A DNA stretch of 64,000 nt from Aquabacterium sp. (GTDB taxonomy: Bacteria; Pseudomonadota; Gammaproteobacteria; Burkholderiales; Burkholderiaceae_C). Numbering within the stretch: position 1 is the stretch's first letter; each line of letters opens with the position of its first letter. Of the stretch, positions 1 through 64,000 are shown in pieces. The stretch spans positions 62,001 to 126,000 of the forward strand of contig NZ_JAQSDR010000008.1 in NCBI RefSeq assembly GCF_029946005.1. The letters run 5' to 3'. A program made the translations under genes and the position numbers. The notes beneath the pieces were generated by a model. It had not been told where the DNA came from, did no database searches, and saw only the letters and a list, made by a program, of their open reading frames with translations.

Positions 1-546
1 GCTCGCTATGCCGGCACCTCGTCATTCAATGGGGCTTATCAGGGGCAGAGTTTTAATTTCCGCCTGGATCTCGGGGGGCTGGACCTGGCATTCAACGCGG
101 GTCGGGCTTTCATGGCGTCGATCAATGGCATGAAGCCCATCGAGGAAGGGGCGGGTGGTCTGGGCCTGAACCTGTCCTTGAATGCCGGCTCCGACCATGG
201 TGGCGCACACGCTGCCTCATTGAACTTCGCAGAGACGCCTGATGACCAGTTGGTCAAGGTGCAGAAAGTGGCCGTGCAGACTTCGGGCGCGGTCGTCTCG
301 GTGGGGGCTGTGTGGTGGGCCGCGCGCATGTCAGGCCTGCTGGCCAGTTTGATGATCAGCACACCGGCCTGGCGCTCCATCGACCCCTTGCCGGTGATGG
401 GCCTCAGCAATGGCCCCGAGGGCGATGATGAGGAGGAAAATGACCCCTTGGCACCCCAAGGCGAGCGTCACATGGACGAGAAAGCAGCCGGCCTTTTCAG
501 CGCCCAGGCACCATCCATGCCCCGCGACCTGGAGCGCATTGGCTGA
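1..546 (+). CDS. C-terminal end of a large surface/repeat-type protein (partial)
   Basis: The reading frame is open from base 1 and stops at TGA 544-546, so only the last 181 residues are visible. An in-frame ATG at 112 exists, but coding sequence clearly continues upstream of it. The visible part has a Gly/Ala-rich segment, then one hydrophobic stretch (about residues 95-122, containing SVGAVWWAARMSGLLASLM) followed by WRSIDPLPV and a polar acidic tail. From memory, this hydrophobic segment plus a DPLPVLG-like motif is a recurring C-terminal end of very large Ig/cadherin-like repeat proteins in Burkholderiales; the family assignment is tentative. It is convergent with ureD, 14 bases away. 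Confidence 0.5.
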   Translation, partial: ARYAGTSSFNGAYQGQSFNFRLDLGGLDLAFNAGRAFMASINGMKPIEEGAGGLGLNLSLNAGSDHGGAHAASLNFAETPDDQLVKVQKVAVQTSGAVVSVGAVWWAARMSGLLASLMISTPAWRSIDPLPVMGLSNGPEGDDEEENDPLAPQGERHMDEKAAGLFSAQAPSMPRDLERIG

Positions 547-560
547 GAGACCGTGTGCGT

Positions 561-1406
561 TCAGGTCCGCCAGACCCGTGGTGGGCAGGCCGCCATTTGC
601 CAAGCCATATCACGCCAACAGGCCCGCACCTCGGTGAGCAATTGCATGGCGGGCTCCACGCGATTCGCCAGTACGCGCAGCACCACCACCTCATCGTGTG
701 GGCTGGTGCAACCGGCTTGCGCTTTCAAGGCATGCGCCTCGATCAAGGCCCGGGCACCGTCCAGCAAGGCATCGCGACGGGCGCTGGGCATGGCCCCGCC
801 AGTGGCAAACCAAAGCGTGGCCATCACGCGGTGGCCTGCCCAACCCAGAGGGCTGTCCAGCAAGCGATGGTCGTTGGCTTTGACAGTACCGCGTTCCAGC
901 CACACGCCTGGCAGATCGATACTCTGCGTGTAGTGGCCCTCAGCATGGGCCGGGTCGTCGAACAGCTCGCCCGCCGCCGGAAGGCCCAGGGCCAGCACAT
1001 CCCAGCCCATCATCTCGGCACCAAGGGCCAGCTCAAAGCGCATGCGGTTCTCGGCGCGGCAGCCTCGGTAGGCGATGGTTTCCAGCGGCAGCCATTCCAG
1101 CCGCGCGCCATCGGCCACCTTGGCGATCAATGATTGCTGGGCCAACTCGCCAGCGCTGCGGTAAAAGCGTGTGGCCCCAGGTGTGGTGATCAAGGCGTGG
1201 CTGCCGGGCGCCAACCGCGCTTCAATCTCCAGCACGTCACCACCGGCGATGCCGCCTGGCGGATGCACCAGCACGTGGTGGCACACGGCGTCGCCTTCCG
1301 GGTAAAGGCGCTGCAACACGCGCAGCGGCCCGTGGTGCAGGTCGTGCGCGATCGTGCGCTGGCCGTCAAGGCGGTAATCCAGGTTCAGGTGGCCAAGCCA
1401 GCTCAT
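561..1406 (-). CDS. ureD: Urease accessory protein UreD (UreH)
   Basis: 281 residues, the normal length for UreD, the scaffold that binds apo-urease with UreF and UreG for nickel insertion in the cytoplasm. Family signatures are clear: an N-terminal SWLGHLNLDYRLDG, the PPGGIAGGD block, the TTPGATRFYRS block and WLPLETIAYRG. It starts 30 bases after the ABC permease stop and is the last gene of a minus-strand run that begins with the LysR gene. No urease structural gene (ureA/B/C) follows: the next gene downstream is the convergent partial CDS at 1-546. The urease enzyme must be encoded elsewhere, or the locus was broken by rearrangement. Confidence 0.93.
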   Translation of the reverse strand: MSWLGHLNLDYRLDGQRTIAHDLHHGPLRVLQRLYPEGDAVCHHVLVHPPGGIAGGDVLEIEARLAPGSHALITTPGATRFYRSAGELAQQSLIAKVADGARLEWLPLETIAYRGCRAENRMRFELALGAEMMGWDVLALGLPAAGELFDDPAHAEGHYTQSIDLPGVWLERGTVKANDHRLLDSPLGWAGHRVMATLWFATGGAMPSARRDALLDGARALIEAHALKAQAGCTSPHDEVVVLRVLANRVEPAMQLLTEVRACWRDMAWQMAACPPRVWRT

Positions 1407-1436
1407 GGGGCAACAACAAAGTTCAAGGCAAGGCGC

Positions 1437-2240
1437 TCAGTGTAGTGGCCGGGCCGACTCGTGCCAGCCGCCCAGCACCGCCCGGCTCAAGGCGGACAGC
1501 ATGGCAAACAGGCCAACGCCTGTCAGGGTGATCAGCAGCAGCGCGGCGAACATGCGCGGGATGTTGAGCTGGTAGCCCGATTGCAGGATCTGGTAGGCCA
1601 GCCCGGTGCCCGTGCCCCCGGTGCCCGCCACGAACTCGGCCACCACCGCCCCGATCAAGGACAAGCCGCCCGAGATGCGCAGGCCCGCCATGAAAAAGGG
1701 CAGGGCACTGGGGATGCGCAGCCGCAGCAGCAATTGCCAGCGGCTGGCCCCTTGCAGCTTGAAATAGTCGGCCAGGCCGGGATTGATGCTGCGCAAACCG
1801 GTGGTGGTGTTGGCAATGATGGGGAACAAGGCCACCAGCGTGGCGCACACCACCAGCGACAAGGTAGGGTCCTTCACCCAGATGATGATCAGCGGCGCGA
1901 TGGCCACGATGGGCGTGACTTGCAGCAGCACCGCGTACGGAAAAAATGCAGCTTCGATCCAGCGGCTTTGCACGAACACAAAGGCGATCAGGCTCCCAAT
2001 CAGGATCGAGGCGGCAAAGGCCAGCAAGGTGATCTTCGCGGTCACGAGCCAGGCCGCGCCCAGCAGGGCCCAGTCTGCCACCAGCGTCTGGCCGATCAAC
2101 CAGGGCGAGGGCACCAGGTAGGATGGCACGTCAAAGTGCGTGACCCAGGCTTGCCACACGCCCAGCAGGCAGGCGGCGGCCAGCACCGGCAAGGCCAGGC
2201 GCAGGGTGGCTTCTCGGCGAGAGGCTGATGCGCTGCTCAT
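1437..2240 (-). CDS. ABC transporter permease (SsuC/TauC/ThiX type)
   Basis: 267 residues. I start it at ATG 2240, which overlaps the stop of the ATPase gene as ATGA; a longer frame begins 26 codons earlier but inside the ATPase gene. Several hydrophobic segments are visible (for example LALPVLAAACLLGVWQAW and YAVLLQVTPIVAIAPLIIIW). The EAA-type cytoplasmic loop is present (LADYFKLQGASRWQLLLRLRIPSALPF in part), as in binding-protein-dependent importers of the nitrate/sulfonate/pyrimidine-precursor class. It forms the inner-membrane channel of the importer with the two genes upstream. The substrate cannot be read from the permease. Confidence 0.88.
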   Translation of the reverse strand: MSSASASRREATLRLALPVLAAACLLGVWQAWVTHFDVPSYLVPSPWLIGQTLVADWALLGAAWLVTAKITLLAFAASILIGSLIAFVFVQSRWIEAAFFPYAVLLQVTPIVAIAPLIIIWVKDPTLSLVVCATLVALFPIIANTTTGLRSINPGLADYFKLQGASRWQLLLRLRIPSALPFFMAGLRISGGLSLIGAVVAEFVAGTGGTGTGLAYQILQSGYQLNIPRMFAALLLITLTGVGLFAMLSALSRAVLGGWHESARPLH

Positions 2241-2986
2241 GCGACCGCCTTGGAAGCGTCGCTCAAGCATTGGCGCAGGTGCCGCTCCAGCGTGTGAAAG
2301 GCCGCACTGGCACGCCAATCATCGCCGCGCGGGTAGGGGGCGCCAATGCTGATTTCGTCGACGATGCGGCCCGGTTGCACCGCCATGACGACCACGCGCT
2401 GCGACAGGTACACCGCTTCGCTGATCGAGTGGGTCACGAACACCACGCTCAAGCCTTGGGCCTGCCAAAGCTTCAGCAGTTCGTCGTCCAGCCCCTGCCG
2501 CGTGATCTCGTCCAGGGCGCCAAAGGGTTCGTCCATCAGCAGAATCTGCGGTTCGGTCACCAGGCCCCGGGCAATGGACACGCGCATCTGCATGCCGCCC
2601 GACAGCTCGCGCGGCTTTTGCCGGGCAGCGCCTTGCAATCCCACCAACGACAGCGCACGCGCCACGCGGGCTTCGGCCTGCGGCTTGGGCAGGTGGGCCA
2701 GGTCCAGCGGCAGGCGCACATTGGCCTGCACGTTGGCCCAGGGCATCAAGGTGGCATCCTGGAACACAAAGGACAGGCGTTTGCCCTGCACGACGATGCC
2801 GCCTTGCGTGGGCAGCAGCAAGCCCGCCATCATGCGCAGCAAGGTGCTCTTGCCGCAACCCGAGGGGCCCAGCAGGGTGACGAACTCGCCCTCGGCCACC
2901 GACAGGTTCACCGGCTGCAAGGCTTGCGTGCCATTGGGGTAGACCTGCGTGGCCCCCTGGACTTCAATCGCTGGATGCATGCTCAA
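2237..2986 (-). CDS. ABC transporter ATP-binding protein (SsuB/TauB type)
   Basis: 249 residues with all ATPase motifs: Walker A LLGPSGCGKSTLL, signature LSGGMQMRVSIARGL, Walker B ILLMDEPFGALDE and the switch His in VVFVTHSISEAV. This is the energising subunit of the NMT1/THI5-type importer encoded with it. The stop overlaps the permease start by four bases (ATGA), so the two are probably translationally coupled. The binding-protein gene lies 18 bases upstream. Confidence 0.92.
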   Translation of the reverse strand: MSMHPAIEVQGATQVYPNGTQALQPVNLSVAEGEFVTLLGPSGCGKSTLLRMMAGLLLPTQGGIVVQGKRLSFVFQDATLMPWANVQANVRLPLDLAHLPKPQAEARVARALSLVGLQGAARQKPRELSGGMQMRVSIARGLVTEPQILLMDEPFGALDEITRQGLDDELLKLWQAQGLSVVFVTHSISEAVYLSQRVVVMAVQPGRIVDEISIGAPYPRGDDWRASAAFHTLERHLRQCLSDASKAVA

Positions 2987-3004
2987 ACTGGCGTGCTCCC
3001 GGTC

Positions 3005-3988
3005 TCAGGGCATGACCTTGGCCGGCGCGATGAAATCGGTTCGGTAGGTCTGTTTGAGCGGCACCTTGACCGGGTCCACCAGCTTTTGCTTGACCAGCAT
3101 GTCGTAGGTCTGCTTCATGCGCTCGTCCGTGATGATGCCGATGCCCAGCTTGGCCGCGTCGCCACCCATCACCGTGCCGGTGTCTTTCAAGGTGGCAATG
3201 CCGTAGGCCAGTTGCTCATCGGTCATGTTGGGGTTGTCTTTCTTGATCAGCGCATTGGCGGGAGAGGGGTCGCCCGTCAGGTAGCTTTTCCAGCCCTCCA
3301 TGGAGGCCTTGACGAAAGCTGCCACCGCCTTGGGCCGCTCTTTCAGGGTCTTGTCCATGCAGACCACGGCCGTGGCATAGGGCGGCCAGCCTTCATCGGC
3401 CAGCATGAAGACGCTGGGTTTGAGCTTGCCCTCCTTCTGGATGGCAAAGGGCTCGGACGCCAGGTAGCCTTGCTGCGCAATGCCCTTGTCGGCCAGAAAG
3501 GGCTGGATGTTGAAGGTGTAGGGCCGCATCTGGCTGTCGGTGAACCCGTATTTGGTTTTGAGCCAGGGCCAGTAGGTGACCATGCCGGCGCTGCCAATCA
3601 GCAGGGTGCGGCTTTTCAGCTCGGGCAACTGCTTGACATCGGGGTGGGCAATCAGCACCACCGGGTCTTTCTGGAAGGCGGCGGCCACGGTCACGGCCTT
3701 GATGCCTTGCTCCCAGGACTGGATGGTCTGCACGTCGTAGCCCATCACGCAATCGGCCTGGCCGGCCAGCATCAATTGCATGATGTTGACCTGCGGCCCG
3801 CCCATCTTCAAGGTGACGTCCAGACCAGCTTTGGCATACAGGCCGGTGGCCTGCGCTTGGTAGAAGCCGCCGTGTTCGGCCTGGGCATACCAATTTGTCA
3901 CGTAAATGAACTTTTCTGCCGCGTGACTCAAAGGGGTGCACAGCAAGGCCAAAAGAGCCAGGCTTGTGCGCTGAAATCGCTTGTTCAT
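3005..3988 (-). CDS. ABC transporter substrate-binding protein, NMT1/THI5-like
   Basis: 327 residues from ATG 3988; an alternative ATG at 4000 adds four residues. The open frame extends further upstream, but that would run into the LysR gene. A Sec signal peptide is visible (NKRFQRTSLALLALLCTPLSHA), and the mature part starts with KFIYVTNWYAQAEHGGFYQA, typical of the NMT1/THI5 fold that binds pyrimidine precursors, nitrate, sulfonates and similar small molecules. It is a periplasmic receptor for the importer. Position between a LysR regulator and ureD suggests a nitrogen compound as substrate, but that is inference. Confidence 0.85.
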   Translation of the reverse strand: MNKRFQRTSLALLALLCTPLSHAAEKFIYVTNWYAQAEHGGFYQAQATGLYAKAGLDVTLKMGGPQVNIMQLMLAGQADCVMGYDVQTIQSWEQGIKAVTVAAAFQKDPVVLIAHPDVKQLPELKSRTLLIGSAGMVTYWPWLKTKYGFTDSQMRPYTFNIQPFLADKGIAQQGYLASEPFAIQKEGKLKPSVFMLADEGWPPYATAVVCMDKTLKERPKAVAAFVKASMEGWKSYLTGDPSPANALIKKDNPNMTDEQLAYGIATLKDTGTVMGGDAAKLGIGIITDERMKQTYDMLVKQKLVDPVKVPLKQTYRTDFIAPAKVMP

Positions 3989-4071
3989 GGGGGAGTCCAT
4001 TGGGTGTTCCGGGATGGTGGGGACCATGCGCAAGTATGGCGCAAGCCAATCAATCCGGGCCTGATGGCCGC

Positions 4072-4980
4072 TCAGGGACTGCCGAGGCTGGACTGCGAAT
4101 AGCGACTCAGGGCCTCGCTCAGGAAGCGGAACAAACCCATCACCCGTTGGTTGGATTTCAGGCCTGAATGCGTCACCAGCCACATGTCCAGGCTGAACAC
4201 CATCACATCGGGCAGCACCGGCACCAGGGCAGGCTCGCGCCGGGCCACGCCCATCTGACAGCCGCCGATGCCCATGCCCGCCCGCAGCGCGGCCATCTGC
4301 GCCAGATCGCTGTCGGTGCGAAAGGCAAAATCATCGCGTGACACGAGCAGGCCAATTTGCTTGGCCAACGCCGCGATGGTGGGATCGCGGTCTGAGCCGA
4401 TCAGGGCGTGGTGGCGCAGGTCGAGCAGGCTCTTGGGCAGGCCGTGTTTTTTGACGTAGGCCTGATGGGCATACATGCCAATGTCGATGCGGCCCAGGCG
4501 TTTGGCCAGCAAGGCCTGCTGGGTAGGGCGGATCATGCGCACGGCGATGTCGGCCTCGCGCTTGAGCAGGTCTTCACTTTTGTTGGTCAGCACCAATTCA
4601 ATGGTGACTTGCGGATGCTGCTCCCTGTACTGGGTCAACAGCGCGGGCAGCACCTCGCCCCCCATGATTTGGCTGGCCGTGATGCGCACGGTGCCCCGCT
4701 CTTCTTCTCGGCCACCGGAGGCCACACGCGCGGCTTGCTGCACGGCAGCGGCCATGGTCTCGACCGAGTCGAGCAATTCGGTGGCCACGGGCGTGGGCGT
4801 GAGCCCGCCCTGGGCGCGGATGAACAAGGTCACGCCCAGGGCATGTTCCAGGGCGTCCATGTGCCGACCGATGCTGGGTTGCGTCATGCCTAAAGCGCGC
4901 GCAGCCCCTGACAAGCTGCCCTCGCGCATCACGGCCAGGAAGGAGCGGTACAAGCCCCAGTCGATGTGTTTGCTGTCCAT
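4072..4980 (-). CDS. LysR family transcriptional regulator
   Basis: 302 residues, normal LysR length. The N-terminal winged helix-turn-helix is clear (SLSGAARALGMTQPSIGRHM, residues about 20-39), followed by a LysR substrate-binding domain (RITASQIMGGEVLPALL onward). It precedes the ABC importer and ureD on the same strand by about 80 bases and is divergent from the epimerase gene with 97 bases between the start codons. It may control either side. The inducer is unknown. Confidence 0.9.
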   Translation of the reverse strand: MDSKHIDWGLYRSFLAVMREGSLSGAARALGMTQPSIGRHMDALEHALGVTLFIRAQGGLTPTPVATELLDSVETMAAAVQQAARVASGGREEERGTVRITASQIMGGEVLPALLTQYREQHPQVTIELVLTNKSEDLLKREADIAVRMIRPTQQALLAKRLGRIDIGMYAHQAYVKKHGLPKSLLDLRHHALIGSDRDPTIAALAKQIGLLVSRDDFAFRTDSDLAQMAALRAGMGIGGCQMGVARREPALVPVLPDVMVFSLDMWLVTHSGLKSNQRVMGLFRFLSEALSRYSQSSLGSP

Positions 4981-5077
4981 GCAAAAATGTATAACAGGTC
5001 AACAAAAATAGCGAATTGCCGTTCAGTTCACGGCTGTCTACGATCCAAATCATCGCAAGCAACAACCGGTGATCCAG

Positions 5078-6115
5078 ATGAGTCAAACAGCTTTGGTGAT
5101 TGGGGCCACTGGGGGCCTGGGTGGCGCAGTGGCCCAGGCATTCCTGGCCCAGGGCTGGCAGGTGCGGGCCTTGACCCGCCAGCCACCCGCCGCCACGCAA
5201 CTGCAGCCTGCACAAGCCGGTTTGAAGGGCGTTGAGTGGTGGGTTGGTGATGCCATGAACCAAGCCGATGTGGTCAAGGCTGCCCAAGGTGTCGATTGCA
5301 TTTTTCACGGTGCCAATCCGCCGCGATACACCCGTTGGCGAGAGCTGGCCTTGCCCATGCTGGCCCATTCGATCGAAGCGGCTCGAAGCAGTGGTGCGCG
5401 CCTGATCTTTCCAGGCAACGTCTACAACTACGGACCTGATGCCTGGCCCGTGGTCAACGAAGAATCACCCCAGCATCCCACAACGCGCAAAGGTGCTGTG
5501 CGGGTGGAGATGGAGCAGATGCTGGCTCAGGCAGCACAGACACAAGGCGTTCGTTCGCTGGTCGTGCGGGCAGGCGACTTCTTTGGTGGCCATGCGCCCA
5601 GCTCGTGGTTTTCCACCCTGATGGTCAAGCCAAATCAGCCTTTGCGTTCGGTGGCTTTCCCGGGCAGCACCGAGGTGGGCCATGCCTGGGCCTACCTACC
5701 CGATCTGGCCTTGGCCATCGTGCGCCTGGCCCAGGTGCAGTCAAGTTTTCCCGTTTTCGATACTTTTCATTTTGAGGGGCATTGGACACCGCGCGGCATC
5801 GACATGGCCGAGTCAATCCGCCGGGTTTCAGGCAACCCCAAGTTGCCGATCAAGGCCTTGCCGTGGTGGCTGATCTACCTGGCCGCACCTTTGGTGAGCT
5901 TGCTGCGCGAGATCATCGAAATGCGCTATTTGTGGCAAGTGCCTTTGCGCCTGGACAACCGCAAGTTGCGGTCGGTGATTGGCGAGGAACCCCACACGCC
6001 ATTGGACGAGGCGGTGCGTCAAAGCTTGTGGGAGCTGGGCTGCTTGCCCGCAGCGTCCATGTGCAGCAATGAATCCAGCATTTCCAGGGTCAGCTTCAAA
6101 TCCAGGGGCTTTTGA
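5078..6115 (+). CDS. NAD-dependent epimerase/dehydratase family protein
   Basis: 345 residues from ATG 5078; a GTG three codons earlier is also possible. The N-terminus is an extended-SDR Rossmann fold (ALVIGATGGLGGAVAQAFLAQ), with a NAD-binding continuation around GVDCIFHGANPP. A NVYNYGP segment sits where the active-site region of this family is expected. A hydrophobic segment near residue 265 (WWLIYLAAPLVSLL) is common in this subfamily. The substrate is unknown. Its last 97 bases overlap the convergent histidine kinase gene in a different frame, so the last roughly 30 residues may be poorly constrained. Confidence 0.8.
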   Translation: MSQTALVIGATGGLGGAVAQAFLAQGWQVRALTRQPPAATQLQPAQAGLKGVEWWVGDAMNQADVVKAAQGVDCIFHGANPPRYTRWRELALPMLAHSIEAARSSGARLIFPGNVYNYGPDAWPVVNEESPQHPTTRKGAVRVEMEQMLAQAAQTQGVRSLVVRAGDFFGGHAPSSWFSTLMVKPNQPLRSVAFPGSTEVGHAWAYLPDLALAIVRLAQVQSSFPVFDTFHFEGHWTPRGIDMAESIRRVSGNPKLPIKALPWWLIYLAAPLVSLLREIIEMRYLWQVPLRLDNRKLRSVIGEEPHTPLDEAVRQSLWELGCLPAASMCSNESSISRVSFKSRGF

Positions 6116-8331
6116 AGGTAGCTCACCGCACCGGCCCGCTCTGCGCGGGCTTTGGTGTCGGCGCTGACGTCTGCAGAGACGATGACCACGGGTGGCCGGG
6201 GGGGCGGGCGGTCCTCGCTCAACCAGGCCAGGAGGTTCAGCCCATGGCCATCGGGCAACTGCAAATCCAGCATCACCAGGTCAAAGGCCTCGCGCTCAAG
6301 TCGGTCTTTGGCGGCCTGTGCCGAGTGTTCAAAGATCAGATCGATCTGTGGGCGCAGCCCCAGCATGGCGGTCATGGTGTCGCGGTTGGTCTGGCGGTCT
6401 TCCACGTACAACACCTTGCGCTGGCCTGGCTTGGCGTCTTGGATGGGTGAGGCCGGGATGCTCTGCGCCTGAATGGAACCCGTGGCAGGCAGAGTGAACT
6501 GGAACTCACTGCCCTCCTTGTCGATGGTGCGCACGCTCAAGCTGCTGCCCATCAACTCCAGCAGCCGCTTGCAAATGACCAGACCAATGCCGGTGCCGGG
6601 TGTGGCCGTGTTCTCGCGGCCTAGCCGGTTGAAGGGTTCAAACAAGTGTTCAACCTGTTCCCGTGTCATGCCCATGCCGGTGTCTCTGACCCGAAAGGTC
6701 AATTGCCCGTCGTGTGCCTGCAGGATCAGGCTGACCTGGCCACCGCGCCGGTTGTACTTCACGGCGTTGCTGAGCAGGTTCAACAGCACTTGTTTGAGGC
6801 GGGTACGGTCCGCGCGCACCTGCCTCACGCCGTCTTGCGTGATGATCTCCATGTGCACGCCGGCCTCCCGCACTTGCGAGGTCAGCATTTGTTGGCAGTC
6901 GCGCGTCAGGGTGCGCACGTCCACGTCCTCGATGAACAAGTCGACCGCGTCGCTTTCGATCTTCGACACGTCGAGCACGTCGGAGATCATCTCTAGCAGG
7001 TGCAATCCGGATGATTCAATCTGATTGACCATGCCCAGTTGCCGGGTGCTGAGTGGATCGGCCGTGTTCATCTTGAGCACCTGCGCAAAACCCAGAACGG
7101 CATTCAATGGTGTGCGCAGCTCGTGGCTCATGCGCGACAGGAAATCGGTTTTGGCCTGGTTGGCGGCTTCGGCGGCCGCCTTGGCCCGACGCTCCCGCTC
7201 TTGCTGCCGCAGGCGCTCGCCCATCTCTGAAAAACCTTGCTCCAGCGCCACAAACTCGTGGCTCGCCATGGCATTGGAAGGGGGCCCAGGATCCACGCCA
7301 CGTGACAGGCTGCCCATGCGCGCCAGCAGGCGATGCGCCGGGTACACCACCTTGGCCAAAGCGAGGCGCCATGCCAGCCACATCGCGGCTACTGACAGCA
7401 ATGTGTTGGCGAGCAGCAGCAGGGCCAAGGATTGTTTCAGCCCGGCATTCAGGCCGGCCTTGGGCACGCCAACTGCCACGGTCCAATTCCAGGTCGTGGA
7501 TCGGCTGAAGGCCGTGATCACGGGAATGCCATCCAGGGTGATGGTTTCAAGCACACCTTCGCGCTGTTCTCGTGCCATGCGCACCAGGTCAGGCACGGCA
7601 GGCTTGCCCTGGAATCGAGCCAGCTCGTGCGTGCGTGCGACTATTTTTCCTTGGCTATCCACCACGGCGCCAATCCAGTCAGGGGGCAGCCGTTGAGCCA
7701 GTAGAACCTTGGCCAGGCGGTCCGGAAATATCCCGGCATTGAGGCTGTAGATGATGCGGCCGTTGCGTGTGACGGGCACGCCAATGGCCAGGATGGGTTT
7801 GCCGGTGGCGGGCCCCATGAACAAGTCAGTCACGACGGTGCTGCCGGTGGTGAACACGCCGTGCAGTTGCGAGGGCCCACCTTTCGCGGGCAAAGGGGCA
7901 TTGGGCGGAAGTATGGTGTTGAGCCGCTGCCGACCCTCGGCATCAATCAGTACATAGTTGGTGATGTTCTGAAAAGGAAGGGCCTGCTTTGCCTGGCGGT
8001 GGAATGTTGTCAAGTCATCGGTGTCCAGCGCACTGGAAATGGCCAGCACATGCAGGCCCGCTTCGATGCTGGCCAGGTCACGGTCCAGGCTGGCGGCAGC
8101 CGCCCTTGCTGTGGCGATGGCTTCCTGGACAGCCCGCGCTTTTTGCTGCCGGTAGTCCGACACGATGAAGTAGCTGGACATCAGAGCGCCAGGCAGGATG
8201 CAAGCCACGGCCAACAAAGCCAAGCTGCTGCGGATGCTCCATGTGTTGGCCTGGCGCACCGAGGGGACGGCTGCGCGTTTGAAGGTCCAGGTTTTTCGTG
8301 GGCTGATGCTTCGTGGCACGAAGTTGATCAT
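6019..8331 (-). CDS. Hybrid sensor histidine kinase/response regulator
   Basis: 770 residues from ATG 8331; the frame is open upstream to 8436 but that stretch does not look like protein. Order of domains: TM1 about 35-57, a roughly 250-residue periplasmic sensor region resembling a Cache domain, TM2 about 310-330, HAMP-like linker, HisKA with phospho-acceptor His403 in MSHELRTPL, HATPase (NLLSNAVKY, DTGMGM, GTGIGLVICKRLLELM), and a receiver domain with Asp689 in MLDLQLPDG and KPLDLK near the end. It senses an unknown periplasmic ligand. No separate response regulator or output gene is adjacent. Confidence 0.92.
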   Translation of the reverse strand: MINFVPRSISPRKTWTFKRAAVPSVRQANTWSIRSSLALLAVACILPGALMSSYFIVSDYRQQKARAVQEAIATARAAAASLDRDLASIEAGLHVLAISSALDTDDLTTFHRQAKQALPFQNITNYVLIDAEGRQRLNTILPPNAPLPAKGGPSQLHGVFTTGSTVVTDLFMGPATGKPILAIGVPVTRNGRIIYSLNAGIFPDRLAKVLLAQRLPPDWIGAVVDSQGKIVARTHELARFQGKPAVPDLVRMAREQREGVLETITLDGIPVITAFSRSTTWNWTVAVGVPKAGLNAGLKQSLALLLLANTLLSVAAMWLAWRLALAKVVYPAHRLLARMGSLSRGVDPGPPSNAMASHEFVALEQGFSEMGERLRQQERERRAKAAAEAANQAKTDFLSRMSHELRTPLNAVLGFAQVLKMNTADPLSTRQLGMVNQIESSGLHLLEMISDVLDVSKIESDAVDLFIEDVDVRTLTRDCQQMLTSQVREAGVHMEIITQDGVRQVRADRTRLKQVLLNLLSNAVKYNRRGGQVSLILQAHDGQLTFRVRDTGMGMTREQVEHLFEPFNRLGRENTATPGTGIGLVICKRLLELMGSSLSVRTIDKEGSEFQFTLPATGSIQAQSIPASPIQDAKPGQRKVLYVEDRQTNRDTMTAMLGLRPQIDLIFEHSAQAAKDRLEREAFDLVMLDLQLPDGHGLNLLAWLSEDRPPPRPPVVIVSADVSADTKARAERAGAVSYLQKPLDLKLTLEMLDSLLHMDAAGKQPSSHKL

Positions 8332-8457
8332 GGCGTGAATCCAGAGGCATGTTTGTTTTGAACACTGGCCGCCAGTGGACGAAGCGGCAACGGGCACAAC
8401 ACCAACACAACTGTCCACCAGGGCAGTAGACCACAAGCCCGCAGGGCATGTTCGGAA

Positions 8458-9027
8458 TCAGCGGATCTGGCTGGCCACGAAGCCGTCAAAAGCCGCCAGC
8501 AAGGGGGCAAATCGGCCAGATGGACCTTGCAGTTGTTGCAGCGCCAAGCAGGTCGCTTCCAGCGTGGACAACTGGCCGGGGCGGTGCGCTTTGCGGATCA
8601 GGTAATGAGACGGCGGCGGTGCCTGCAGCGCCAGGCGAGGCAGCTGGTGCAAGGCTGGATTCAGGTGCAGCATCTTGCGGCTTTTTCGCCACGTGCCATC
8701 CAGCACGACCAGGCGGATCTGGCTGGGGTCGGTCGGCAAGAGGCCAGGCGCCGCCTCTTCTGCATCACCTGGGTATAGCAGCACATTGACGCGGTCCGTG
8801 GTCAGAAGGCCTTGAAGCGCCAGCGGGTCAAAAGCCTCGCCAATGACCAGGCGGCTGCCTGGCAGGCTGAGGTGCAGCAGGCGTGCGCTGCCCTTGGCAT
8901 GGTGGACTTCGAGTGGGTGCTGAAGGATGAGCACGTCTGCCTGAGTCGAGAGGGGCGTGACCCATTGGCAGATGCAGGCGCTTTCGGGCCGAAAACACCG
9001 TGTGCATTGCAGCCTGCCAGGCCTCAC
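8458..9027 (-). CDS. DTW domain-containing protein, probable tRNA-uridine acp-transferase
   Basis: 189 residues if started at GTG 9027. I choose this start because it overlaps the pepD stop as GTGA and places the conserved zinc cluster C-x2-C-x7-C-x-C (CTRCFRPESACICQW) next to the N-terminus, as in the family; the upstream in-frame extension lies inside pepD and is low-complexity Arg/Gly/Pro. The family signature is seen as VLDGTWRKSRKML. DTW proteins of the TapT group add the 3-amino-3-carboxypropyl group to U47 of tRNA using S-adenosylmethionine. Translational coupling to pepD is likely; the two jobs are not obviously related. Confidence 0.85.
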   Translation of the reverse strand: MRPGRLQCTRCFRPESACICQWVTPLSTQADVLILQHPLEVHHAKGSARLLHLSLPGSRLVIGEAFDPLALQGLLTTDRVNVLLYPGDAEEAAPGLLPTDPSQIRLVVLDGTWRKSRKMLHLNPALHQLPRLALQAPPPSHYLIRKAHRPGQLSTLEATCLALQQLQGPSGRFAPLLAAFDGFVASQIR

Positions 9028-10466
9028 GCGTGCGCCGCCAGGATCGCGGTCAGCAATTGCCAAGTGCGCGCCACCGAGGCCACGTCCACGGATTCGCCAG
9101 GGGCATGGGCGCCCCGGATGGTGGGCCCGAAAGAGACGATGTCCATGCCTGGGTACTTGGCTGCGATGATCCCGCACTCCAGGCCAGCGTGGATCACCTG
9201 CACGGCTGATTCGGCTTTGAACTGGTCTCGGTAAACCTGTTGGCACAGCTTCAGCAGGGCCGAGTCCGGGTTGGGTGTCCAACCGGGGTACTGGCCCGCC
9301 GATTCAGCCGCCGTGCCGGACAGTGCCCACAGGCTGACGATCTCGTCGGCCAGCGCCCGGCTGCCACTGTCCAGCAGCGAGCGGACCATGAAGTTGCAGC
9401 GGCCGCCCCCCGGCTTCAGGTCCACCATGCCCAGGTTGTTCGAGGTTTCGACCACACCGGGCACGCGTTGGCTCATGCGCCGCACGCCGTGGGGGCTGGC
9501 ATGCAAGGTGTTCAGCCAGATGCTTTGGTCTTCGGCCGACAGCACTTGGGTGGCCGAGGCGGCCTGCGCATTCAGTTGCAAGCCGGATTCCACGCCCGCC
9601 AATTCCTGGCCCAGCAGGTTTTGCCAGCGCAGCAATTCATCGGCCAACTGGGCGCCTCTTCCTGCTGGCAAGGCCACGGTGGCAAAGGCTTCGCGGGGCA
9701 GGGCGTTGCGGGCGGTGCCGCCTTGCAGCTCGGACAGCCACAGCGGGTGGCGTCGTGCCAGGTCGTGCAGCACCCGCACCAGCAACTTGATGGCGTTGCC
9801 ACGCTCTTCATGGATGTTGACACCCGAGTGCCCTCCGCGCAGACCGCGCAGTGACACTCGCCAGGCTTCATGACCGGCTGGCAGCGGCCGGGCCTGCCCG
9901 GGGCGGGACACGTTCACATCCATGCCACCGGCGCAGCCCAGGTAAAACTCGCCCCATTCTTCGGTGTCCAGGTTCAGCATCACGCTGCCTTGCAGCACGC
10001 CGCTGGCCAGGCCTTGCGCACCACCCATGCCGGCTTCTTCGTCCACGGTAAACAGCGCTTCGATCGGGCCGTGGGTCAAGGTGGCGTCTTCCAGCACCGC
10101 CAGGATCATGGCCACGCCCATGCCGTTGTCGGCGCCCAGCGTGGTGTCCTCGGCGATGAGGTGGCCGTCGCGCAGCACTGCTTTGATCGGGTCGCGCGCG
10201 AAGTCGTGTGCCGAGTCGCTGTTCTTCTGGCAGACCATGTCCAAGTGCCCTTGCAGCACCATGCCGGGCACGTGCTCGCGGCCCGGGCTGGCGGGCTTGC
10301 GGATGATCAGGTTGCCAGCGGCATCGACCTGCGTGGCCAAGCCAAGCTGCACGGCCCAGCCCTGCAGGTGGTCTCGCAAGGCGTCTTCCTGCTTGGACTG
10401 GCGGGGAATGCGGCACAGCGTGGCGAAGTGGGCCCACACGGCGCTTGGTTGCAACTCGCTGAACAT
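9024..10466 (-). CDS. pepD: Aminoacyl-histidine dipeptidase PepD (M20C)
   Basis: 480 residues from ATG 10466 (MFSELQPSAVWAHFATLC), matching PepD length. Metal-site motifs of the M20 family are present: LQGHLDMVCQK, GADNGMGVAM and FTVDEEAGMGGA, plus GGHSGVNIHEERGNA in the lid region. PepD is a cytoplasmic zinc dipeptidase that cleaves Xaa-His and other unspecific dipeptides. It lies 68 bases behind the M20 hydrolase of the purine operon and overlaps the DTW gene by four bases, so it may be read from the same transcript. Confidence 0.93.
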   Translation of the reverse strand: MFSELQPSAVWAHFATLCRIPRQSKQEDALRDHLQGWAVQLGLATQVDAAGNLIIRKPASPGREHVPGMVLQGHLDMVCQKNSDSAHDFARDPIKAVLRDGHLIAEDTTLGADNGMGVAMILAVLEDATLTHGPIEALFTVDEEAGMGGAQGLASGVLQGSVMLNLDTEEWGEFYLGCAGGMDVNVSRPGQARPLPAGHEAWRVSLRGLRGGHSGVNIHEERGNAIKLLVRVLHDLARRHPLWLSELQGGTARNALPREAFATVALPAGRGAQLADELLRWQNLLGQELAGVESGLQLNAQAASATQVLSAEDQSIWLNTLHASPHGVRRMSQRVPGVVETSNNLGMVDLKPGGGRCNFMVRSLLDSGSRALADEIVSLWALSGTAAESAGQYPGWTPNPDSALLKLCQQVYRDQFKAESAVQVIHAGLECGIIAAKYPGMDIVSFGPTIRGAHAPGESVDVASVARTWQLLTAILAAHA

Positions 10467-10534
10467 CGAAATACCTTGTGCTGGTCGAAAACTGAATTCT
10501 CGGTGATGCGCTGCGTGGCTGCCCAAACCAGGCA

Positions 10535-11785
10535 TCAAGTCAACAGGTCTAGCAAGGTCCTGGCGATCACTTTGGTGGCCTTGCGCAGGTCGTCCAGCAC
10601 AAGGTGCTCGTCGGCGCGCTTGGCGTTCGATTCAAACACCGTGCGCGGCCCGGCGCCATAGATGACGGCAGGAATTCCGTGGGCGCAGTACAGCCGCACA
10701 TCGGTGTACAGCGGCGTGCCCATGTTGGGGATGCGTTCGCCAAACACCGTTTGCCCGTGCTTCTGAATGGCCTCGACCAGGGATGTGTTGCCAGGCAATG
10801 GTTGCAGCGATTGGGCCAGCAACAGGCGCTTCACGTCGACGGTGATGCCCGGGAAGGTGGCGGCGGCCTCGGCGATCACGCGGCGGATGTCGGCTTCAAC
10901 GGCCACGGGGTCTTCTTCCGGGATCATGCGGCGGTCCAGCTTCAGGATGACCTTGCCAGGGATCACGTTGGTGTTGGTGCCGCCTTCAATGCGGCCCACG
11001 TTCAGGTAGGGGTGTGTGATGCCCGGCACCTTGGAGGTGGTTGCCTTGTAGAGGGTGTTCTGCGCGTACAGGGCATTGAGGATGACCACCGCGCCTTGCA
11101 AGGCGTCAATGCCGGTGTGCGGGATGGCGGCGTGCGCCATCAGGCCGTGCACGGTCACTTCCATCTGCAGGCAACCGTTGTGGGCGGTGACCACCTCGTG
11201 GCTGAAACCGGCGGCGATGAGCAAGTCGGGTTTGGTCAGACCCTGGCGCAGCAACCAGCCCGGGCCCATCTCGCCGCCAAATTCTTCGTCGTAGGTGAAG
11301 TGCAACTCGACGCCGCCTTTGAGGCGGGGCGCTCCGGCCTGCGTGGCCAGGGCTTCCAGCGCGCGCAGGGCAAAGCTGAAGGTGGCGAAGTCGCTCTTGC
11401 TGACGGCGCTGGCGCGGCCGTACAGCTTGCCATCGACCACCTCGCCGCCATAGGGGTCATGGGTCCAGCCTTCGCCGGGTGGCACCACGTCACCGTGGGC
11501 ATTGAGGGCCACGGTGGGGCCACCTTCTGCAAAGCGGCGGCGCACGATCAGGTTGGTCAGGCTGGTGAGGCCGTAGTCGCGCACCTCGGCTTCTGGCACG
11601 GCATGCTTTTCGGCTTCCCAGCCAAAGCCTTGCAGCAGTTCGGCTGTGCGTTCGGCGTGTGGTGCGTTGTTGCCTGGCGGGGTGTCGGTGGGCACCTGAA
11701 CCAGGGCCTGCAAAAAGCGCACCTCGTCGTCAAAGTGGGCATCGATCCAGGCGTCCAGGGCTTGGTAAGCAGAGGCGGTTGTCAT
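10535..11785 (-). CDS. M20 family metallohydrolase (ArgE/DapE-like), unassigned
   Basis: 416 residues from ATG 11785, chosen because it overlaps the uraD-allC stop as ATGA. M20 zinc ligands are visible: LNAHGDVVPPGEGWTHDPY, then FTYDEEFGGEMG, and HAAIPHTGIDAL in the dimerisation domain. The family hydrolyses amide bonds of small acyl or ureido compounds; the exact substrate here is not known. Its fixed place behind allantoinase and allantoate amidohydrolase makes it a candidate for the next step (ureidoglycine/ureidoglycolate) or for another N-carbamoyl compound. That is inference from position only. Confidence 0.85.
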   Translation of the reverse strand: MTTASAYQALDAWIDAHFDDEVRFLQALVQVPTDTPPGNNAPHAERTAELLQGFGWEAEKHAVPEAEVRDYGLTSLTNLIVRRRFAEGGPTVALNAHGDVVPPGEGWTHDPYGGEVVDGKLYGRASAVSKSDFATFSFALRALEALATQAGAPRLKGGVELHFTYDEEFGGEMGPGWLLRQGLTKPDLLIAAGFSHEVVTAHNGCLQMEVTVHGLMAHAAIPHTGIDALQGAVVILNALYAQNTLYKATTSKVPGITHPYLNVGRIEGGTNTNVIPGKVILKLDRRMIPEEDPVAVEADIRRVIAEAAATFPGITVDVKRLLLAQSLQPLPGNTSLVEAIQKHGQTVFGERIPNMGTPLYTDVRLYCAHGIPAVIYGAGPRTVFESNAKRADEHLVLDDLRKATKVIARTLLDLLT

Positions 11786-13563
11786 AGGTGGTTCAGCAGG
11801 TGCATGAAGGCGTCCACGCACAGTTGGGCGTCGTCACTGGTGATGGTTTCAAGCGGGTTGTGGCTGATGCCCGCGTTGCCGCCGCGCACGAAGAGCATGG
11901 CTTGCGGCATCACTTCATGGAGCTTCATGGCGTCGTGGCCCGCGCCACTGGGCAGGTAGTAGGCGGGCAGGCCGGTGGCTTGCACGGCTTGGGCCCAGCG
12001 TTCTTGCCAGGCCGGGTCGCTGGGGGCGGCCGAGGCCGTCATGGTGCGCTCGAGCTTGTAGTGCACGCCCCGGCGTTGGCAGATGCTTTGCAGGGCGCCT
12101 TCCACGTCCGCAGCCAGTGCGTCGCGCTGCGCGTTGTTGGGCGCGCGCAGGTCCAGCGTGAACTGGCAGCGTCCAGGCACCACGTTGATCGAGCCTTGGG
12201 GCACGTTCAGCACGCCCACGGTGCCGACGGAGGGCCCATGCGGGCTTGTGAGGTCGAGGCCCGCGCGGCGCTCGACATACAGCACCAGCTTGGCCACGGC
12301 GGCGGCGGCATCCTTGCGGCGGTCCATGGGGGTGGTGCCAGCGTGGCTGGCCATGCCGATCACTTCGCCGCTGTAGCGCGCGCTGCCATTGATGGCGGTG
12401 ACCACGCCCAGTGGCATGTCGATCTCGTCCAACAAAGGGCCTTGCTCGATGTGGACTTCCACGAAGCCCTTGTACTGGAGCGGGTCGCGCTTGAGGGCCG
12501 TGATGGCCGCCAGCGTGCCGGGCAGGCCAGCGTCCACCATGGCCTGGCGCACGGTGATGCCGTCGGCGTCGGCCAGGTCCAGCCAGGCGGGTTTGAAGTC
12601 GCCAGTCAGCGCGGCGGATCCCAAAAAGGTGGCTTTGTAGCGCTGGCCTTCTTCTTCGGCAAAACCCACCACCTCGATGCCGAAAGGCAGGCGCTCGCCG
12701 CGACGGTGCAGCTGGCGCACGCAGGCCATGGGCACGAAGATGCCCAGGCGACCGTCGTATTTGCCACCGTTGCGCACGGTGTCGAAGTGCGAGCCGGTCA
12801 GCAGCCAGGGCGCCTCGGGGTCGGTGCCCTGGTAGCGGCCCACCACATTGCCCACGGCGTCCTGGCGGACTTCGTCGAAGCCGCAGTCGTGCATCCAGGT
12901 TTGCAAGTCGCGGGCGCAGGCCTGGTGAGCTGGGGTCAGGTAGGTCACCGTCAAGTGGCTGGCGGTGTCGCCCACGCCTTCGGTGTGACGGGCCAGGGCT
13001 TCGGCCCAGTCCCACACGAGCTCGCCCTCCAGGTTGGCGACGGCGAACTTGTCGTTCAGGCGGATTTCGGCGATGCGGTGGATGTTGCGCAGGCATTCGG
13101 CCAGCTCAAAGTCAGGGTGGTTGTCCTGGCGGCGCTGGAAGGTGGCGATGATGGCCGAGCGGCTCAGGCCCTGTCCACGCGGGCCGCGCACCGCCATGAT
13201 GAAGGGCCAGCCGAAGCGCGCGTTGTAGTCCTGGTTGAGCTGATGTAGCAGCGCGAACTCTTCGGCGGTGCAGTGCGTCAGGCCTGCCTTGCTTTGTTCG
13301 TTGGTGGACTCGGCCGTGAGTTGCCCGGCCACGGCAGCCTTGCCGGCCAGCTCCGGGTGAGCGCGGATCAGGCCCCGTTGGGCTTCCTGCGGTGCTTGCC
13401 GCACCACCTGCGCCAGGGCGTGCTTCAGGTGTGGCAGCGATTTGAATGGACGCTGAGCCCAGGCCTGCTCCGCGATCCAGGGTGAGTGTTCGTACACCCC
13501 ATCCAGCAAGGCGGTGAAGCCCGCTTGGTCGGCGCCGTTGAGTTGGTCGAGGGTGAGGCTCAT
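11782..13563 (-). CDS. Fused OHCU decarboxylase / allantoate amidohydrolase
   Basis: 593 residues from ATG 13563, which overlaps the puuE stop as ATGA. Residues 1 to about 170 are a complete UraD domain (2-oxo-4-hydroxy-4-carboxy-5-ureidoimidazoline decarboxylase) with HPELAGK at 69-75, STNEQSKAGL at 85-94 and FGWPFIMAVRG near 120. The rest, from about residue 185, is an M20-type allantoate amidohydrolase with metal ligands in GSHFDTV (His259), KYDGRLG (Asp270) and FAEEEGQR (Glu304/305), and VHIEQGP further on. One polypeptide would thus catalyse the step before allantoinase and the step after it; the intervening enzyme PuuE is encoded immediately upstream. Confidence 0.93.
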   Translation of the reverse strand: MSLTLDQLNGADQAGFTALLDGVYEHSPWIAEQAWAQRPFKSLPHLKHALAQVVRQAPQEAQRGLIRAHPELAGKAAVAGQLTAESTNEQSKAGLTHCTAEEFALLHQLNQDYNARFGWPFIMAVRGPRGQGLSRSAIIATFQRRQDNHPDFELAECLRNIHRIAEIRLNDKFAVANLEGELVWDWAEALARHTEGVGDTASHLTVTYLTPAHQACARDLQTWMHDCGFDEVRQDAVGNVVGRYQGTDPEAPWLLTGSHFDTVRNGGKYDGRLGIFVPMACVRQLHRRGERLPFGIEVVGFAEEEGQRYKATFLGSAALTGDFKPAWLDLADADGITVRQAMVDAGLPGTLAAITALKRDPLQYKGFVEVHIEQGPLLDEIDMPLGVVTAINGSARYSGEVIGMASHAGTTPMDRRKDAAAAVAKLVLYVERRAGLDLTSPHGPSVGTVGVLNVPQGSINVVPGRCQFTLDLRAPNNAQRDALAADVEGALQSICQRRGVHYKLERTMTASAAPSDPAWQERWAQAVQATGLPAYYLPSGAGHDAMKLHEVMPQAMLFVRGGNAGISHNPLETITSDDAQLCVDAFMHLLNHL

Positions 13564-14498
13564 GCTGGGTGCACCTTTTTCCAGTGGCGCGCGATGTCCA
13601 GGCGGCGGCAAACCCACACCTTGTCGTGCGCTTCGAGGTGGTCCAGAAAACGTTGCAGTGCACGGATGCGGCCTGGCCTGCCCAGCAGGCGGCAGTGCAT
13701 GCCCACGCTCATCATCTTGGGCGAGTTGGCGCCGTTGGGGTCGCCCTCGGCATAGAGCACGTCGAAGGTGTCGCGCAGGTAGGTGAAGAAGTCGTCAGCC
13801 TGCGAATAGCCTTGCGGCAGGCAAAAGCGCATGTCGTTCACATCGAGCGTGTAGGGCACGATCAACTGCGACACGGTCTCGCCACTGGTTTTGGTCACCG
13901 GCATCCAGAAGGGCAGGTCGTCGCCGTAGTGGTCGCTGTCGTACTCGAAGCCACCGTAATCCGCCACCAGCCGGTGCGTGTTGGGGCTGTCACGGCCGGT
14001 GTACCAGCCCAGGGCACGCTGGCCGGTGAGCTGCTCAATGGCCTGCATGCCCAGCGCCATGTGCTCGCGCTCGGTCGCTTCATCCACGTTCTGGTAGCTG
14101 ATCCAGCGCCAGCCATGGCAAGCGATCTCATGGCCCAACTCGACAAAAGCCCGGGTCAGTTCCGGGTGGCGTTGCAGGGCCATGCCCACGCCGAACACCG
14201 TGAGTGGCAACTGCCGTTGCTCGAACTCGCGCAGCAGGCGCCACACGCCCACGCGCGATCCGTACTCGTAGATCGACTCCATGCTCAGGTGCCGGTCTGC
14301 AAACGCGGGCGGGTTGAACATCTCGCTGAGGAATTGCTCGCTGCCCGGGTCGCCATGCAGCACGCTGTTTTCACCGCCTTCTTCGTAGTTCAGCACGAAC
14401 TGCACGGCGATGCGGGCACCACCGGGCCATTGGGCATGGGGCGGATGGCGGCCATGGCCGACCAGGTCGCGGGGGTAGGGGGCAGGGTTCAGTGTCAT
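13560..14498 (-). CDS. puuE: Allantoinase PuuE (polysaccharide-deacetylase fold)
   Basis: 312 residues, the usual PuuE length. It opens with YPRDLVGHGRHPPHAQWPGG and NYEEGGENSVLHGD, both hallmarks of the cofactor-independent allantoinase. The NodB-like core continues with ESIYEYGSRVGVWRLL and GHEIACHGWRW. The enzyme hydrolyses S-allantoin to allantoate in the cytoplasm. Start and stop both lie in ATGA overlaps, with gntR upstream and the uraD-allC fusion downstream, so the whole set is probably translated together. Confidence 0.95.
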   Translation of the reverse strand: MTLNPAPYPRDLVGHGRHPPHAQWPGGARIAVQFVLNYEEGGENSVLHGDPGSEQFLSEMFNPPAFADRHLSMESIYEYGSRVGVWRLLREFEQRQLPLTVFGVGMALQRHPELTRAFVELGHEIACHGWRWISYQNVDEATEREHMALGMQAIEQLTGQRALGWYTGRDSPNTHRLVADYGGFEYDSDHYGDDLPFWMPVTKTSGETVSQLIVPYTLDVNDMRFCLPQGYSQADDFFTYLRDTFDVLYAEGDPNGANSPKMMSVGMHCRLLGRPGRIRALQRFLDHLEAHDKVWVCRRLDIARHWKKVHPA

Positions 14499-15247
14499 GG
14501 TCGGAGGGCATCGGCCAGCGTGAGCTGGGGGACGCGGGGGTGTTCGGTCAATTGATGTTCGACGGTGTTCAGGTGCTCGTCCATCAAGCGGATGGCCCCG
14601 TCGGCATCGCGCGCCTCGATGGCCCGCAGGATGCCCACGTGCTCCGCATTGGAGGCACCCGCGTCGTCGGACGATTGGTACATCAAGGTGATCAAAGAGC
14701 AGCGCGACACCAGTTCCTGGATCAGCTCGATCAAGACCTGGTTGCCCAGCACCTCGGCCAGGCGCACGTGGAAATCGAACAGCAGCTTGGTGCGCGTGGC
14801 CACGTCGATGCGGCTCACGGCCTCACGCTCGGCTTTCAAATGCGCCTTCAGCCGTTTGATGTCGGCGGGGCTGGCCTGGTCGACCAGTTCGCGCAGCATC
14901 TGGCTTTCGACCATGCGGCGCACGGCGAAGACCTCGCGCGCTTCCTTGATCGAAGGCTTGGCCACGAAGGCCCCACGCGCTGGTTCCAGTCGCACCAGCT
15001 TGAGCTGAGACAGGCGGATCAGCGCCTGCCTCACGATGGTGCGCGACACGCCAAAGCGGTCGCCGATGGTTTGCTCGACCAGCTTGGCACCGGGCTGCAG
15101 TCGGTGCTCCACGATGGCCCGGGTTACCGCGGTCACAATGATTTCGGTGCTGGATGATTCGACCTCGTCGGCGCACGCCTGGTCCACGGTCGGCAGGGCG
15201 TCTGCATCGACCTTGCTCAGGCGGAGGTTCTTGCGTGAAGCGCTCAT
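14495..15247 (-). CDS. GntR family (FCD) transcriptional regulator of purine catabolism
   Basis: 250 residues from ATG 15247. The N-terminal winged HTH is clear (LVEQTIGDRFGVSRTIVRQA, about residues 50-69), followed by an FCD effector domain with VRRMVESQMLRELV and the His-rich FDFHVRLAEVLGN segment. It is the first gene of the puuE operon (ATGA overlap with puuE) and is divergent from hiuH/puuD. A 16-base inverted repeat sits just upstream of its own start, consistent with self-control and control of both divergent operons. The ligand is probably a urate or allantoin-pathway intermediate (inference). Confidence 0.9.
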   Translation of the reverse strand: MSASRKNLRLSKVDADALPTVDQACADEVESSSTEIIVTAVTRAIVEHRLQPGAKLVEQTIGDRFGVSRTIVRQALIRLSQLKLVRLEPARGAFVAKPSIKEAREVFAVRRMVESQMLRELVDQASPADIKRLKAHLKAEREAVSRIDVATRTKLLFDFHVRLAEVLGNQVLIELIQELVSRCSLITLMYQSSDDAGASNAEHVGILRAIEARDADGAIRLMDEHLNTVEHQLTEHPRVPQLTLADALRP

Positions 15248-15254
15248 CGTGGTT

Positions 15255-15270
15255 AAAGTGTATACAGTTT
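15255..15270. promoter_or_regulatory. Probable GntR operator between gntR and hiuH
   Basis: AAAGTGTATACAGTTT is an inverted repeat with a perfect 8-base core TGTATACA and only one mismatched pair in 16 bases. GTATAC-centred palindromes are the known type of site for FCD/FadR-group GntR proteins. It lies 7 bases before the gntR start codon and about 100 bases before hiuH, where it could block transcription of the minus operon or both. Confidence 0.6.
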
Positions 15271-15369
15271 TTTGCGCTGTCGGCAAGCTCGAGACGGCCT
15301 TTCATGGTCGGCCCGCGACTTGCATCGCTACCATTTGAAGGCACATGCCGTGCCAGGACACCCAGATCC

Positions 15370-15756
15370 ATGACCGACCCCAATCCCCCCATTGCTTCCG
15401 CGCCATCAGGGCGCCTGACCACCCATGTGCTTGACACCGTGCATGGCCACCCCGCCGTCGGCATGTCGGTGACCTTGTACGTGATGCAGGGCGAATGGGC
15501 CTTGATCAAGCAGGCGCGCACCAATGCCGACGGCCGCCTGGACGCGCCATTGCTGGCCGGTCACGACCTGGTGCCGGGCCGCTACCGCCTGGTGTTTGAC
15601 GTCGAGGCGTATTTTCGGCAGAAGGGCGTCGATCTGCCCAAGCCCGCCTTTTTGGGCCAGGTGCCGCTGGACTTCGGCATCGCCGATGGCACCGTGCACT
15701 ACCACGTGCCCCTGTTGGTCAGCCCCTGGGCCTATTCCACCTACCGAGGCAGTTGA
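15370..15756 (+). CDS. uraH: 5-hydroxyisourate hydrolase (transthyretin-like)
   Basis: 128 residues from ATG 15370. Family motifs are GRLTTHVLDTVHGHPA near the N-terminus, PGRYRLVFD in the middle and the C-terminal tetrapeptide YRGS, all diagnostic of HIU hydrolase. It converts 5-hydroxyisourate, the unstable product of urate oxidation, to OHCU. The next enzymes, OHCU decarboxylase and allantoinase, are encoded divergently, and the preceding enzyme PuuD follows only 3 bases downstream. Confidence 0.94.
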   Translation: MTDPNPPIASAPSGRLTTHVLDTVHGHPAVGMSVTLYVMQGEWALIKQARTNADGRLDAPLLAGHDLVPGRYRLVFDVEAYFRQKGVDLPKPAFLGQVPLDFGIADGTVHYHVPLLVSPWAYSTYRGS

Positions 15757-15759
15757 TCG

Positions 15760-17007
15760 ATGTTTGCAGATTTGGCGCCCTGGCTGAACTACGCCCTGGA
15801 CTGGGCCAACCTATTGCTGCGATGGGCCCATGTGGTCGTGGCCATCGCCTGGATTGGCTCTTCGTTTTACTTCGTGTGGCTGGACAACAGCCTGACCCCG
15901 CCGCCTGACCAGGCCCTGAAAGACAAGGGTGTGGGTGGCGAGCTGTGGGCCGTGCACGGCGGTGGCTTCTACAACCCTCAAAAGTACCTGGGCGCGCCCA
16001 AGGCCGTGCCTGCGCACCTGCATTGGTTTTATTGGGAGAGCTACTCCACGTGGCTGACCGGTTTTGCGCTGTTCACGGTGCTGTACCTGTTCAATGCGGG
16101 CACCTTTTTGATCGACAAGTCGGTTTTCAACTGGACGCCCATGGCCGCCGTGACCACGGCCTTGCTGTTCCTGGTGGGCTTTTGGGTGATCTATGACGTG
16201 ATCTGCCGCACTGTGGGCCGCAAACCTGAGGGCAACGCCCTGGTTGGTGCGCTGGTGTTTGGCGTGGTGGTGCTCGCCGCCTGGGCCGCGTCGCAGTTGT
16301 TCGCAGGCCGTGCCGCATTCTTGCTGGTGGGCGCCATGATGGCCACCACCATGAGCGCCAACGTGTTCTTCTGGATCATCCCCGGGCAGCGCACGGTGGT
16401 CGAGTCCATCAAGGCGGGCCAGCCGGTGGACCCGGTGCACGGCCAGCGTGGCAAGCAGCGAAGCGTGCACAACACCTATTTCGCGATGCCGGTGTTGATC
16501 GCCATGCTCAGCAATCACTACAGCTGGGTTTACAGCCATGCCCACAACTGGCTGGCCCTCGTGCTGCTGATGTTGGCGGGAGCTTTGATTCGCCACTTCT
16601 TCGTGGCACGGCACAAGACCGAAGTCGCTGGTACCCAGGCGCCCTGGGGCTGGGCCGTGGCTGGCTGCGCGGTGTTGCTGGGCGTGGTGGTCTGGCTGGC
16701 GCCTGCGCCGCGGTCGGCCGTGGTGGCCAAGCCTGCGGATGCGCCATCAGCCCCTGTGGCCACCGCACCGATGGACCCGCTGCTGTCCCAGGTCAACGGC
16801 ATTGTTCAACAGCGCTGTGTGATGTGCCACAACGCCGACCTGGCCAACAAGGGGGTGGCCTTGCACACACCCGAGCTGATCAAGCAGCACCAACAACAGA
16901 TCTACCAGCAGGCGGTGATGCTGCGGGCCATGCCGATGAACAACGCCACGCAGATCACCGAGGATGAGCGTGGGGTCTTGGCCAAGTGGTACGAAGCCGG
17001 GCAGTGA
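15760..17007 (+). CDS. puuD: Urate hydroxylase PuuD, membrane urate oxidase with cytochrome c domain
   Basis: 415 residues. The N-terminal part is a multi-spanning membrane domain of the PuuD type, opening with LLLRWAHVVVAIAWIGSSFY and containing WALHGGGF-like and RHFFVARHK segments. After a Pro/Ala-rich linker (about residues 315-340) comes a class I cytochrome c domain with haem motif C353-V-M-C356-H357 and a downstream Met-rich stretch (MLRAMPMNN). PuuD oxidises urate to 5-hydroxyisourate and passes electrons to the respiratory chain instead of making hydrogen peroxide. It forms a two-gene operon with hiuH. Confidence 0.95.
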   Translation: MFADLAPWLNYALDWANLLLRWAHVVVAIAWIGSSFYFVWLDNSLTPPPDQALKDKGVGGELWAVHGGGFYNPQKYLGAPKAVPAHLHWFYWESYSTWLTGFALFTVLYLFNAGTFLIDKSVFNWTPMAAVTTALLFLVGFWVIYDVICRTVGRKPEGNALVGALVFGVVVLAAWAASQLFAGRAAFLLVGAMMATTMSANVFFWIIPGQRTVVESIKAGQPVDPVHGQRGKQRSVHNTYFAMPVLIAMLSNHYSWVYSHAHNWLALVLLMLAGALIRHFFVARHKTEVAGTQAPWGWAVAGCAVLLGVVVWLAPAPRSAVVAKPADAPSAPVATAPMDPLLSQVNGIVQQRCVMCHNADLANKGVALHTPELIKQHQQQIYQQAVMLRAMPMNNATQITEDERGVLAKWYEAGQ

Positions 17008-17469
17008 CGTCATGTCCAACCGGGGAAAAACGGAGCTTGAGATGTCAACCATCGGTGTGGACGAGATCCACAAGGAAACAGGAGCCAGCATTCGGTACTA
17101 CGGCACCACGCGGTACGTCCTGCTCCCCGTTTTTCTGACGGCAACTGCCGCTTTGGTCTCGCAATTCTTCAGGGACGACAACACCATTTCGCCTGTACTC
17201 ATTGGTTGGTGTGGCTTGATGTTGTCCGTGGTTTTCATGGTCTATGAGTTCAGCTTGTCTAGCAACCTGGGAAAGCTATGGGCCGTGATCGGTGGGCTCC
17301 TTGAGGCATTTGCCGACCATCAAAGCGACAACTTCAAGGATGCTCAAAGCTTCATCCCTCATCGGGTGAACAAAGGCTTCATTTCCATTCAGCGCGGGGT
17401 GCTGGCCATGCCCTATGTGGTGGCAGTAGCGTTCTGGTTGATGGCGCTCATGCCCGGGGGCGCGATCTC

Positions 17470-20269
<2,800 letters not shown>

Positions 20270-20289
20270 ACAGGAGGCGGGTCCGTCAT

Positions 20290-21924
20290 TCATGCGCATT
20301 GATCTCCAGCTGTGTTTAGCGCAGCCCCTGCTTGCAGCGGGGCCTGCGACAAGACACTCAAACTGTCGCTGATCAGTCTGGACACACTGGTGGCGGGGCC
20401 ATCGTGCATGACAGTGCGGTCAGGCCGTGCAATGGCCACCCAGCCCATCGGCGCGTAGTTCGGAATCAGCACTCCACTGATGTCTTCCCAGCGTTCGGAG
20501 CGCGTGGGAGCGCATGATGGCCCCCGCGGATCGATCTGAACAAATCGCCCCCCCGCCTTCACCCACGAACGGGACACGGCGGGGTCAAGGTGCCGCTGAG
20601 GGTCCACGCCAAAGCCGATGGCCACCATGGCCTCGCCGAACACGTCGTCACTCAACAATGGCCGAGCGTTCAAGCTCCCTCGCACCCAACCTTGCGCCAG
20701 GAGGCCCCCACGCCGCAGCCGCGACGGCCCGCCTTTGCCCAAGAACAGCCCTTTCTGAAAGCAATGTGCTGGCTTGACCTCCAGCTCCTCGAACAGGCGT
20801 CGCAAGCGGGGGACCAAACGCAGGCCACTCATCACGCCATGCAGTAAGAAGGCTGACACCGCATTGCCGGGCATGACCATGCGGCCCATGAAGGTGGCCA
20901 GCCGCACCATCGCCACCACATGAGGGCGCCGCTCCTGGTTGTAGGTTTCCAGGATGGCAGCGCTGGCCCGGCCCTGGAGCACCCAGGCCAGCTTCCAGCC
21001 CAAGTTGCCCACATCGCGCAAACCGGCCACCAGGCCCTGACCAATGAAGGGCGGCGTGATGTGCGCCGCATCGCCCACCAGGAAAGCGCGCGCCGATGAA
21101 AAGCGATTGGCCACCCGCGCGTGAAAGCGGTACACCGCCACCCGTTCGATCTCGATCTCCTCCGTCCTGGCCCATGGGGCCAGCAGGCGCCGAATGGTTT
21201 CGGGCTTTTCCATTTCTTCGCGTGATTCATGCGCGGCCAGCTTGAACTCCCAGCGCTGGCGCCCGCCCGGGGCCACCATGTGCGGCACGGGCCTCTTGTG
21301 GTTGCACAGGAACTCGACGTGGTCAATGGGATCAGGCACCTTCTTCGCATCGACCACCAGCCAATCCTCGGGATAAGACTGCCCATCAAACGGAAGCCCC
21401 AGTTGACGGCGCACGAGCGAGTTGGCCCCATCGGCCCCGATGAGGTAGTCGGCACGCACGACGAACACCGAGCCGTTGGCCGTTTTCAGACTCACGTGCA
21501 CGCCACCGCCGTCTTGGGTGAATGAGACCATTTCGACGCCCAAATGGGTTTGCACGTGTGGGTGCATGGCCAGTTTGGCGCGCAGCACCGCTTCGAGTTC
21601 GGGCTGGAAAAACGTGACCAGTTTGGGATGCCCGTCCATGGGGCCGCACGAGTTGGCCTGCCCGAATTGACCAAACACTGGTGAGTGCATGCGCACGTGC
21701 GGAATGGCCACCGTCTCGAACTCACCCTCGGTCACGCCGCACATCTGCAGGATGCGAAGGGCCTCGTTGTCCAGGGCAATGGCGCGGGGTGCGGCAAAGA
21801 CCTCGGTGGCCAGATCAATGGCCAGCACCTGGATGCCGTGGCGCCCCAGCAGATTGCACAGGGCTGCGCCGACGGGCCCCAGGCCGACAACGATCACGGA
21901 GGTGTGAGAGGGGAGCAACTGCAT
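20290..21924 (-). CDS. FAD-dependent aromatic monooxygenase (MhpA/phenol hydroxylase-like)
   Basis: 544 residues from ATG 21924; a start further up at 21969 would lie inside the operator. FAD motifs are complete: VIVVGLGPVGAALCNLLGRHG at the N-terminus (GxGxxG), GADGANSLVR (DG motif) and FLVGDAAHITPPFIGQGL (GD motif). Overall layout is that of single-component hydroxylases such as 3-(3-hydroxyphenyl)propionate hydroxylase. It probably hydroxylates an aromatic ring using NAD(P)H and oxygen. It is divergent from a TetR gene and shares with it two palindromic operators. The extradiol dioxygenase that could use its catechol product lies on the other side. Confidence 0.85.
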   Translation of the reverse strand: MQLLPSHTSVIVVGLGPVGAALCNLLGRHGIQVLAIDLATEVFAAPRAIALDNEALRILQMCGVTEGEFETVAIPHVRMHSPVFGQFGQANSCGPMDGHPKLVTFFQPELEAVLRAKLAMHPHVQTHLGVEMVSFTQDGGGVHVSLKTANGSVFVVRADYLIGADGANSLVRRQLGLPFDGQSYPEDWLVVDAKKVPDPIDHVEFLCNHKRPVPHMVAPGGRQRWEFKLAAHESREEMEKPETIRRLLAPWARTEEIEIERVAVYRFHARVANRFSSARAFLVGDAAHITPPFIGQGLVAGLRDVGNLGWKLAWVLQGRASAAILETYNQERRPHVVAMVRLATFMGRMVMPGNAVSAFLLHGVMSGLRLVPRLRRLFEELEVKPAHCFQKGLFLGKGGPSRLRRGGLLAQGWVRGSLNARPLLSDDVFGEAMVAIGFGVDPQRHLDPAVSRSWVKAGGRFVQIDPRGPSCAPTRSERWEDISGVLIPNYAPMGWVAIARPDRTVMHDGPATSVSRLISDSLSVLSQAPLQAGAALNTAGDQCA

Positions 21925-21959
21925 TGCATGCTTTCGAGAAATAGGTATTAAATGCCTCA

Positions 21960-21981
21960 AATTGAACACACGTGTTCAATT
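21960..21981. promoter_or_regulatory. TetR operator, site 1
   Basis: Inverted repeat with 10-base perfect arms AATTGAACAC and GTGTTCAATT around a 2-base centre. It lies 36 bases upstream of the monooxygenase start, so it would control that gene. The half-site is identical to that of site 2. Confidence 0.75.
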
Positions 21982-22021
21982 AAAGCACCTAGGGAAGATG
22001 CCAGGTCATTTTTAATTGACT

Positions 22022-22045
22022 AAATTGAACACATGTGTTCAATTT
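22022..22045. promoter_or_regulatory. TetR operator, site 2
   Basis: A perfect 24-base palindrome made of the half-site AAATTGAACACA and its exact reverse complement. It ends 24 bases before the tetR start codon at 22070. Its centre is 63 bases from the centre of site 1, six turns of B-DNA, so two repressor dimers would sit on the same face of the helix. Confidence 0.8.
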
Positions 22046-22069
22046 GAGGTCTCAAACGTGAGGTCAACC

Positions 22070-22690
22070 ATGGCTCCTTCCACCAGCGCTCAAGAGCGCA
22101 TTCATCAAGCCGCATTGCGGCTCTTCGCCGAGCGCGGGGTCACACAGGTCAATGTGAAAGAGTTGGCCTTGGCAGCGGGCGTGGCTCGAGGCACCATCTA
22201 CGCCCATGTGAGCGAACCAGAACGGCTGTTCGAAGACGTGGCGGGCCAACTGGCTGCCGAGATGAACGAGCGTGTGGCCTTGAGTTTTCAGGGCGTGGTC
22301 GATCCGGCGCACCGCTTGGCCAATGGCATTCGCTTCTACGTTCGGCGCGCGCACGAGGAGCCGGACTGGGGGCGCTTCATCAACCGCTTCGCCTTTGCCA
22401 ACCCTTCCATGCAACAGATGTGGAATGGGCAGCCCGTGCAAGACCTGATGAATGGTGTTCTGGAAGGACGCTACCGCTTCCAGACGGCCCAGTTGCCCTC
22501 GGTGGTGGGCTTGGTGGCGGGTGGGGTGCTGGGCGCGATCTTGCTGGTGCTCGAAGGCCATCAGACTTGGCGCGCCGCAGGCTCGGACACGGCGGAGCTG
22601 GTGTTGATCGCCTTGGGCATTCACCCCTATGAAGCCAAATCGCTGGCCACCCATGAACTGCCAGCCTTGCCTGACCGGTCGGCCCCATGA
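22070..22690 (+). CDS. TetR family repressor of the aromatic-degradation genes
   Basis: 206 residues from ATG 22070 with GAGG 9 bases upstream; an earlier in-frame ATG at 22016 would put the start before the operator. The N-terminal TetR HTH is typical (ALRLFAERGVTQVNVKELAL then GVARGTIYAHV). The C-terminal ligand domain is not assignable. It is divergent from the flavin monooxygenase, with two palindromic operators between, and its stop overlaps the dioxygenase start (ATGA), so it probably represses both directions and itself. Confidence 0.9.
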   Translation: MAPSTSAQERIHQAALRLFAERGVTQVNVKELALAAGVARGTIYAHVSEPERLFEDVAGQLAAEMNERVALSFQGVVDPAHRLANGIRFYVRRAHEEPDWGRFINRFAFANPSMQQMWNGQPVQDLMNGVLEGRYRFQTAQLPSVVGLVAGGVLGAILLVLEGHQTWRAAGSDTAELVLIALGIHPYEAKSLATHELPALPDRSAP

Positions 22691-23757
22691 AGTTGAGCAC
22701 GCTCGAGCCCGCGCGGCATGCCAACCCGACGGTCAAGGCGCAAAGCCTGGCTTACCTGATGTTTGAGCGACCCGACCTGGACAAGGCAGAGCGGTTTCTG
22801 ACCGACTTTGGCTTGAGGGTGGTGCACCGCGAGGCCGGGGCCATTTACTTCCGGTCCGCTGGCAGCGCCCCGTTCTGCTATCGCGTGGCACAGGCGGCAA
22901 AGCCGCGCTTCGTGGGCTTTGGCCTGACGGTGGGTGACCGGGCTGATCTGCTGAAGCTGGCCAGTCTGCCTGGCGCATCGCCGGTGCGAGTGGCCAGGAC
23001 GCCGGGTGGCGGTGAGGTGGTGAGCCTGGTCGATCCCTCGGGCTTTGAAGTCGAGGTGGTGGCTGGGCAGTCGATGTCAACGCCACTGGCCGTGCGCCCA
23101 CCATTGGCCATGAACCTGGGCAACCCGCCTGTGCGGGTTGATGCGACCCAGCGCCTGCCTGTCGAGCCGCCAGAGATCCTCAAGCTCGGTCATGTCGTGC
23201 TGGAGGTGGCCGATTTCCAGGCGACCTGTGGCTGGTACACGCGGCATCTGGGCCTCATCCCGAGCGATGTGCAGGTGTTGCCCGATGGCTCGCCCGCCGT
23301 GGCGTTCATGCGCCTGAACCTGGGGCCCCAACCCGCTGACCACCACACCTTGGCCTTGGCACAAGGCTTCATGCCACTGTACAGCCACAGTGCTTACGAG
23401 GTGGTGGACGCCGATGCCGTGGGCATGGGCCAGCGCCTGCTGCGTGAACGAGGGTGGCGGCACGCCTGGGGCATGGGCCGGCACATCCTGGGCAGCCAGA
23501 TCTTTGACTACTGGCAAGACCCTTGGGGTGCCAAGCACGAACACTATTGCGACGGCGATGTGATGACGGCCCAACTGGGCACCGGCGTTCACCCGGTCAG
23601 CCGTGAGGCCATGTCGCAATGGGGGCCGCTGATGCCCAGCAGTTTCACCAAGCCCAAGCTGACCCCGTCGAACATCGCGGCCCTGCTGCGCAATTTGCGG
23701 CGCAGCCCCGACCTGTCTGTGCGCAAGCTCATCACCTTGGCCAGGCTGTTTGCCTGA
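22687..23757 (+). CDS. Type I extradiol dioxygenase / VOC family protein
   Basis: 356 residues with two VOC modules (about 15-125 and 165-290). The second module carries the iron-binding set of type I extradiol dioxygenases: His169 (LKLGHVVLEV), His219 or His220 (DHHTLAL) and Glu285 in a YWQDPWGAKHE segment that follows the PROSITE extradiol signature with one deviation (Asp before the Tyr). Such enzymes cleave catechol rings next to the two hydroxyls. It overlaps tetR by ATGA and is followed after 7 bases by an FAH-family hydrolase, consistent with a meta-cleavage order. The exact catechol is unknown. Confidence 0.82.
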   Translation: MKLSTLEPARHANPTVKAQSLAYLMFERPDLDKAERFLTDFGLRVVHREAGAIYFRSAGSAPFCYRVAQAAKPRFVGFGLTVGDRADLLKLASLPGASPVRVARTPGGGEVVSLVDPSGFEVEVVAGQSMSTPLAVRPPLAMNLGNPPVRVDATQRLPVEPPEILKLGHVVLEVADFQATCGWYTRHLGLIPSDVQVLPDGSPAVAFMRLNLGPQPADHHTLALAQGFMPLYSHSAYEVVDADAVGMGQRLLRERGWRHAWGMGRHILGSQIFDYWQDPWGAKHEHYCDGDVMTAQLGTGVHPVSREAMSQWGPLMPSSFTKPKLTPSNIAALLRNLRRSPDLSVRKLITLARLFA

Positions 23758-23764
23758 CATCGGC

Positions 23765-24886
23765 ATGACCCCACTCACGCGCCGCCGCTCGCTCAAGCTC
23801 AGTGCCGCCACCGTTGGCGCCATGGTCTTGCCTGTGCCAACCGTTGCGGCGTCGTCACCGCCCGGCATCAGCAGCGGCAGGCGGCCCACCCATTCTTCAC
23901 CCAGAGCACGCCCCATGGCCATTCATGTTGTTCGTTTTTCCCACAGCCACCGCATCCAGTGGGGCCTGGTGTTTCAAAACCAGATCACGCCACTGCCCGG
24001 TGAATACGCCACCACGGCGGATTTCATCCGAAGCAATCCAGTCGATGGCTTGAGGGAGTTCGCGCAGTCGAACGCGGCCAGCAAAACGCCGCTGGCCTTG
24101 GCCGATGTGCAGATTTTGTCGCCCGTGACTTCCAACCAGCAGTTCATTTGCCAGGGCGCCAATTACCGCCAGCACATGATCGAATCGGGCATGGACCCCG
24201 ATGCCAAGTCCTACAACATGATCTTCACCAAAGCCACGAGCTGCATCGTCCCTGCCGACAGTGAATTGGTCAAACCGGCGCAGGTTCGCTTTCTGGACTA
24301 TGAGATCGAGCTGGGCCTGATCCTCAAGCGTGATGTGCTCGCCAAGACCGTGGTGACCGACGCCAATTTGCATGAGTTCGTGGCCGGCGCCGTCATCGTC
24401 AACGACTACTCGGCGCGCGACATCCAGATCCCGCAGACGCAGTTCTACAAGGGCAAAAGCTTTCGCACCTTTGGCCCGGTTGGCCCCTTCTTGTGCCTGA
24501 TGACGGCGGCCGAGATGAAACATCTGAAAAACCTGCAGTTGACGCTGACGGTCAATGGACAGACGCGGCAAAAAGACTCGACGGCCAACCTGGTGTTCGG
24601 CCCGGCTGAGACCCTGACCGAGCTGTCCGGCGTGCAGGACCTGTACGTGGGCGATCTCTTGTCCACCGGCACCCCGGCGGGTTGTGCCCTGTCCGTCCCA
24701 TCGCCTTTCAAGCAGCGTGTGGGCGCTTTGTTGCCAGAGAAAACCAAATGGGCCTTCTTCAACAAGGTGCAGGAAGGCCGCGACCAGTACCTCAAGGCCG
24801 GTGACCTCGTTGAAGCGCGGATTCAAAGCCCCGATGGCGTCATTGACCTCGGGGTGCAACGCAACAAAGTGGTCAACGGCCGCTGA
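23765..24886 (+). CDS. FAH-family hydrolase with Tat-like N-terminal extension
   Basis: 373 residues from ATG 23765. Residues 4-28 look like a twin-arginine signal: TRRRSLKL matches the (S/T)RRxxLK rule and is followed by a hydrophobic ATVGAMVLPVPTVAA with an AxA-like end. The enzyme domain starts near residue 51 (MAIHVVRFSH at 23915, a possible internal start) and has the FAH core: FICQGANYRQH, DYEIELGLIL with metal-binding acids, GAVIVNDYSARDIQ and STGTPAGCA. Members hydrolyse acylpyruvates or ring-fission products and are normally cytoplasmic, so the export signal is unusual. It lies in the dioxygenase operon. Confidence 0.85.
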   Translation: MTPLTRRRSLKLSAATVGAMVLPVPTVAASSPPGISSGRRPTHSSPRARPMAIHVVRFSHSHRIQWGLVFQNQITPLPGEYATTADFIRSNPVDGLREFAQSNAASKTPLALADVQILSPVTSNQQFICQGANYRQHMIESGMDPDAKSYNMIFTKATSCIVPADSELVKPAQVRFLDYEIELGLILKRDVLAKTVVTDANLHEFVAGAVIVNDYSARDIQIPQTQFYKGKSFRTFGPVGPFLCLMTAAEMKHLKNLQLTLTVNGQTRQKDSTANLVFGPAETLTELSGVQDLYVGDLLSTGTPAGCALSVPSPFKQRVGALLPEKTKWAFFNKVQEGRDQYLKAGDLVEARIQSPDGVIDLGVQRNKVVNGR

Positions 24887-24900
24887 ATCCTCAAAGCAGC

Positions 24901-25695
24901 ATGAAAGACTTCCAAAACAAGGTGATCTGGATCACTGGGGCCTCATCCGGCATTGGCGAAGCCCTGGCTTACGAGTTCGCGCGGCGCGGTGCCTTGCTCG
25001 TCCTGTCGTCGCGGCGAGCCGATGTGCTTGAAGGCGTAAAAGCCCGCTGCGAGCGGCCTGACCAGCACCTGGTGTTGCCCATGGACATGACTGATCAAAG
25101 TCGCTTTCGTGAGCAAACTGCGCTGGTGCTGTCCGCTTATAGTCACATTGACATGTTGATCAACAACGCTGGCGTGAGTCAGCGTGCGCTGGTCAAGGAC
25201 ACCTCGATCGAGGTCGACCGGCAGATCATGGAGTTGGATTTCTTCGGGCCAATCGCGCTGACCAAGGTGGTGTTGCCCCACATGCTGGCCAGGGGCTGCG
25301 GGCACCTGGTGGCCGTGTCTTCGGTGGTCGGCCTGGTGGCCACGCCCTACCGATCGGCCTACGCCTCGGCCAAGCACGCGATCATCGGCTTTCACGATGC
25401 CTTGCGTGCTGAGGTGCACGCGGCTGGCTTGAAGGTGTCGGTGTTGTGTCCAGGCTTTGTGCGCACCAATGTGAGCCTGTCGGCCCTGACCTCGGACGGC
25501 ACGCCCCATGGGCGGGTTGACGCCCAGCAACACAAGGCCATGAGCGCCGAGGCCTTTGCACGCAAGGCGGTTGATCGGCTGGCGCGCGGCGAAGGGCGCA
25601 TTGTGATCGCGGGCAAGGAAAAGCTGGCGGTCTACCTGGGCCGACTGTCGCCCGCCTTGCTGGAGCGGCTGGTCCGCAACGTGAGCGTGGTCTGA
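24901..25695 (+). CDS. SDR family oxidoreductase
   Basis: 264 residues. Classical short-chain dehydrogenase: cofactor motif WITGASSGIGEALAYEF, NNAG in MLINNAGVSQRAL, catalytic Ser in VAVSSVVGLV and Tyr/Lys in YASAKHAII. The C-terminal part resembles the DHRS7/sterol-type SDR group. The Arg pair SSRR after beta-strand 2 suggests NADP(H). It oxidises or reduces an alcohol/ketone; the substrate is unknown. It starts 14 bases after the FAH-family gene and two bases before the next SDR gene. Confidence 0.9.
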   Translation: MKDFQNKVIWITGASSGIGEALAYEFARRGALLVLSSRRADVLEGVKARCERPDQHLVLPMDMTDQSRFREQTALVLSAYSHIDMLINNAGVSQRALVKDTSIEVDRQIMELDFFGPIALTKVVLPHMLARGCGHLVAVSSVVGLVATPYRSAYASAKHAIIGFHDALRAEVHAAGLKVSVLCPGFVRTNVSLSALTSDGTPHGRVDAQQHKAMSAEAFARKAVDRLARGEGRIVIAGKEKLAVYLGRLSPALLERLVRNVSVV

Positions 25696-25697
25696 GC

Positions 25698-26447
25698 ATG
25701 GCTGATACCTCAACAAGTGCTGACAAAGGCACCGCCGTCGTCACAGGTGGCTCGTCTGGCATCGGCCGGGCCTTTGTGGCATCGCTGCACCGCAGCGGCT
25801 GGCGGGTGGTGACCTGTGGCCGAGATGCAGACAAGCTCGATCAGTTGTCGCAAGCCTTTCCAGGCATTCACACCTACTTGTGCGATGTGAGCGACAAAGC
25901 CTCGGTGGTGGCCTTCGTGGCTTTGGTATCCGCGGCCTTCCTTGACATCAAGCTGTTGGTCAACAACGCGGGCGGATTGCGCGAGCTCGACTTCACACAA
26001 CCCGACTTGTTGCAGCAGGATCTGACGCAAGAGATCCGCGCCAACCTGGAGGGCAGCATCCACATGACTGCGGGGTTCTTGCCCGCTCTGCGGGCATCCA
26101 CGCCTTCTCGCATCATCATGGTGAGTTCAGGCTTTGGCTTGTTGCCCGCCACGCGCGCACCGGTTTATTCTGCGTCCAAGGCGGGCTTGCGCAGTTTCAC
26201 CAAGGCGCTTCGTCGCCAACTGGAAGGGCAGGGCATCACCATCACCGACGTGGCCCCGCCTTCGGTGGACACGCCCGCCACGGCGCACTACCAAGCCAAC
26301 AAGATCTCGCCGGAGCAGGTGGTGACGTTGACCTTGGCCGCTGCTTGGCGTGGGCAAGCCGAGGTCTACCCGGGCATGGCGCGTTGGCTGCCCTTGATGA
26401 TGCGATTGGCACCCCGCCTGATTGAGCGCATCGTGGCCAAAGGCTGA
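25698..26447 (+). CDS. SDR family oxidoreductase (DltE-like)
   Basis: 249 residues. Rossmann motif VVTGGSSGIGRAFVASL, LLVNNAGGLREL, and the YxxxK pair in APVYSASKAGLRS. The catalytic Ser is in IIMVSSGFGLLP. It belongs to the short-chain dehydrogenases annotated as DltE/YciK-like. It starts 2 bases after the previous SDR gene, and both probably act on intermediates of the same catabolic route. Substrate unknown. Confidence 0.88.
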   Translation: MADTSTSADKGTAVVTGGSSGIGRAFVASLHRSGWRVVTCGRDADKLDQLSQAFPGIHTYLCDVSDKASVVAFVALVSAAFLDIKLLVNNAGGLRELDFTQPDLLQQDLTQEIRANLEGSIHMTAGFLPALRASTPSRIIMVSSGFGLLPATRAPVYSASKAGLRSFTKALRRQLEGQGITITDVAPPSVDTPATAHYQANKISPEQVVTLTLAAAWRGQAEVYPGMARWLPLMMRLAPRLIERIVAKG

Positions 26448-26475
26448 GTCAGCCTGCCTGACCTAAAATCGCCAC

Positions 26476-27147
26476 ATGTCAGGTAGCTCATCCACACGCA
26501 AAAGTAACCCAAAAGCTTCGGCGGCAGAGCCTGCGTCGTCGTCGTTCAAGAGCGAATACGGGCAAGGTCGGCGCAAACTTCTGGAGGCGGTGACTCGGCT
26601 GGCCGCCAGAGAAGGGCACACGCGCTTCAGTTTGCGCGAGCTGGCCAAAGAAGCCGGCCTGGGCCACAACTCGCTTTACCGGCATTTCACCAGTGTGGAC
26701 GACATGATCCCCGAGCTGATGGAAGATTTCAGCCAGGAGCTGCGCGAAGGCCTGAGGCAAGCCCGCAAGGCGGTGCCCCCTGGTCAAACGCCCGCACTGA
26801 CGGTCGTGTCGTGGTTGCTGGACTTCGCACTTCAGCACCGTGATGTCTTCGTTCTGTCGATGCGCCAACGGGTGGGCCCGCCAGGTACAGCCAGGACCGC
26901 TTTGGAGCGCAATTTGCAGGCGATTCGCCAGGACATGCTCTCAGAGCTTGGCGCCTTGGGTCACTTGCCGACCAAGCTGCACCCCAGGATGGACTGGGCC
27001 TTGGAAATGGTGATCGACCAGAGCTTTCGGCTGTGCATCGAATACATCGAGCACCCCGATCAGCGGGAGGACATCCTGGTGCGTGCCCAGCTGTCCTTCG
27101 CTTGGATCATCGGTGGGGCGCTCGCACCGGGCGCTCAGTCCAGATAA
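26476..27147 (+). CDS. TetR family transcriptional regulator
   Basis: 223 residues. After a Ser/Lys-rich N-terminal tail of about 30 residues comes a TetR HTH (LAAREGHTRFSLRELAKEA, GLGHNSLYRHF). The ligand domain contains FALQHRDVFVLSMRQRVG. It follows the SDR gene by 28 bases and overlaps the convergent serine hydrolase by 13 bases at the 3-prime end. A TAAAAT box 12 bases before the start could be a -10 element. Target genes are unknown. Confidence 0.88.
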   Translation: MSGSSSTRKSNPKASAAEPASSSFKSEYGQGRRKLLEAVTRLAAREGHTRFSLRELAKEAGLGHNSLYRHFTSVDDMIPELMEDFSQELREGLRQARKAVPPGQTPALTVVSWLLDFALQHRDVFVLSMRQRVGPPGTARTALERNLQAIRQDMLSELGALGHLPTKLHPRMDWALEMVIDQSFRLCIEYIEHPDQREDILVRAQLSFAWIIGGALAPGAQSR

Positions 27148-28298
27148 TCTGCCAGCGCGCGGCCCATCACCACGTTCTCTTCGATGTGAGCACCGGGGGT
27201 GTCGAAGTCCCCACTGATGCGCACGATGACGGTGTTTTGCTTGGGCAGCACATGGATCGCCTGGCCAAAGACGCCCAAGGCGGAGAAGTCCTGGCGTTCG
27301 CCTTCCAGTGGCCACCAGTGATAGCCGAAGCCATAGAGGCCCAACTTGTTGCCATTGACAGGCACGGCGTGCCAGTTGGTGGGATCACCTGCAAAAGTGG
27401 TGGATTGGCGAACCCAGTCACTTGAAACGATCTGCCGACCATGCAGGCGGCCCTCTTGCGCGTAGAGAAGGCCAAACATGGCATAGCTGCGCGTTGTCGC
27501 GTAGAGGCAGCAAAAGGTGAAGGCCTCGTGGCTGCGGTCAACGAGCACCTTGGCGCGGTCAGGCGTTCTCATGGGCTTCCACAGTTTGAGTTCGAGGTAG
27601 CGTTGGTAGGGCATCCCAACCGCCTTTTCCAGCGCCATTGAAATGGCTTGCGAGTTGATGCTGGCGTATTGGTATTTGCTGCCTGGTGCAAAGGCAGGTG
27701 CCAGCACGGTGTCCGTCGTCTTCTCTCTGAGGGTGTAGCCCGAGCTTCCGAGTGTGTAGTAATCCGCGATGGTGTCCATGAAGAGCTTGAAGCGATCGGC
27801 CTCTTCGCTGTAGGCCACGCCCGAGGACATCTGCAGGGCCTGCTTGAAGGTGACGCCAGCAAAACCATTGACGGCCAGTGCTGGTTCGTACGCGTCCATT
27901 CTGTCGTTCACCGAGCGGATGGCACCTTCGCCGATGGCGATGCCCACCATCGCCGATAGCACCTGCTTGGCCATGGACCAAGACTGGTGAAGCGAGGTCT
28001 TGGTGTACGGGAAGTTGTTGTACTCGTACACGATCTTGCCGTCTTTGAGCACCAGCATGGCGCGTACCTTGGCTTCGCTTTGATACTGCGACAGGCTCTT
28101 GCTCACGCCTTCGTAGGTGTAGCGCAGGGCAGAGATCGGTGCCTTCGGCGAGGCGGTGGGCATGCTCACCGGAAAGGTGGCCATGTCCACTGTCTCGCGG
28201 GGCAGCACCAACTCTGGCAGGAACAAGGCGGGGGGCAGGCTTTGAGCCTGTGCCTGACAGGCGGCAATCACGCCGAGCAACAGCAGCATCCTCTTCAT
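27135..28298 (-). CDS. Exported serine hydrolase, class C beta-lactamase/NylB-like
   Basis: 387 residues with a Sec signal peptide (MKRMLLLLGVIAACQAQAQS). The catalytic SxxK is in WSMAKQVLSAMVG and the second motif Tyr in YQYASINSQAIS. This fold covers beta-lactamases, esterases and the 6-aminohexanoate-dimer hydrolase NylB, and several motifs (INSQAISMALEKAVGMPY) resemble the latter group. It probably acts on esters or amides in the periplasm. It lies 21 bases downstream of the amidohydrolase gene, in a run with a second enzyme of the same fold. Confidence 0.85.
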   Translation of the reverse strand: MKRMLLLLGVIAACQAQAQSLPPALFLPELVLPRETVDMATFPVSMPTASPKAPISALRYTYEGVSKSLSQYQSEAKVRAMLVLKDGKIVYEYNNFPYTKTSLHQSWSMAKQVLSAMVGIAIGEGAIRSVNDRMDAYEPALAVNGFAGVTFKQALQMSSGVAYSEEADRFKLFMDTIADYYTLGSSGYTLREKTTDTVLAPAFAPGSKYQYASINSQAISMALEKAVGMPYQRYLELKLWKPMRTPDRAKVLVDRSHEAFTFCCLYATTRSYAMFGLLYAQEGRLHGRQIVSSDWVRQSTTFAGDPTNWHAVPVNGNKLGLYGFGYHWWPLEGERQDFSALGVFGQAIHVLPKQNTVIVRISGDFDTPGAHIEENVVMGRALADYLD

Positions 28299-28319
28299 TT
28301 CATGTCTCCTATGTGTTGA

Positions 28320-29303
28320 TCACTTGGTGCCCAGGCGTTTGGCCAGATTGGGCAGTTGCGCCAATGCATTGCCGCGGTCGACCAACTGTCGCTCCGTGGC
28401 ATTGAAGGTGTCGTTCAGCTCCGAGTTCGGATCGCCTGGCAGCTTGAGCGCGTACGTCAGCTGCGAGTACGGGTAATCGGTGCCAAGCAGCACGTGGCTG
28501 ACCTCTGTGATCTGCCTGACCGCTGCCATGGCAGGAGGCGCCGCCGACAAGGCGGTGTCGAAGAACAGCCTGGCGTAGGAGCTCTTGCGGGGATCGAGGT
28601 TGAGTGCCAGGAGGGCGCTGCGGTAGGAGAGGAAAGGAATCGTCCCCCCGGCATGGGGCAGCAGCCAGCGGATGTTGGGGTAGCGCCAGAAGATGCCCTT
28701 GTAAAGCAGGTTGGTGACGGCCCGTGTCGTCTCGAAGGGGAACTCCAGCACGAAGTTGGGGATGGAAAGGTCCGGGCCTGCCGGTGGTGCCACCGGGTGG
28801 ATGAACACCAGCGCGCCCAGGTTGTCGAGCGTCCGCATCAACGGGTCCAGGCGGGGATCGCCCAAGTAGATGCCTTTGTAGTTCGAGTACAGCCCGACGC
28901 CGTCCAGGCCCAGCACGTTCAATGCGCGCACGGCCTCCTGGGCAGACTGCGCCACTTCTTGAGGGTCATCGGCCTGCCCCAAAGGCAGTGATGCGAAGCC
29001 GCCAAATCGCCGATGGAGGTTCGAATAGGCGGAGGCGCCAATCAATGATTGCCGAATGTAGTCATTGATCTGGCGCGCCATCAGGTCACGCGACCATGCA
29101 TCCGGCAAGAAGCCCAAGCCCGGCTCCGACAGGGATACGACTTGAGTCTGGATGCCGAACTTATCCATGAAACGCACTGCGGCCTCTGGCGTCCAGGCTG
29201 GCGGTGGCAGGCCCCCGTCGTTTGGCACGTCGTAGGCCTTCAGGGCGGCGCGGTAGAAGTCCGGGATCAGGTGGGCGTGGACGTCAATGCGAGAGGGCGC
29301 CAC
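28320..29303 (-). CDS. Amidohydrolase family protein (ACMSD-like), start disturbed by a frameshift
   Basis: 327 residues from GTG 29303. Metal motif DVHAHLIPDF at residues 7-16, a His in FIHPVAP, LLPHAGGTIPFLSYR and the C-terminal Asp in LLGTDYPYSQ define the amidohydrolase-2/ACMSD group, which contains decarboxylases and hydrolases of aromatic-derived acids. Upstream, in another frame, lies an intact Tat signal starting at ATG 29407. One extra base in the six-C run at 29321-29326 would join it to this enzyme and give an ARA cleavage site. As read, the enzyme either starts at this GTG and stays in the cytoplasm, or is not made well. Confidence 0.85.
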   Translation of the reverse strand: MAPSRIDVHAHLIPDFYRAALKAYDVPNDGGLPPPAWTPEAAVRFMDKFGIQTQVVSLSEPGLGFLPDAWSRDLMARQINDYIRQSLIGASAYSNLHRRFGGFASLPLGQADDPQEVAQSAQEAVRALNVLGLDGVGLYSNYKGIYLGDPRLDPLMRTLDNLGALVFIHPVAPPAGPDLSIPNFVLEFPFETTRAVTNLLYKGIFWRYPNIRWLLPHAGGTIPFLSYRSALLALNLDPRKSSYARLFFDTALSAAPPAMAAVRQITEVSHVLLGTDYPYSQLTYALKLPGDPNSELNDTFNATERQLVDRGNALAQLPNLAKRLGTK

Positions 29304-29407
29304 GCCAGCCCGGGCGGGAGCCCCCCGAGCATGGCAGCCGCGCCCAATTGGAGCGTGGACGTGAGGATGCGACGGCGCGCCATCACTGCATGGTCTGTGT
29401 TTGGCAT
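29304..29407 (-). pseudogene. Orphaned Tat signal peptide of the amidohydrolase
   Basis: From ATG 29407, preceded by AAGGGG at a good distance, the frame reads MPNTDHAVMARRRILTSTLQ and then LGAAAMLGG, a clear twin-arginine signal (ARRRILTS plus a hydrophobic core). After the six-C run (29321-29326) this frame continues for about 25 residues without similarity to anything and stops near 29268. With seven instead of six C the frame would go on through PARAGVAPSRIDVHAH into the enzyme. I treat it as the broken N-terminal exported part of the neighbouring gene. Confidence 0.7.
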
Positions 29408-29489
29408 GGGCGCCCCTTTTTCAACAAGATGAGAACAAGTGTACGCATCTTGATTTGAGGCCGCGAAGGGTGTTTTCCCTTGCCATGGG

Positions 29490-30899
29490 TCAGCGTTGTT
29501 CCACCATGTCGGCCACAGCCTCGAACACCAGCGCCCGCGCCTGGTCTTTTTCAAACGACACGCCCATGCGCAACACCACCAGGTCATGGCTGGGCACGAT
29601 CACCAGGAACTGGCCCATGTGTCCCGCGAACCAGACCAGGTCGGCAGGCAGGCGGGCACGGACGGCATCGGGGATCGCCGTGGCGGGCTGGCGCCAGATG
29701 AAGCCGCCGTACTCGGCGCTGGCCGGTGAAGGCGCCACCAGGAACTTCATCACCTCGGGCGCGATCAGCGTCTGGCCCTGCCACTGCCCACCTTGTGCCA
29801 CCAACTGCCCCAGCCGCAACCAGTCCACGGGGCGCAGCACGCCACGCGCGCCGCCCACGGGTGTACCGCTGGCGTCGGGCTCGATCACGCCCTGTCGGAT
29901 GCCCAGTGGCGCGAACAAGCGCTGCTGGTAGTAGTCGTAGAGCGCTTGGTGGCTGCCGCCAAGCGCCTGCTTCATGGCATAGGTGGCCACGGTGGCAAAG
30001 CCCGTGGAGTAGTTGAAGACGGTGCCCGGGGTGGCCGTCAGGGGCCGTTCTGCTGCCCACGCTCCTTGGTTGGGCTGAGAGAACAGCATCTCGGTGGCAT
30101 CGCTGGCGCCGTCATAGCCTTCGCTCCAGGCCATGCCCGGGGCCATGTTGAGCAACTGCTTCCAGGTGATGGCGGCCTTGGCGCTGCCAGCCCACTGGGT
30201 CAGGCCCACGGGGGTGTCCAGGTTCAATCGGCCATCGGTGGCCATCACTCCCGCAATCAGACCTGTGAGCGACTTGGTCATGGACCAACCCAGTTGGGGC
30301 TGATCACGTTGGTAGTCCCTCGCATAGCGTTCGTACACCAGGTGGCCATCGCGCGCCACGAGGAAGGCCAAGGCGTTTTGTTTTTGGCTGAGCTTGGTGG
30401 TGGCCTCGGTGAAGATGCGGTCGCCATGGGTGGCCAGCAAGGCAGCCTGTGCCGGTGTGAGCCGCGCCGCTTCGGTGGGGCCTTCGCCAGCAGGCCATGA
30501 CTGCACAGAGGGCTGCGGCAGGACCACCGGTTTGAAGGCCTGGGCGCGCACGCCCGCTTCGGTGGCGCCGGGGGGCACGAGCGTGCAGCCCAGGCCCTCG
30601 CGGTAAATGGCGGTGCGTTTGTGGGTGATGAAGGGGATGAAGCTGCTCACGTCCACCTTGCTGCCAGGGGTGTACTTGATGGTCCACACAATGGGCAAGG
30701 GTTGGACCTTGGGCGCGGTGTAAGACCAGCGCACGCGCAGGTAGTCGTCACCGCTTTGCTGGGTGCGTGTGCACAACTCCCAGGCGGCATAACCAGTGCC
30801 TGCGGGGATGTCGGCGATGAGATCGGCCTGTGCGGCTTGGGTGCTCAGCAAACTCAGGCAGGCCAGCGATGCCGCCCTCCAAGTGGTGTGGCGGATCAT
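29490..30899 (-). CDS. Exported serine hydrolase, class C beta-lactamase/NylB-like
   Basis: 469 residues with a Sec signal peptide ending near STQAAQA. A roughly 150-residue N-terminal region of unknown type precedes the beta-lactamase fold. Catalytic SxxK is WSMTKSLTG and the tyrosine motif is VFNYSTGFATV. FVWFAGHMGQF-like sequence near the end supplies the family's third motif region. Likely an ester or amide hydrolase in the periplasm. It is translated behind a TetR gene with an ATGA overlap, so the pair forms a regulator-enzyme unit. Confidence 0.85.
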   Translation of the reverse strand: MIRHTTWRAASLACLSLLSTQAAQADLIADIPAGTGYAAWELCTRTQQSGDDYLRVRWSYTAPKVQPLPIVWTIKYTPGSKVDVSSFIPFITHKRTAIYREGLGCTLVPPGATEAGVRAQAFKPVVLPQPSVQSWPAGEGPTEAARLTPAQAALLATHGDRIFTEATTKLSQKQNALAFLVARDGHLVYERYARDYQRDQPQLGWSMTKSLTGLIAGVMATDGRLNLDTPVGLTQWAGSAKAAITWKQLLNMAPGMAWSEGYDGASDATEMLFSQPNQGAWAAERPLTATPGTVFNYSTGFATVATYAMKQALGGSHQALYDYYQQRLFAPLGIRQGVIEPDASGTPVGGARGVLRPVDWLRLGQLVAQGGQWQGQTLIAPEVMKFLVAPSPASAEYGGFIWRQPATAIPDAVRARLPADLVWFAGHMGQFLVIVPSHDLVVLRMGVSFEKDQARALVFEAVADMVEQR

Positions 30900-31498
30900 G
30901 GTGTGGTCTCCTGATGGGGTTGTCGAATCAATTGGGCGTAATGCTTGATGGCCTGGGTGGTGCCGACCTTGTCGCCCGTGGTCAGCAGGTCAAGCAGCAG
31001 GCCGCGCACGATGGCCAGTTCAAGACGGGCGCGAGTGCGGGCCTTGGCCTTGCTCAAACCGTGCTGGGTTTGCAGAGACCGGGCCACGCGGCCGATCCAG
31101 CCGTCAACGGCTTGCGCCAAGAAGTCGCCGAAGCGTTGCCGGTCGCGCAGGGCCTTGACGTAGATCTCGAGCATCAACTGGAACACGGGCAGGTAGCTTG
31201 GCGAAGTGAAGTGCTGCCAGACCTCTTCGATGGGCGGCACCGTGAACGCCTGGCCTTGGGCCATGCCGGCCTGCCGGTGTTGATCCGTGTTGCGCAGGTG
31301 CTCGACCACGGCCTCCCAGAAGCCGTCCACATCGCCAAAGTAGTAGCTGAGCATGCGGTGGCTGGTGCCCAGGCTGGTGGCCATGCTCCGCAGTGATTGG
31401 TCGCTGTAGCCATGGGTCAAGACATGCGCGATGGCCTGATCCAGCAAGGTGGTGGCTTGATCGGAGGTGGCGCGTGAATGGGGGCGGGCGTTTGGCAC
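30896..31498 (-). CDS. TetR family transcriptional regulator
   Basis: 200 residues. The HTH is seen in AIAHVLTHGYSDQSLRSMAT and LGTSHRMLSYYFG. The ligand domain is of the TetR_C type with a LMLEIYVKALRDR helix. The stop overlaps the serine-hydrolase start by four bases (ATGA), and a 14-base inverted repeat lies 10 bases upstream of its start codon, which suggests self-repression together with the hydrolase. The inducer is unknown. Confidence 0.88.
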   Translation of the reverse strand: MPNARPHSRATSDQATTLLDQAIAHVLTHGYSDQSLRSMATSLGTSHRMLSYYFGDVDGFWEAVVEHLRNTDQHRQAGMAQGQAFTVPPIEEVWQHFTSPSYLPVFQLMLEIYVKALRDRQRFGDFLAQAVDGWIGRVARSLQTQHGLSKAKARTRARLELAIVRGLLLDLLTTGDKVGTTQAIKHYAQLIRQPHQETTP

Positions 31499-31507
31499 GC
31501 AGACAAC

Positions 31508-31521
31508 GTACCAAGTGGTAC
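31508..31521. promoter_or_regulatory. Probable TetR operator
   Basis: GTACCAAGTGGTAC is a perfect inverted repeat with 6-base arms and a 2-base centre. It sits 10 bases upstream of the TetR start at 31498, where a bound repressor would block transcription of the TetR gene and the serine hydrolase behind it. Confidence 0.55.
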
Positions 31522-31555
31522 ATTTCTTGGGCAGCCGTGCTTTCCCCAGTGCCAG

Positions 31556-32272
31556 TCAGGTCTGCGCGAACGGATTGGCGGGTAGCTCGATGTGTGGAAG
31601 CGGGCGGCGCGCGATGTCTTGCGCTTCTTCGGTGCTCAAGCCCAGCACGGTCAGCAAGATGGCCGCGATGCGTTCGGACAAGGTGGTTTCATCGCCAAAG
31701 AGGTCCGGCGCGGCTTCGGGACCAGGGCGGCCTGCGTCTGACACCGCCGCCAAGGCACCCAGGATGGTGCTGCCCACCGCGATGTAGACCGAAGGCAGGT
31801 CTGCCACGGTGAATCGACCTGAAGACACGCCTTTGCCGATGTCTTGCAGCAGGTACTTGCCCAGGCCGGTGGTCATGCTGTCGCGGCTGAAGCTGGTTTG
31901 AAAAACAAACCGCCCCCACAGCGGGTCAGCGCGCCCGCGCAGCATTGTGTAGCGGGCGGACGCGGCGATTTTTTCAGCCGGATCGCTCAGTTGCTCGCCC
32001 AGTTTGTCCAGCGCCACCGCGAAGTGCCCGATGACCTCTTCGATGAGGGCGGCGTGGATCACGTCCTTGGAGGCGAAGTGGTTGTAGAACGAGCCGAACC
32101 CGACATCCGCCTGTTCGGTGATCTCGTTGATCGTGACCCCGGCCACCCCTCGATCGGCCATCAAGTGCAAGGCGGCCCCCAGCAAACGGGCCCGGGTGTC
32201 GCGCTTGCGCCTGGCGCCGCGGGGGGCTTTCTCGGTGGTCGGCATGGGGACATCGGCGGCTTTCATGAGCAT
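31556..32272 (-). CDS. TetR/AcrR family transcriptional regulator
   Basis: 238 residues from ATG 32272; further ATGs at 32266 and 32245 are possible. A basic N-terminal tail (APRGARRKRDTRARLL) leads into the HTH (ALHLMADRGVAGVTINEITE, ADVGFGSFYNHF). Divergent from the phytanoyl-CoA dioxygenase-like gene, with about 120 bases between that contain two repeated TGAT-N6-ATCA sites. It probably controls that gene and the exported hydrolases behind it. Confidence 0.88.
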   Translation of the reverse strand: MLMKAADVPMPTTEKAPRGARRKRDTRARLLGAALHLMADRGVAGVTINEITEQADVGFGSFYNHFASKDVIHAALIEEVIGHFAVALDKLGEQLSDPAEKIAASARYTMLRGRADPLWGRFVFQTSFSRDSMTTGLGKYLLQDIGKGVSSGRFTVADLPSVYIAVGSTILGALAAVSDAGRPGPEAAPDLFGDETTLSERIAAILLTVLGLSTEEAQDIARRPLPHIELPANPFAQT

Positions 32273-32343
32273 GAGCCTACCACCCAGCCTGAGCGCGCTG
32301 GGGCTGCGACCAGCCATCGGGTATACCCCATGATGTGCAACTA

Positions 32344-32375
32344 TGATCAATAAATCATAATTGATAAATTAATCA
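32344..32375. promoter_or_regulatory. Tandem AT-rich inverted repeats, probable TetR operator
   Basis: Two copies of TGAT-N6-ATCA: TGATCAATAAATCA at 32344-32357 and TGATAAATTAATCA at 32362-32375, 18 bases apart. The block is much more AT-rich than its surroundings and ends 17 bases before the start codon of the dioxygenase gene. A promoter could overlap it. Confidence 0.45.
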
Positions 32376-32392
32376 GTTTGTAAGAGGTGCCC

Positions 32393-33394
32393 ATGAGTTT
32401 CCCTGCCCACCCCGTCCGCAGGCTGACCGCCGAAGAGCTTGAACGCTATGAAGAGGACGGTGTCCTCATGGTGCGCCAAGCCATTGATCCCAACTGGGTT
32501 GCCATGGTCGAAGAAGGCCTCGAAGAAGCTTTGCGCGACCAGTCCATGGTTGGCAAGTTCATGTCGAGGAAGGTCGAGGGCTACAAGATGGACATCTTTC
32601 TGTGGAAGCGCATTGATGTCCTGCGCGACCTGGTCTACTACGGCCCGTTTGCGCGTTGGGCACAAGACCTGATGAAGTCGAAAGAAGTACGCTTCTTCTA
32701 TGACCAGATGTTCGTCAAGGAGCCCGGGACGGACGCCCCCACGCCCTGGCACCAGGATTTGAGTTTCTGGCCCATCCGTGGAGAGCAGGTCACCTCGTTC
32801 TGGATTCCACTGGATCCGGTCAACAAGGACAACAGCGGGTTGCTGTATGTCAAGGGCTCGCACAAATGGCCGCAGCGCTTCAAGGCCTTGTCGCCGGACT
32901 ATGTGGCCGCGATCATCGATGAGTCGATGGACGACATCCCGGACATCAACGCCAACCTGGACAAGTACGAGCTGCTGCACTGGGACATGGAGCCGGGCGA
33001 CATCCTGATGTTCCACCCGCTGACCTTGCATGGCTCCTACGGCAACAGCTCGCGCACGCGGCGGCGGCGTGCGTTGGCATTGAGGTGGACCGGTGACGAT
33101 GTCACCTACCAGCCGACCGCCAAACGCATGCCGATCCACTACCGGCACGAGTCCAAGGAAGGTGGCCCGCTCAGGGGCGCGGCTTTTCCCATCATCTTGC
33201 CGCGCCACGACGCGGCTGAGCGCAGTGCCCGTGTGCAGCCTGAAAACCCCATCACGCACAAGTTGCTGACGTCTGCCGTTCAGAACGCGGTGTCGGCGGC
33301 CAAGCTGCAGCTCAAGGGCAGCAAGGCCGCCATTCCCCGTCAGACCTGGTCCAGCCCGACCGACATCAAACCTTCCGAAGACCAACGCAGCTGA
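32393..33394 (+). CDS. Phytanoyl-CoA dioxygenase family protein
   Basis: 333 residues from ATG 32393, with AGAGG 6 bases upstream (a GTG two codons earlier is possible). Iron- and 2-oxoglutarate-dependent oxygenase: metal triad His120-x-Asp122 (TPWHQDLSFWP) and His213 (LTLHGSYGNSS), with an Arg-rich stretch just behind for 2-oxoglutarate. PhyH-type enzymes hydroxylate carbon chains, often next to an acid or CoA thioester. First gene of a plus-strand run with the SMP-30-like protein 6 bases downstream. Substrate unknown. Confidence 0.85.
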   Translation: MSFPAHPVRRLTAEELERYEEDGVLMVRQAIDPNWVAMVEEGLEEALRDQSMVGKFMSRKVEGYKMDIFLWKRIDVLRDLVYYGPFARWAQDLMKSKEVRFFYDQMFVKEPGTDAPTPWHQDLSFWPIRGEQVTSFWIPLDPVNKDNSGLLYVKGSHKWPQRFKALSPDYVAAIIDESMDDIPDINANLDKYELLHWDMEPGDILMFHPLTLHGSYGNSSRTRRRRALALRWTGDDVTYQPTAKRMPIHYRHESKEGGPLRGAAFPIILPRHDAAERSARVQPENPITHKLLTSAVQNAVSAAKLQLKGSKAAIPRQTWSSPTDIKPSEDQRS

Positions 33395-33400
33395 GCCCAC

Positions 33401-34453
33401 ATGAAACCATTGCACATCATCGGCACGGCCGTGCTCGCCGCCCTTGCTTACCTTTCACTTTGGCCTGTGGAGATCAACCCACGGGCCTGGACACCACCGC
33501 CGCTCGCCCAGCAAGCGGCGCCGAACCAAGCCCTCAAAGGCATCCAGCGGATAGGCTTGAATGGGGGAGTAGGGCCGGAGGGCATCTCATTCGACGAGGC
33601 CGGGCGGATCTACGCCGGCTATGCCGACGGGCGCGTTGTTCGCTTGGCCGCTGATGGCCTGACGCATGAAGAGCTCGCCAACACCGGGGGGCGCCCATGG
33701 GGGACATTCGCCTTGGCCGATGGCAGCGCCGTCCTGGTGGCCGATGCCGTCAAAGGCTTGCTGCGCGTCACGCCGGGCAAGGTGGAGGTGCTGGCCACCC
33801 AAGCCGACGGGGTGCCATTCAGGCTGACCGACGATGTGGTGCAGGCCAAGTCAGGCATGGTTTACTTTTCCGATGCCTCATCCAAGTACGGCCTGGACAA
33901 GATGATGGCGGACGTGTTCGAGCATGGCAACCATGGCCGGTTGATCAGTTACGACCCGCGAACCAAACAGGCGAAGACCTTGGTGGCGGGACTGCATGTG
34001 GCCAATGGTGTGACTTTGGGGCCTGACGAGGCCTATCTGCTGGTGTCCGAGACGCTTCAGTATCGTGTGATGCGCTATTGGCTCAAGGGGCCGAAGGCGG
34101 GGCACTATGAGCCGTTCGTGGAGAACCTGCCCGGGTTTCCCGACAACATCAGCTACAACGGCCGAGACGGGTTCTGGCTGGCGCTTTTTGCGCCTCGCGA
34201 TGCATTGTTCGACCGCATCTTGCCCTGCCCTCTGCTGCTGAAAGCGGTCTACCGCATTCCAGAGACCATGCGACCCAAAGCCGCCAAGCACGCTCGCGTG
34301 CTGAAGCTGGATGTCCATGGCCAGGTGGCGGCGGACCTGCAAGATGCCACCCAGGGCGCGTATGCGCCGATTACGAGCGTGCGCGAGCGGGGGGGCGCAC
34401 TTTACTTCGGCAGCATCGAGTATCCCGCCATCGGCCGATTGCCGCTTCCTTGA
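33401..34453 (+). CDS. SMP-30/strictosidine synthase-like beta-propeller protein
   Basis: 350 residues with one N-terminal hydrophobic segment (LHIIGTAVLAALAYLSLW) that acts as a signal or anchor. The rest shows repeated propeller strands (GPEGISFDEAGRIYAGYADG, DGSAVLVADAVKGLLRV, MVYFSDASSKYGLDKM, PDNISYNGRDGFWLALF), matching the strictosidine-synthase/adipocyte-plasma-membrane group related to gluconolactonases and paraoxonases. It may be a periplasmic lactonase or esterase. Six bases behind the dioxygenase gene, so co-transcribed. Confidence 0.8.
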   Translation: MKPLHIIGTAVLAALAYLSLWPVEINPRAWTPPPLAQQAAPNQALKGIQRIGLNGGVGPEGISFDEAGRIYAGYADGRVVRLAADGLTHEELANTGGRPWGTFALADGSAVLVADAVKGLLRVTPGKVEVLATQADGVPFRLTDDVVQAKSGMVYFSDASSKYGLDKMMADVFEHGNHGRLISYDPRTKQAKTLVAGLHVANGVTLGPDEAYLLVSETLQYRVMRYWLKGPKAGHYEPFVENLPGFPDNISYNGRDGFWLALFAPRDALFDRILPCPLLLKAVYRIPETMRPKAAKHARVLKLDVHGQVAADLQDATQGAYAPITSVRERGGALYFGSIEYPAIGRLPLP

Positions 34454-34636
34454 CCATGCCAGGTCGGCCACCTGCACCACGACTCATCGCCAGCGTGTTG
34501 TTGTTCGTTAAATGATAAATCACCGGGTAAGTCCGCGCCGACAAAGCCAATGATTGGCCGGTTCGGCCCATGCGGCCATGGCAACGGGGACCTAGCATTC
34601 GGGCAACTCAATCTGCCCGTGAACGCAAGGTCAACC

Positions 34637-35512
34637 ATGAACACCTCTCGCCAATTTTTCTGCGCCCTGATGCTGTCGGCATGCGCACTGCTGAGCACCC
34701 AGGCGCAGGCCGTCGGGTATGAACGCGGCCCCGACCCCACGGCTGCATTGCTGAATGCCACCGGCCCCTATGCCGTGAGCGCCTACAAGATCTCCAAGGC
34801 GGATGCCAAGAGCCACAACTACGGTGGCGCCACGGTGTACTACCCGAATGCACCTGGCCAGACCTTCGGTGTGGTGGCCATGATGCCCGGCTTCCTCGCC
34901 TTCCAGGCGGTCTATGAAACGCTGGTGAAGAAGGTCGCGTCTCACGGATTTGTGGTGATCAACCTGGACAGCGTGGCGAGTGCCGACCAGCCCGATACCC
35001 GCGCCCTTGCCGTGGCCGGTGGGCTGCAGCACGTGGTCGAACTGGCTCAGGAAGGGCAGGTGCCCTACGCCGCCGTGACCGATGTGACGCGCCGCGCGGT
35101 GATGGGCAACTCCATGGGCGGCGGGGCGGTGCTCAGCGCCGCAGTGGCCGACAAGACGCTCAAGGCCGTGGTGGCGCTTCAACCATGGCACACCACCAAA
35201 AGCTTTGGCGGCGTGGCGAGTCCAACATTGATCGTGGCCTGTGAGAAAGACACCATCGCGGCGAACAAGTCCCACTCGGACCTGTTTTATGCCAGCTTGA
35301 ATCCTCTGCTGCCACGCGCCGAAATCGAGGTCAGAGGTGCCAGCCATCTGTGTTCTACCTTCCTTGCGAGCAAGGCTCAGTTGACGACCGCTGGCAAGGC
35401 CTCGGTGGCCTGGCTCAAGCGGTTTTTAGACGACGACATGCGCTATGACGCCATGGTCAAAGGCGGGATCAATGAAGGTGAGTTCAGCCGCTTTGTGGTC
35501 CAAGGCTTTTGA
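34637..35512 (+). CDS. PET-hydrolase/cutinase-like polyester hydrolase homologue
   Basis: 291 residues from ATG 34637 (AAGG upstream). Signal peptide about 1-25. The mature part starts YERGPDPTAALL and follows Ideonella PETase almost position by position: oxyanion segment PGFLAFQ (84-90), catalytic Ser159 in GNSMGG, Trp184, Asp205 in VACEKD, His237 in GASHLC, and the Cys202/Cys239 pair equivalent to PETase Cys203/Cys239. Differences: Asn158 where PETase has Trp159, Phe86 for Tyr87, Leu238 for Ser238, and no second disulfide pair near the C-terminus. It is an exported alpha/beta hydrolase; activity on plastics cannot be inferred. Confidence 0.88.
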   Translation: MNTSRQFFCALMLSACALLSTQAQAVGYERGPDPTAALLNATGPYAVSAYKISKADAKSHNYGGATVYYPNAPGQTFGVVAMMPGFLAFQAVYETLVKKVASHGFVVINLDSVASADQPDTRALAVAGGLQHVVELAQEGQVPYAAVTDVTRRAVMGNSMGGGAVLSAAVADKTLKAVVALQPWHTTKSFGGVASPTLIVACEKDTIAANKSHSDLFYASLNPLLPRAEIEVRGASHLCSTFLASKAQLTTAGKASVAWLKRFLDDDMRYDAMVKGGINEGEFSRFVVQGF

Positions 35513-35619
35513 GTCACCCCCCATTCACTGGCCGTGTTTCCCCTTGCCTCAGCGGGAAAACGACAGGCAATTGAACTGAACCCCGCCCTTCCAATCAATT
35601 AACCCGTTAAAGGAACAAC

Positions 35620-36843
35620 ATGAATCGAACTGTAAAACGCCTGACCTCCATCGCAGGCCTCGCCTGCGCGGGTGCACTGTCCATGACGAGCCTGGTCCAG
35701 GCCCAGCAGGTCTATCCCACGGTGGATGCCAAGCTCAAGCCCACCGCTGACGCCTTCTACACCTCGCCCACCAGTGCAGAGTTGGCCGCCCAGGCTCCTG
35801 GCAACGTGCTGCGCTACCGCGCACTGCCTGCCGCTTCTCTGGGCACCAGCCTCAAGGAAGGCTGGCAGCTGATGTACCGCTCGACGAACACCAAGGACCA
35901 GCCCGTGGCCATGGTGACCACGATCCTGATCCCCAAGGCCGCGCCTGCCACCGGTCGCAAGTTGCTGTCTTACCAATCGTTCTACGACAGCCTCACGCTG
36001 GACTGCTCGCCTTCGGGCCAGGCCACGTCCAACACCCTGCTGGAAAAGACCTTCTTCCAGTCGGCGCTGAACAAGGGCTACGTCGTGACCATGGCCGACT
36101 ATGAAGGCCTTGAGTCGCAGTGGATCGTCGCCAAGAACAGCGGCCAGGGCGTGCTCGACGGCATCCGTGCCACATTGAAGTTCCCCAAGAGCGGCCTGAA
36201 TGCGTCGACGCCTGTGGGCATGTTGGGTTACTCTGGCGGCGGTTTTGCTACGGCTTGGGCCGCTGAACTGGCCAATGGTTATGCGCCCGATCTGAAGATC
36301 ATCGGTGCGGCCCAAGGCGGCTTGCCCGTCAACCCCATCAACGTGGCCAAGAAGGTTGACGGCACGTTCTGGGCTGGTGCTTACCTGGGTGCAGTCGTGG
36401 GCTTGTCACGCGGCTACCCCGAGATCAAGGTCGAGGACTACGCCACCCCAGTGGGCATCGAGGCCATCAAGGACATTGGCACACGCTGCCTGACCGGTTC
36501 GCCCAATCTGCTGACGGCCTACGCCTACAAGAAGGGTTCTGACCTGTTGAAGGATCCCAACTTCTTGAACCTGCCCCTGATGCAGGCCATCAACCGTGAA
36601 AACACCATGGGCCAGTACGCACCCAAAATCCCACTGCACATCTTTGAAAGCGTCGGCGATCAACTGATGCCCATTGCGGACGTTGACAACTTGGTGGCCT
36701 ACTACTGCGCCAATGGGGCCAAGGTGCAATACAAGCCTGTCTCTGGCACCGACCACGTGCTCGGCGCCTTGGGCTTGAGCGGTGGTTTGAACTACCTGCT
36801 GGACCGTTTCGACGGCAAGGTGGCGCCGAACAACTGCAAGTAA
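35620..36843 (+). CDS. Secretory lipase family protein
   Basis: 407 residues with a strong ribosome-binding site (AAAGGAAC) and a Sec signal peptide ending near SLVQAQQ. The nucleophile elbow is GMLGYSGGGFATAW, the acid is in ESVGDQLMPIADV and the His in VSGTDHVLGALG, as in the secretory (LIP-type) lipases. It hydrolyses esters outside the cytoplasm. It follows the PETase-like gene by 107 bases on the same strand and is closed by a hairpin at 36861-36888. Confidence 0.88.
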   Translation: MNRTVKRLTSIAGLACAGALSMTSLVQAQQVYPTVDAKLKPTADAFYTSPTSAELAAQAPGNVLRYRALPAASLGTSLKEGWQLMYRSTNTKDQPVAMVTTILIPKAAPATGRKLLSYQSFYDSLTLDCSPSGQATSNTLLEKTFFQSALNKGYVVTMADYEGLESQWIVAKNSGQGVLDGIRATLKFPKSGLNASTPVGMLGYSGGGFATAWAAELANGYAPDLKIIGAAQGGLPVNPINVAKKVDGTFWAGAYLGAVVGLSRGYPEIKVEDYATPVGIEAIKDIGTRCLTGSPNLLTAYAYKKGSDLLKDPNFLNLPLMQAINRENTMGQYAPKIPLHIFESVGDQLMPIADVDNLVAYYCANGAKVQYKPVSGTDHVLGALGLSGGLNYLLDRFDGKVAPNNCK

Positions 36844-36860
36844 GGCGTTCTTTCTCTGGC

Positions 36861-36894
36861 GAAGGCCCGCGCGATGTCGCGGGCCTTCGTGTTT
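36861..36894 (+). terminator. Rho-independent-type hairpin after the lipase gene
   Basis: Perfect 11-base stem GAAGGCCCGCG / CGCGGGCCTTC with a 6-base loop, followed by GTGTTTC. The stem is strong but the T tract is short, so termination may be partial. It lies 18 bases after the lipase stop. Confidence 0.65.
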
Positions 36895-36962
36895 CTGGGC
36901 CATGGAAACTTGCGCCCAGGGACCGTCTAAACTTCTGAGATCTCAATCTCTGGAGGACGGCC

Positions 36963-37373
36963 ATGCACCGTGGCAGTTGCCTTTGCGGAGGCGTCACTTT
37001 CACCGTGTCCGGCGAACTGCCGCCCATCCAGGTCTGCCACTGCGGCCAATGCCGCCGTGCGCAAGGCACGCCCTTTGTCACCAACATCCCTGTGGATGAG
37101 GCACAGGTGGATTGGCTGTCGGGCATCAGCCTGATCCAGCGCTACGAGTCATCGCCTGGCAAATACCGCTGTTTCTGCAAGACGTGTGGTTCGCCCTTGT
37201 TCAGCCAGCGCACCTCGCTGCCAGGGGTGTTGCGCTTGCGGGTGGGCACGCTGCAGGGGCATGTCAAAACCAAAATCGGCTTTCACATTTTTGACGCGTC
37301 CAAGGCCAATTGGTGGACGGCGCAAGACGATGTGCAGGCCCCGCGGTATGAGGCGAACGGACCAGCCGTTTGA
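36963..37373 (+). CDS. GFA family (CENP-V/formaldehyde-activating-like) protein
   Basis: 136 residues. Zinc-binding cysteines in the family pattern: GSCLCGGVTF, CHCGQCRRAQG and FCKTCGSPLFS. Proteins of this fold include glutathione-dependent formaldehyde-activating enzymes, but most members have no proven role. Convergent with the 8-oxoguanine deaminase gene, 8 bases away. Confidence 0.88.
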   Translation: MHRGSCLCGGVTFTVSGELPPIQVCHCGQCRRAQGTPFVTNIPVDEAQVDWLSGISLIQRYESSPGKYRCFCKTCGSPLFSQRTSLPGVLRLRVGTLQGHVKTKIGFHIFDASKANWWTAQDDVQAPRYEANGPAV

Positions 37374-37381
37374 ATGAGGGG

Positions 37382-38779
37382 CTAGGCGCCTGCCAATTGC
37401 CGCGCCATCTGGTTGTGTCGCTCCACCAGCTTCCCCTGGTCCACGTTCATCAATTGCCCATGGTCGGTCACCACCCGTCCATTGACGATGGTCCAGGCCG
37501 TCGTCTGGCCATGGCACATCAGCAGCGAGGCCAGCGGGTCATGCACCGCGCTGCCCGCCATGCCCAAGGTGCGCAGGTCAAAGATGGCCAGGTCGGCGGC
37601 ATGGCCAGGTGCAATCTGGCCGATGTCATCAGAGCGGCCCAGCACTTGGGCGCCGCCACGGGTAGCCAGGCGCAAGGCATCACGCGCGCTCATGCTGGCG
37701 GGTCCGTGATCGCAGCCAAAAGGTTCGAGGCTGCGGCCCACGCGGGCCAGCAGCATGGCTTGCCGCGCTTCGGCCATCAGGTGGCCGGCGTCATTGCTGG
37801 CCGAGCCATCCACGCCCAGGCCCACCTTCACACCCGCGTCCAACATGCGCCTCACGGGCGCGATGCCCGAGGCCAGTCGCATGTTGCTGCAAGGGCAGTG
37901 CGCCACGCCGGTGCCGGTGGCGGCAAAGCGGGTGATGCCGTGGTCGTCGAGTTTCACGCAGTGGGCGTGCCACACATCGGCGCCCAGCCAGCCCAGGGAT
38001 TCGGCGTACTGCGTGGGTGTGAGCTTGAAGCGTTCCAGGCTGTAGGCCACGTCGTGGTCGTTTTCGGCCAGGTGGGTGTGCAGGCGCACGCCTTGTTTGA
38101 AACTTCGCGCCAGCAATGCTGATTCGCGCATCAGATCGGGGCTGACCGAGAAGGGTGAGCAGGGTGCCAGTGCCACGCGCACCATCGCATGGCGGCGGGT
38201 GTCGTGGAAGGTTTCGACCAGGCGGCGAGAGTCACGCAGGATGTTGTCTTCGCGTTCGACCAGGTGGTCGGGTGGCAGGCCGCCATCGCTCTCGCCCACG
38301 CTCATGCTGCCTCGGCTGGCGTGGAAGCGCATGCCGATTTCTTGCGCGGCGGCGATGCTGTCGTCAAGCCTCACGCCATTGGGGTAGATGTAGAGGTGGT
38401 CACTGCTGGTGGTGCAGCCGCTGTGCAGCAACTCTGCCATGGCCACCTGGGTGGACACGTGCACCATGTCTGGCGTCAGGCCTGCCCAGATGGGGTAGAG
38501 CGTGCGCAGCCAGCCGAACAGCTCGGCGTTCTGCGCAGCAGGAATGGCCCGAGTCAGGCTCTGGAACATGTGGTGGTGCGTGTTCACCAGGCCAGGGATG
38601 ACGATGTGGCCGCGTGCGTCGATGGTTTGCGTGGCCTGGGCCAGAAGATCAGGGGGCAAGTCTGCCGTGGGGCCGACGGCGACGATCTCGCTGCCTTTGA
38701 TCAGCACGCTGGCCTGGTGCCACTCGGTCCCAGCGTCGTCCATGGTGGCAACGCACTCGGCGTCCTTGATGAGCAGCAC
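37382..38779 (-). CDS. 8-oxoguanine deaminase
   Basis: 465 residues of the amidohydrolase superfamily. Metal motif HHH in PGLVNTHHHMFQSLTRAIP, LHTHLAEND, HAHCVKLDD and the C-terminal Asp in GLGVDGSASNDAGH; the pattern PAAQNAELFGWLRTLYPIW is shared by enzymes deaminating 8-oxoguanine to urate. Last gene of the xdhA-xdhB-xdhC operon, 3 bases behind xdhC. The placement fits: its product is the same urate that xanthine dehydrogenase makes. A general cytosine/guanine-deaminase-like activity is the alternative. Confidence 0.88.
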   Translation of the reverse strand: MLLIKDAECVATMDDAGTEWHQASVLIKGSEIVAVGPTADLPPDLLAQATQTIDARGHIVIPGLVNTHHHMFQSLTRAIPAAQNAELFGWLRTLYPIWAGLTPDMVHVSTQVAMAELLHSGCTTSSDHLYIYPNGVRLDDSIAAAQEIGMRFHASRGSMSVGESDGGLPPDHLVEREDNILRDSRRLVETFHDTRRHAMVRVALAPCSPFSVSPDLMRESALLARSFKQGVRLHTHLAENDHDVAYSLERFKLTPTQYAESLGWLGADVWHAHCVKLDDHGITRFAATGTGVAHCPCSNMRLASGIAPVRRMLDAGVKVGLGVDGSASNDAGHLMAEARQAMLLARVGRSLEPFGCDHGPASMSARDALRLATRGGAQVLGRSDDIGQIAPGHAADLAIFDLRTLGMAGSAVHDPLASLLMCHGQTTAWTIVNGRVVTDHGQLMNVDQGKLVERHNQMARQLAGA

Positions 38780-38782
38780 GGG

Positions 38783-39655
38783 TCAGTCCTGGTGGGGTGG
38801 TGCAGTTTGTTGCAGCAGTTGTGCGAGCACGGCGATGGCGATGATGGCGGGTTCTTTGCCGTTCACACCGGGCAGGCCGATGGGGCAGGTCAGGCGGTTC
38901 AGCGTTTGCGGCGGGATGCCGTGTTCGGTCAGCCGGTGCAGGAACCTGGCACGCTTGGTTTGCGAGCCGATCAGGCCGGCAAAGCTGAAGTCGCCACGGC
39001 GCAGCACGGCGTCGATGATGCGCAGGTCCAGGTCATGGCGGTGGGTCAGCACCAAGTGGCAGGCGTTGGTGGGCGCGTCAAGCACTTCCAGCTCGGCGGC
39101 TTCGGTGTCCAGCCACTGAATGTGCGGTGGTAGCTTGGCCAGCATCTCCGGGCTGGGCAGGCCGGGTTGCTCGGCGTTGGGCAGGCTGGCGTCTTCGGCG
39201 CGTTCATCGATCCAGCGCACGGTGCAGTCCAGGTCCACCAGGAGGCGCACGATGGCTTGGCCCACATGGCCAGCGCCATGCAGTTCCAGGTGAAAGCGGG
39301 GAGGGGTCAGGGACCAGTTGGCGAGGGTGTCGTCGTTCAAAGGCGCGAAGCGCAAGGTCACCACACCCCCGCAGCATTGGCCCAACGTGGGGCCGAGCGG
39401 GAAGGTCCGCGACCAGGGCGCCGTCGCTTGGGTACTCTCTTTCAGGGCATGGCGGGCCAAGTCAATGGCCTGCCATTCCAGGTGGCCGCCGCCAATGGTG
39501 CCGTCCACCTTGGTGCCGGACACCAGCATGCGCGTGCCGGTGCCGCGCGGGGTTGAGCCTTTGATCTCGTCCACCGAAACGACCAGGGCATGGTGCCCCG
39601 CCAACCGCCATTGCTCGGCGGTGCGTCGCAGTGCCCGGGCGCTCAGGCTGTTCAT
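38783..39655 (-). CDS. xdhC: Xanthine dehydrogenase accessory protein XdhC
   Basis: 290 residues. XdhC inserts sulfurated molybdenum cofactor into xanthine dehydrogenase. Typical features: GSTPRGTGTRMLV and GTIGGGHLEWQAIDLAR at the N-terminus, LGQCCGGVVTL, and a Rossmann-like C-terminal domain (ELHGAGHVGQAIVRLL) ending with IGLPGVNGKEPAIIAIAVLAQLL. It starts 5 bases after the xdhB stop, inside the operon. Confidence 0.94.
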   Translation of the reverse strand: MNSLSARALRRTAEQWRLAGHHALVVSVDEIKGSTPRGTGTRMLVSGTKVDGTIGGGHLEWQAIDLARHALKESTQATAPWSRTFPLGPTLGQCCGGVVTLRFAPLNDDTLANWSLTPPRFHLELHGAGHVGQAIVRLLVDLDCTVRWIDERAEDASLPNAEQPGLPSPEMLAKLPPHIQWLDTEAAELEVLDAPTNACHLVLTHRHDLDLRIIDAVLRRGDFSFAGLIGSQTKRARFLHRLTEHGIPPQTLNRLTCPIGLPGVNGKEPAIIAIAVLAQLLQQTAPPHQD

Positions 39656-39660
39656 GGCGT

Positions 39661-41969
39661 TCAGACCAATGCGGCCTTGACGGCATCGACCGCGTCAAGG
39701 ATGGCCTCGGGTGTGGCGGGCGCGCGCAAGGGTGGGTCGATGCGGTGGTGGCCCACGCTGGAGACCGCATCCCGAATCGCCAAAAACACCGAGAACGGCA
39801 GCAGCAAGGGCGGCTCACCCACGGCCTTGGAGCCATGAATGGTGTCTTCCACGTTGATGTTGTCGAACAGCTTGACGCGGAAATCGGCCGGGCAGTCGCT
39901 GGCGGTGGGGATCTTGTAGGTCGAGGGCGCGTGCGTCATCAGGCGGCCCGTTTGCGGGTGCCAGTAGAGCTCTTCGCTGGTCAACCAACCCATGCCCTGG
40001 ATGAAGCCGCCTTCGATCTGGCCGATGTCCACGGCCGGGTTGATGGACTGGCCCACGTCGTGCAGCACGTCGGCGCGCAGCAGCTTCCATTCGCCGGTCA
40101 GAGTGTCGACCAGCACTTCGCTCACGGCCGCGCCATAGGCGAAGTAGAAGAAGGGACGGCCCTGCATGGTGGTGCGATCCCAGTGCAGTTTGGGCGTGGT
40201 GTAGAAGCCGTCGGACCACAGTTGGACGCGGGCAAAGTAGGCCTCGCTGATGACTTGCTCGAAGGGCAGTGTCTGATCGCCGATCTCCACATGGTCATCG
40301 GCGAAGCGCACCGCATCCGGCGCCATGCCTTCGCGCTCGGCCAGGAATTCTGTCAGCCGCTCGATGATTTGCCGCGCGGCATCGGCGGCGGCTTTGCCGT
40401 TCAGGTCGGACCCGGTGGAGGCGGCGGTGGCCGAGGTGTTGACCACCTTGGCCGTGTCCGTGGCGGTGACGCGCACTCGGCCCATGCTGACGCCCAGGGT
40501 GTGCGCCACCATCTGCGCCACCTTGGTGTTCAGGCCTTGCCCCATCTCGGTGCCGCCGTGGTTCACCAGCACGCTGCCATCGGTGTAGATGTGTACCAGG
40601 GCACCGGCCTGGTTCAGGTGCACCACGTTGAAGGAGATGCCGAACTTGAGCGGCGTCAGGGCCAGGCCTTTCTTCAACACCGGGCTGCTGGCATTGAAGT
40701 CTTCCGAAGACTGGCGGCGCGCGCGGTAGTCGCTGCTGGCCACCAGCTCGTCGATCAAGGACCGCAGCACATTGTCTTCAACGGTCTGGCCATAGGGCGT
40801 GACGTTGTTCTCTTGCAGGCCATAGAGGTTGGCCAAGCGCACGTCCAGCGCATCCAGCTTGAGCTTGCGGGCGATGCTGTCCAGCGCTACCTCCACCGCC
40901 AGAGCGCCTTGTGGTCCACCAAAGCCTCGGAAAGCGGTGTTGCTTTGCGTGTTGGTGCGCGCGCAATAGCCATGCATGTCCACGTCGGGCAGCCAGTAGG
41001 CATTGTCGAAGTGGCACAGGGCACGCGTCATCACGGGTGGCGACAGGTCGGCCGAATAGCCTGCGCGCGAGACCATGTCCACCCGGGCGGCCAGGATGCG
41101 GCCCTGCTCGTCGTGGCCGATCTCGTAGTCGTGGATGAAGCAGTGGCGGCGGCCGGTGATCATGAAGTCGTCGTCGCGGTCCACGCGCAGCTTGACCGGG
41201 CGCTTGAGCTTTTGAGCCGCGATCGCCGCGATGCAGGCGAACACGGCCGACTGCGATTCCTTGCCGCCAAAGCCGCCACCCATGCGTCGGCATTCCACCT
41301 GGATGTGGTGCGAATGCAGGTTCAGCGCTTGCGCGATGTGGTGCTGCATTTCGCTGGGGTGCTGCGTGGAACAGTGCACCAACATGCCCTGGTTCTCGCG
41401 CGGGATGGCGTATGAGATCTGGCCTTCCAGGTAGAACTGTTCCTGGCCGCCCAGGTAGAAGCGTTCTTTCAAGCGGTGTGGGGCTTTGGCCATCGCGCCA
41501 GCCGCATCGCCACGCGTGAGGTGCATGGGCGGCACCACGTAAGACTGGGCCGCGTGGGCCGCTTCGATGGTCAGCAGCGAGGGCAGGGCTTCGACCTGGA
41601 TGACGTCTTTGGCGCGGGCGGCGGCGCGGCGGGCCGATTCCCGGTCGGTGGCGATGACGGCAAACACCGGGTGGCCCAGGAAGTGCACTTCGCCATCGGC
41701 CAGGATGGGTTCGTCGTGGATGATGGCGCCGCAATCGTTTTTGCCGGGCACGTCTTGGGCGGTCAGCACCGCGACCACGCCGGGCATGGCCTGGAGGGTG
41801 CCAAGGTCGATGCCGATCAAACGGCCATGCGCCACAGGCGACAGGCCTAAGGCGCAGTGCAGCGTGCCAGCCAGCTCGGGCAGGTCGTCGATGTAGGGCG
41901 CGGCACCGGCCACGTGCAGGTGGGCCGATTCGTGCGGCAGTGATTGGCCAGCGGCCGAAGCAGTGTTGA

Positions 41970-41973
<4 letters not shown>
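39661..41973 (-). CDS. xdhB: Xanthine dehydrogenase, molybdopterin-binding subunit
   Basis: 770 residues if started at ATG 41973, which overlaps the xdhA stop as ATGA; ATG 41982 adds three residues. It is the large catalytic subunit with AAPYIDDLPELAGTLHCALG at the N-terminus, RMGGGFGGKESQ (cofactor loop), FRGFGGPQGALAVE and the active-site region ending EPPLLLPFSVFLAIRDAV, where the Glu is the catalytic base. With XdhA it oxidises hypoxanthine and xanthine to urate. Confidence 0.95.
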
Positions 41974-43469
<1,496 letters not shown>

Positions 43470-43598
43470 GGTGACTCCTGGAGCAGCAAAAAGCATTGAA
43501 AGGCGCACCCCGCTGAATGGGGATCCCGCATCAGAGGGTACTGCGATTGGGCTTTGCCGCTATACCATCATGATCATAATAACTATCTGCCGCTGCAC

Positions 43599-44612
43599 AT
43601 GAGCAAGGACGCTGTTTTCGACAAGATCGACCTTTCCCTCATCCGGGTCCTACACACTGTGATCACTGAGTGCAGCGTTTCCAAGGCCGCCCTTCGCCTT
43701 CAATCAAGCCAGCCCGCCGTCAGCACCCAGCTGAAGCGGCTGCGCGAGCTCACGGGTGACCCGCTTTTGGTGCGATGTGGCCAGGCCATGGCACCCACCG
43801 ATGTGGCCTTGAGCCTGCTGGAGCCCGCCTCGGCCATCCTGCAGCACGCGCAGAGCATGTTCGGCCACAAGAATTCGGTGCGCGACTTCGATCCTGCCAG
43901 CACCACGCTGACCTTCCGGATCGCGGCCACCGACTACCTCGACCCATTTTTCCTGCCCGAACTCACCCTGAGGCTGCGCCGCCTGGCGCCCAACATCAAG
44001 GTCGACGTGGTGCAGTTGACGGCCGAGCTGGACCACCGACGCAGCCTGGCGCGCGGCGAAGTGGACCTGGTGATCGGCAATTGGCTGGAGCCCTCTGACG
44101 AACTGCACCTGGGCCGCTTGCTGACCGATGAGGTGGTTTGCCTCGTGTCAGAAGACCACCCCGCCGCGCGCTTGCCCAAGGAAGGCAAACGCGCCTGGTC
44201 CATCGAGCAATACCTGGCGGCCGAGCACGTGTCGCCACCAGCCTTGCACCCCGGCGCCGTGGGAGTCATTGATGAGCGCTTGGCCATGCAGGGCTTGCGC
44301 CGGAACATCGTGGTGCGCAATCCGCACTTTGCCCAACTGCCTTACATGGTGGCAGGCTCCTTGCTGGTGTTGACCACGGGGCGCCGCTTCTGTGAGCGTT
44401 ACGCGCAACAGTTGCGCGTCAAGATCATCCGGTGCCCTGTGCCGTTCCCCGCCATGAACTACTATCAGTTGTGGCACGATCTCACGCACCATTCAGCGGC
44501 CAGCCGCTGGTTGCGAGAGCAAGTGCGCGACGTGGTGCGTGGTCTGCACCAGGTTCGCCCTCCTTTGCGTGCCGAGACCTTGCCCGTGATGGGTTCTTCG
44601 GCCAAACAGTGA
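43599..44612 (+). CDS. LysR family regulator of the purine genes
   Basis: 337 residues from ATG 43599; an earlier in-frame start at 43554 is less likely. HTH in SKAALRLQSSQPAVSTQLKR, then a LysR ligand domain. It lies between the xdhA operon (divergent) and guaD (6 bases downstream, same strand), which suggests that it controls both arms of purine breakdown. The upstream region has overlapping ATCATGAT/ATGATCAT repeats at 43567-43577 in an AT-rich patch, a possible binding area. The effector may be a purine. Confidence 0.9.
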   Translation: MSKDAVFDKIDLSLIRVLHTVITECSVSKAALRLQSSQPAVSTQLKRLRELTGDPLLVRCGQAMAPTDVALSLLEPASAILQHAQSMFGHKNSVRDFDPASTTLTFRIAATDYLDPFFLPELTLRLRRLAPNIKVDVVQLTAELDHRRSLARGEVDLVIGNWLEPSDELHLGRLLTDEVVCLVSEDHPAARLPKEGKRAWSIEQYLAAEHVSPPALHPGAVGVIDERLAMQGLRRNIVVRNPHFAQLPYMVAGSLLVLTTGRRFCERYAQQLRVKIIRCPVPFPAMNYYQLWHDLTHHSAASRWLREQVRDVVRGLHQVRPPLRAETLPVMGSSAKQ

Positions 44613-44618
44613 GCTTTC

Positions 44619-46019
44619 ATGCCTGATCCCCGATTGAATCCTGCCCACGGCCAAGCCGCCCAGACCCGACGGGTGTTGCGCGGTGATCTGCTGGATTTCA
44701 CCGCCGACCCAGGCTTTGCCTTGCCGGACGAAGCACCCGGTGTGCGCTGGCGAGCCGACCACGTTCTGCTGATCGAAGGTGAGCGCATCGCGGCCATCCA
44801 GCCCGCCAGCCAGCCGATGCCGCAAGACTGGGCCGATGTGCCGGTGACGGATCACCGGGGTCAATTGATCCTGCCGGGTTTCATCGACACCCACGTGCAT
44901 TGCCCGCAACTGGACGTGATCGCCAGCTATGGTGCCGAGCTGCTCGATTGGCTCAACACCTACACCTTCCCGGCCGAGCGCCGCTATGTGGATCCACTGG
45001 TGGCCCGCGAAGGCGCCGAGCGTTTTCTGAACGCTCTGTGGGCCCACGGCACGACCAGTGCGGTGGTGTTCCCCACGGTGCACAAAGTCAGCGCCGAAGC
45101 CCTGTTCGACATGGCCAGTGCGCGCCACATGCGCCTGATCACCGGCAAGGTCTTGATGGACCGCCACGCGCCCGAAGGCTTGCTGGACGACGTGGACCAG
45201 GCCGAGAAAGACTGCGTCGACCTGATCGACCGCTTCCATGGCAAGGATCGCCAGGCTTTTGCCGTGACCGTGCGCTTCGCGCCCACCAGCACCCCCGAGC
45301 AACTGACCATGGCGGGCCGCCTGTGCCAGGCCTACGCGGGCACCTACATGCAGACCCACGTGGCCGAGAACCGCGACGAGGTGCGCTGGGTGAGTGAGCT
45401 GTTCCCCACCGCGCGCAGCTACCTGGACGTGTACGACCGCGACGGCCTGATTGGCCCGCGCGCCGTGCTGGCCCACGGCATCTGGCTGGATGCCAACGAC
45501 CGCGCGGTCTTGAAGGCGCACGGTGCGCAGATCGCGCACAGCCCCTCGTCCAACCTCTTCCTGGGCAGCGGTTTGTTCAACTGGCTTGAAGCCGAGCGCG
45601 AAGGCGTGAACGTGAGCCTGGCCAGTGACGTGGGCGGTGGCACCAGCCTGTCCATGCTGCGCAACATCGCCGATGCCTACAAGATCCAGGCCTTGCAAGG
45701 CGTGCGCCTGTCCGCGTGGAAGGCCTTGTACACCTGCACCTTGGGTGCGGCCAGCCACCTCGGCCTGGCCGATGAAATCGGCCGTCTGGAGCCCGGGTGC
45801 ATGGCCGATGTGGTGGTGTGGAATGTGGCCAAAGGGCCGGTGGCCGAGCACCGCGATGAGGTCGCTCAGCAACGCCTGGCCCGCGTTTTGCACGAGCATT
45901 TGCACGAGCGCATCTTTGCCTGGGTGACCATGGGCGATGAACGCAATCTGGTCAGCACCTATGTGGCGGGCCAATGCGTGCATCAGGCCGCGTCGGTCGC
46001 TCAGGCCGCAGTTCAATAA
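44619..46019 (+). CDS. guaD: Guanine deaminase
   Basis: 466 residues. Amidohydrolase-superfamily zinc site in PGFIDTHVHCPQLDVIASYG, followed by the guanine-deaminase hallmark LLDWLNTYTFPAE, then THVAENRDEV, LAHGIWLDAND and SLASDVGGGTSLSML. It converts guanine to xanthine and ammonia, feeding xanthine dehydrogenase. Placed between the LysR gene and the nucleoside transporter genes on one strand. Confidence 0.95.
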   Translation: MPDPRLNPAHGQAAQTRRVLRGDLLDFTADPGFALPDEAPGVRWRADHVLLIEGERIAAIQPASQPMPQDWADVPVTDHRGQLILPGFIDTHVHCPQLDVIASYGAELLDWLNTYTFPAERRYVDPLVAREGAERFLNALWAHGTTSAVVFPTVHKVSAEALFDMASARHMRLITGKVLMDRHAPEGLLDDVDQAEKDCVDLIDRFHGKDRQAFAVTVRFAPTSTPEQLTMAGRLCQAYAGTYMQTHVAENRDEVRWVSELFPTARSYLDVYDRDGLIGPRAVLAHGIWLDANDRAVLKAHGAQIAHSPSSNLFLGSGLFNWLEAEREGVNVSLASDVGGGTSLSMLRNIADAYKIQALQGVRLSAWKALYTCTLGAASHLGLADEIGRLEPGCMADVVVWNVAKGPVAEHRDEVAQQRLARVLHEHLHERIFAWVTMGDERNLVSTYVAGQCVHQAASVAQAAVQ

Positions 46020-46037
46020 CGCGCCCAGGCGCTTTTT

Positions 46038-47549
46038 ATGTCGTACCGCCTAGAACTCAAGAACATCACCAAGCAGTACCCTGCGGTGCGGGCCAATGAC
46101 GATGTCAGCCTGCACGTCCTGCCAGGCGAGATCCACGCTGTGCTGGGCGAGAACGGCGCTGGCAAATCCACCTTGATGAAGATCATCTTCGGCGCGGTCA
46201 AACCCGACGCTGGCGAGATCTACTTCAATGATGCCTTGGTGCAGGTGCGCTCGCCACAAGAAGCGCGCGCGCTGGGCATCAGCATGGTGTTCCAGCACTT
46301 CTCGCTGTTCGACACACTTACCGCCGCCGAAAATGTCTGGCTCGGGCTGGACAAAAAATGGACATTGCCCGAGGTGATCGAGCGCATCCAGGCCGTCTCA
46401 AGCGACTATGGCTTGGAGGTCGATCCCTGGCGCCCAGTGCACACCTTGAGCGTGGGCGAGCGCCAGCGGGTCGAGATCGTGCGCGCCTTGCTGACGAATC
46501 CGCAATTGCTGATCCTTGACGAGCCGACCTCGGTGCTGACGCCGCAAGCCGTTGAAAAGCTTTTCGTCACCTTGCGCCAACTGGCCGAGCGCGGTTGCTC
46601 CATCCTGTACATCAGCCACAAGCTGGACGAGATCCGCGCGCTGTGCCACCGCTGCACCGTGCTGCGTGGCGGCAAGGTCACGGGCGAGGTCGATCCTCGT
46701 CAAGAGACCAATGCCAGCTTGTCTCGTTTGATGATTGGCTCCGAGCCGCCGCAGCTCAAGCGCGTGGCGCCGGTGCTGGGGGCCACGGCCTTGGTGGTCA
46801 AGAACTTGAACCTCGCCAAGCAAGACCCATTTGGCGTGAACTTGCAAGACATCTGCCTGCAAGTGCAGGCTGGCGAGATCGTTGGCATCGCGGGGGTGTC
46901 GGGCAATGGCCAGCAAGCCCTGATGGCGGCCTTGAGCGGCGAAGACCCTCGCACCACGCCAGGCATGGTCACGCTGTTTGGGCGTGATGTCAGCGGGGAA
47001 TCTCCACGCGAACGGCGCCGGTGGGGGCTGCACAGCGTGCCCGAAGAGCGCCTGGGCCGGGGTGCCGTGCCCGTGATGTCGCTGGCGCAGAACACGCTGT
47101 TAACGCGCACCGATGCCGTCGGCTTTGGCGGTTGGTTGCGCTTGCAGGGCACCCACGGCATGGCATCCGAGCTGATCAGCCGCTTCAAGGTCAAGGCCGG
47201 GGGCTCGAACGCGGCGGCCAAGAGCCTGTCGGGGGGCAATCTGCAAAAGTTCATCATGGGCCGCGAGATCGATGCCTCGCCCAAGCTGCTGCTGGTGTCC
47301 CAGCCCACCTGGGGCGTGGACGTGGGAGCGGCCGCGCAGATCCGTGGCGAGTTGTTGAAGCTGCGTGACGCGGGTTGCGCGCTGCTGATCGTCAGCGAGG
47401 AGTTGGACGAATTGTTTGAAGTCAGCGATCGATTGATGGTGATGGCCCAAGGGCGCCTGTCGCCCAGCATTGACGCGGGCCAGGCCACGGTCGAACAGAT
47501 CGGCATCTGGATGAGCGGCTTGTGGGAGGGCGCCCATGTTCAAGCTTGA
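46038..47549 (+). CDS. Nucleoside-type ABC transporter ATP-binding protein (double ABC domain)
   Basis: 503 residues with two ATPase domains, as in the YufO/RbsA-like ATPases of BMP-type importers. Domain 1 is canonical (GENGAGKSTLMKIIFG, LSVGERQRVEIVRALL, LLILDEPTSVLTP). Domain 2 has the usual degenerate Walker A (AGVSGNGQQALMAAL) with LSGGNLQKFIMGRE and a QPTWGVDV switch. It powers uptake of nucleosides or purine bases with the two permeases and the binding protein that follow. Overlaps the next gene by 14 bases. Confidence 0.93.
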   Translation: MSYRLELKNITKQYPAVRANDDVSLHVLPGEIHAVLGENGAGKSTLMKIIFGAVKPDAGEIYFNDALVQVRSPQEARALGISMVFQHFSLFDTLTAAENVWLGLDKKWTLPEVIERIQAVSSDYGLEVDPWRPVHTLSVGERQRVEIVRALLTNPQLLILDEPTSVLTPQAVEKLFVTLRQLAERGCSILYISHKLDEIRALCHRCTVLRGGKVTGEVDPRQETNASLSRLMIGSEPPQLKRVAPVLGATALVVKNLNLAKQDPFGVNLQDICLQVQAGEIVGIAGVSGNGQQALMAALSGEDPRTTPGMVTLFGRDVSGESPRERRRWGLHSVPEERLGRGAVPVMSLAQNTLLTRTDAVGFGGWLRLQGTHGMASELISRFKVKAGGSNAAAKSLSGGNLQKFIMGREIDASPKLLLVSQPTWGVDVGAAAQIRGELLKLRDAGCALLIVSEELDELFEVSDRLMVMAQGRLSPSIDAGQATVEQIGIWMSGLWEGAHVQA

Positions 47550-48594
47550 AGCACGCGCCCAGCCCTCCAGGCTGCTGATGGTGGGCTCGCCCGTCATCGC
47601 CTTGTTGATCACGGTGCTGGTGGGATCGCTCCTGTTCGTGGCCTTGGGCAAGAACCCGGTCGATGGTTTGCGGATGTTTTTTTTCGAGCCGATCAAGAGC
47701 GTCTATTCGCTGACCGAGCTGACCATCAAGGCCACGCCCCTGGTGCTGATCGCGTTGGGTTTGGCCGTGTGTTTTCGCGCCAACCTGTGGAACATCGGGG
47801 CCGAAGGCCAATTCGTGCTGGGCGCCATCTGCGGTGGCTGGGTGGCCATGCAAGCCACGCCCGACACCGGGCGCTGGATCGTGGCGGCGGTGCTGCTGGC
47901 GGGCATGCTGGGCGGCATGGTTTGGGCGGGCATCGTGGCCTTGCTGCGCGACCGCTTCAACGCCAGCGAGATTTTGGTGAGCCTGATGCTGGTCTACGTG
48001 GCCGAGATGCTGCTGAGCTACCTGGTCTACGGCCCCTGGAAAGACCCGCAGGGCTACAACTTTCCGCAAACGATCACCTTCCTGGATCCGGCCCGCATCC
48101 CCAAAATCGTCAGCGGTTTCCGCATGAACATTGGCGTCTACATCGCCTTGGCGGCGGTGGTGGCGTTCACCATTTTCCTGTCGCGCACTTACGCCGGGTT
48201 TCAGTTGCAGGTGGGCGGTCTGGCCCCGGCGGCGGCGCGCTATGCGGGCTTTTCGTCGCGCCGCGCCTTGTGGACCGGGCTGTTGATTTCGGGCGGCATG
48301 GCCGGTCTGGCGGGCGCGCTTGACGCGGCGGGGCCGCAAGGCCAGCTCACGCCCTTCGTGCCCATGGGCTATGGCTTCGCCGCCATCATCGTGGCTTTCG
48401 TGGGGCGGCTCAACCCGGTCGGCATCGTGTTCTCGGCCCTGTTGATGAGCATGTTCTACATCGGCGGCGAACTGGCCCAATCGCGCCTGGGCCTGCCCAA
48501 GGCGCTGACCGGCGTCTTCCAGGGCCTGTTGCTGTTCTGCCTGCTGGCCTGCGACACCTTCATCCATCAACGCTTGCGCTGGGTTTCCAAATGA
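47536..48594 (+). CDS. Nucleoside-type ABC transporter permease 1
   Basis: 352 residues of the BPD_transp_2 family (YufP-like) with 8-10 hydrophobic segments. Family core: KATPLVLIALGLAVCFRANLWNIGAEGQ, then GMLGGMVWAGIVALLRDRFNASEIL in the second half and PMGYGFAAIIVAFVGRLNPVG. It forms half of the membrane channel. Overlaps the ATPase gene by 14 bases and the second permease by ATGA. Confidence 0.92.
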   Translation: MFKLEARAQPSRLLMVGSPVIALLITVLVGSLLFVALGKNPVDGLRMFFFEPIKSVYSLTELTIKATPLVLIALGLAVCFRANLWNIGAEGQFVLGAICGGWVAMQATPDTGRWIVAAVLLAGMLGGMVWAGIVALLRDRFNASEILVSLMLVYVAEMLLSYLVYGPWKDPQGYNFPQTITFLDPARIPKIVSGFRMNIGVYIALAAVVAFTIFLSRTYAGFQLQVGGLAPAAARYAGFSSRRALWTGLLISGGMAGLAGALDAAGPQGQLTPFVPMGYGFAAIIVAFVGRLNPVGIVFSALLMSMFYIGGELAQSRLGLPKALTGVFQGLLLFCLLACDTFIHQRLRWVSK

Positions 48595-49526
48595 GCGTCT
48601 TCACCCCTGACTCGCTGGCCTTGCTGCTGGCCGCCACGTTGAACGCGGGCACCGTGCTGGGGCTGGCGGCCATGGGGTTGTTGATCAACGAACGCTCCGG
48701 CGTGGTCAACCTGGGGGCCGAAGGCCTGATGCTGGTGGCCGCCATCGCCGGTTTTGCCACGGGTGTGAACACCGGCAGCGACACCCTGGCCTTCATGGCG
48801 GGAGCGGCCGCCGGGGCTTTGCTGGCCGCCGTGTTCGGCGTGCTGGTGATCTGGCTCAACACCAACCAGTACGCCACCGGCCTGGCGCTCAGCCTGTTCG
48901 GGGCGGGCTTGTCGGCCTTTGCGGGCATTCGCTACACGCAAGAAAAACTGCCCGAGCGGCCCAACTTCGCCATCCCCTACCTGTCAGACATCCCGTTCGT
49001 GGGGCCCGCCTTGTTCAAGCAGCACCCGCTGGTGTACCTGGCCATTGCCTTCACGGCGGCCCTGGCCTGGTTCCTTTATCGTTCACGGGCAGGCCTGATC
49101 CTGCGCGCCGTGGGCGAGTCGCCGGAATCAGCGCATGCCTTGGGCTACCCCGTTCGCCGCATTCGCCTGATGGCGGTGATGGGCGGAGGTGCGCTGTGCG
49201 GTTTGGCGGGGGCTTACCTGTCGGTGGTTTACACCCCGCTGTGGGTCGAGGGCATGGTGGCCGGCAAGGGCTGGATCGCCCTGGCGCTGACCACCTTCGC
49301 CACCTGGCGCCCGGCCCGCGTCTTGCTGGGTGCTTACCTGTTCGGCGGCGTGACCATGCTGCAGTTTCAGCTGCAAGGGCAGGGCATTCAGATTCCCAGC
49401 CAGTGGCTGACGATGCTGCCTTACCTGGCCACCATCGTGGTGCTGGTGCTGATCTCCCGCAATCCGACGTGGATACGCGTCAACATGCCCGCGTCCTTGG
49501 GCAAGCCCTTCCATCCAGGCAGCTGA
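48591..49526 (+). CDS. Nucleoside-type ABC transporter permease 2
   Basis: 311 residues, BPD_transp_2 family (YufQ-like). Core motif LAAMGLLINERSGVVNLGAE and LRAVGESPESAHALGYPVRR are typical of the second permease of BMP-linked importers. It pairs with permease 1. The binding-protein gene follows after 66 bases. Confidence 0.92.
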   Translation: MSVFTPDSLALLLAATLNAGTVLGLAAMGLLINERSGVVNLGAEGLMLVAAIAGFATGVNTGSDTLAFMAGAAAGALLAAVFGVLVIWLNTNQYATGLALSLFGAGLSAFAGIRYTQEKLPERPNFAIPYLSDIPFVGPALFKQHPLVYLAIAFTAALAWFLYRSRAGLILRAVGESPESAHALGYPVRRIRLMAVMGGGALCGLAGAYLSVVYTPLWVEGMVAGKGWIALALTTFATWRPARVLLGAYLFGGVTMLQFQLQGQGIQIPSQWLTMLPYLATIVVLVLISRNPTWIRVNMPASLGKPFHPGS

Positions 49527-49592
49527 CAAGGCATCATCGCCCCTGGCTGTCGGTTTCATCAGTTGTTTTGATTTGTCCACCCTGGAGATGAC

Positions 49593-50768
49593 ATGACTCG
49601 ACCATTGACCAAACGTTCATTGTTGAAAGCGGCTGGCTGGGCCAGCATTGCCGCCACCGCCGCCCTGGTGGGTTGCGGCAAGAAGGATGAAGCCGCGCCC
49701 GACGCCGCTTCTGCCGCGTCCACCCCTGAGGCGACCGCCTCCGTGGCTGCCGCACCTGCGCCCCCCCTGAACATCGCCTTTGCCTATGTGGGCCCCGTGG
49801 GTGATGCGGGCTGGACCTACGCCCACGACCAGGGCCGTCTGGCGGTAGAGAAAGAGTTCGGCGACAAGGTCAAGACCACGTTCGTGGAAAAAGTGCCCGA
49901 AGGCCCAGATGCCGAGCGTGTGCTGCGCGACATGGTCGGCCAGGGCAACAAGCTGATCTTCGGCACCACCTTTGGCTACATGGAACCCATGCTCAAGGTG
50001 GCGGCCGACCACAAGGACGTCAAGTTCGAACATGGCACCGGCTACAAGACGGCCGAAAACATGCGCACTTACGATTCGCGCACCTATGAAGGCGCCTACA
50101 TGGCGGGCGTGATCGCGGGCGGCATGACCAAGTCCAACACCCTGGGCGTGGTCGGCTCCATCCCCATCCCCGAGGTAATCCGCAACATCAATGCCTTCAC
50201 CCTGGGCGCGCAAAGCGTGAACCCCAAGGTCAAGACCAAAGTGGTCTGGATCAACAACTGGTTTGATCCTCCGAAGGAAACCGAAGGCGCGCAAAGCCTG
50301 ATCAACCAGGGCGCCGACGTGCTGTTCCAGAACACCGACTCCAGCGCGGTGCTGCAAACGGCCGAGAAGGCGGGCAAGTACGCCTTTGGCTGGGATTCGG
50401 ACATGAGCAAGTTCGGCCCCAAAGCTCACCTTGGTTCGGCCATCATCAACTGGGCGCCTTACTACATCAAGGCCACCAAGGATGCACTGGAAGGCACCTG
50501 GACGACCGGCGGCGTGTGGTGGGGCGTGAAGGAAGGCGCGATTGACCTGGTGTCCGTGTCTGACGCGGTGCCCGCTGACCTGAAGGCCAAGGTGGACACG
50601 GTCAAGGCAGGCTTGAAGGACGGCAGCTTCGTCATCTGGAAGGGCCCCATCGTGGGCCAGGATGGCAAGGAAGTGCTGGCCAAAGACGCCGTGGCCGATG
50701 ACAAGTTCCTGGGCGGCATCAACTTCTACGTCAAGGGTGTGGATGGCGCGGTGCCTTCCAGCAAGTGA
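49593..50768 (+). CDS. BMP family substrate-binding lipoprotein
   Basis: 391 residues. The N-terminus is a lipoprotein signal with lipobox LVGC (Cys28); TKRSLLK before it resembles a Tat signal with Lys in place of the first Arg. An Ala/Pro/Ser-rich linker (29-57) leads into the BMP domain (NIAFAYVGPVGDAGWTYAHD, GYMAGVIAG-like YEGAYMAGVIAGG, SIPIPEVIRNINAF). BMP receptors bind nucleosides and purines; placement between guaD and adenine deaminase supports that. It is anchored on the periplasmic face of the inner membrane. Confidence 0.92.
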   Translation: MTRPLTKRSLLKAAGWASIAATAALVGCGKKDEAAPDAASAASTPEATASVAAAPAPPLNIAFAYVGPVGDAGWTYAHDQGRLAVEKEFGDKVKTTFVEKVPEGPDAERVLRDMVGQGNKLIFGTTFGYMEPMLKVAADHKDVKFEHGTGYKTAENMRTYDSRTYEGAYMAGVIAGGMTKSNTLGVVGSIPIPEVIRNINAFTLGAQSVNPKVKTKVVWINNWFDPPKETEGAQSLINQGADVLFQNTDSSAVLQTAEKAGKYAFGWDSDMSKFGPKAHLGSAIINWAPYYIKATKDALEGTWTTGGVWWGVKEGAIDLVSVSDAVPADLKAKVDTVKAGLKDGSFVIWKGPIVGQDGKEVLAKDAVADDKFLGGINFYVKGVDGAVPSSK

Positions 50769-50790
50769 TTTTTTGACCGAGAGTGACTGA

Positions 50791-51834
<1,044 letters not shown>

Positions 51835-51842
51835 CTGAGGCC

Positions 51843-52613
51843 TCATTCGGTGAGCTTGTGCCATTGTCGCGGCACGAACTGCACCGATGCCAGCAGTGCT
51901 AAAACCAGCGCCAGTGGCACGGTGGATACATAGCCCACGTGCTTGAAGCCCAGCGCGCCCACCACGCTGCCCACCATGAATGAGCCGGTCAAAGCCAGCA
52001 GGATGCGCAGCTTCCGAGCGTTCACCTGGACCTTGCCCAGAGCAGGGTGGGGCGTTGAGCCGTTCCAATAGGCCAGCTTGCCCAGTTCGATCCCGATGTC
52101 GGTGACCAGGCCGGTGACGTGCGTGGTGCGGATCTCGGCGTTCGACACCTTGGTCACCATGGCGTTCTGCAGCCCCATCACGAAACACAGCAGCGCGATG
52201 GTCAACGACACCTCCAGCGTCATGGACAGGCTGAGCCGTTCACCCATCAGGCCAAAGACCAGCAACAAGCCCGCCTCGATCATCAAGGGCAGGGCGTACT
52301 CGCTGCGGCCGCCCCTGCGCCGTGCCCAGTTGATGAGGATGGCCGAAGTGGCTGCCCCCAGCAAAAAGGCCACCAAGGCCTCCAGCCCGGCGATGACCAG
52401 GTCCAACTTGCCCAGCGCCAGGTGATCGGCCATGCCCGAGACCATGCCCGTCATGTGCGAGGTGTATTGCCCCACAGCCAGAAACCCCCCCGCGTTGATG
52501 GCCCCCGCCACGAAGGCCAACGAAACACCCAGGTGGAGGTTGCTTTGCTGCGTGCGTTCGGGAGCGGTGAGGCCTTGCAAATACTTGATCGGCATGACAA
52601 AGGGCGGGGGCAT
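51843..52613 (-). CDS. YoaK family membrane protein (DUF1275)
   Basis: 256 residues (or 250 from ATG 52595). Six to seven hydrophobic segments with the DUF1275 motifs SLAFVAGAINAGGFLAVGQYTSHMTG, CFVMGLQNAMVTKVSNAEIRTTHVTG and TDIGIELG. Function unknown; YoaK-like proteins are predicted transporters. Divergent from the FtsX-type permease gene. Confidence 0.9.
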   Translation of the reverse strand: MPPPFVMPIKYLQGLTAPERTQQSNLHLGVSLAFVAGAINAGGFLAVGQYTSHMTGMVSGMADHLALGKLDLVIAGLEALVAFLLGAATSAILINWARRRGGRSEYALPLMIEAGLLLVFGLMGERLSLSMTLEVSLTIALLCFVMGLQNAMVTKVSNAEIRTTHVTGLVTDIGIELGKLAYWNGSTPHPALGKVQVNARKLRILLALTGSFMVGSVVGALGFKHVGYVSTVPLALVLALLASVQFVPRQWHKLTE

Positions 52614-52663
52614 TCGGCTTGAGTTCTAATGATCCTTCAATTTTGGAAGTAAAACGGATTCAC

Positions 52664-55282
52664 ATGGCGATCAATTCAGCGGTGTCGTCCGTGCCCGCCT
52701 GGCGCTGGGCCCTCAAGCAAACTTGGCGCGACATGCGCTCGGGCAGCCTCCGCCTGCTGCTGGTGGCCGTGGTGCTGGCCGTCACGGCCTTGTCCGCCGT
52801 GGGTTTTTTTGCCGACCGCATCGAGCAGGGCCTGGTGCGCGATGCCGCACAACTGCTGGCCGCCGATGCCTTGGTGGTGGCCGACCAACCGATGCCGTCG
52901 GCATTGGCCAGCGAAGCGCAAAAGCTGGGTTTGAGGCAGGCCACTACCGCGGCCTTTCCCAGCATGGCCCGCGCGCCGGATGAGCGGGGCGGCGACAGCA
53001 AGCTGGTGGCCTTGAAAGCCGTCAGCGAAGCGTACCCTTTGCGCGGCCAGATCACTCTGGGCCGCCTGATTGCCGACGGCTCGGTGGCGCCCTCGGGCAA
53101 AGCGCCTTTGGGAGGGCCGCCCGCCGGGCAGGCCTGGGTGGATGCGTCTTTGCTCCCCGTGCTGAACCTGCGGGTGGGCGACCAGCTCTGGTTGGGCGAT
53201 GCGTCCTTTCTGATCGCTTCGGTCATTGCCATTGAGCCCGATCGGGGCGCCGGCTTCATGAGCTTTTCACCGCGCGTGATGATCCGCCAGTCCGACCTGG
53301 CCGCCACCCAGCTGGTTCAACCCGCCAGCCGCGTCACTTACCGCTTGCTGGTGGCTGGGCCTGCCCGGGCTGGTGATGCTGGCGTTGGGGCCAGCAACAG
53401 CAAGTCCGCTGCGGCCAACACCTCTGCCAAGGCCGTGCAATCCTTCGTCACAGCCGCCGAACAGCAATCCAGAACCACCCGGGGCCTGCGCGTGGAGACC
53501 CTGGACCAGGGCCGCCCCGAAATGCGCGCCACCCTGGACCGCGCCGGCCTTTTTCTGCGCCTGGTGGCCTTGTTGGCAGCCTTGCTGTCGGCCGTGGCTG
53601 TGGCTCTGGTCTCGCGAGATTTTGCCCAGCGGCGCCTGGACGACTGCGCCATGCTGCGCGTCCTGGGCGTGCCGCAAAATCAAATGGCACTGACCTATGG
53701 GCTCCAGTTCCTGATCGTCGGCCTGGTGGCCAGCATCATTGGGCTGGCATTGGGCTGGGGCTTTCATCAGGTGTTCGTGGTGCTGCTGTCCGAGTTGGTG
53801 CCCGTGGCTTTGCCCGCGCCCAGCATCTGGCCTGTGGTCCTGGGGCTGGGCGTGGGCGTCGTGCTCACTCTGGGCTTTGGCCTGCCGCCGGTCTTGCAAC
53901 TGGCCCGTGTGCCGCCGCTGCGCGTGCTGCGCCGCGATGTGGGCGAACTGAAAGGCGCATCGGTGATGGCCGTGGGCGCGGGCGGGTTAGCGCTGCTGGC
54001 CTTGTTGATGATGGTGGCGCGTGACGTCAAGCTGGGCGCGATCGCGCTGGGTGGCGTCGCGGTCGCCGTGCTGGCCTTTGCGGCCCTCAGTGCCCTGGCG
54101 GTGTTCATCCTTCAGTGGCTGCTGAACAAGCTCAGCGGCGTGGCCCCCCCCTGGTTGGTGCTGGCCACCCGGCAGCTCACCGCCCAACCAGGTCAGACCG
54201 TGGTGCAGGTGTGTGCACTGGCCATTGGCCTGCTGGCGCTGGTGTTGCTGGTTCTGCTGCGCACGGACCTCATCGCCAGTTGGCGGGCGGCCACGCCAGT
54301 CGATGCCCCCAATCGCTTCGTCATCAACATCCAGCCGGACCAGACTGAACCCTTCAAGGCTCAATTGCAAAAAGCCGGCGTCAAGCAGTTCGATTGGTAC
54401 CCCATGATCCGGGGCCGCCTGGTGGCGATCAACGGCAAAACCGTCAAGCCCGAGGACTACACCGATGACCGGGCCCAGCGCCTGGCCGACCGCGAGTTCA
54501 ACCTCAGTTATTCAGCCCAACAACCCGCCTACAACCCAGTGGTCGCCGGCAGGTACCAGCCGAACGAAAAGGGCGCCTTGAGCGTGGAAGAGGGCCTTGC
54601 CAAGACCCTGGGCCTGCACCTGAACGACCAACTCACCTTCGACATCGGCGGTGTTCAGCACGCGGCCCGCATCACCAGCCTGCGCAAGGTGGACTGGGCC
54701 TCCATGCGGGTCAACTTCTTCGTGATGGCCCCCATGGCGTCGATGCCCGAATGGCCGGCCACTTTCATCACCTCGTTCCGCGCGCCGCCGGATGGCAAGC
54801 TCGACCGCATCCTGGTGCAGTCCTTCCCCAGCGTCACGGTGGTGGATGTGTCGGCCACCCTGGCGCAGATCAACCGGATCATGGACCAGGTCATCGCAGC
54901 GGTCGAGTTCCTGTTCGCCTTCACCTTGGCGGCGGGCCTGATCGTGCTGATGGCGGGTTTGTTGACGTCGCGTGAGCGCCGGGCCAAGGACTGGGCCGTG
55001 CTCAAGGCCCTGGGGGCGTCACAGCGCATGCTGGCCAAAGTGCAGCGGGTCGAGTTGCTGGGAGTGGGGGCCTTGGCCGGAGCCTTGGCGTCAAGCGCGG
55101 CGCTGTGCGTCGGCTGGGCGCTGGCCCGCTGGGTGTTCGAGTTCGATTGGAACGCGCCGCTGTGGTGGCCCTTGGTGGGCGCGGCCGTGGGGGCCTTGCT
55201 GGCGGCGCTGGCCGGCTGGTGGAGCCTGCGAGGTGTGTTGGAGCAGCCCGTCGTCAATACCTTGCGGCGGGCTGCCCAGTGA
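52664..55282 (+). CDS. FtsX-like ABC transporter permease (YbbP type)
   Basis: 872 residues, the usual size of YbbP-type permeases with two FtsX domains. TM1 follows an amphipathic start (MRSGSLRLLLVAVVLAVTAL), a long periplasmic region, then groups of TM helices around residues 300-430, 445-550 and 745-860. Such proteins work in pairs with a YbbA/LolD-type ATPase in envelope export or lipid handling. No ATPase is encoded next to it in this window, which is unusual. Confidence 0.88.
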   Translation: MAINSAVSSVPAWRWALKQTWRDMRSGSLRLLLVAVVLAVTALSAVGFFADRIEQGLVRDAAQLLAADALVVADQPMPSALASEAQKLGLRQATTAAFPSMARAPDERGGDSKLVALKAVSEAYPLRGQITLGRLIADGSVAPSGKAPLGGPPAGQAWVDASLLPVLNLRVGDQLWLGDASFLIASVIAIEPDRGAGFMSFSPRVMIRQSDLAATQLVQPASRVTYRLLVAGPARAGDAGVGASNSKSAAANTSAKAVQSFVTAAEQQSRTTRGLRVETLDQGRPEMRATLDRAGLFLRLVALLAALLSAVAVALVSRDFAQRRLDDCAMLRVLGVPQNQMALTYGLQFLIVGLVASIIGLALGWGFHQVFVVLLSELVPVALPAPSIWPVVLGLGVGVVLTLGFGLPPVLQLARVPPLRVLRRDVGELKGASVMAVGAGGLALLALLMMVARDVKLGAIALGGVAVAVLAFAALSALAVFILQWLLNKLSGVAPPWLVLATRQLTAQPGQTVVQVCALAIGLLALVLLVLLRTDLIASWRAATPVDAPNRFVINIQPDQTEPFKAQLQKAGVKQFDWYPMIRGRLVAINGKTVKPEDYTDDRAQRLADREFNLSYSAQQPAYNPVVAGRYQPNEKGALSVEEGLAKTLGLHLNDQLTFDIGGVQHAARITSLRKVDWASMRVNFFVMAPMASMPEWPATFITSFRAPPDGKLDRILVQSFPSVTVVDVSATLAQINRIMDQVIAAVEFLFAFTLAAGLIVLMAGLLTSRERRAKDWAVLKALGASQRMLAKVQRVELLGVGALAGALASSAALCVGWALARWVFEFDWNAPLWWPLVGAAVGALLAALAGWWSLRGVLEQPVVNTLRRAAQ

Positions 55283-55285
55283 AGT

Positions 55286-55864
55286 TCAAGGTGTCAGGTT
55301 GCTGATCAGGCCCATCTCGGAGCTGCTCATTAGCGACTCGATGTCCATCAAAATCAGCAATCGTTCGTTGATGTTGGCAATGCCGGTGATGTAGGTTGTG
55401 TCCACCATTGAGGCGCTCATTTCGGGGGCCGGTTTGATCATCTGCTCGGCCAGTTGGATCACATCACTGACGGAGTCCACCACCGCGCCGACCACGCGGC
55501 CGCGCACATTCAGCACGATCACCACGGTGAAGTCGTTGATGTCGCCTTCGCCCTGGGCATTCACGCAGTTGAACTTCACGCGCAGGTCGACGATGGGCAC
55601 GATCACACCGCGCAGGTTTACCACCCCTTTGAGGTAAGAGGGGGCATTGGCGATCTTGGTGGGCGGCTCGTACGAGCGGATTTCCTGAACCTTCAGGATG
55701 TCGATGCCATATTCTTCGGTACCCAGGCGGAACGTGAGGAATTCACGGCCCGATACCGCATGCTGAATTTGACGGGCTGGATTGCTCCGGCTGGACATAC
55801 TGCCGGGCGCGCCGGGCCGTACCGCAGATGCTGGCTTGGGGGCGGCTACTTGAAGGGCTTCCAT
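55286..55864 (-). CDS. cheW: Chemotaxis coupling protein CheW
   Basis: 192 residues from ATG 55864 (GAGGA 7 bases upstream); longer in-frame starts do not look like protein. A 35-residue Ala/Pro/Ser-rich N-terminal tail precedes the CheW domain ([70 protein letters not shown]). It links chemoreceptors to CheA at the inner membrane. No other chemotaxis gene is next to it. Convergent with the YbbP-type gene. Confidence 0.92.
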
Positions 55865-55966
55865 ACACGTCCTCGAATCGAAAATAAATGGTCTCCCCAG
55901 GATGTCGGTCATTGGCCGGGAAACTTGAGCCCTGGCCGTGGGCCTGCCGGTTGCTCTCATGGTTTG

Positions 55967-57706
55967 ATGAGTTCCCCTACCACCACGATCGACCACGCCA
56001 TACCTACCTCTGACGGCGAGGCTTGGCAACCCCGGTTGCGTCGCCTGATGAAGCAAACCTTCCGCATCCAGGCCCTCAGAGAAGGGCAGGATGCCGTGAT
56101 CTGCCGGGTCATGCAGGGGCAATCTACCCTGGCCGTCATGCCCACCGGGGCAGGCAAATCACTCTGCTATCAGCTCCCCGCCTTGCTGCTGTCCGGCCGC
56201 ACCGTCGTGGTCTCTCCCTTGATCGCCTTGATGAAAGACCAATGCGATACCTTGCAGGCCATCGGTGTGCACGCGGTGCAATTGCACAGTGCGATGGCCG
56301 CCCCCGAGGTTGCCGAGGCCGAGGAGGCCCTGGCATCTGGCGAAGCTCGCATTGTTTTCACCACCCCGGAAAGGTTGGCGGCGCCCGAGTTCCTGACTTT
56401 GCTGAAACACCGCCCAACCAGTCTGCTGGTGGTGGACGAGGCGCACTGTGTCTCTCAATGGGGCCACGATTTCCGTCCCGCATTTTTGGAAATATCGGCC
56501 GCGCGCTCCTCGTTAGGCCAGCCCACGCTGCTGGCGCTCACCGCGACTGCCACCCCCGACGTCATCGACGACATCGCTCGGCAGCTGGACGCCCCAGGAT
56601 TGGGCGTGGTGAACACCGGCATTTACCGCGCCAACCTGCGGTACGAAGTCAAACAGGTGGTGAGCGAGGAAGAAAAAATGACCACAGCCCTGTCATTCTT
56701 GCAATCGACCACAGGCTCGGGCGTGGTCTATGGTGCCACTGTCAAGACTGTGGAGCATGTGTACCTGGCTTTGAAAGACGCAGGCGAGTCGGTCACGATG
56801 TACCACGGCCGACTTCCCAAAGCCGAGCGCCACGCCAACCAGGAGGCCTTCATGCGCAACGAAGCCAGGGTGATGGTGGCCACCAACGCCTTCGGCCTGG
56901 GCATTGACAAGCCCGACACCCGTTTCGTTTTGCACTACCAGATCCCCTCGGGCCTGGACGCCTATTACCAGGAGTCGGGCAGGGCAGGACGAGACGGCCA
57001 AGCGGCCACCTGCTGCTTGCTGTACCTTCATCGGGACCGGGCTGTGCAGCGTTTCTTCATGGCAGGGCGCTATCCAGATCTGCAGGACATCGACGCCTTG
57101 TGCCGCGCCCTGGTTCAAGACCCGCCCTCAGGCCAGCGCTGGACGCTGCCCTGGCTGCAGCAAATCTTGAACCGGCCGTCCAACAAGCTGCAAGTGGCTT
57201 TGAGGCTGCTTCGCCAGCAGAAGATCGTGGCGCAGAACCGGACGGGCGAATTGCGTTTGCTGCGCCGTGGCTTGAGCGATGCGGCCATGGATCAGTTGCT
57301 TGGCGCCTATCGCGTCAAACGTGAGCACGACAAGGCCTTGCTTGAGCAAATGGTGTTTTATGGGCAGACCGGCCTGTGCCGCTGGAAAGTCCTTCAAGAG
57401 CATTTCGGTGAAGGCGCGGACTTTGAGCGTTGCCGCACCTGCGACAACTGCCTTCGCCTGAGCGCCTTACAGCGCCAGCAACCCTCAGCACCCATCGAGC
57501 ACCCGATGGCCACCCAGCTGGCCTCTCCGCATGCGGCTTTTGCCGAAAACGATCTGGTGCGCGTGGCCCGCTACGGGCAAGGCACCGTCACCGCTGCCGA
57601 TGCCGAAACCGTCACCGTGAAGTTCCCCTCGGGTGACTCCCGCTGCTTCGTGGCCACCTGTGTGCAACCCGCCAAATCGCGACGAAAGAGTGCGTCAACA
57701 GCATGA
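55967..57706 (+). CDS. recQ: RecQ-type ATP-dependent DNA helicase
   Basis: 579 residues from ATG 55967. Helicase motifs in order: [17 protein letters not shown] (Walker A), [17 protein letters not shown] (DEAH), [30 protein letters not shown] and [19 protein letters not shown] zinc-binding region follows (GLCRW, then [10 protein letters not shown]). Instead of a standard HRDC domain it ends in a short SH3-like piece ([28 protein letters not shown]). It unwinds DNA in recombination repair. Overlaps the DUF72 gene by ATGA. Confidence 0.93.
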
Positions 57707-58641
57707 GTGTTAAACCGTCTCCCCACAGCGTCATCCGCATTGGCATATCAGGTTGGCGCTACGAGCCCTGGCGTGGTGTGTTCTATCCCAAGAAGCTGGT
57801 GCAGCGCCGTGAGCTGGAATTCGCCTCCCGCGCCTTGCCCAGCATTGAAATCAATGGCACCTTCTACGCCATGCAAAAGCCCGAAAGCTTTGCGCAATGG
57901 TTTGAGCAGACGCCGGATGATTTTGTCTTCAGCGTCAAGGCGCCCAGGTACATCACCCACATCCGCCGATTGGAGGATGTGCGCCAACCCCTGGCCAATT
58001 TCTTTGCCTCTGGCGTGTTGCGCTTGCGTCAAAAGCTGGGACCAGTGTTGTGGCAGTTTCCGCCCAGCTTTCACTTCGATGCGGACCTGATGGAGGCTTT
58101 TCTGAAAGACCTGCCGCATGACACCGAAGAAGCGCAAAAACTGGCCAGGCAGCGCGACGCTTTCATGGCCAAGCGGGAAAGCCTGGAGATCGACGCGAAC
58201 CGGCCCCTGCGTCACGCCATCGAGATCCGCCACGAGAGCTTTGCGACCCCGGCTTTCATCAAAATGTTGCGCCAGCACCGCGTGGCGCTGGTCGTGGCCG
58301 ACACGGCTGGCAAATGGCCTTATCTGGAAGACGTGACCGCCGACTTCATGTACTTGCGCCTGCATGGCGATGCCGAGTTGTACGCCAGCGGGTACACCGA
58401 CAAGGCCCTGGACCATTGGGCCGCGCGCATGGCGGTCTGGTCGCAGGGTGATCAGCCCAAGGATGCCCACCTTGTTGATTCAAACCACACGCCGCCCAAG
58501 CGCGCACACCGTGACATCCATTGCTACTTCGACAACGACATCAAGGTCAGGGCCCCTTTCGACGCGGTCACCTTGATGGGAAAACTGGGCATTTCGACCT
58601 TCCTGCCCCCTGAACAAGGGGTGTTGTTAAACGCTTCCTGA
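57703..58641 (+). CDS. DUF72 domain-containing protein (YecE-like)
   Basis: 312 residues. Family signatures: RIGISGWRYEPWRGVFYPKK at the start, EINGTFYAMQKPESF, FVFSVKAPRYITH, LGPVLWQFPPSF and IEIRHESFATPAF. A TIM-barrel fold of unknown activity; it is common next to repair helicases in this group. Starts within the recQ stop (ATGA), so translation is coupled. Confidence 0.9.
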   Translation: MSVKPSPHSVIRIGISGWRYEPWRGVFYPKKLVQRRELEFASRALPSIEINGTFYAMQKPESFAQWFEQTPDDFVFSVKAPRYITHIRRLEDVRQPLANFFASGVLRLRQKLGPVLWQFPPSFHFDADLMEAFLKDLPHDTEEAQKLARQRDAFMAKRESLEIDANRPLRHAIEIRHESFATPAFIKMLRQHRVALVVADTAGKWPYLEDVTADFMYLRLHGDAELYASGYTDKALDHWAARMAVWSQGDQPKDAHLVDSNHTPPKRAHRDIHCYFDNDIKVRAPFDAVTLMGKLGISTFLPPEQGVLLNAS

Positions 58642-58725
58642 CACATGGGCCAACGGGTTTCGTATAAATTGACTGAAACGTGTTTGTGCACACATCAATA
58701 TCATTTACCAATCCAGAGGACAGTG

Positions 58726-59304
58726 ATGAACATCAGAAATGCAGCGCGCGCGGCGCTCGTGGCGGCGTCGGTTTCAATGGTGGCCCTGGGCAGCCAGGCA
58801 GCCACCTACACATTTGGCACTTTGTTGTCAGGCAATGGTCCGCAAGATCTCAATCTGGCCACGCTGACAGTGACCCAAAGCGGCAATGACCTCAATTTCT
58901 CGTTGTCGGCGAAAGGCCTTGACCTGCTGGGCCCTGACTCTTTCCTGGGTGCCATCGCGGTCGACGGTCTCAAGACTGGTTCCATCTCGTCTGTAGTGGG
59001 CGATTCACCCGTGGCGTTCGGCAATGGCAGCGGCCCGGGCGGGGTGTTTGACTTTCGCATTGACCTCACCGGGCCTAAAAAAGCCCGCTTGATTGACAAC
59101 GAGTCGGTGAGCTGGACCTGGGTTGGTGCCAATCAAAGCCTCGATACGCTGAGCTTTGCGGCGCACATCCAAGGGGTGGGAATCTCGGGCGCGGACTCGT
59201 CGTTGTGGTACAGCACGTCGGCCGTGCCAGAGCCCGGATCCTATGCCTTGCTGGCTGCAGGCCTGGGCGTGGTTGGCATCGCGGTGAGGCGCCGCCGCCG
59301 CTGA
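58726..59304 (+). CDS. PEP-CTERM sorting-domain protein
   Basis: 192 residues from ATG 58726 with AGAGGA just upstream. Signal peptide ending at SQAA, a Gly/Ser/Asn-rich body of beta-type sequence, and the C-terminal PEP-CTERM signal: VPEPGSYALLAAGLGVVG followed by a basic tail of six Arg/Val residues. Such proteins are cut and anchored by an exosortase (EpsH-type), normally in exopolysaccharide-producing species, so an exosortase should be encoded elsewhere. Function of the body is unknown. Confidence 0.88.
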   Translation: MNIRNAARAALVAASVSMVALGSQAATYTFGTLLSGNGPQDLNLATLTVTQSGNDLNFSLSAKGLDLLGPDSFLGAIAVDGLKTGSISSVVGDSPVAFGNGSGPGGVFDFRIDLTGPKKARLIDNESVSWTWVGANQSLDTLSFAAHIQGVGISGADSSLWYSTSAVPEPGSYALLAAGLGVVGIAVRRRRR

Positions 59305-59328
59305 TCAACTGCTGCGGGGCATTGATCT

Positions 59329-59372
59329 GGCGACTTCAAAAGGCTTAAACAGCCTTTTGAAGTCGCCTTTTT
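59329..59372. terminator. Bidirectional terminator between the PEP-CTERM gene and ychF
   Basis: Perfect 17-base stem (GGCGACTTCAAAAGGCT and its complement at 59351-59367) around a 5-base loop, followed by five T on the plus strand; on the minus strand the stem is flanked by weaker T-poor sequence. It lies between two convergent genes and would stop the plus-strand transcript of the PEP-CTERM gene. Confidence 0.85.
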
Positions 59373-59375
59373 CGT

Positions 59376-60467
59376 TCAGACGTTGAACAAGAAATTCAGC
59401 ACATCGCCATCCTTGACGATGTACTCCTTGCCTTCCGCGCGCATCTTGCCCGCGTCTTTCGCGCCTTGCTCGCCCTTGAAGGCGATGAAGTCATCAAAAG
59501 CGATGGTCTGGGCCCGGATGAAGCCGCGCTCGAAGTCGGTGTGGATCACGCCAGCCGCCTGAGGCGCCGTGTCGCCGATGTGGATGGTCCAGGCGCGCAC
59601 TTCCTTGACGCCTGCCGTGAAGTACGTTTGCAGGCCCAGCAGCTTGAAAGCGGCACGGATCAGGCGGTTCAAGCCCGGTTCGTCCTGGCCCATCTCTGAC
59701 AGGAACATGCTGCGGTCTTCATCGCTCATCTCCGACAGCTCGGCTTCGGTCTTGGCGCAAATGGCCACCACGGGGGCGTTCTGCTTGGCAGCGTATTCCT
59801 TCAGACGGTCCAGGAAGGGGTTGTTCTCGAAACCGCTTTCGTCCACGTTGCCCACGAACATGGCGGGCTTGGCGGTGATCAGGCACAGCGGCTTGACCAG
59901 CACCAGTTCTTCCTTGGTCCAATCAATGGAACGCACGGGCTGTGCCTGGTCCAGCGCGGCTTGGCACTTCTCCAGCACCTTGACCAGCGCGGCGGCTTCC
60001 TTGTCGCCTGAGCGAGCGGTTTTGTTGTAGCGATGAAGGCTTTTTTCAACCGTGCCCAGGTCGGCCAGGCACAGCTCGGTCTGGATGACTTCGATGTCGG
60101 AGATCGGGTCGACCTTGCCGGCCACGTGGATCACGTTGTCGTCTTCAAAGCAACGCACCACATTGATGATGGCGTCGGTTTCGCGGATGTGCGAGAGGAA
60201 CTTGTTGCCCAGGCCTTCGCCCTGCGAGGCACCCGCCACCAAGCCGGCGATGTCGACGAACTCAACAATGGCCGGCACGATGCGCTCGGGCTTGACGATG
60301 TCCGACAGGCCAGCAAGACGCAGGTCGGGCAGTTCAACGATGCCCACATTGGGCTCGATGGTGCAGAACGGGTAGTTCTCGGCGGCAATGCCGGCCTTGG
60401 TCAGCGCGTTGAAGAGGGTGGACTTGCCGACGTTTGGCAGACCCACGATGCCGCATTTGAGGCTCAT
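59376..60467 (-). CDS. ychF: Ribosome-associated ATPase YchF (OLA1 family)
   Basis: 363 residues from ATG 60467. G1 motif [19 protein letters not shown], the G3-like [17 protein letters not shown], and NVDE in FVGNVDESG where normal GTPases have NKxD, the change that makes YchF prefer ATP. The C-terminal TGS domain ends with [10 protein letters not shown]-like and [13 protein letters not shown] translation and stress-response regulator in the cytoplasm. Convergent with the PEP-CTERM gene. Confidence 0.97.
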
Positions 60468-60530
60468 GGACGTTCCTGGACTGGAGGGTGGATAACCCCC
60501 CATTTTACCGGTGATCGCGTGTTTGCGAGC

Positions 60531-62384
60531 TCAGTCCGACTGAGTTGCCCAATATCCAACCTCTTCCAGAAGCTGTTGGCGGTCCACCGGTTTGGTCAGA
60601 ACATGATTCATGCCGGCGTTCAGGCACGCACTGCGGTCTTCCGAAAAGGCATTGGCCGTCAGGCCCAACACAGGAACATCCAGCGCTGCTGCGCCTGCTT
60701 CGCCCAGGCGAACGCGGCGTGTGGCCTCCAGGCCGTCCATGCCCGGCATGCGCCAATCCATCAGCACCACATTGGGTGTGTGCTGGCGCAAAAATGCCAA
60801 AGCCGCTGGGCCCGTGTCGGCGGTGAACACCGTGGCCCCGGCCGCGCGCAACACCTCGGCGGCCAGCATGCTGTTGACGGGATCGTCGTCTACCACCAGC
60901 ACCTCGGTGCCTTTTAGATCAGGCCTGCCCAAGACCCGGCGCGCAGGCACGCGGGCGTCATCGGCCAACACTGCCAGCGGCAAATCGATGTCGATGCGGG
61001 TGCCTTGGCGCTCACGGCTGTTCACGTTGATGGTGCCTTGCATCAACCCCACCAGCTCCTGGGTGATGGTCAGGCCCAGGCCCACGCCACCGTTGGTGCG
61101 TGTGCTGTTGGTGTCTGCCTGGAAAAAGGCCTCGAACACGCGCGACTGTTCTGACTGGGACATGCCTTGCCCGGTGTCGCTGACCGACAGCCGCACGCCA
61201 GCCACCCCATCCAGGGCCTTGGCCGGGCTGGGGCCCATGCTGAGCGACACATGCCCCCGATCGGTGAACTTGATGGCATTGGCCAGCAGGTTGATCAGAA
61301 CCTGGGTGAGCCGCAGTTCGTCGCCCATGCGGTTCAAGGCCAGACTGGGGCTGACATGGCGCCGCAACTCCAGGCCCTTGACCGTGGCTTGGGGTGACAC
61401 GGCTGCCAGTGCCTTGTCCGCGATCGCCGACAAGTCAAACGGAGCCAGCACGGGTTCCACCTTGCCCGACTCGATGCGCGACAACTCCAGCACCTGGTCA
61501 ATCAAGGTCAGCAGGTGCTGGCCGCTGCTGTGGATGGTCTGGATCAGCAGCGCATCACGCGGGTCGCGGGCGCGCTCGGGGTGGTCGGCCAACAGATCGG
61601 CCGACACCAGCATGGCGTGCAAAGGCGTGCGCAACTCATGGCTCATGACCGCCAGGAAACGGCTTTTGGCCAAGGACGCGGTCTCTGCCGCGTCACGGGC
61701 CTGGGCCAGCTCGGAGGTGCGCTCCTGCACCCAGGCATTCAAGGCATCCCGCGCATCGGTGGGGCCGTGGGGATCGCCCGCGACCACCAGGCTGACGCCA
61801 TGCTTGAGGCGTGTGACGCTGAGCAGGCTGACCAGGAAGGTGACCTGCATCAACACGCCATTGACCACCAAGGACCGGACCACACCGGACCAAACCTCGT
61901 CTTGCGCGCCAACTTCCAGCACCCAAGCCGGAATGGCCACCAGCGCCAGCAGCGCAATCGACAGGCCGACCGCCCAGCGCCACGGCCAGGCAATGTGCAT
62001 CAGCAAGGCCACCACGGGCATCCACTGGAAATTGGTGGCGATCCAGTAAGGCGAGGCTGGCTGCTGGTTGAAGATCAGGACGCTGAGTGAGCCCACCACG
62101 AAATACAGGCACACACCGGCCACTACCACGCGTTGCGTCAGCATCAGTGATTGCGGATTGCGGCGCAGCATGGCCCACATCCACAGCAGCAGCAGGGCCA
62201 GCAGGGGTTGGGCCCAGCGGTCATGGGGTGTGCTGATGCCCGCCGTCAATTCGCTGCCCCATACCAGCAGGCAGGCGACCGCCGCGATGAGGTAAAACCC
62301 AAGCGCGGTTTTTCGTTCAATCAAAGACAAGAACCGGTCGCGGCGCATTTCGCCGGGCGGTTCAGGCTGTTTCACTTGATCCAA
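60531..62384 (-). CDS. Hybrid histidine kinase/response regulator with membrane sensor
   Basis: 617 residues. About six hydrophobic segments in residues 28-200 form a membrane sensor with little periplasmic sequence, then HisKA with His249 (MSHELRTPLHAML), HATPase (NLLANAIKFTD, DTGQGMSQ, GVGLGLTITQELV) and a receiver with Asp543 (VLMDWRMPGMDG) and VDDDPVNSM. The ligand is unknown and no partner regulator is adjacent. 64 bases downstream is ychF on the same strand. Confidence 0.93.
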   Translation of the reverse strand: MDQVKQPEPPGEMRRDRFLSLIERKTALGFYLIAAVACLLVWGSELTAGISTPHDRWAQPLLALLLLWMWAMLRRNPQSLMLTQRVVVAGVCLYFVVGSLSVLIFNQQPASPYWIATNFQWMPVVALLMHIAWPWRWAVGLSIALLALVAIPAWVLEVGAQDEVWSGVVRSLVVNGVLMQVTFLVSLLSVTRLKHGVSLVVAGDPHGPTDARDALNAWVQERTSELAQARDAAETASLAKSRFLAVMSHELRTPLHAMLVSADLLADHPERARDPRDALLIQTIHSSGQHLLTLIDQVLELSRIESGKVEPVLAPFDLSAIADKALAAVSPQATVKGLELRRHVSPSLALNRMGDELRLTQVLINLLANAIKFTDRGHVSLSMGPSPAKALDGVAGVRLSVSDTGQGMSQSEQSRVFEAFFQADTNSTRTNGGVGLGLTITQELVGLMQGTINVNSRERQGTRIDIDLPLAVLADDARVPARRVLGRPDLKGTEVLVVDDDPVNSMLAAEVLRAAGATVFTADTGPAALAFLRQHTPNVVLMDWRMPGMDGLEATRRVRLGEAGAAALDVPVLGLTANAFSEDRSACLNAGMNHVLTKPVDRQQLLEEVGYWATQSD

Positions 62385-62477
62385 TGCATGTCCCTGTTCA
62401 TCGGTCAGAAAATGTCACTTACCCGACACTTGATGGTGTCTTGCTTATTCGGCCATTGGATTACCTAGAATCCCTAG

Positions 62478-63638
62478 ATGACGATCAAAAAATTCGACGT
62501 GTGTATCAGCGGTTCGGGTGCTGTGGCTCGCGGCCTTGCTTTGGCACTTTCCAGCAACGGCTGGCGTGTGGCCTGGGCATGCGCTGAACAAGGCGGTCAG
62601 GCCAAGGCGGAGGATATTCGAACCTACGCCCTGAATTCCCGCTCTGTCGCATTATTGGAGCGGCTGCGCATCTGGCCAGCATTGCAATCGGCGTCCACCC
62701 CGGTGCACAACATGCAGATTCGCGGCGATGGGAGTGGGCACTTGGCCTTCTCGGCCTGGCAGCAGTGCGTGTCGGAGCTGGCGTGGATCGTGGACGCGGC
62801 CGCCCTGGAGCGTTTGCTGGGCGAAGCCTTGAAGTTCGCCCCGCATGTGACCGTGGTGCCGCCTTTGGCCGAGGGCTCGCCACCGGTGGATGCCGACCTG
62901 TTGGCCATTTGCGAAGGCAAGCATTCAGCCACCCGCGCCGCCCTGGGGGTCGATTTCAAGAAGGCGGACTACGGCCATTGGGGCGTGGCCGCGCGTTTGA
63001 GCAGCACCCAGCCCCACCAGGGCGTGGCCCGCCAGTGGTTTCGCTCACCCGATGTTTTGGCCTTGCTACCGTTTCACGACCCGGTGCCGGGCTCGTCTTA
63101 CGGCCTGGTCTGGTCCTTGCCCCAGGCTCGGGCCCAAGAAGTCATGGCGCTGGCCCCGGCCGAGTTCGAAGCCGCCTTGCGGCAGGCGCTTGACGAGGTT
63201 GATCCAGGGGCATCTGCCGTGGTGGGCACCTTGTCCTTGAGGTCGCACGTGGCGGCCTGGCCCTTGGCACTGGCCCAGGCCGAACGCTGGAGTGGCCCGG
63301 GGTGGGTCCTGCTGGGCGATGCCGCTCATCAGCTTCACCCCTTGGCCGGCCAAGGGCTCAATTTGGGCTTGGCCGATGTCGACACGCTGGTGTCCACCTT
63401 GACCGAGTCGCGCCGCATGGAGCCTTGGCGCACCGCAGGCGATGAACGTTTGCTTCGGCGTTACGCTCGGCGGCGCGAGCTGCCAACCCGCGCCATGGCC
63501 GGGGTCACCGATGGCTTGTTGCGTCTTTTTGCCGATGATCGGGCACCATTGAGGGAACTTCGCAACACCGGCATGGCTCTGTTAGATCAAATATCTCCTG
63601 TCAAACGCTGGCTGGTCAGCCGCGCGCTTGACGCCTGA
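62478..63638 (+). CDS. UbiH/UbiF/VisC-like FAD monooxygenase
   Basis: 386 residues. FAD motif near the N-terminus has lost part of the usual GxGxxG (FDVCISGSGAVARGLALAL), and the GD motif is WVLLGDAAHQLHPLAGQGLN, diagnostic of the ubiquinone-biosynthesis hydroxylases. It probably adds a hydroxyl to the quinone ring or a related aromatic. dsbC follows 20 bases downstream, a common order in Comamonadaceae. Divergent from the hybrid kinase. Confidence 0.9.
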   Translation: MTIKKFDVCISGSGAVARGLALALSSNGWRVAWACAEQGGQAKAEDIRTYALNSRSVALLERLRIWPALQSASTPVHNMQIRGDGSGHLAFSAWQQCVSELAWIVDAAALERLLGEALKFAPHVTVVPPLAEGSPPVDADLLAICEGKHSATRAALGVDFKKADYGHWGVAARLSSTQPHQGVARQWFRSPDVLALLPFHDPVPGSSYGLVWSLPQARAQEVMALAPAEFEAALRQALDEVDPGASAVVGTLSLRSHVAAWPLALAQAERWSGPGWVLLGDAAHQLHPLAGQGLNLGLADVDTLVSTLTESRRMEPWRTAGDERLLRRYARRRELPTRAMAGVTDGLLRLFADDRAPLRELRNTGMALLDQISPVKRWLVSRALDA

Positions 63639-63658
63639 ATTCAAATAAGGTTCCTGTC

Positions 63659-64000
63659 ATGAATCGCCTCTCCGTTTTGAAATCCCCGCTGCAGGCCATC
63701 TTGGGCGTCGGCATGGTGCTGTTGGCGTCATCCGCGTGGGCTGGCGAGTTGTCGCCCGCGCAGTTGGCGCAGCTCAAGCAAAGGCTGACTCAAAATCTGC
63801 CCGACTTCCCCCCCATCGACTCGGCGCAAACCACGCCCATGTCGGGCTTGATTGAGCTGCGCTCTGGCAACAACATCATCTACACCGACCCCAAGGGCGA
63901 GTTCATCATCCAGGGCAATCTGGTGGAAACCAAAACGCAGCGCAACCTCACTGAAGAGCGCATGGACGAGATCAACCAGATTGATTTCGCCAGTCTGCCC
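63659..64000 (+). CDS. dsbC: Thiol:disulfide interchange protein DsbC (start only)
   Basis: Reading frame open from ATG 63659 (AAGG 9 bases upstream) to the end of the window, 114 codons. Signal peptide (QAILGVGMVLLASSAWAGEL) and then the DsbC dimerisation domain: FPPIDSAQTTPMSGLIELRS, IIYTDPKGEFIIQGNLVETK, RNLTEERMDEINQIDFASLP. The thioredoxin part with the CxxC lies beyond the window. Periplasmic disulfide isomerase. Confidence 0.92.
   Translation, partial: MNRLSVLKSPLQAILGVGMVLLASSAWAGELSPAQLAQLKQRLTQNLPDFPPIDSAQTTPMSGLIELRSGNNIIYTDPKGEFIIQGNLVETKTQRNLTEERMDEINQIDFASLP

Follow-up and report, generated by a model that had tools for sequence, protein, structure and literature searches.

The window analysed here, a stretch of 64,000 nucleotides from an Aquabacterium sp. 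genome, carries a gene for an alpha/beta hydrolase of the PETase family, probably secreted, and a neighbouring secretory lipase gene; their features are collected in Table 1. The longest frame that can be drawn mechanically could begin at 34550, but the ATG at 34637 provides an N-terminus which, judged by eye, looks like a signal peptide (MNTSRQFFCALMLSACALLSTQAQA / VGYERG), and four homologues (L023-L026) align with it from residue 1 in tblastn. A scan for sigma-70-like promoters found none around the gene. Anchoring as a lipoprotein through the string LSAC, at residues 13-16, was considered and discarded: the Cys is missing in three relatives (L025, L027 and L028) and lies one column off in a fourth (L026).

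Table 1. Features of the hydrolase gene and its downstream neighbour (positions in the window; residue names refer to the window protein)
Feature	Position	Strand	Basis
Alpha/beta hydrolase of 291 aa, PETase family (PF12740); probably secreted	34637..35512	+	ORF, Pfam, AlphaFold2, Foldseek
AAGG, possible ribosome-binding site, 6 bases 5' of the ATG	34627..34630	+	read from sequence
Signal-peptide-like N-terminus, residues 1-25, ending in AQA	34637..34711	+	by eye; pLDDT low at 21-25
Phe86 (= PETase Tyr87, aromatic clamp/oxyanion; PHL7 likewise Phe)	34892..34894	+	alignment
Asn158 (codon AAC), preceding Ser159 (= PETase Trp159; His in LCC and PHL7)	35108..35110	+	alignment
Ser159, catalytic nucleophile, GNSMGG	35111..35113	+	alignment
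Trp184 (= PETase Trp185)	35186..35188	+	alignment
Cys202 (= PETase Cys203)	35240..35242	+	alignment
Asp205, catalytic acid	35249..35251	+	alignment
Ser236; Asp in each of the 15 His-type rows within the 22-row clade	35342..35344	+	alignment
His237, catalytic base	35345..35347	+	alignment
Leu238 (= PETase Ser238, PHL7 Leu210)	35348..35350	+	alignment; PMC10076380 (excerpt)
Cys239 (= PETase Cys239), sole possible disulfide partner of Cys202	35351..35353	+	alignment
Extended loop segment His237-Trp259, 23 residues	35345..35413	+	alignment
Phe242, all 7 Asn-type rows (Ser/Asn in the three of His type in the 10-row clade)	35360..35362	+	alignment
Secretory lipase (PF03583), downstream neighbour	35620..36843	+	Pfam; in 2/9 relatives' flanks

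The assignment to the PETase/cutinase family, already made in the first-pass annotation, is borne out by Pfam, where PF12740 matches residues 23-281 with 239.1 bits (E 7e-71), far above its gathering cut-off of 28. Kinship with dienelactone hydrolases, which had been named as the finding that would speak against this assignment, was not seen, PF01738 giving no match at E<=0.001; the tree described below is no test of such a placement, because it holds only homologues and no outgroup of that kind. The name BHET hydrolase is not earned, because the score against the NCBIfam equivalog NF051441 (BdeA), 222.8 bits, lies under its cut-off of 520. Among the best 60 of 182 PDB matches by sequence, PHL7/PES-H1 entries come first (1.5e-60), with cutinases and PETases behind them.

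Structure modelling, one of the checks proposed beforehand, gave a concordant result. An AlphaFold2 model built on an alignment of 51 rows (pLDDT 92.1, pTM 0.88) superposes on IsPETase, the top Foldseek match (5xg0_B; TMt 0.93, rmsd 1.6 A, identity 38%), as well as on PHL7 (7nei_A; TMt 0.93, rmsd 1.5 A, identity 43%), and places Ser159 between strand 148-158 and helix 160-171, in the usual nucleophile elbow.

Alignment with IsPETase reproduces every residue named in the first-pass annotation. Ser160, Asp206, His237, Trp185, Cys203 and Cys239 of IsPETase correspond to Ser159, Asp205, His237, Trp184, Cys202 and Cys239, giving a complete catalytic triad in register, which is invariant across the 51 aligned rows; Trp159 is replaced by Asn158, Ser238 by Leu238, Cys273 by Lys275 and Cys289 by a gap, so that the second, C-terminal disulfide is indeed absent. 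Subsite I is conserved (Phe86, Met160, Trp184, Ile207). The Ser214/Ile218 pair of IsPETase, said to allow Trp185 to wobble (PMC10080609, as for all papers cited here by PMC number, in excerpt), reads His213/Phe217, the common state, found in 60 of 76 rows. The substitution of Leu for Ser238 is real, but it is not peculiar to this protein, because PHL7 (L210) and 21 of the 22 rows of the clade described below also carry Leu, the remaining row having Met. To call the protein a position-by-position follower of the Ideonella enzyme was too strong, since identity is 38% and PHL7/PES-H1 is nearer by sequence.

The protein does not fit the types into which PET hydrolases have been divided. Type I, as defined by Joo (2018), has His159, Phe/Tyr238, only the C-terminal disulfide and no extended loop; here Asn158, Leu238 and Lys275/gap are found, and the segment from His237 to Trp259, with 23 residues, is longer than in IsPETase (21) or in LCC, TfCut and PHL7 (18). 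The extended loop of type II is thus present, as is its Cys203/Cys239 pair, in the form of Cys202/Cys239, the only two Cys beyond residue 25, whose bond itself is putative; its second disulfide (Cys273/Cys289) is not, nor is Trp159 combined with Phe/Tyr (IIa) or Ser (IIb) at 238. By alignment, the protein therefore has one half of the features that define type II and lacks the other, and it departs from type I as well. Type III PETases (HaloPETase1) resemble it in standing outside types I and II, but they have a GHSQG box, other disulfides and no aromatic clamp (excerpt of PMC12442448), in contrast to the GNSMG and the retained Phe86/Trp184 of the window protein. The presence of the Cys203/Cys239 pair in the absence of Cys273/Cys289 is shared by 15 of 76 rows, all from Aquabacterium, namely those of the 10-row clade and of the 4-row clade sister to it, together with L089; the C-terminal Cys of PHL7 were left uncounted, because its row is truncated at that end.

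Individual enzymes show comparable mixtures of likeness and difference. PHL7/PES-H1 shares the Phe at the position equivalent to 87, the Leu at 238 and an LQPWH motif, but has His before the Ser, the shorter loop, and not the Cys202/Cys239 of the window protein. IsPETase, of type IIb, shares the triad, Trp185, Met161, Ile208, Cys203/Cys239 and the extended loop, two residues longer in the window protein, but differs in Trp159, Ser238, Ser214/Ile218 and Cys273/Cys289. Within the genus, a lipase of Aquabacterium parvum, the subject of work by Ho et al. (2023), is reportedly a close relative of IsPETase, as its title has it; on that title alone, it resembles the window protein in genus and family. 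The better described Dh5 (MBI3384080.1), also from Aquabacterium, has the Leu at the 238 position and the extended loop, but His before the Ser and Met at the fifth position of subsite II, and was earlier reported as standing outside the type I/II scheme (excerpt of PMC10547765). The paralogue L088, likely of the same kind as Dh5 to judge from the shared T/A/H/L/M residue pattern, differs from the window protein, to which it is 39% identical, in having the Cys of both disulfides. The Bacteroidetes enzymes PET27 and PET30 share a single disulfide, an unusual Cys position and the extended loop, but have Trp and Ser in subsite II, and Mipa-P and Kubu-P are also described as lacking the type I His/Phe (excerpt of PMC11219463).

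Placement in a tree of PET hydrolases and cutinases had also been proposed, and it yields a clade made of Aquabacterium only, which fits neither type I, IIa nor IIb. In a maximum-likelihood tree of 76 rows, midpoint-rooted for drawing only, the window protein is nested in clades of 7, 10 and 22 rows (each 100/99) and in a wider group of 28 (99/96), all restricted to this genus, while IsPETase, RgPETase and BurPL with their near-copies, as well as LCC, TfCut and PHL7, lie elsewhere. A version of 61 rows contains the same three clades, with the 28-row split at 92/93, and omission of columns 159, 236 and 242 leaves them in place, each at 100/99. Orthology to IsPETase was accordingly rejected, the window protein belonging to a 28-row group separate (99/96) from the IsPETase, RgPETase and BurPL rows, and the close kinship with that enzyme suggested at first is not supported: besides the separate grouping, W159, S238, S214/I218 and the C-terminal disulfide are all missing.

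Before rows were counted, a copy 100% identical to IsPETase (L014) was removed, together with rows representing the same genes or duplicates (L005-L010, equal to L023-L028, L051, L004, L113, L114, L116 and L119), fragments (L040, L100, L112, L109b and L115b) and weak matches (L016-L020 and L052-L080). Three proteins which have lost Ser and His (L044, L045 and L098) were excluded from tree building and from all counts over 76 rows, but enter a 79-row count. For the relatives, a script took as start codon whichever ATG lay closest to the position expected.

The family is common within the genus: at E<=0.001, 28 of 42 Aquabacterium genomes contain between one and five copies, and the 4.5-Mb genome of the window has four. 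Across the taxonomic family, 13 of 399 genomes match at E<=1e-10, four of which belong to the genus of the window, and across the class 3 of 369, the window's own genome included. An order-wide search with PF12740 brought 66 of 399 genomes over the cut-off, but its rows were not used, because the best score outside the window's genome was about 46 bits. Spread of the gene by viruses or plasmids was considered and is not supported, the scan of viral contigs having found no relative and the five plasmid matches all being below 60% identity. Two remote GNSMGG pattern matches from GTDB (L011 and L012) were set aside, since by eye they look like other proteins, with long frames.

The residue preceding the nucleophile is His in 45 of the 76 intact rows, Trp in 21, Phe in 2, Tyr in 1 and Asn in 7, and the Asn rows are exactly the 7-row clade (7/7 inside, 0/69 among other intact rows). 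The first reading of this Asn as unusual is upheld: none of the 7 reference enzymes has it, nor, in the 76 rows, has any relative outside this one subclade, and within the genomes searchable the variant appears confined to Aquabacterium. Searches of the open-licence literature by combinations of terms found no report of an Asn-type PETase.

One alternative account of Asn158 is neutral drift from His to Asn (CAC to AAC) of no functional weight. The codon is indeed AAC or AAT in Asn rows as against CAC or CAT in three His relatives, a change of one base, and the tree asks for a single event. Descent at one place is further indicated because two His-type loci (L122 and L123) share flanking frames with two Asn-type ones (L129 and L130), which we take to be orthologues; the frames flanking these four, common to all of them, are other than those at the window. 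The Asn is, however, kept in every one of the 7 genomes, even where identity falls to 64-65%, in a protein under purifying selection, since five pairs from the Asn clade gave omega values of 0.105-0.240 and one His-type pair a value of 0.263, and it is accompanied by fixed changes at ten other aligned positions: residues invariant in the 7 Asn rows and absent, gaps aside, from the 3 His rows are found at 45, 97, 132, 158, 164, 167, 180, 182, 228, 242 and 282. Drift of this kind is, in our judgement, rather unlikely.

Within the 22-row clade, position 236, which precedes the catalytic His, is Asp in 15 of 15 His rows, and Ser (3) or Gly (4) in the Asn rows; at position 242 all 7 Asn rows have Phe, while the remaining 15 rows have Gln, Ser, Ile, Asp or Asn. 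The coupling of 159, 236 and 242 counts as one event and is given no statistic, because all changes fall on one branch, and outside the 22-row clade the link is loose: over all 76 rows, Asp236 accompanies His in 23 of 45 (it is absent in 22) and Trp in 13 of 21. A 2025 machine-learning survey gives these positions a context (excerpt of PMC12455559): 94% of active PET hydrolases have a His next to the Ser, Asp stands beside the catalytic His in 80% of acid-tolerant and 13% of neutral enzymes, and in acid-tolerant enzymes the predicted pKa of the His next to the Ser is elevated, the link of residue 236 with pH being a correlation. In that paper, positions 300 and 383 are described as "downstream" of Ser301 and His384; the numbering is followed here, by which they precede them. 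The Asn clade may thus have given up a His/Asp coupling of use on the acid side.

On these grounds we regard the window protein as probably a functional, secreted carboxylester hydrolase of the serine type, belonging to the polyesterase/cutinase family PF12740, with an ordinary mechanism and a second shell rebuilt in its subclade. Catalysis would proceed through Ser159, His237 and Asp205, with Phe86 and Trp184 as the clamp, in an Aquabacterium-specific lineage in which the active-site Cys pair is present and the C-terminal pair absent. The rebuilding of the second shell comprises the replacement of His by Asn before the Ser, of Asp by Ser or Gly before the catalytic His, and of Ser/Asn by Phe at 242, in the enlarged loop; its likely effect is an altered pH profile and a changed shape of subsite II, rather than loss of catalysis. 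Aliphatic polyesters, cutin-like material or lipids are the likely substrates, PET being at most a side substrate. Against this reading, a non-aromatic residue at 159 could be damaging, because IsPETase W159A kept 8% of its BHET activity (excerpt of PMC5785972), and the single-branch origin of the 159/236/242 changes and the prevalence of His beside the Ser in active enzymes also count. Family membership, the predicted fold, the residues, the clade, the fixation of Asn158 and purifying selection are established here; secretion, activity, substrate, formation of the disulfide and the consequences of the second-shell changes are predictions for this protein, which we do not present as a plastic-degrading enzyme.

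A further alternative is an esterase acting on small esters, either soluble or lipid, which has abandoned polyesters and in which Asn158 marks the loss of the polymer subsite. The aromatic or His wall at 159 is lost. Moreover, the family drifts in function within Aquabacterium, since active-site residues have been lost both in rows with a GHSAGG box, which lack Trp185 and Met161 (L081, L013, L033, L034, L002b and L087), and in the lineage of L044, L045 and L098, which lacks both Ser and His. We nevertheless hold this alternative to be doubtful, as Trp184, Met160 and Phe86 are retained, along with the active-site Cys pair, in 7 of 7 Asn rows.

At the opposite end, the protein might be a genuine PET hydrolase, a mesophilic PETase in which Asn158, Leu238 and the long loop open subsite II. 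The conserved subsite I is consistent with this, as are the active-site Cys pair and extended loop, which are type II-like, and the Leu238 shared with PHL7, where L210 is described as the main contributor to high PET activity (excerpt of PMC10076380). Dh5 degraded PCL and PET powder (excerpt of PMC10547765), so that Aquabacterium does make active polyesterases, which also speaks for the carboxylester hydrolase preferred above. Against such a role, W159/S238 and S214/I218 are absent, and the C-terminal motif DxDxR(Y)xxFxC, the M5-PETase motif of enzymes active in a marine study (as read from an excerpt of PMC12224614), is replaced by DDDMRYDAMVK; this failure is weak evidence, because 39 of 75 rows fail the regular expression, BurPL_7cwq among them (the PHL7 row is excluded from this count). 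The genomic context points the same way. For MHETase, which marks PET-assimilating organisms of the I. sakaiensis type and which we take to be of the tannase family (PF07519), no genome out of nine from Aquabacterium has a match over the cut-off: one (G218) shows a weak match of 20.9 bits, below 29.8, and the window's own genome none at all, whereas 3 of 3 genomes with IsPETase-type genes are positive, with 4-8 matches each. We hold a genuine PET hydrolase to be quite unlikely. Because up to five copies occur per genome and none of the nine has a tannase-family match over the cut-off, a PETase-like sequence in Burkholderiales, our data suggest, need not mean PET degradation.

Returning to the carboxylester hydrolase with a rebuilt second shell, it is conceivable, as a tentative idea that is more likely wrong than right, that the Asn subclade represents a further natural type of the PETase fold, in which the His/Asp charge pair, found in all 15 other members of the parent clade, has been removed and Phe242 gained in an enlarged loop with a single disulfide. 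Were this so, the nucleophile would no longer be coupled to a titratable residue next to it, the loop would take over the aromatic wall of subsite II, and pH range and substrate would differ from those of types I-III. Engineering of PET hydrolases has often targeted the residue that precedes the nucleophile (159 in IsPETase), for which the cited excerpts name His and Trp in the known types. A naturally fixed Asn, with syntenic His-type relatives, would offer a ready evolutionary comparison for the effects of residue 159 and Asp236 on pH range and subsite II.

The adjacency of a secretory lipase, noted at first, is real, but it is a local feature, present in 2 of 9 relatives' flanks, those of the closest relatives only. 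As a mark of a polyester operon it was rejected, since only two relatives of 89% identity have it within about 7 kb on each side. On the other side of the gene, a block at 29490-32350 of the window, ending 2.3 kb upstream, contains a beta-lactamase-family (PF00144) protein and two adjacent frames, of which Pfam identifies one as a TetR-type regulator, the other being TetR-like by weak NCBIfam matches only; it is conserved in one relative (L125).

Some further family members deserve mention. L044 1450-2541 (-), L045 763-2313 (+) and L098 3-1034 (+), from three Aquabacterium genomes, encode PF12740 proteins (Pfam: L045 and L098) in which the nucleophile is gone (GHGTGQ, GHGAGQ and GQGAGQ, respectively), as is the catalytic His, while all four Cys are kept, a lineage of dead PETases; the L045 frame has an N-terminal extension of about 250 residues with no Pfam match. 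The GHSAGG box without Trp at the Trp185 site defines two Aquabacterium paralogue groups (L002 581-1441 (-), L087, L081, L013, L033 and L034), the residue there being Ala, or, by alignment, Ala or Val in L002b and L087; in L002 the GHSAGG copy adjoins a GHSMGG copy with Trp, as a tandem pair.

A near-IsPETase (282 of 290 residues identical) is encoded on the Piscinibacter gummiphilus plasmid NZ_CP136337.1 at 162405-163277 (L101 2923-3792). It carries the S214/I218 pair, described in the excerpts as unique to IsPETase; its locus is 99.3% identical in DNA to that of IsPETase (L014) over 3.46 kb, with two IS1071 transposase genes no more than 10 kb away. An identical stretch of 3.76 kb (L119) is present in genome G1133, which has in addition a 95.5% copy with H214/F218 on a different contig (L118); a 97.9% copy with H214/F218 is found in genome G1004 (L117 1435-2304). 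Mobile DNA may thus have been where the S214/I218 pair originated, or the means of its spread. Besides these IsPETase-like genes, G1004 and G1133 contain tandem pairs of homologues (L106 and L107) with GHSMGG and Phe-Phe after the catalytic His.
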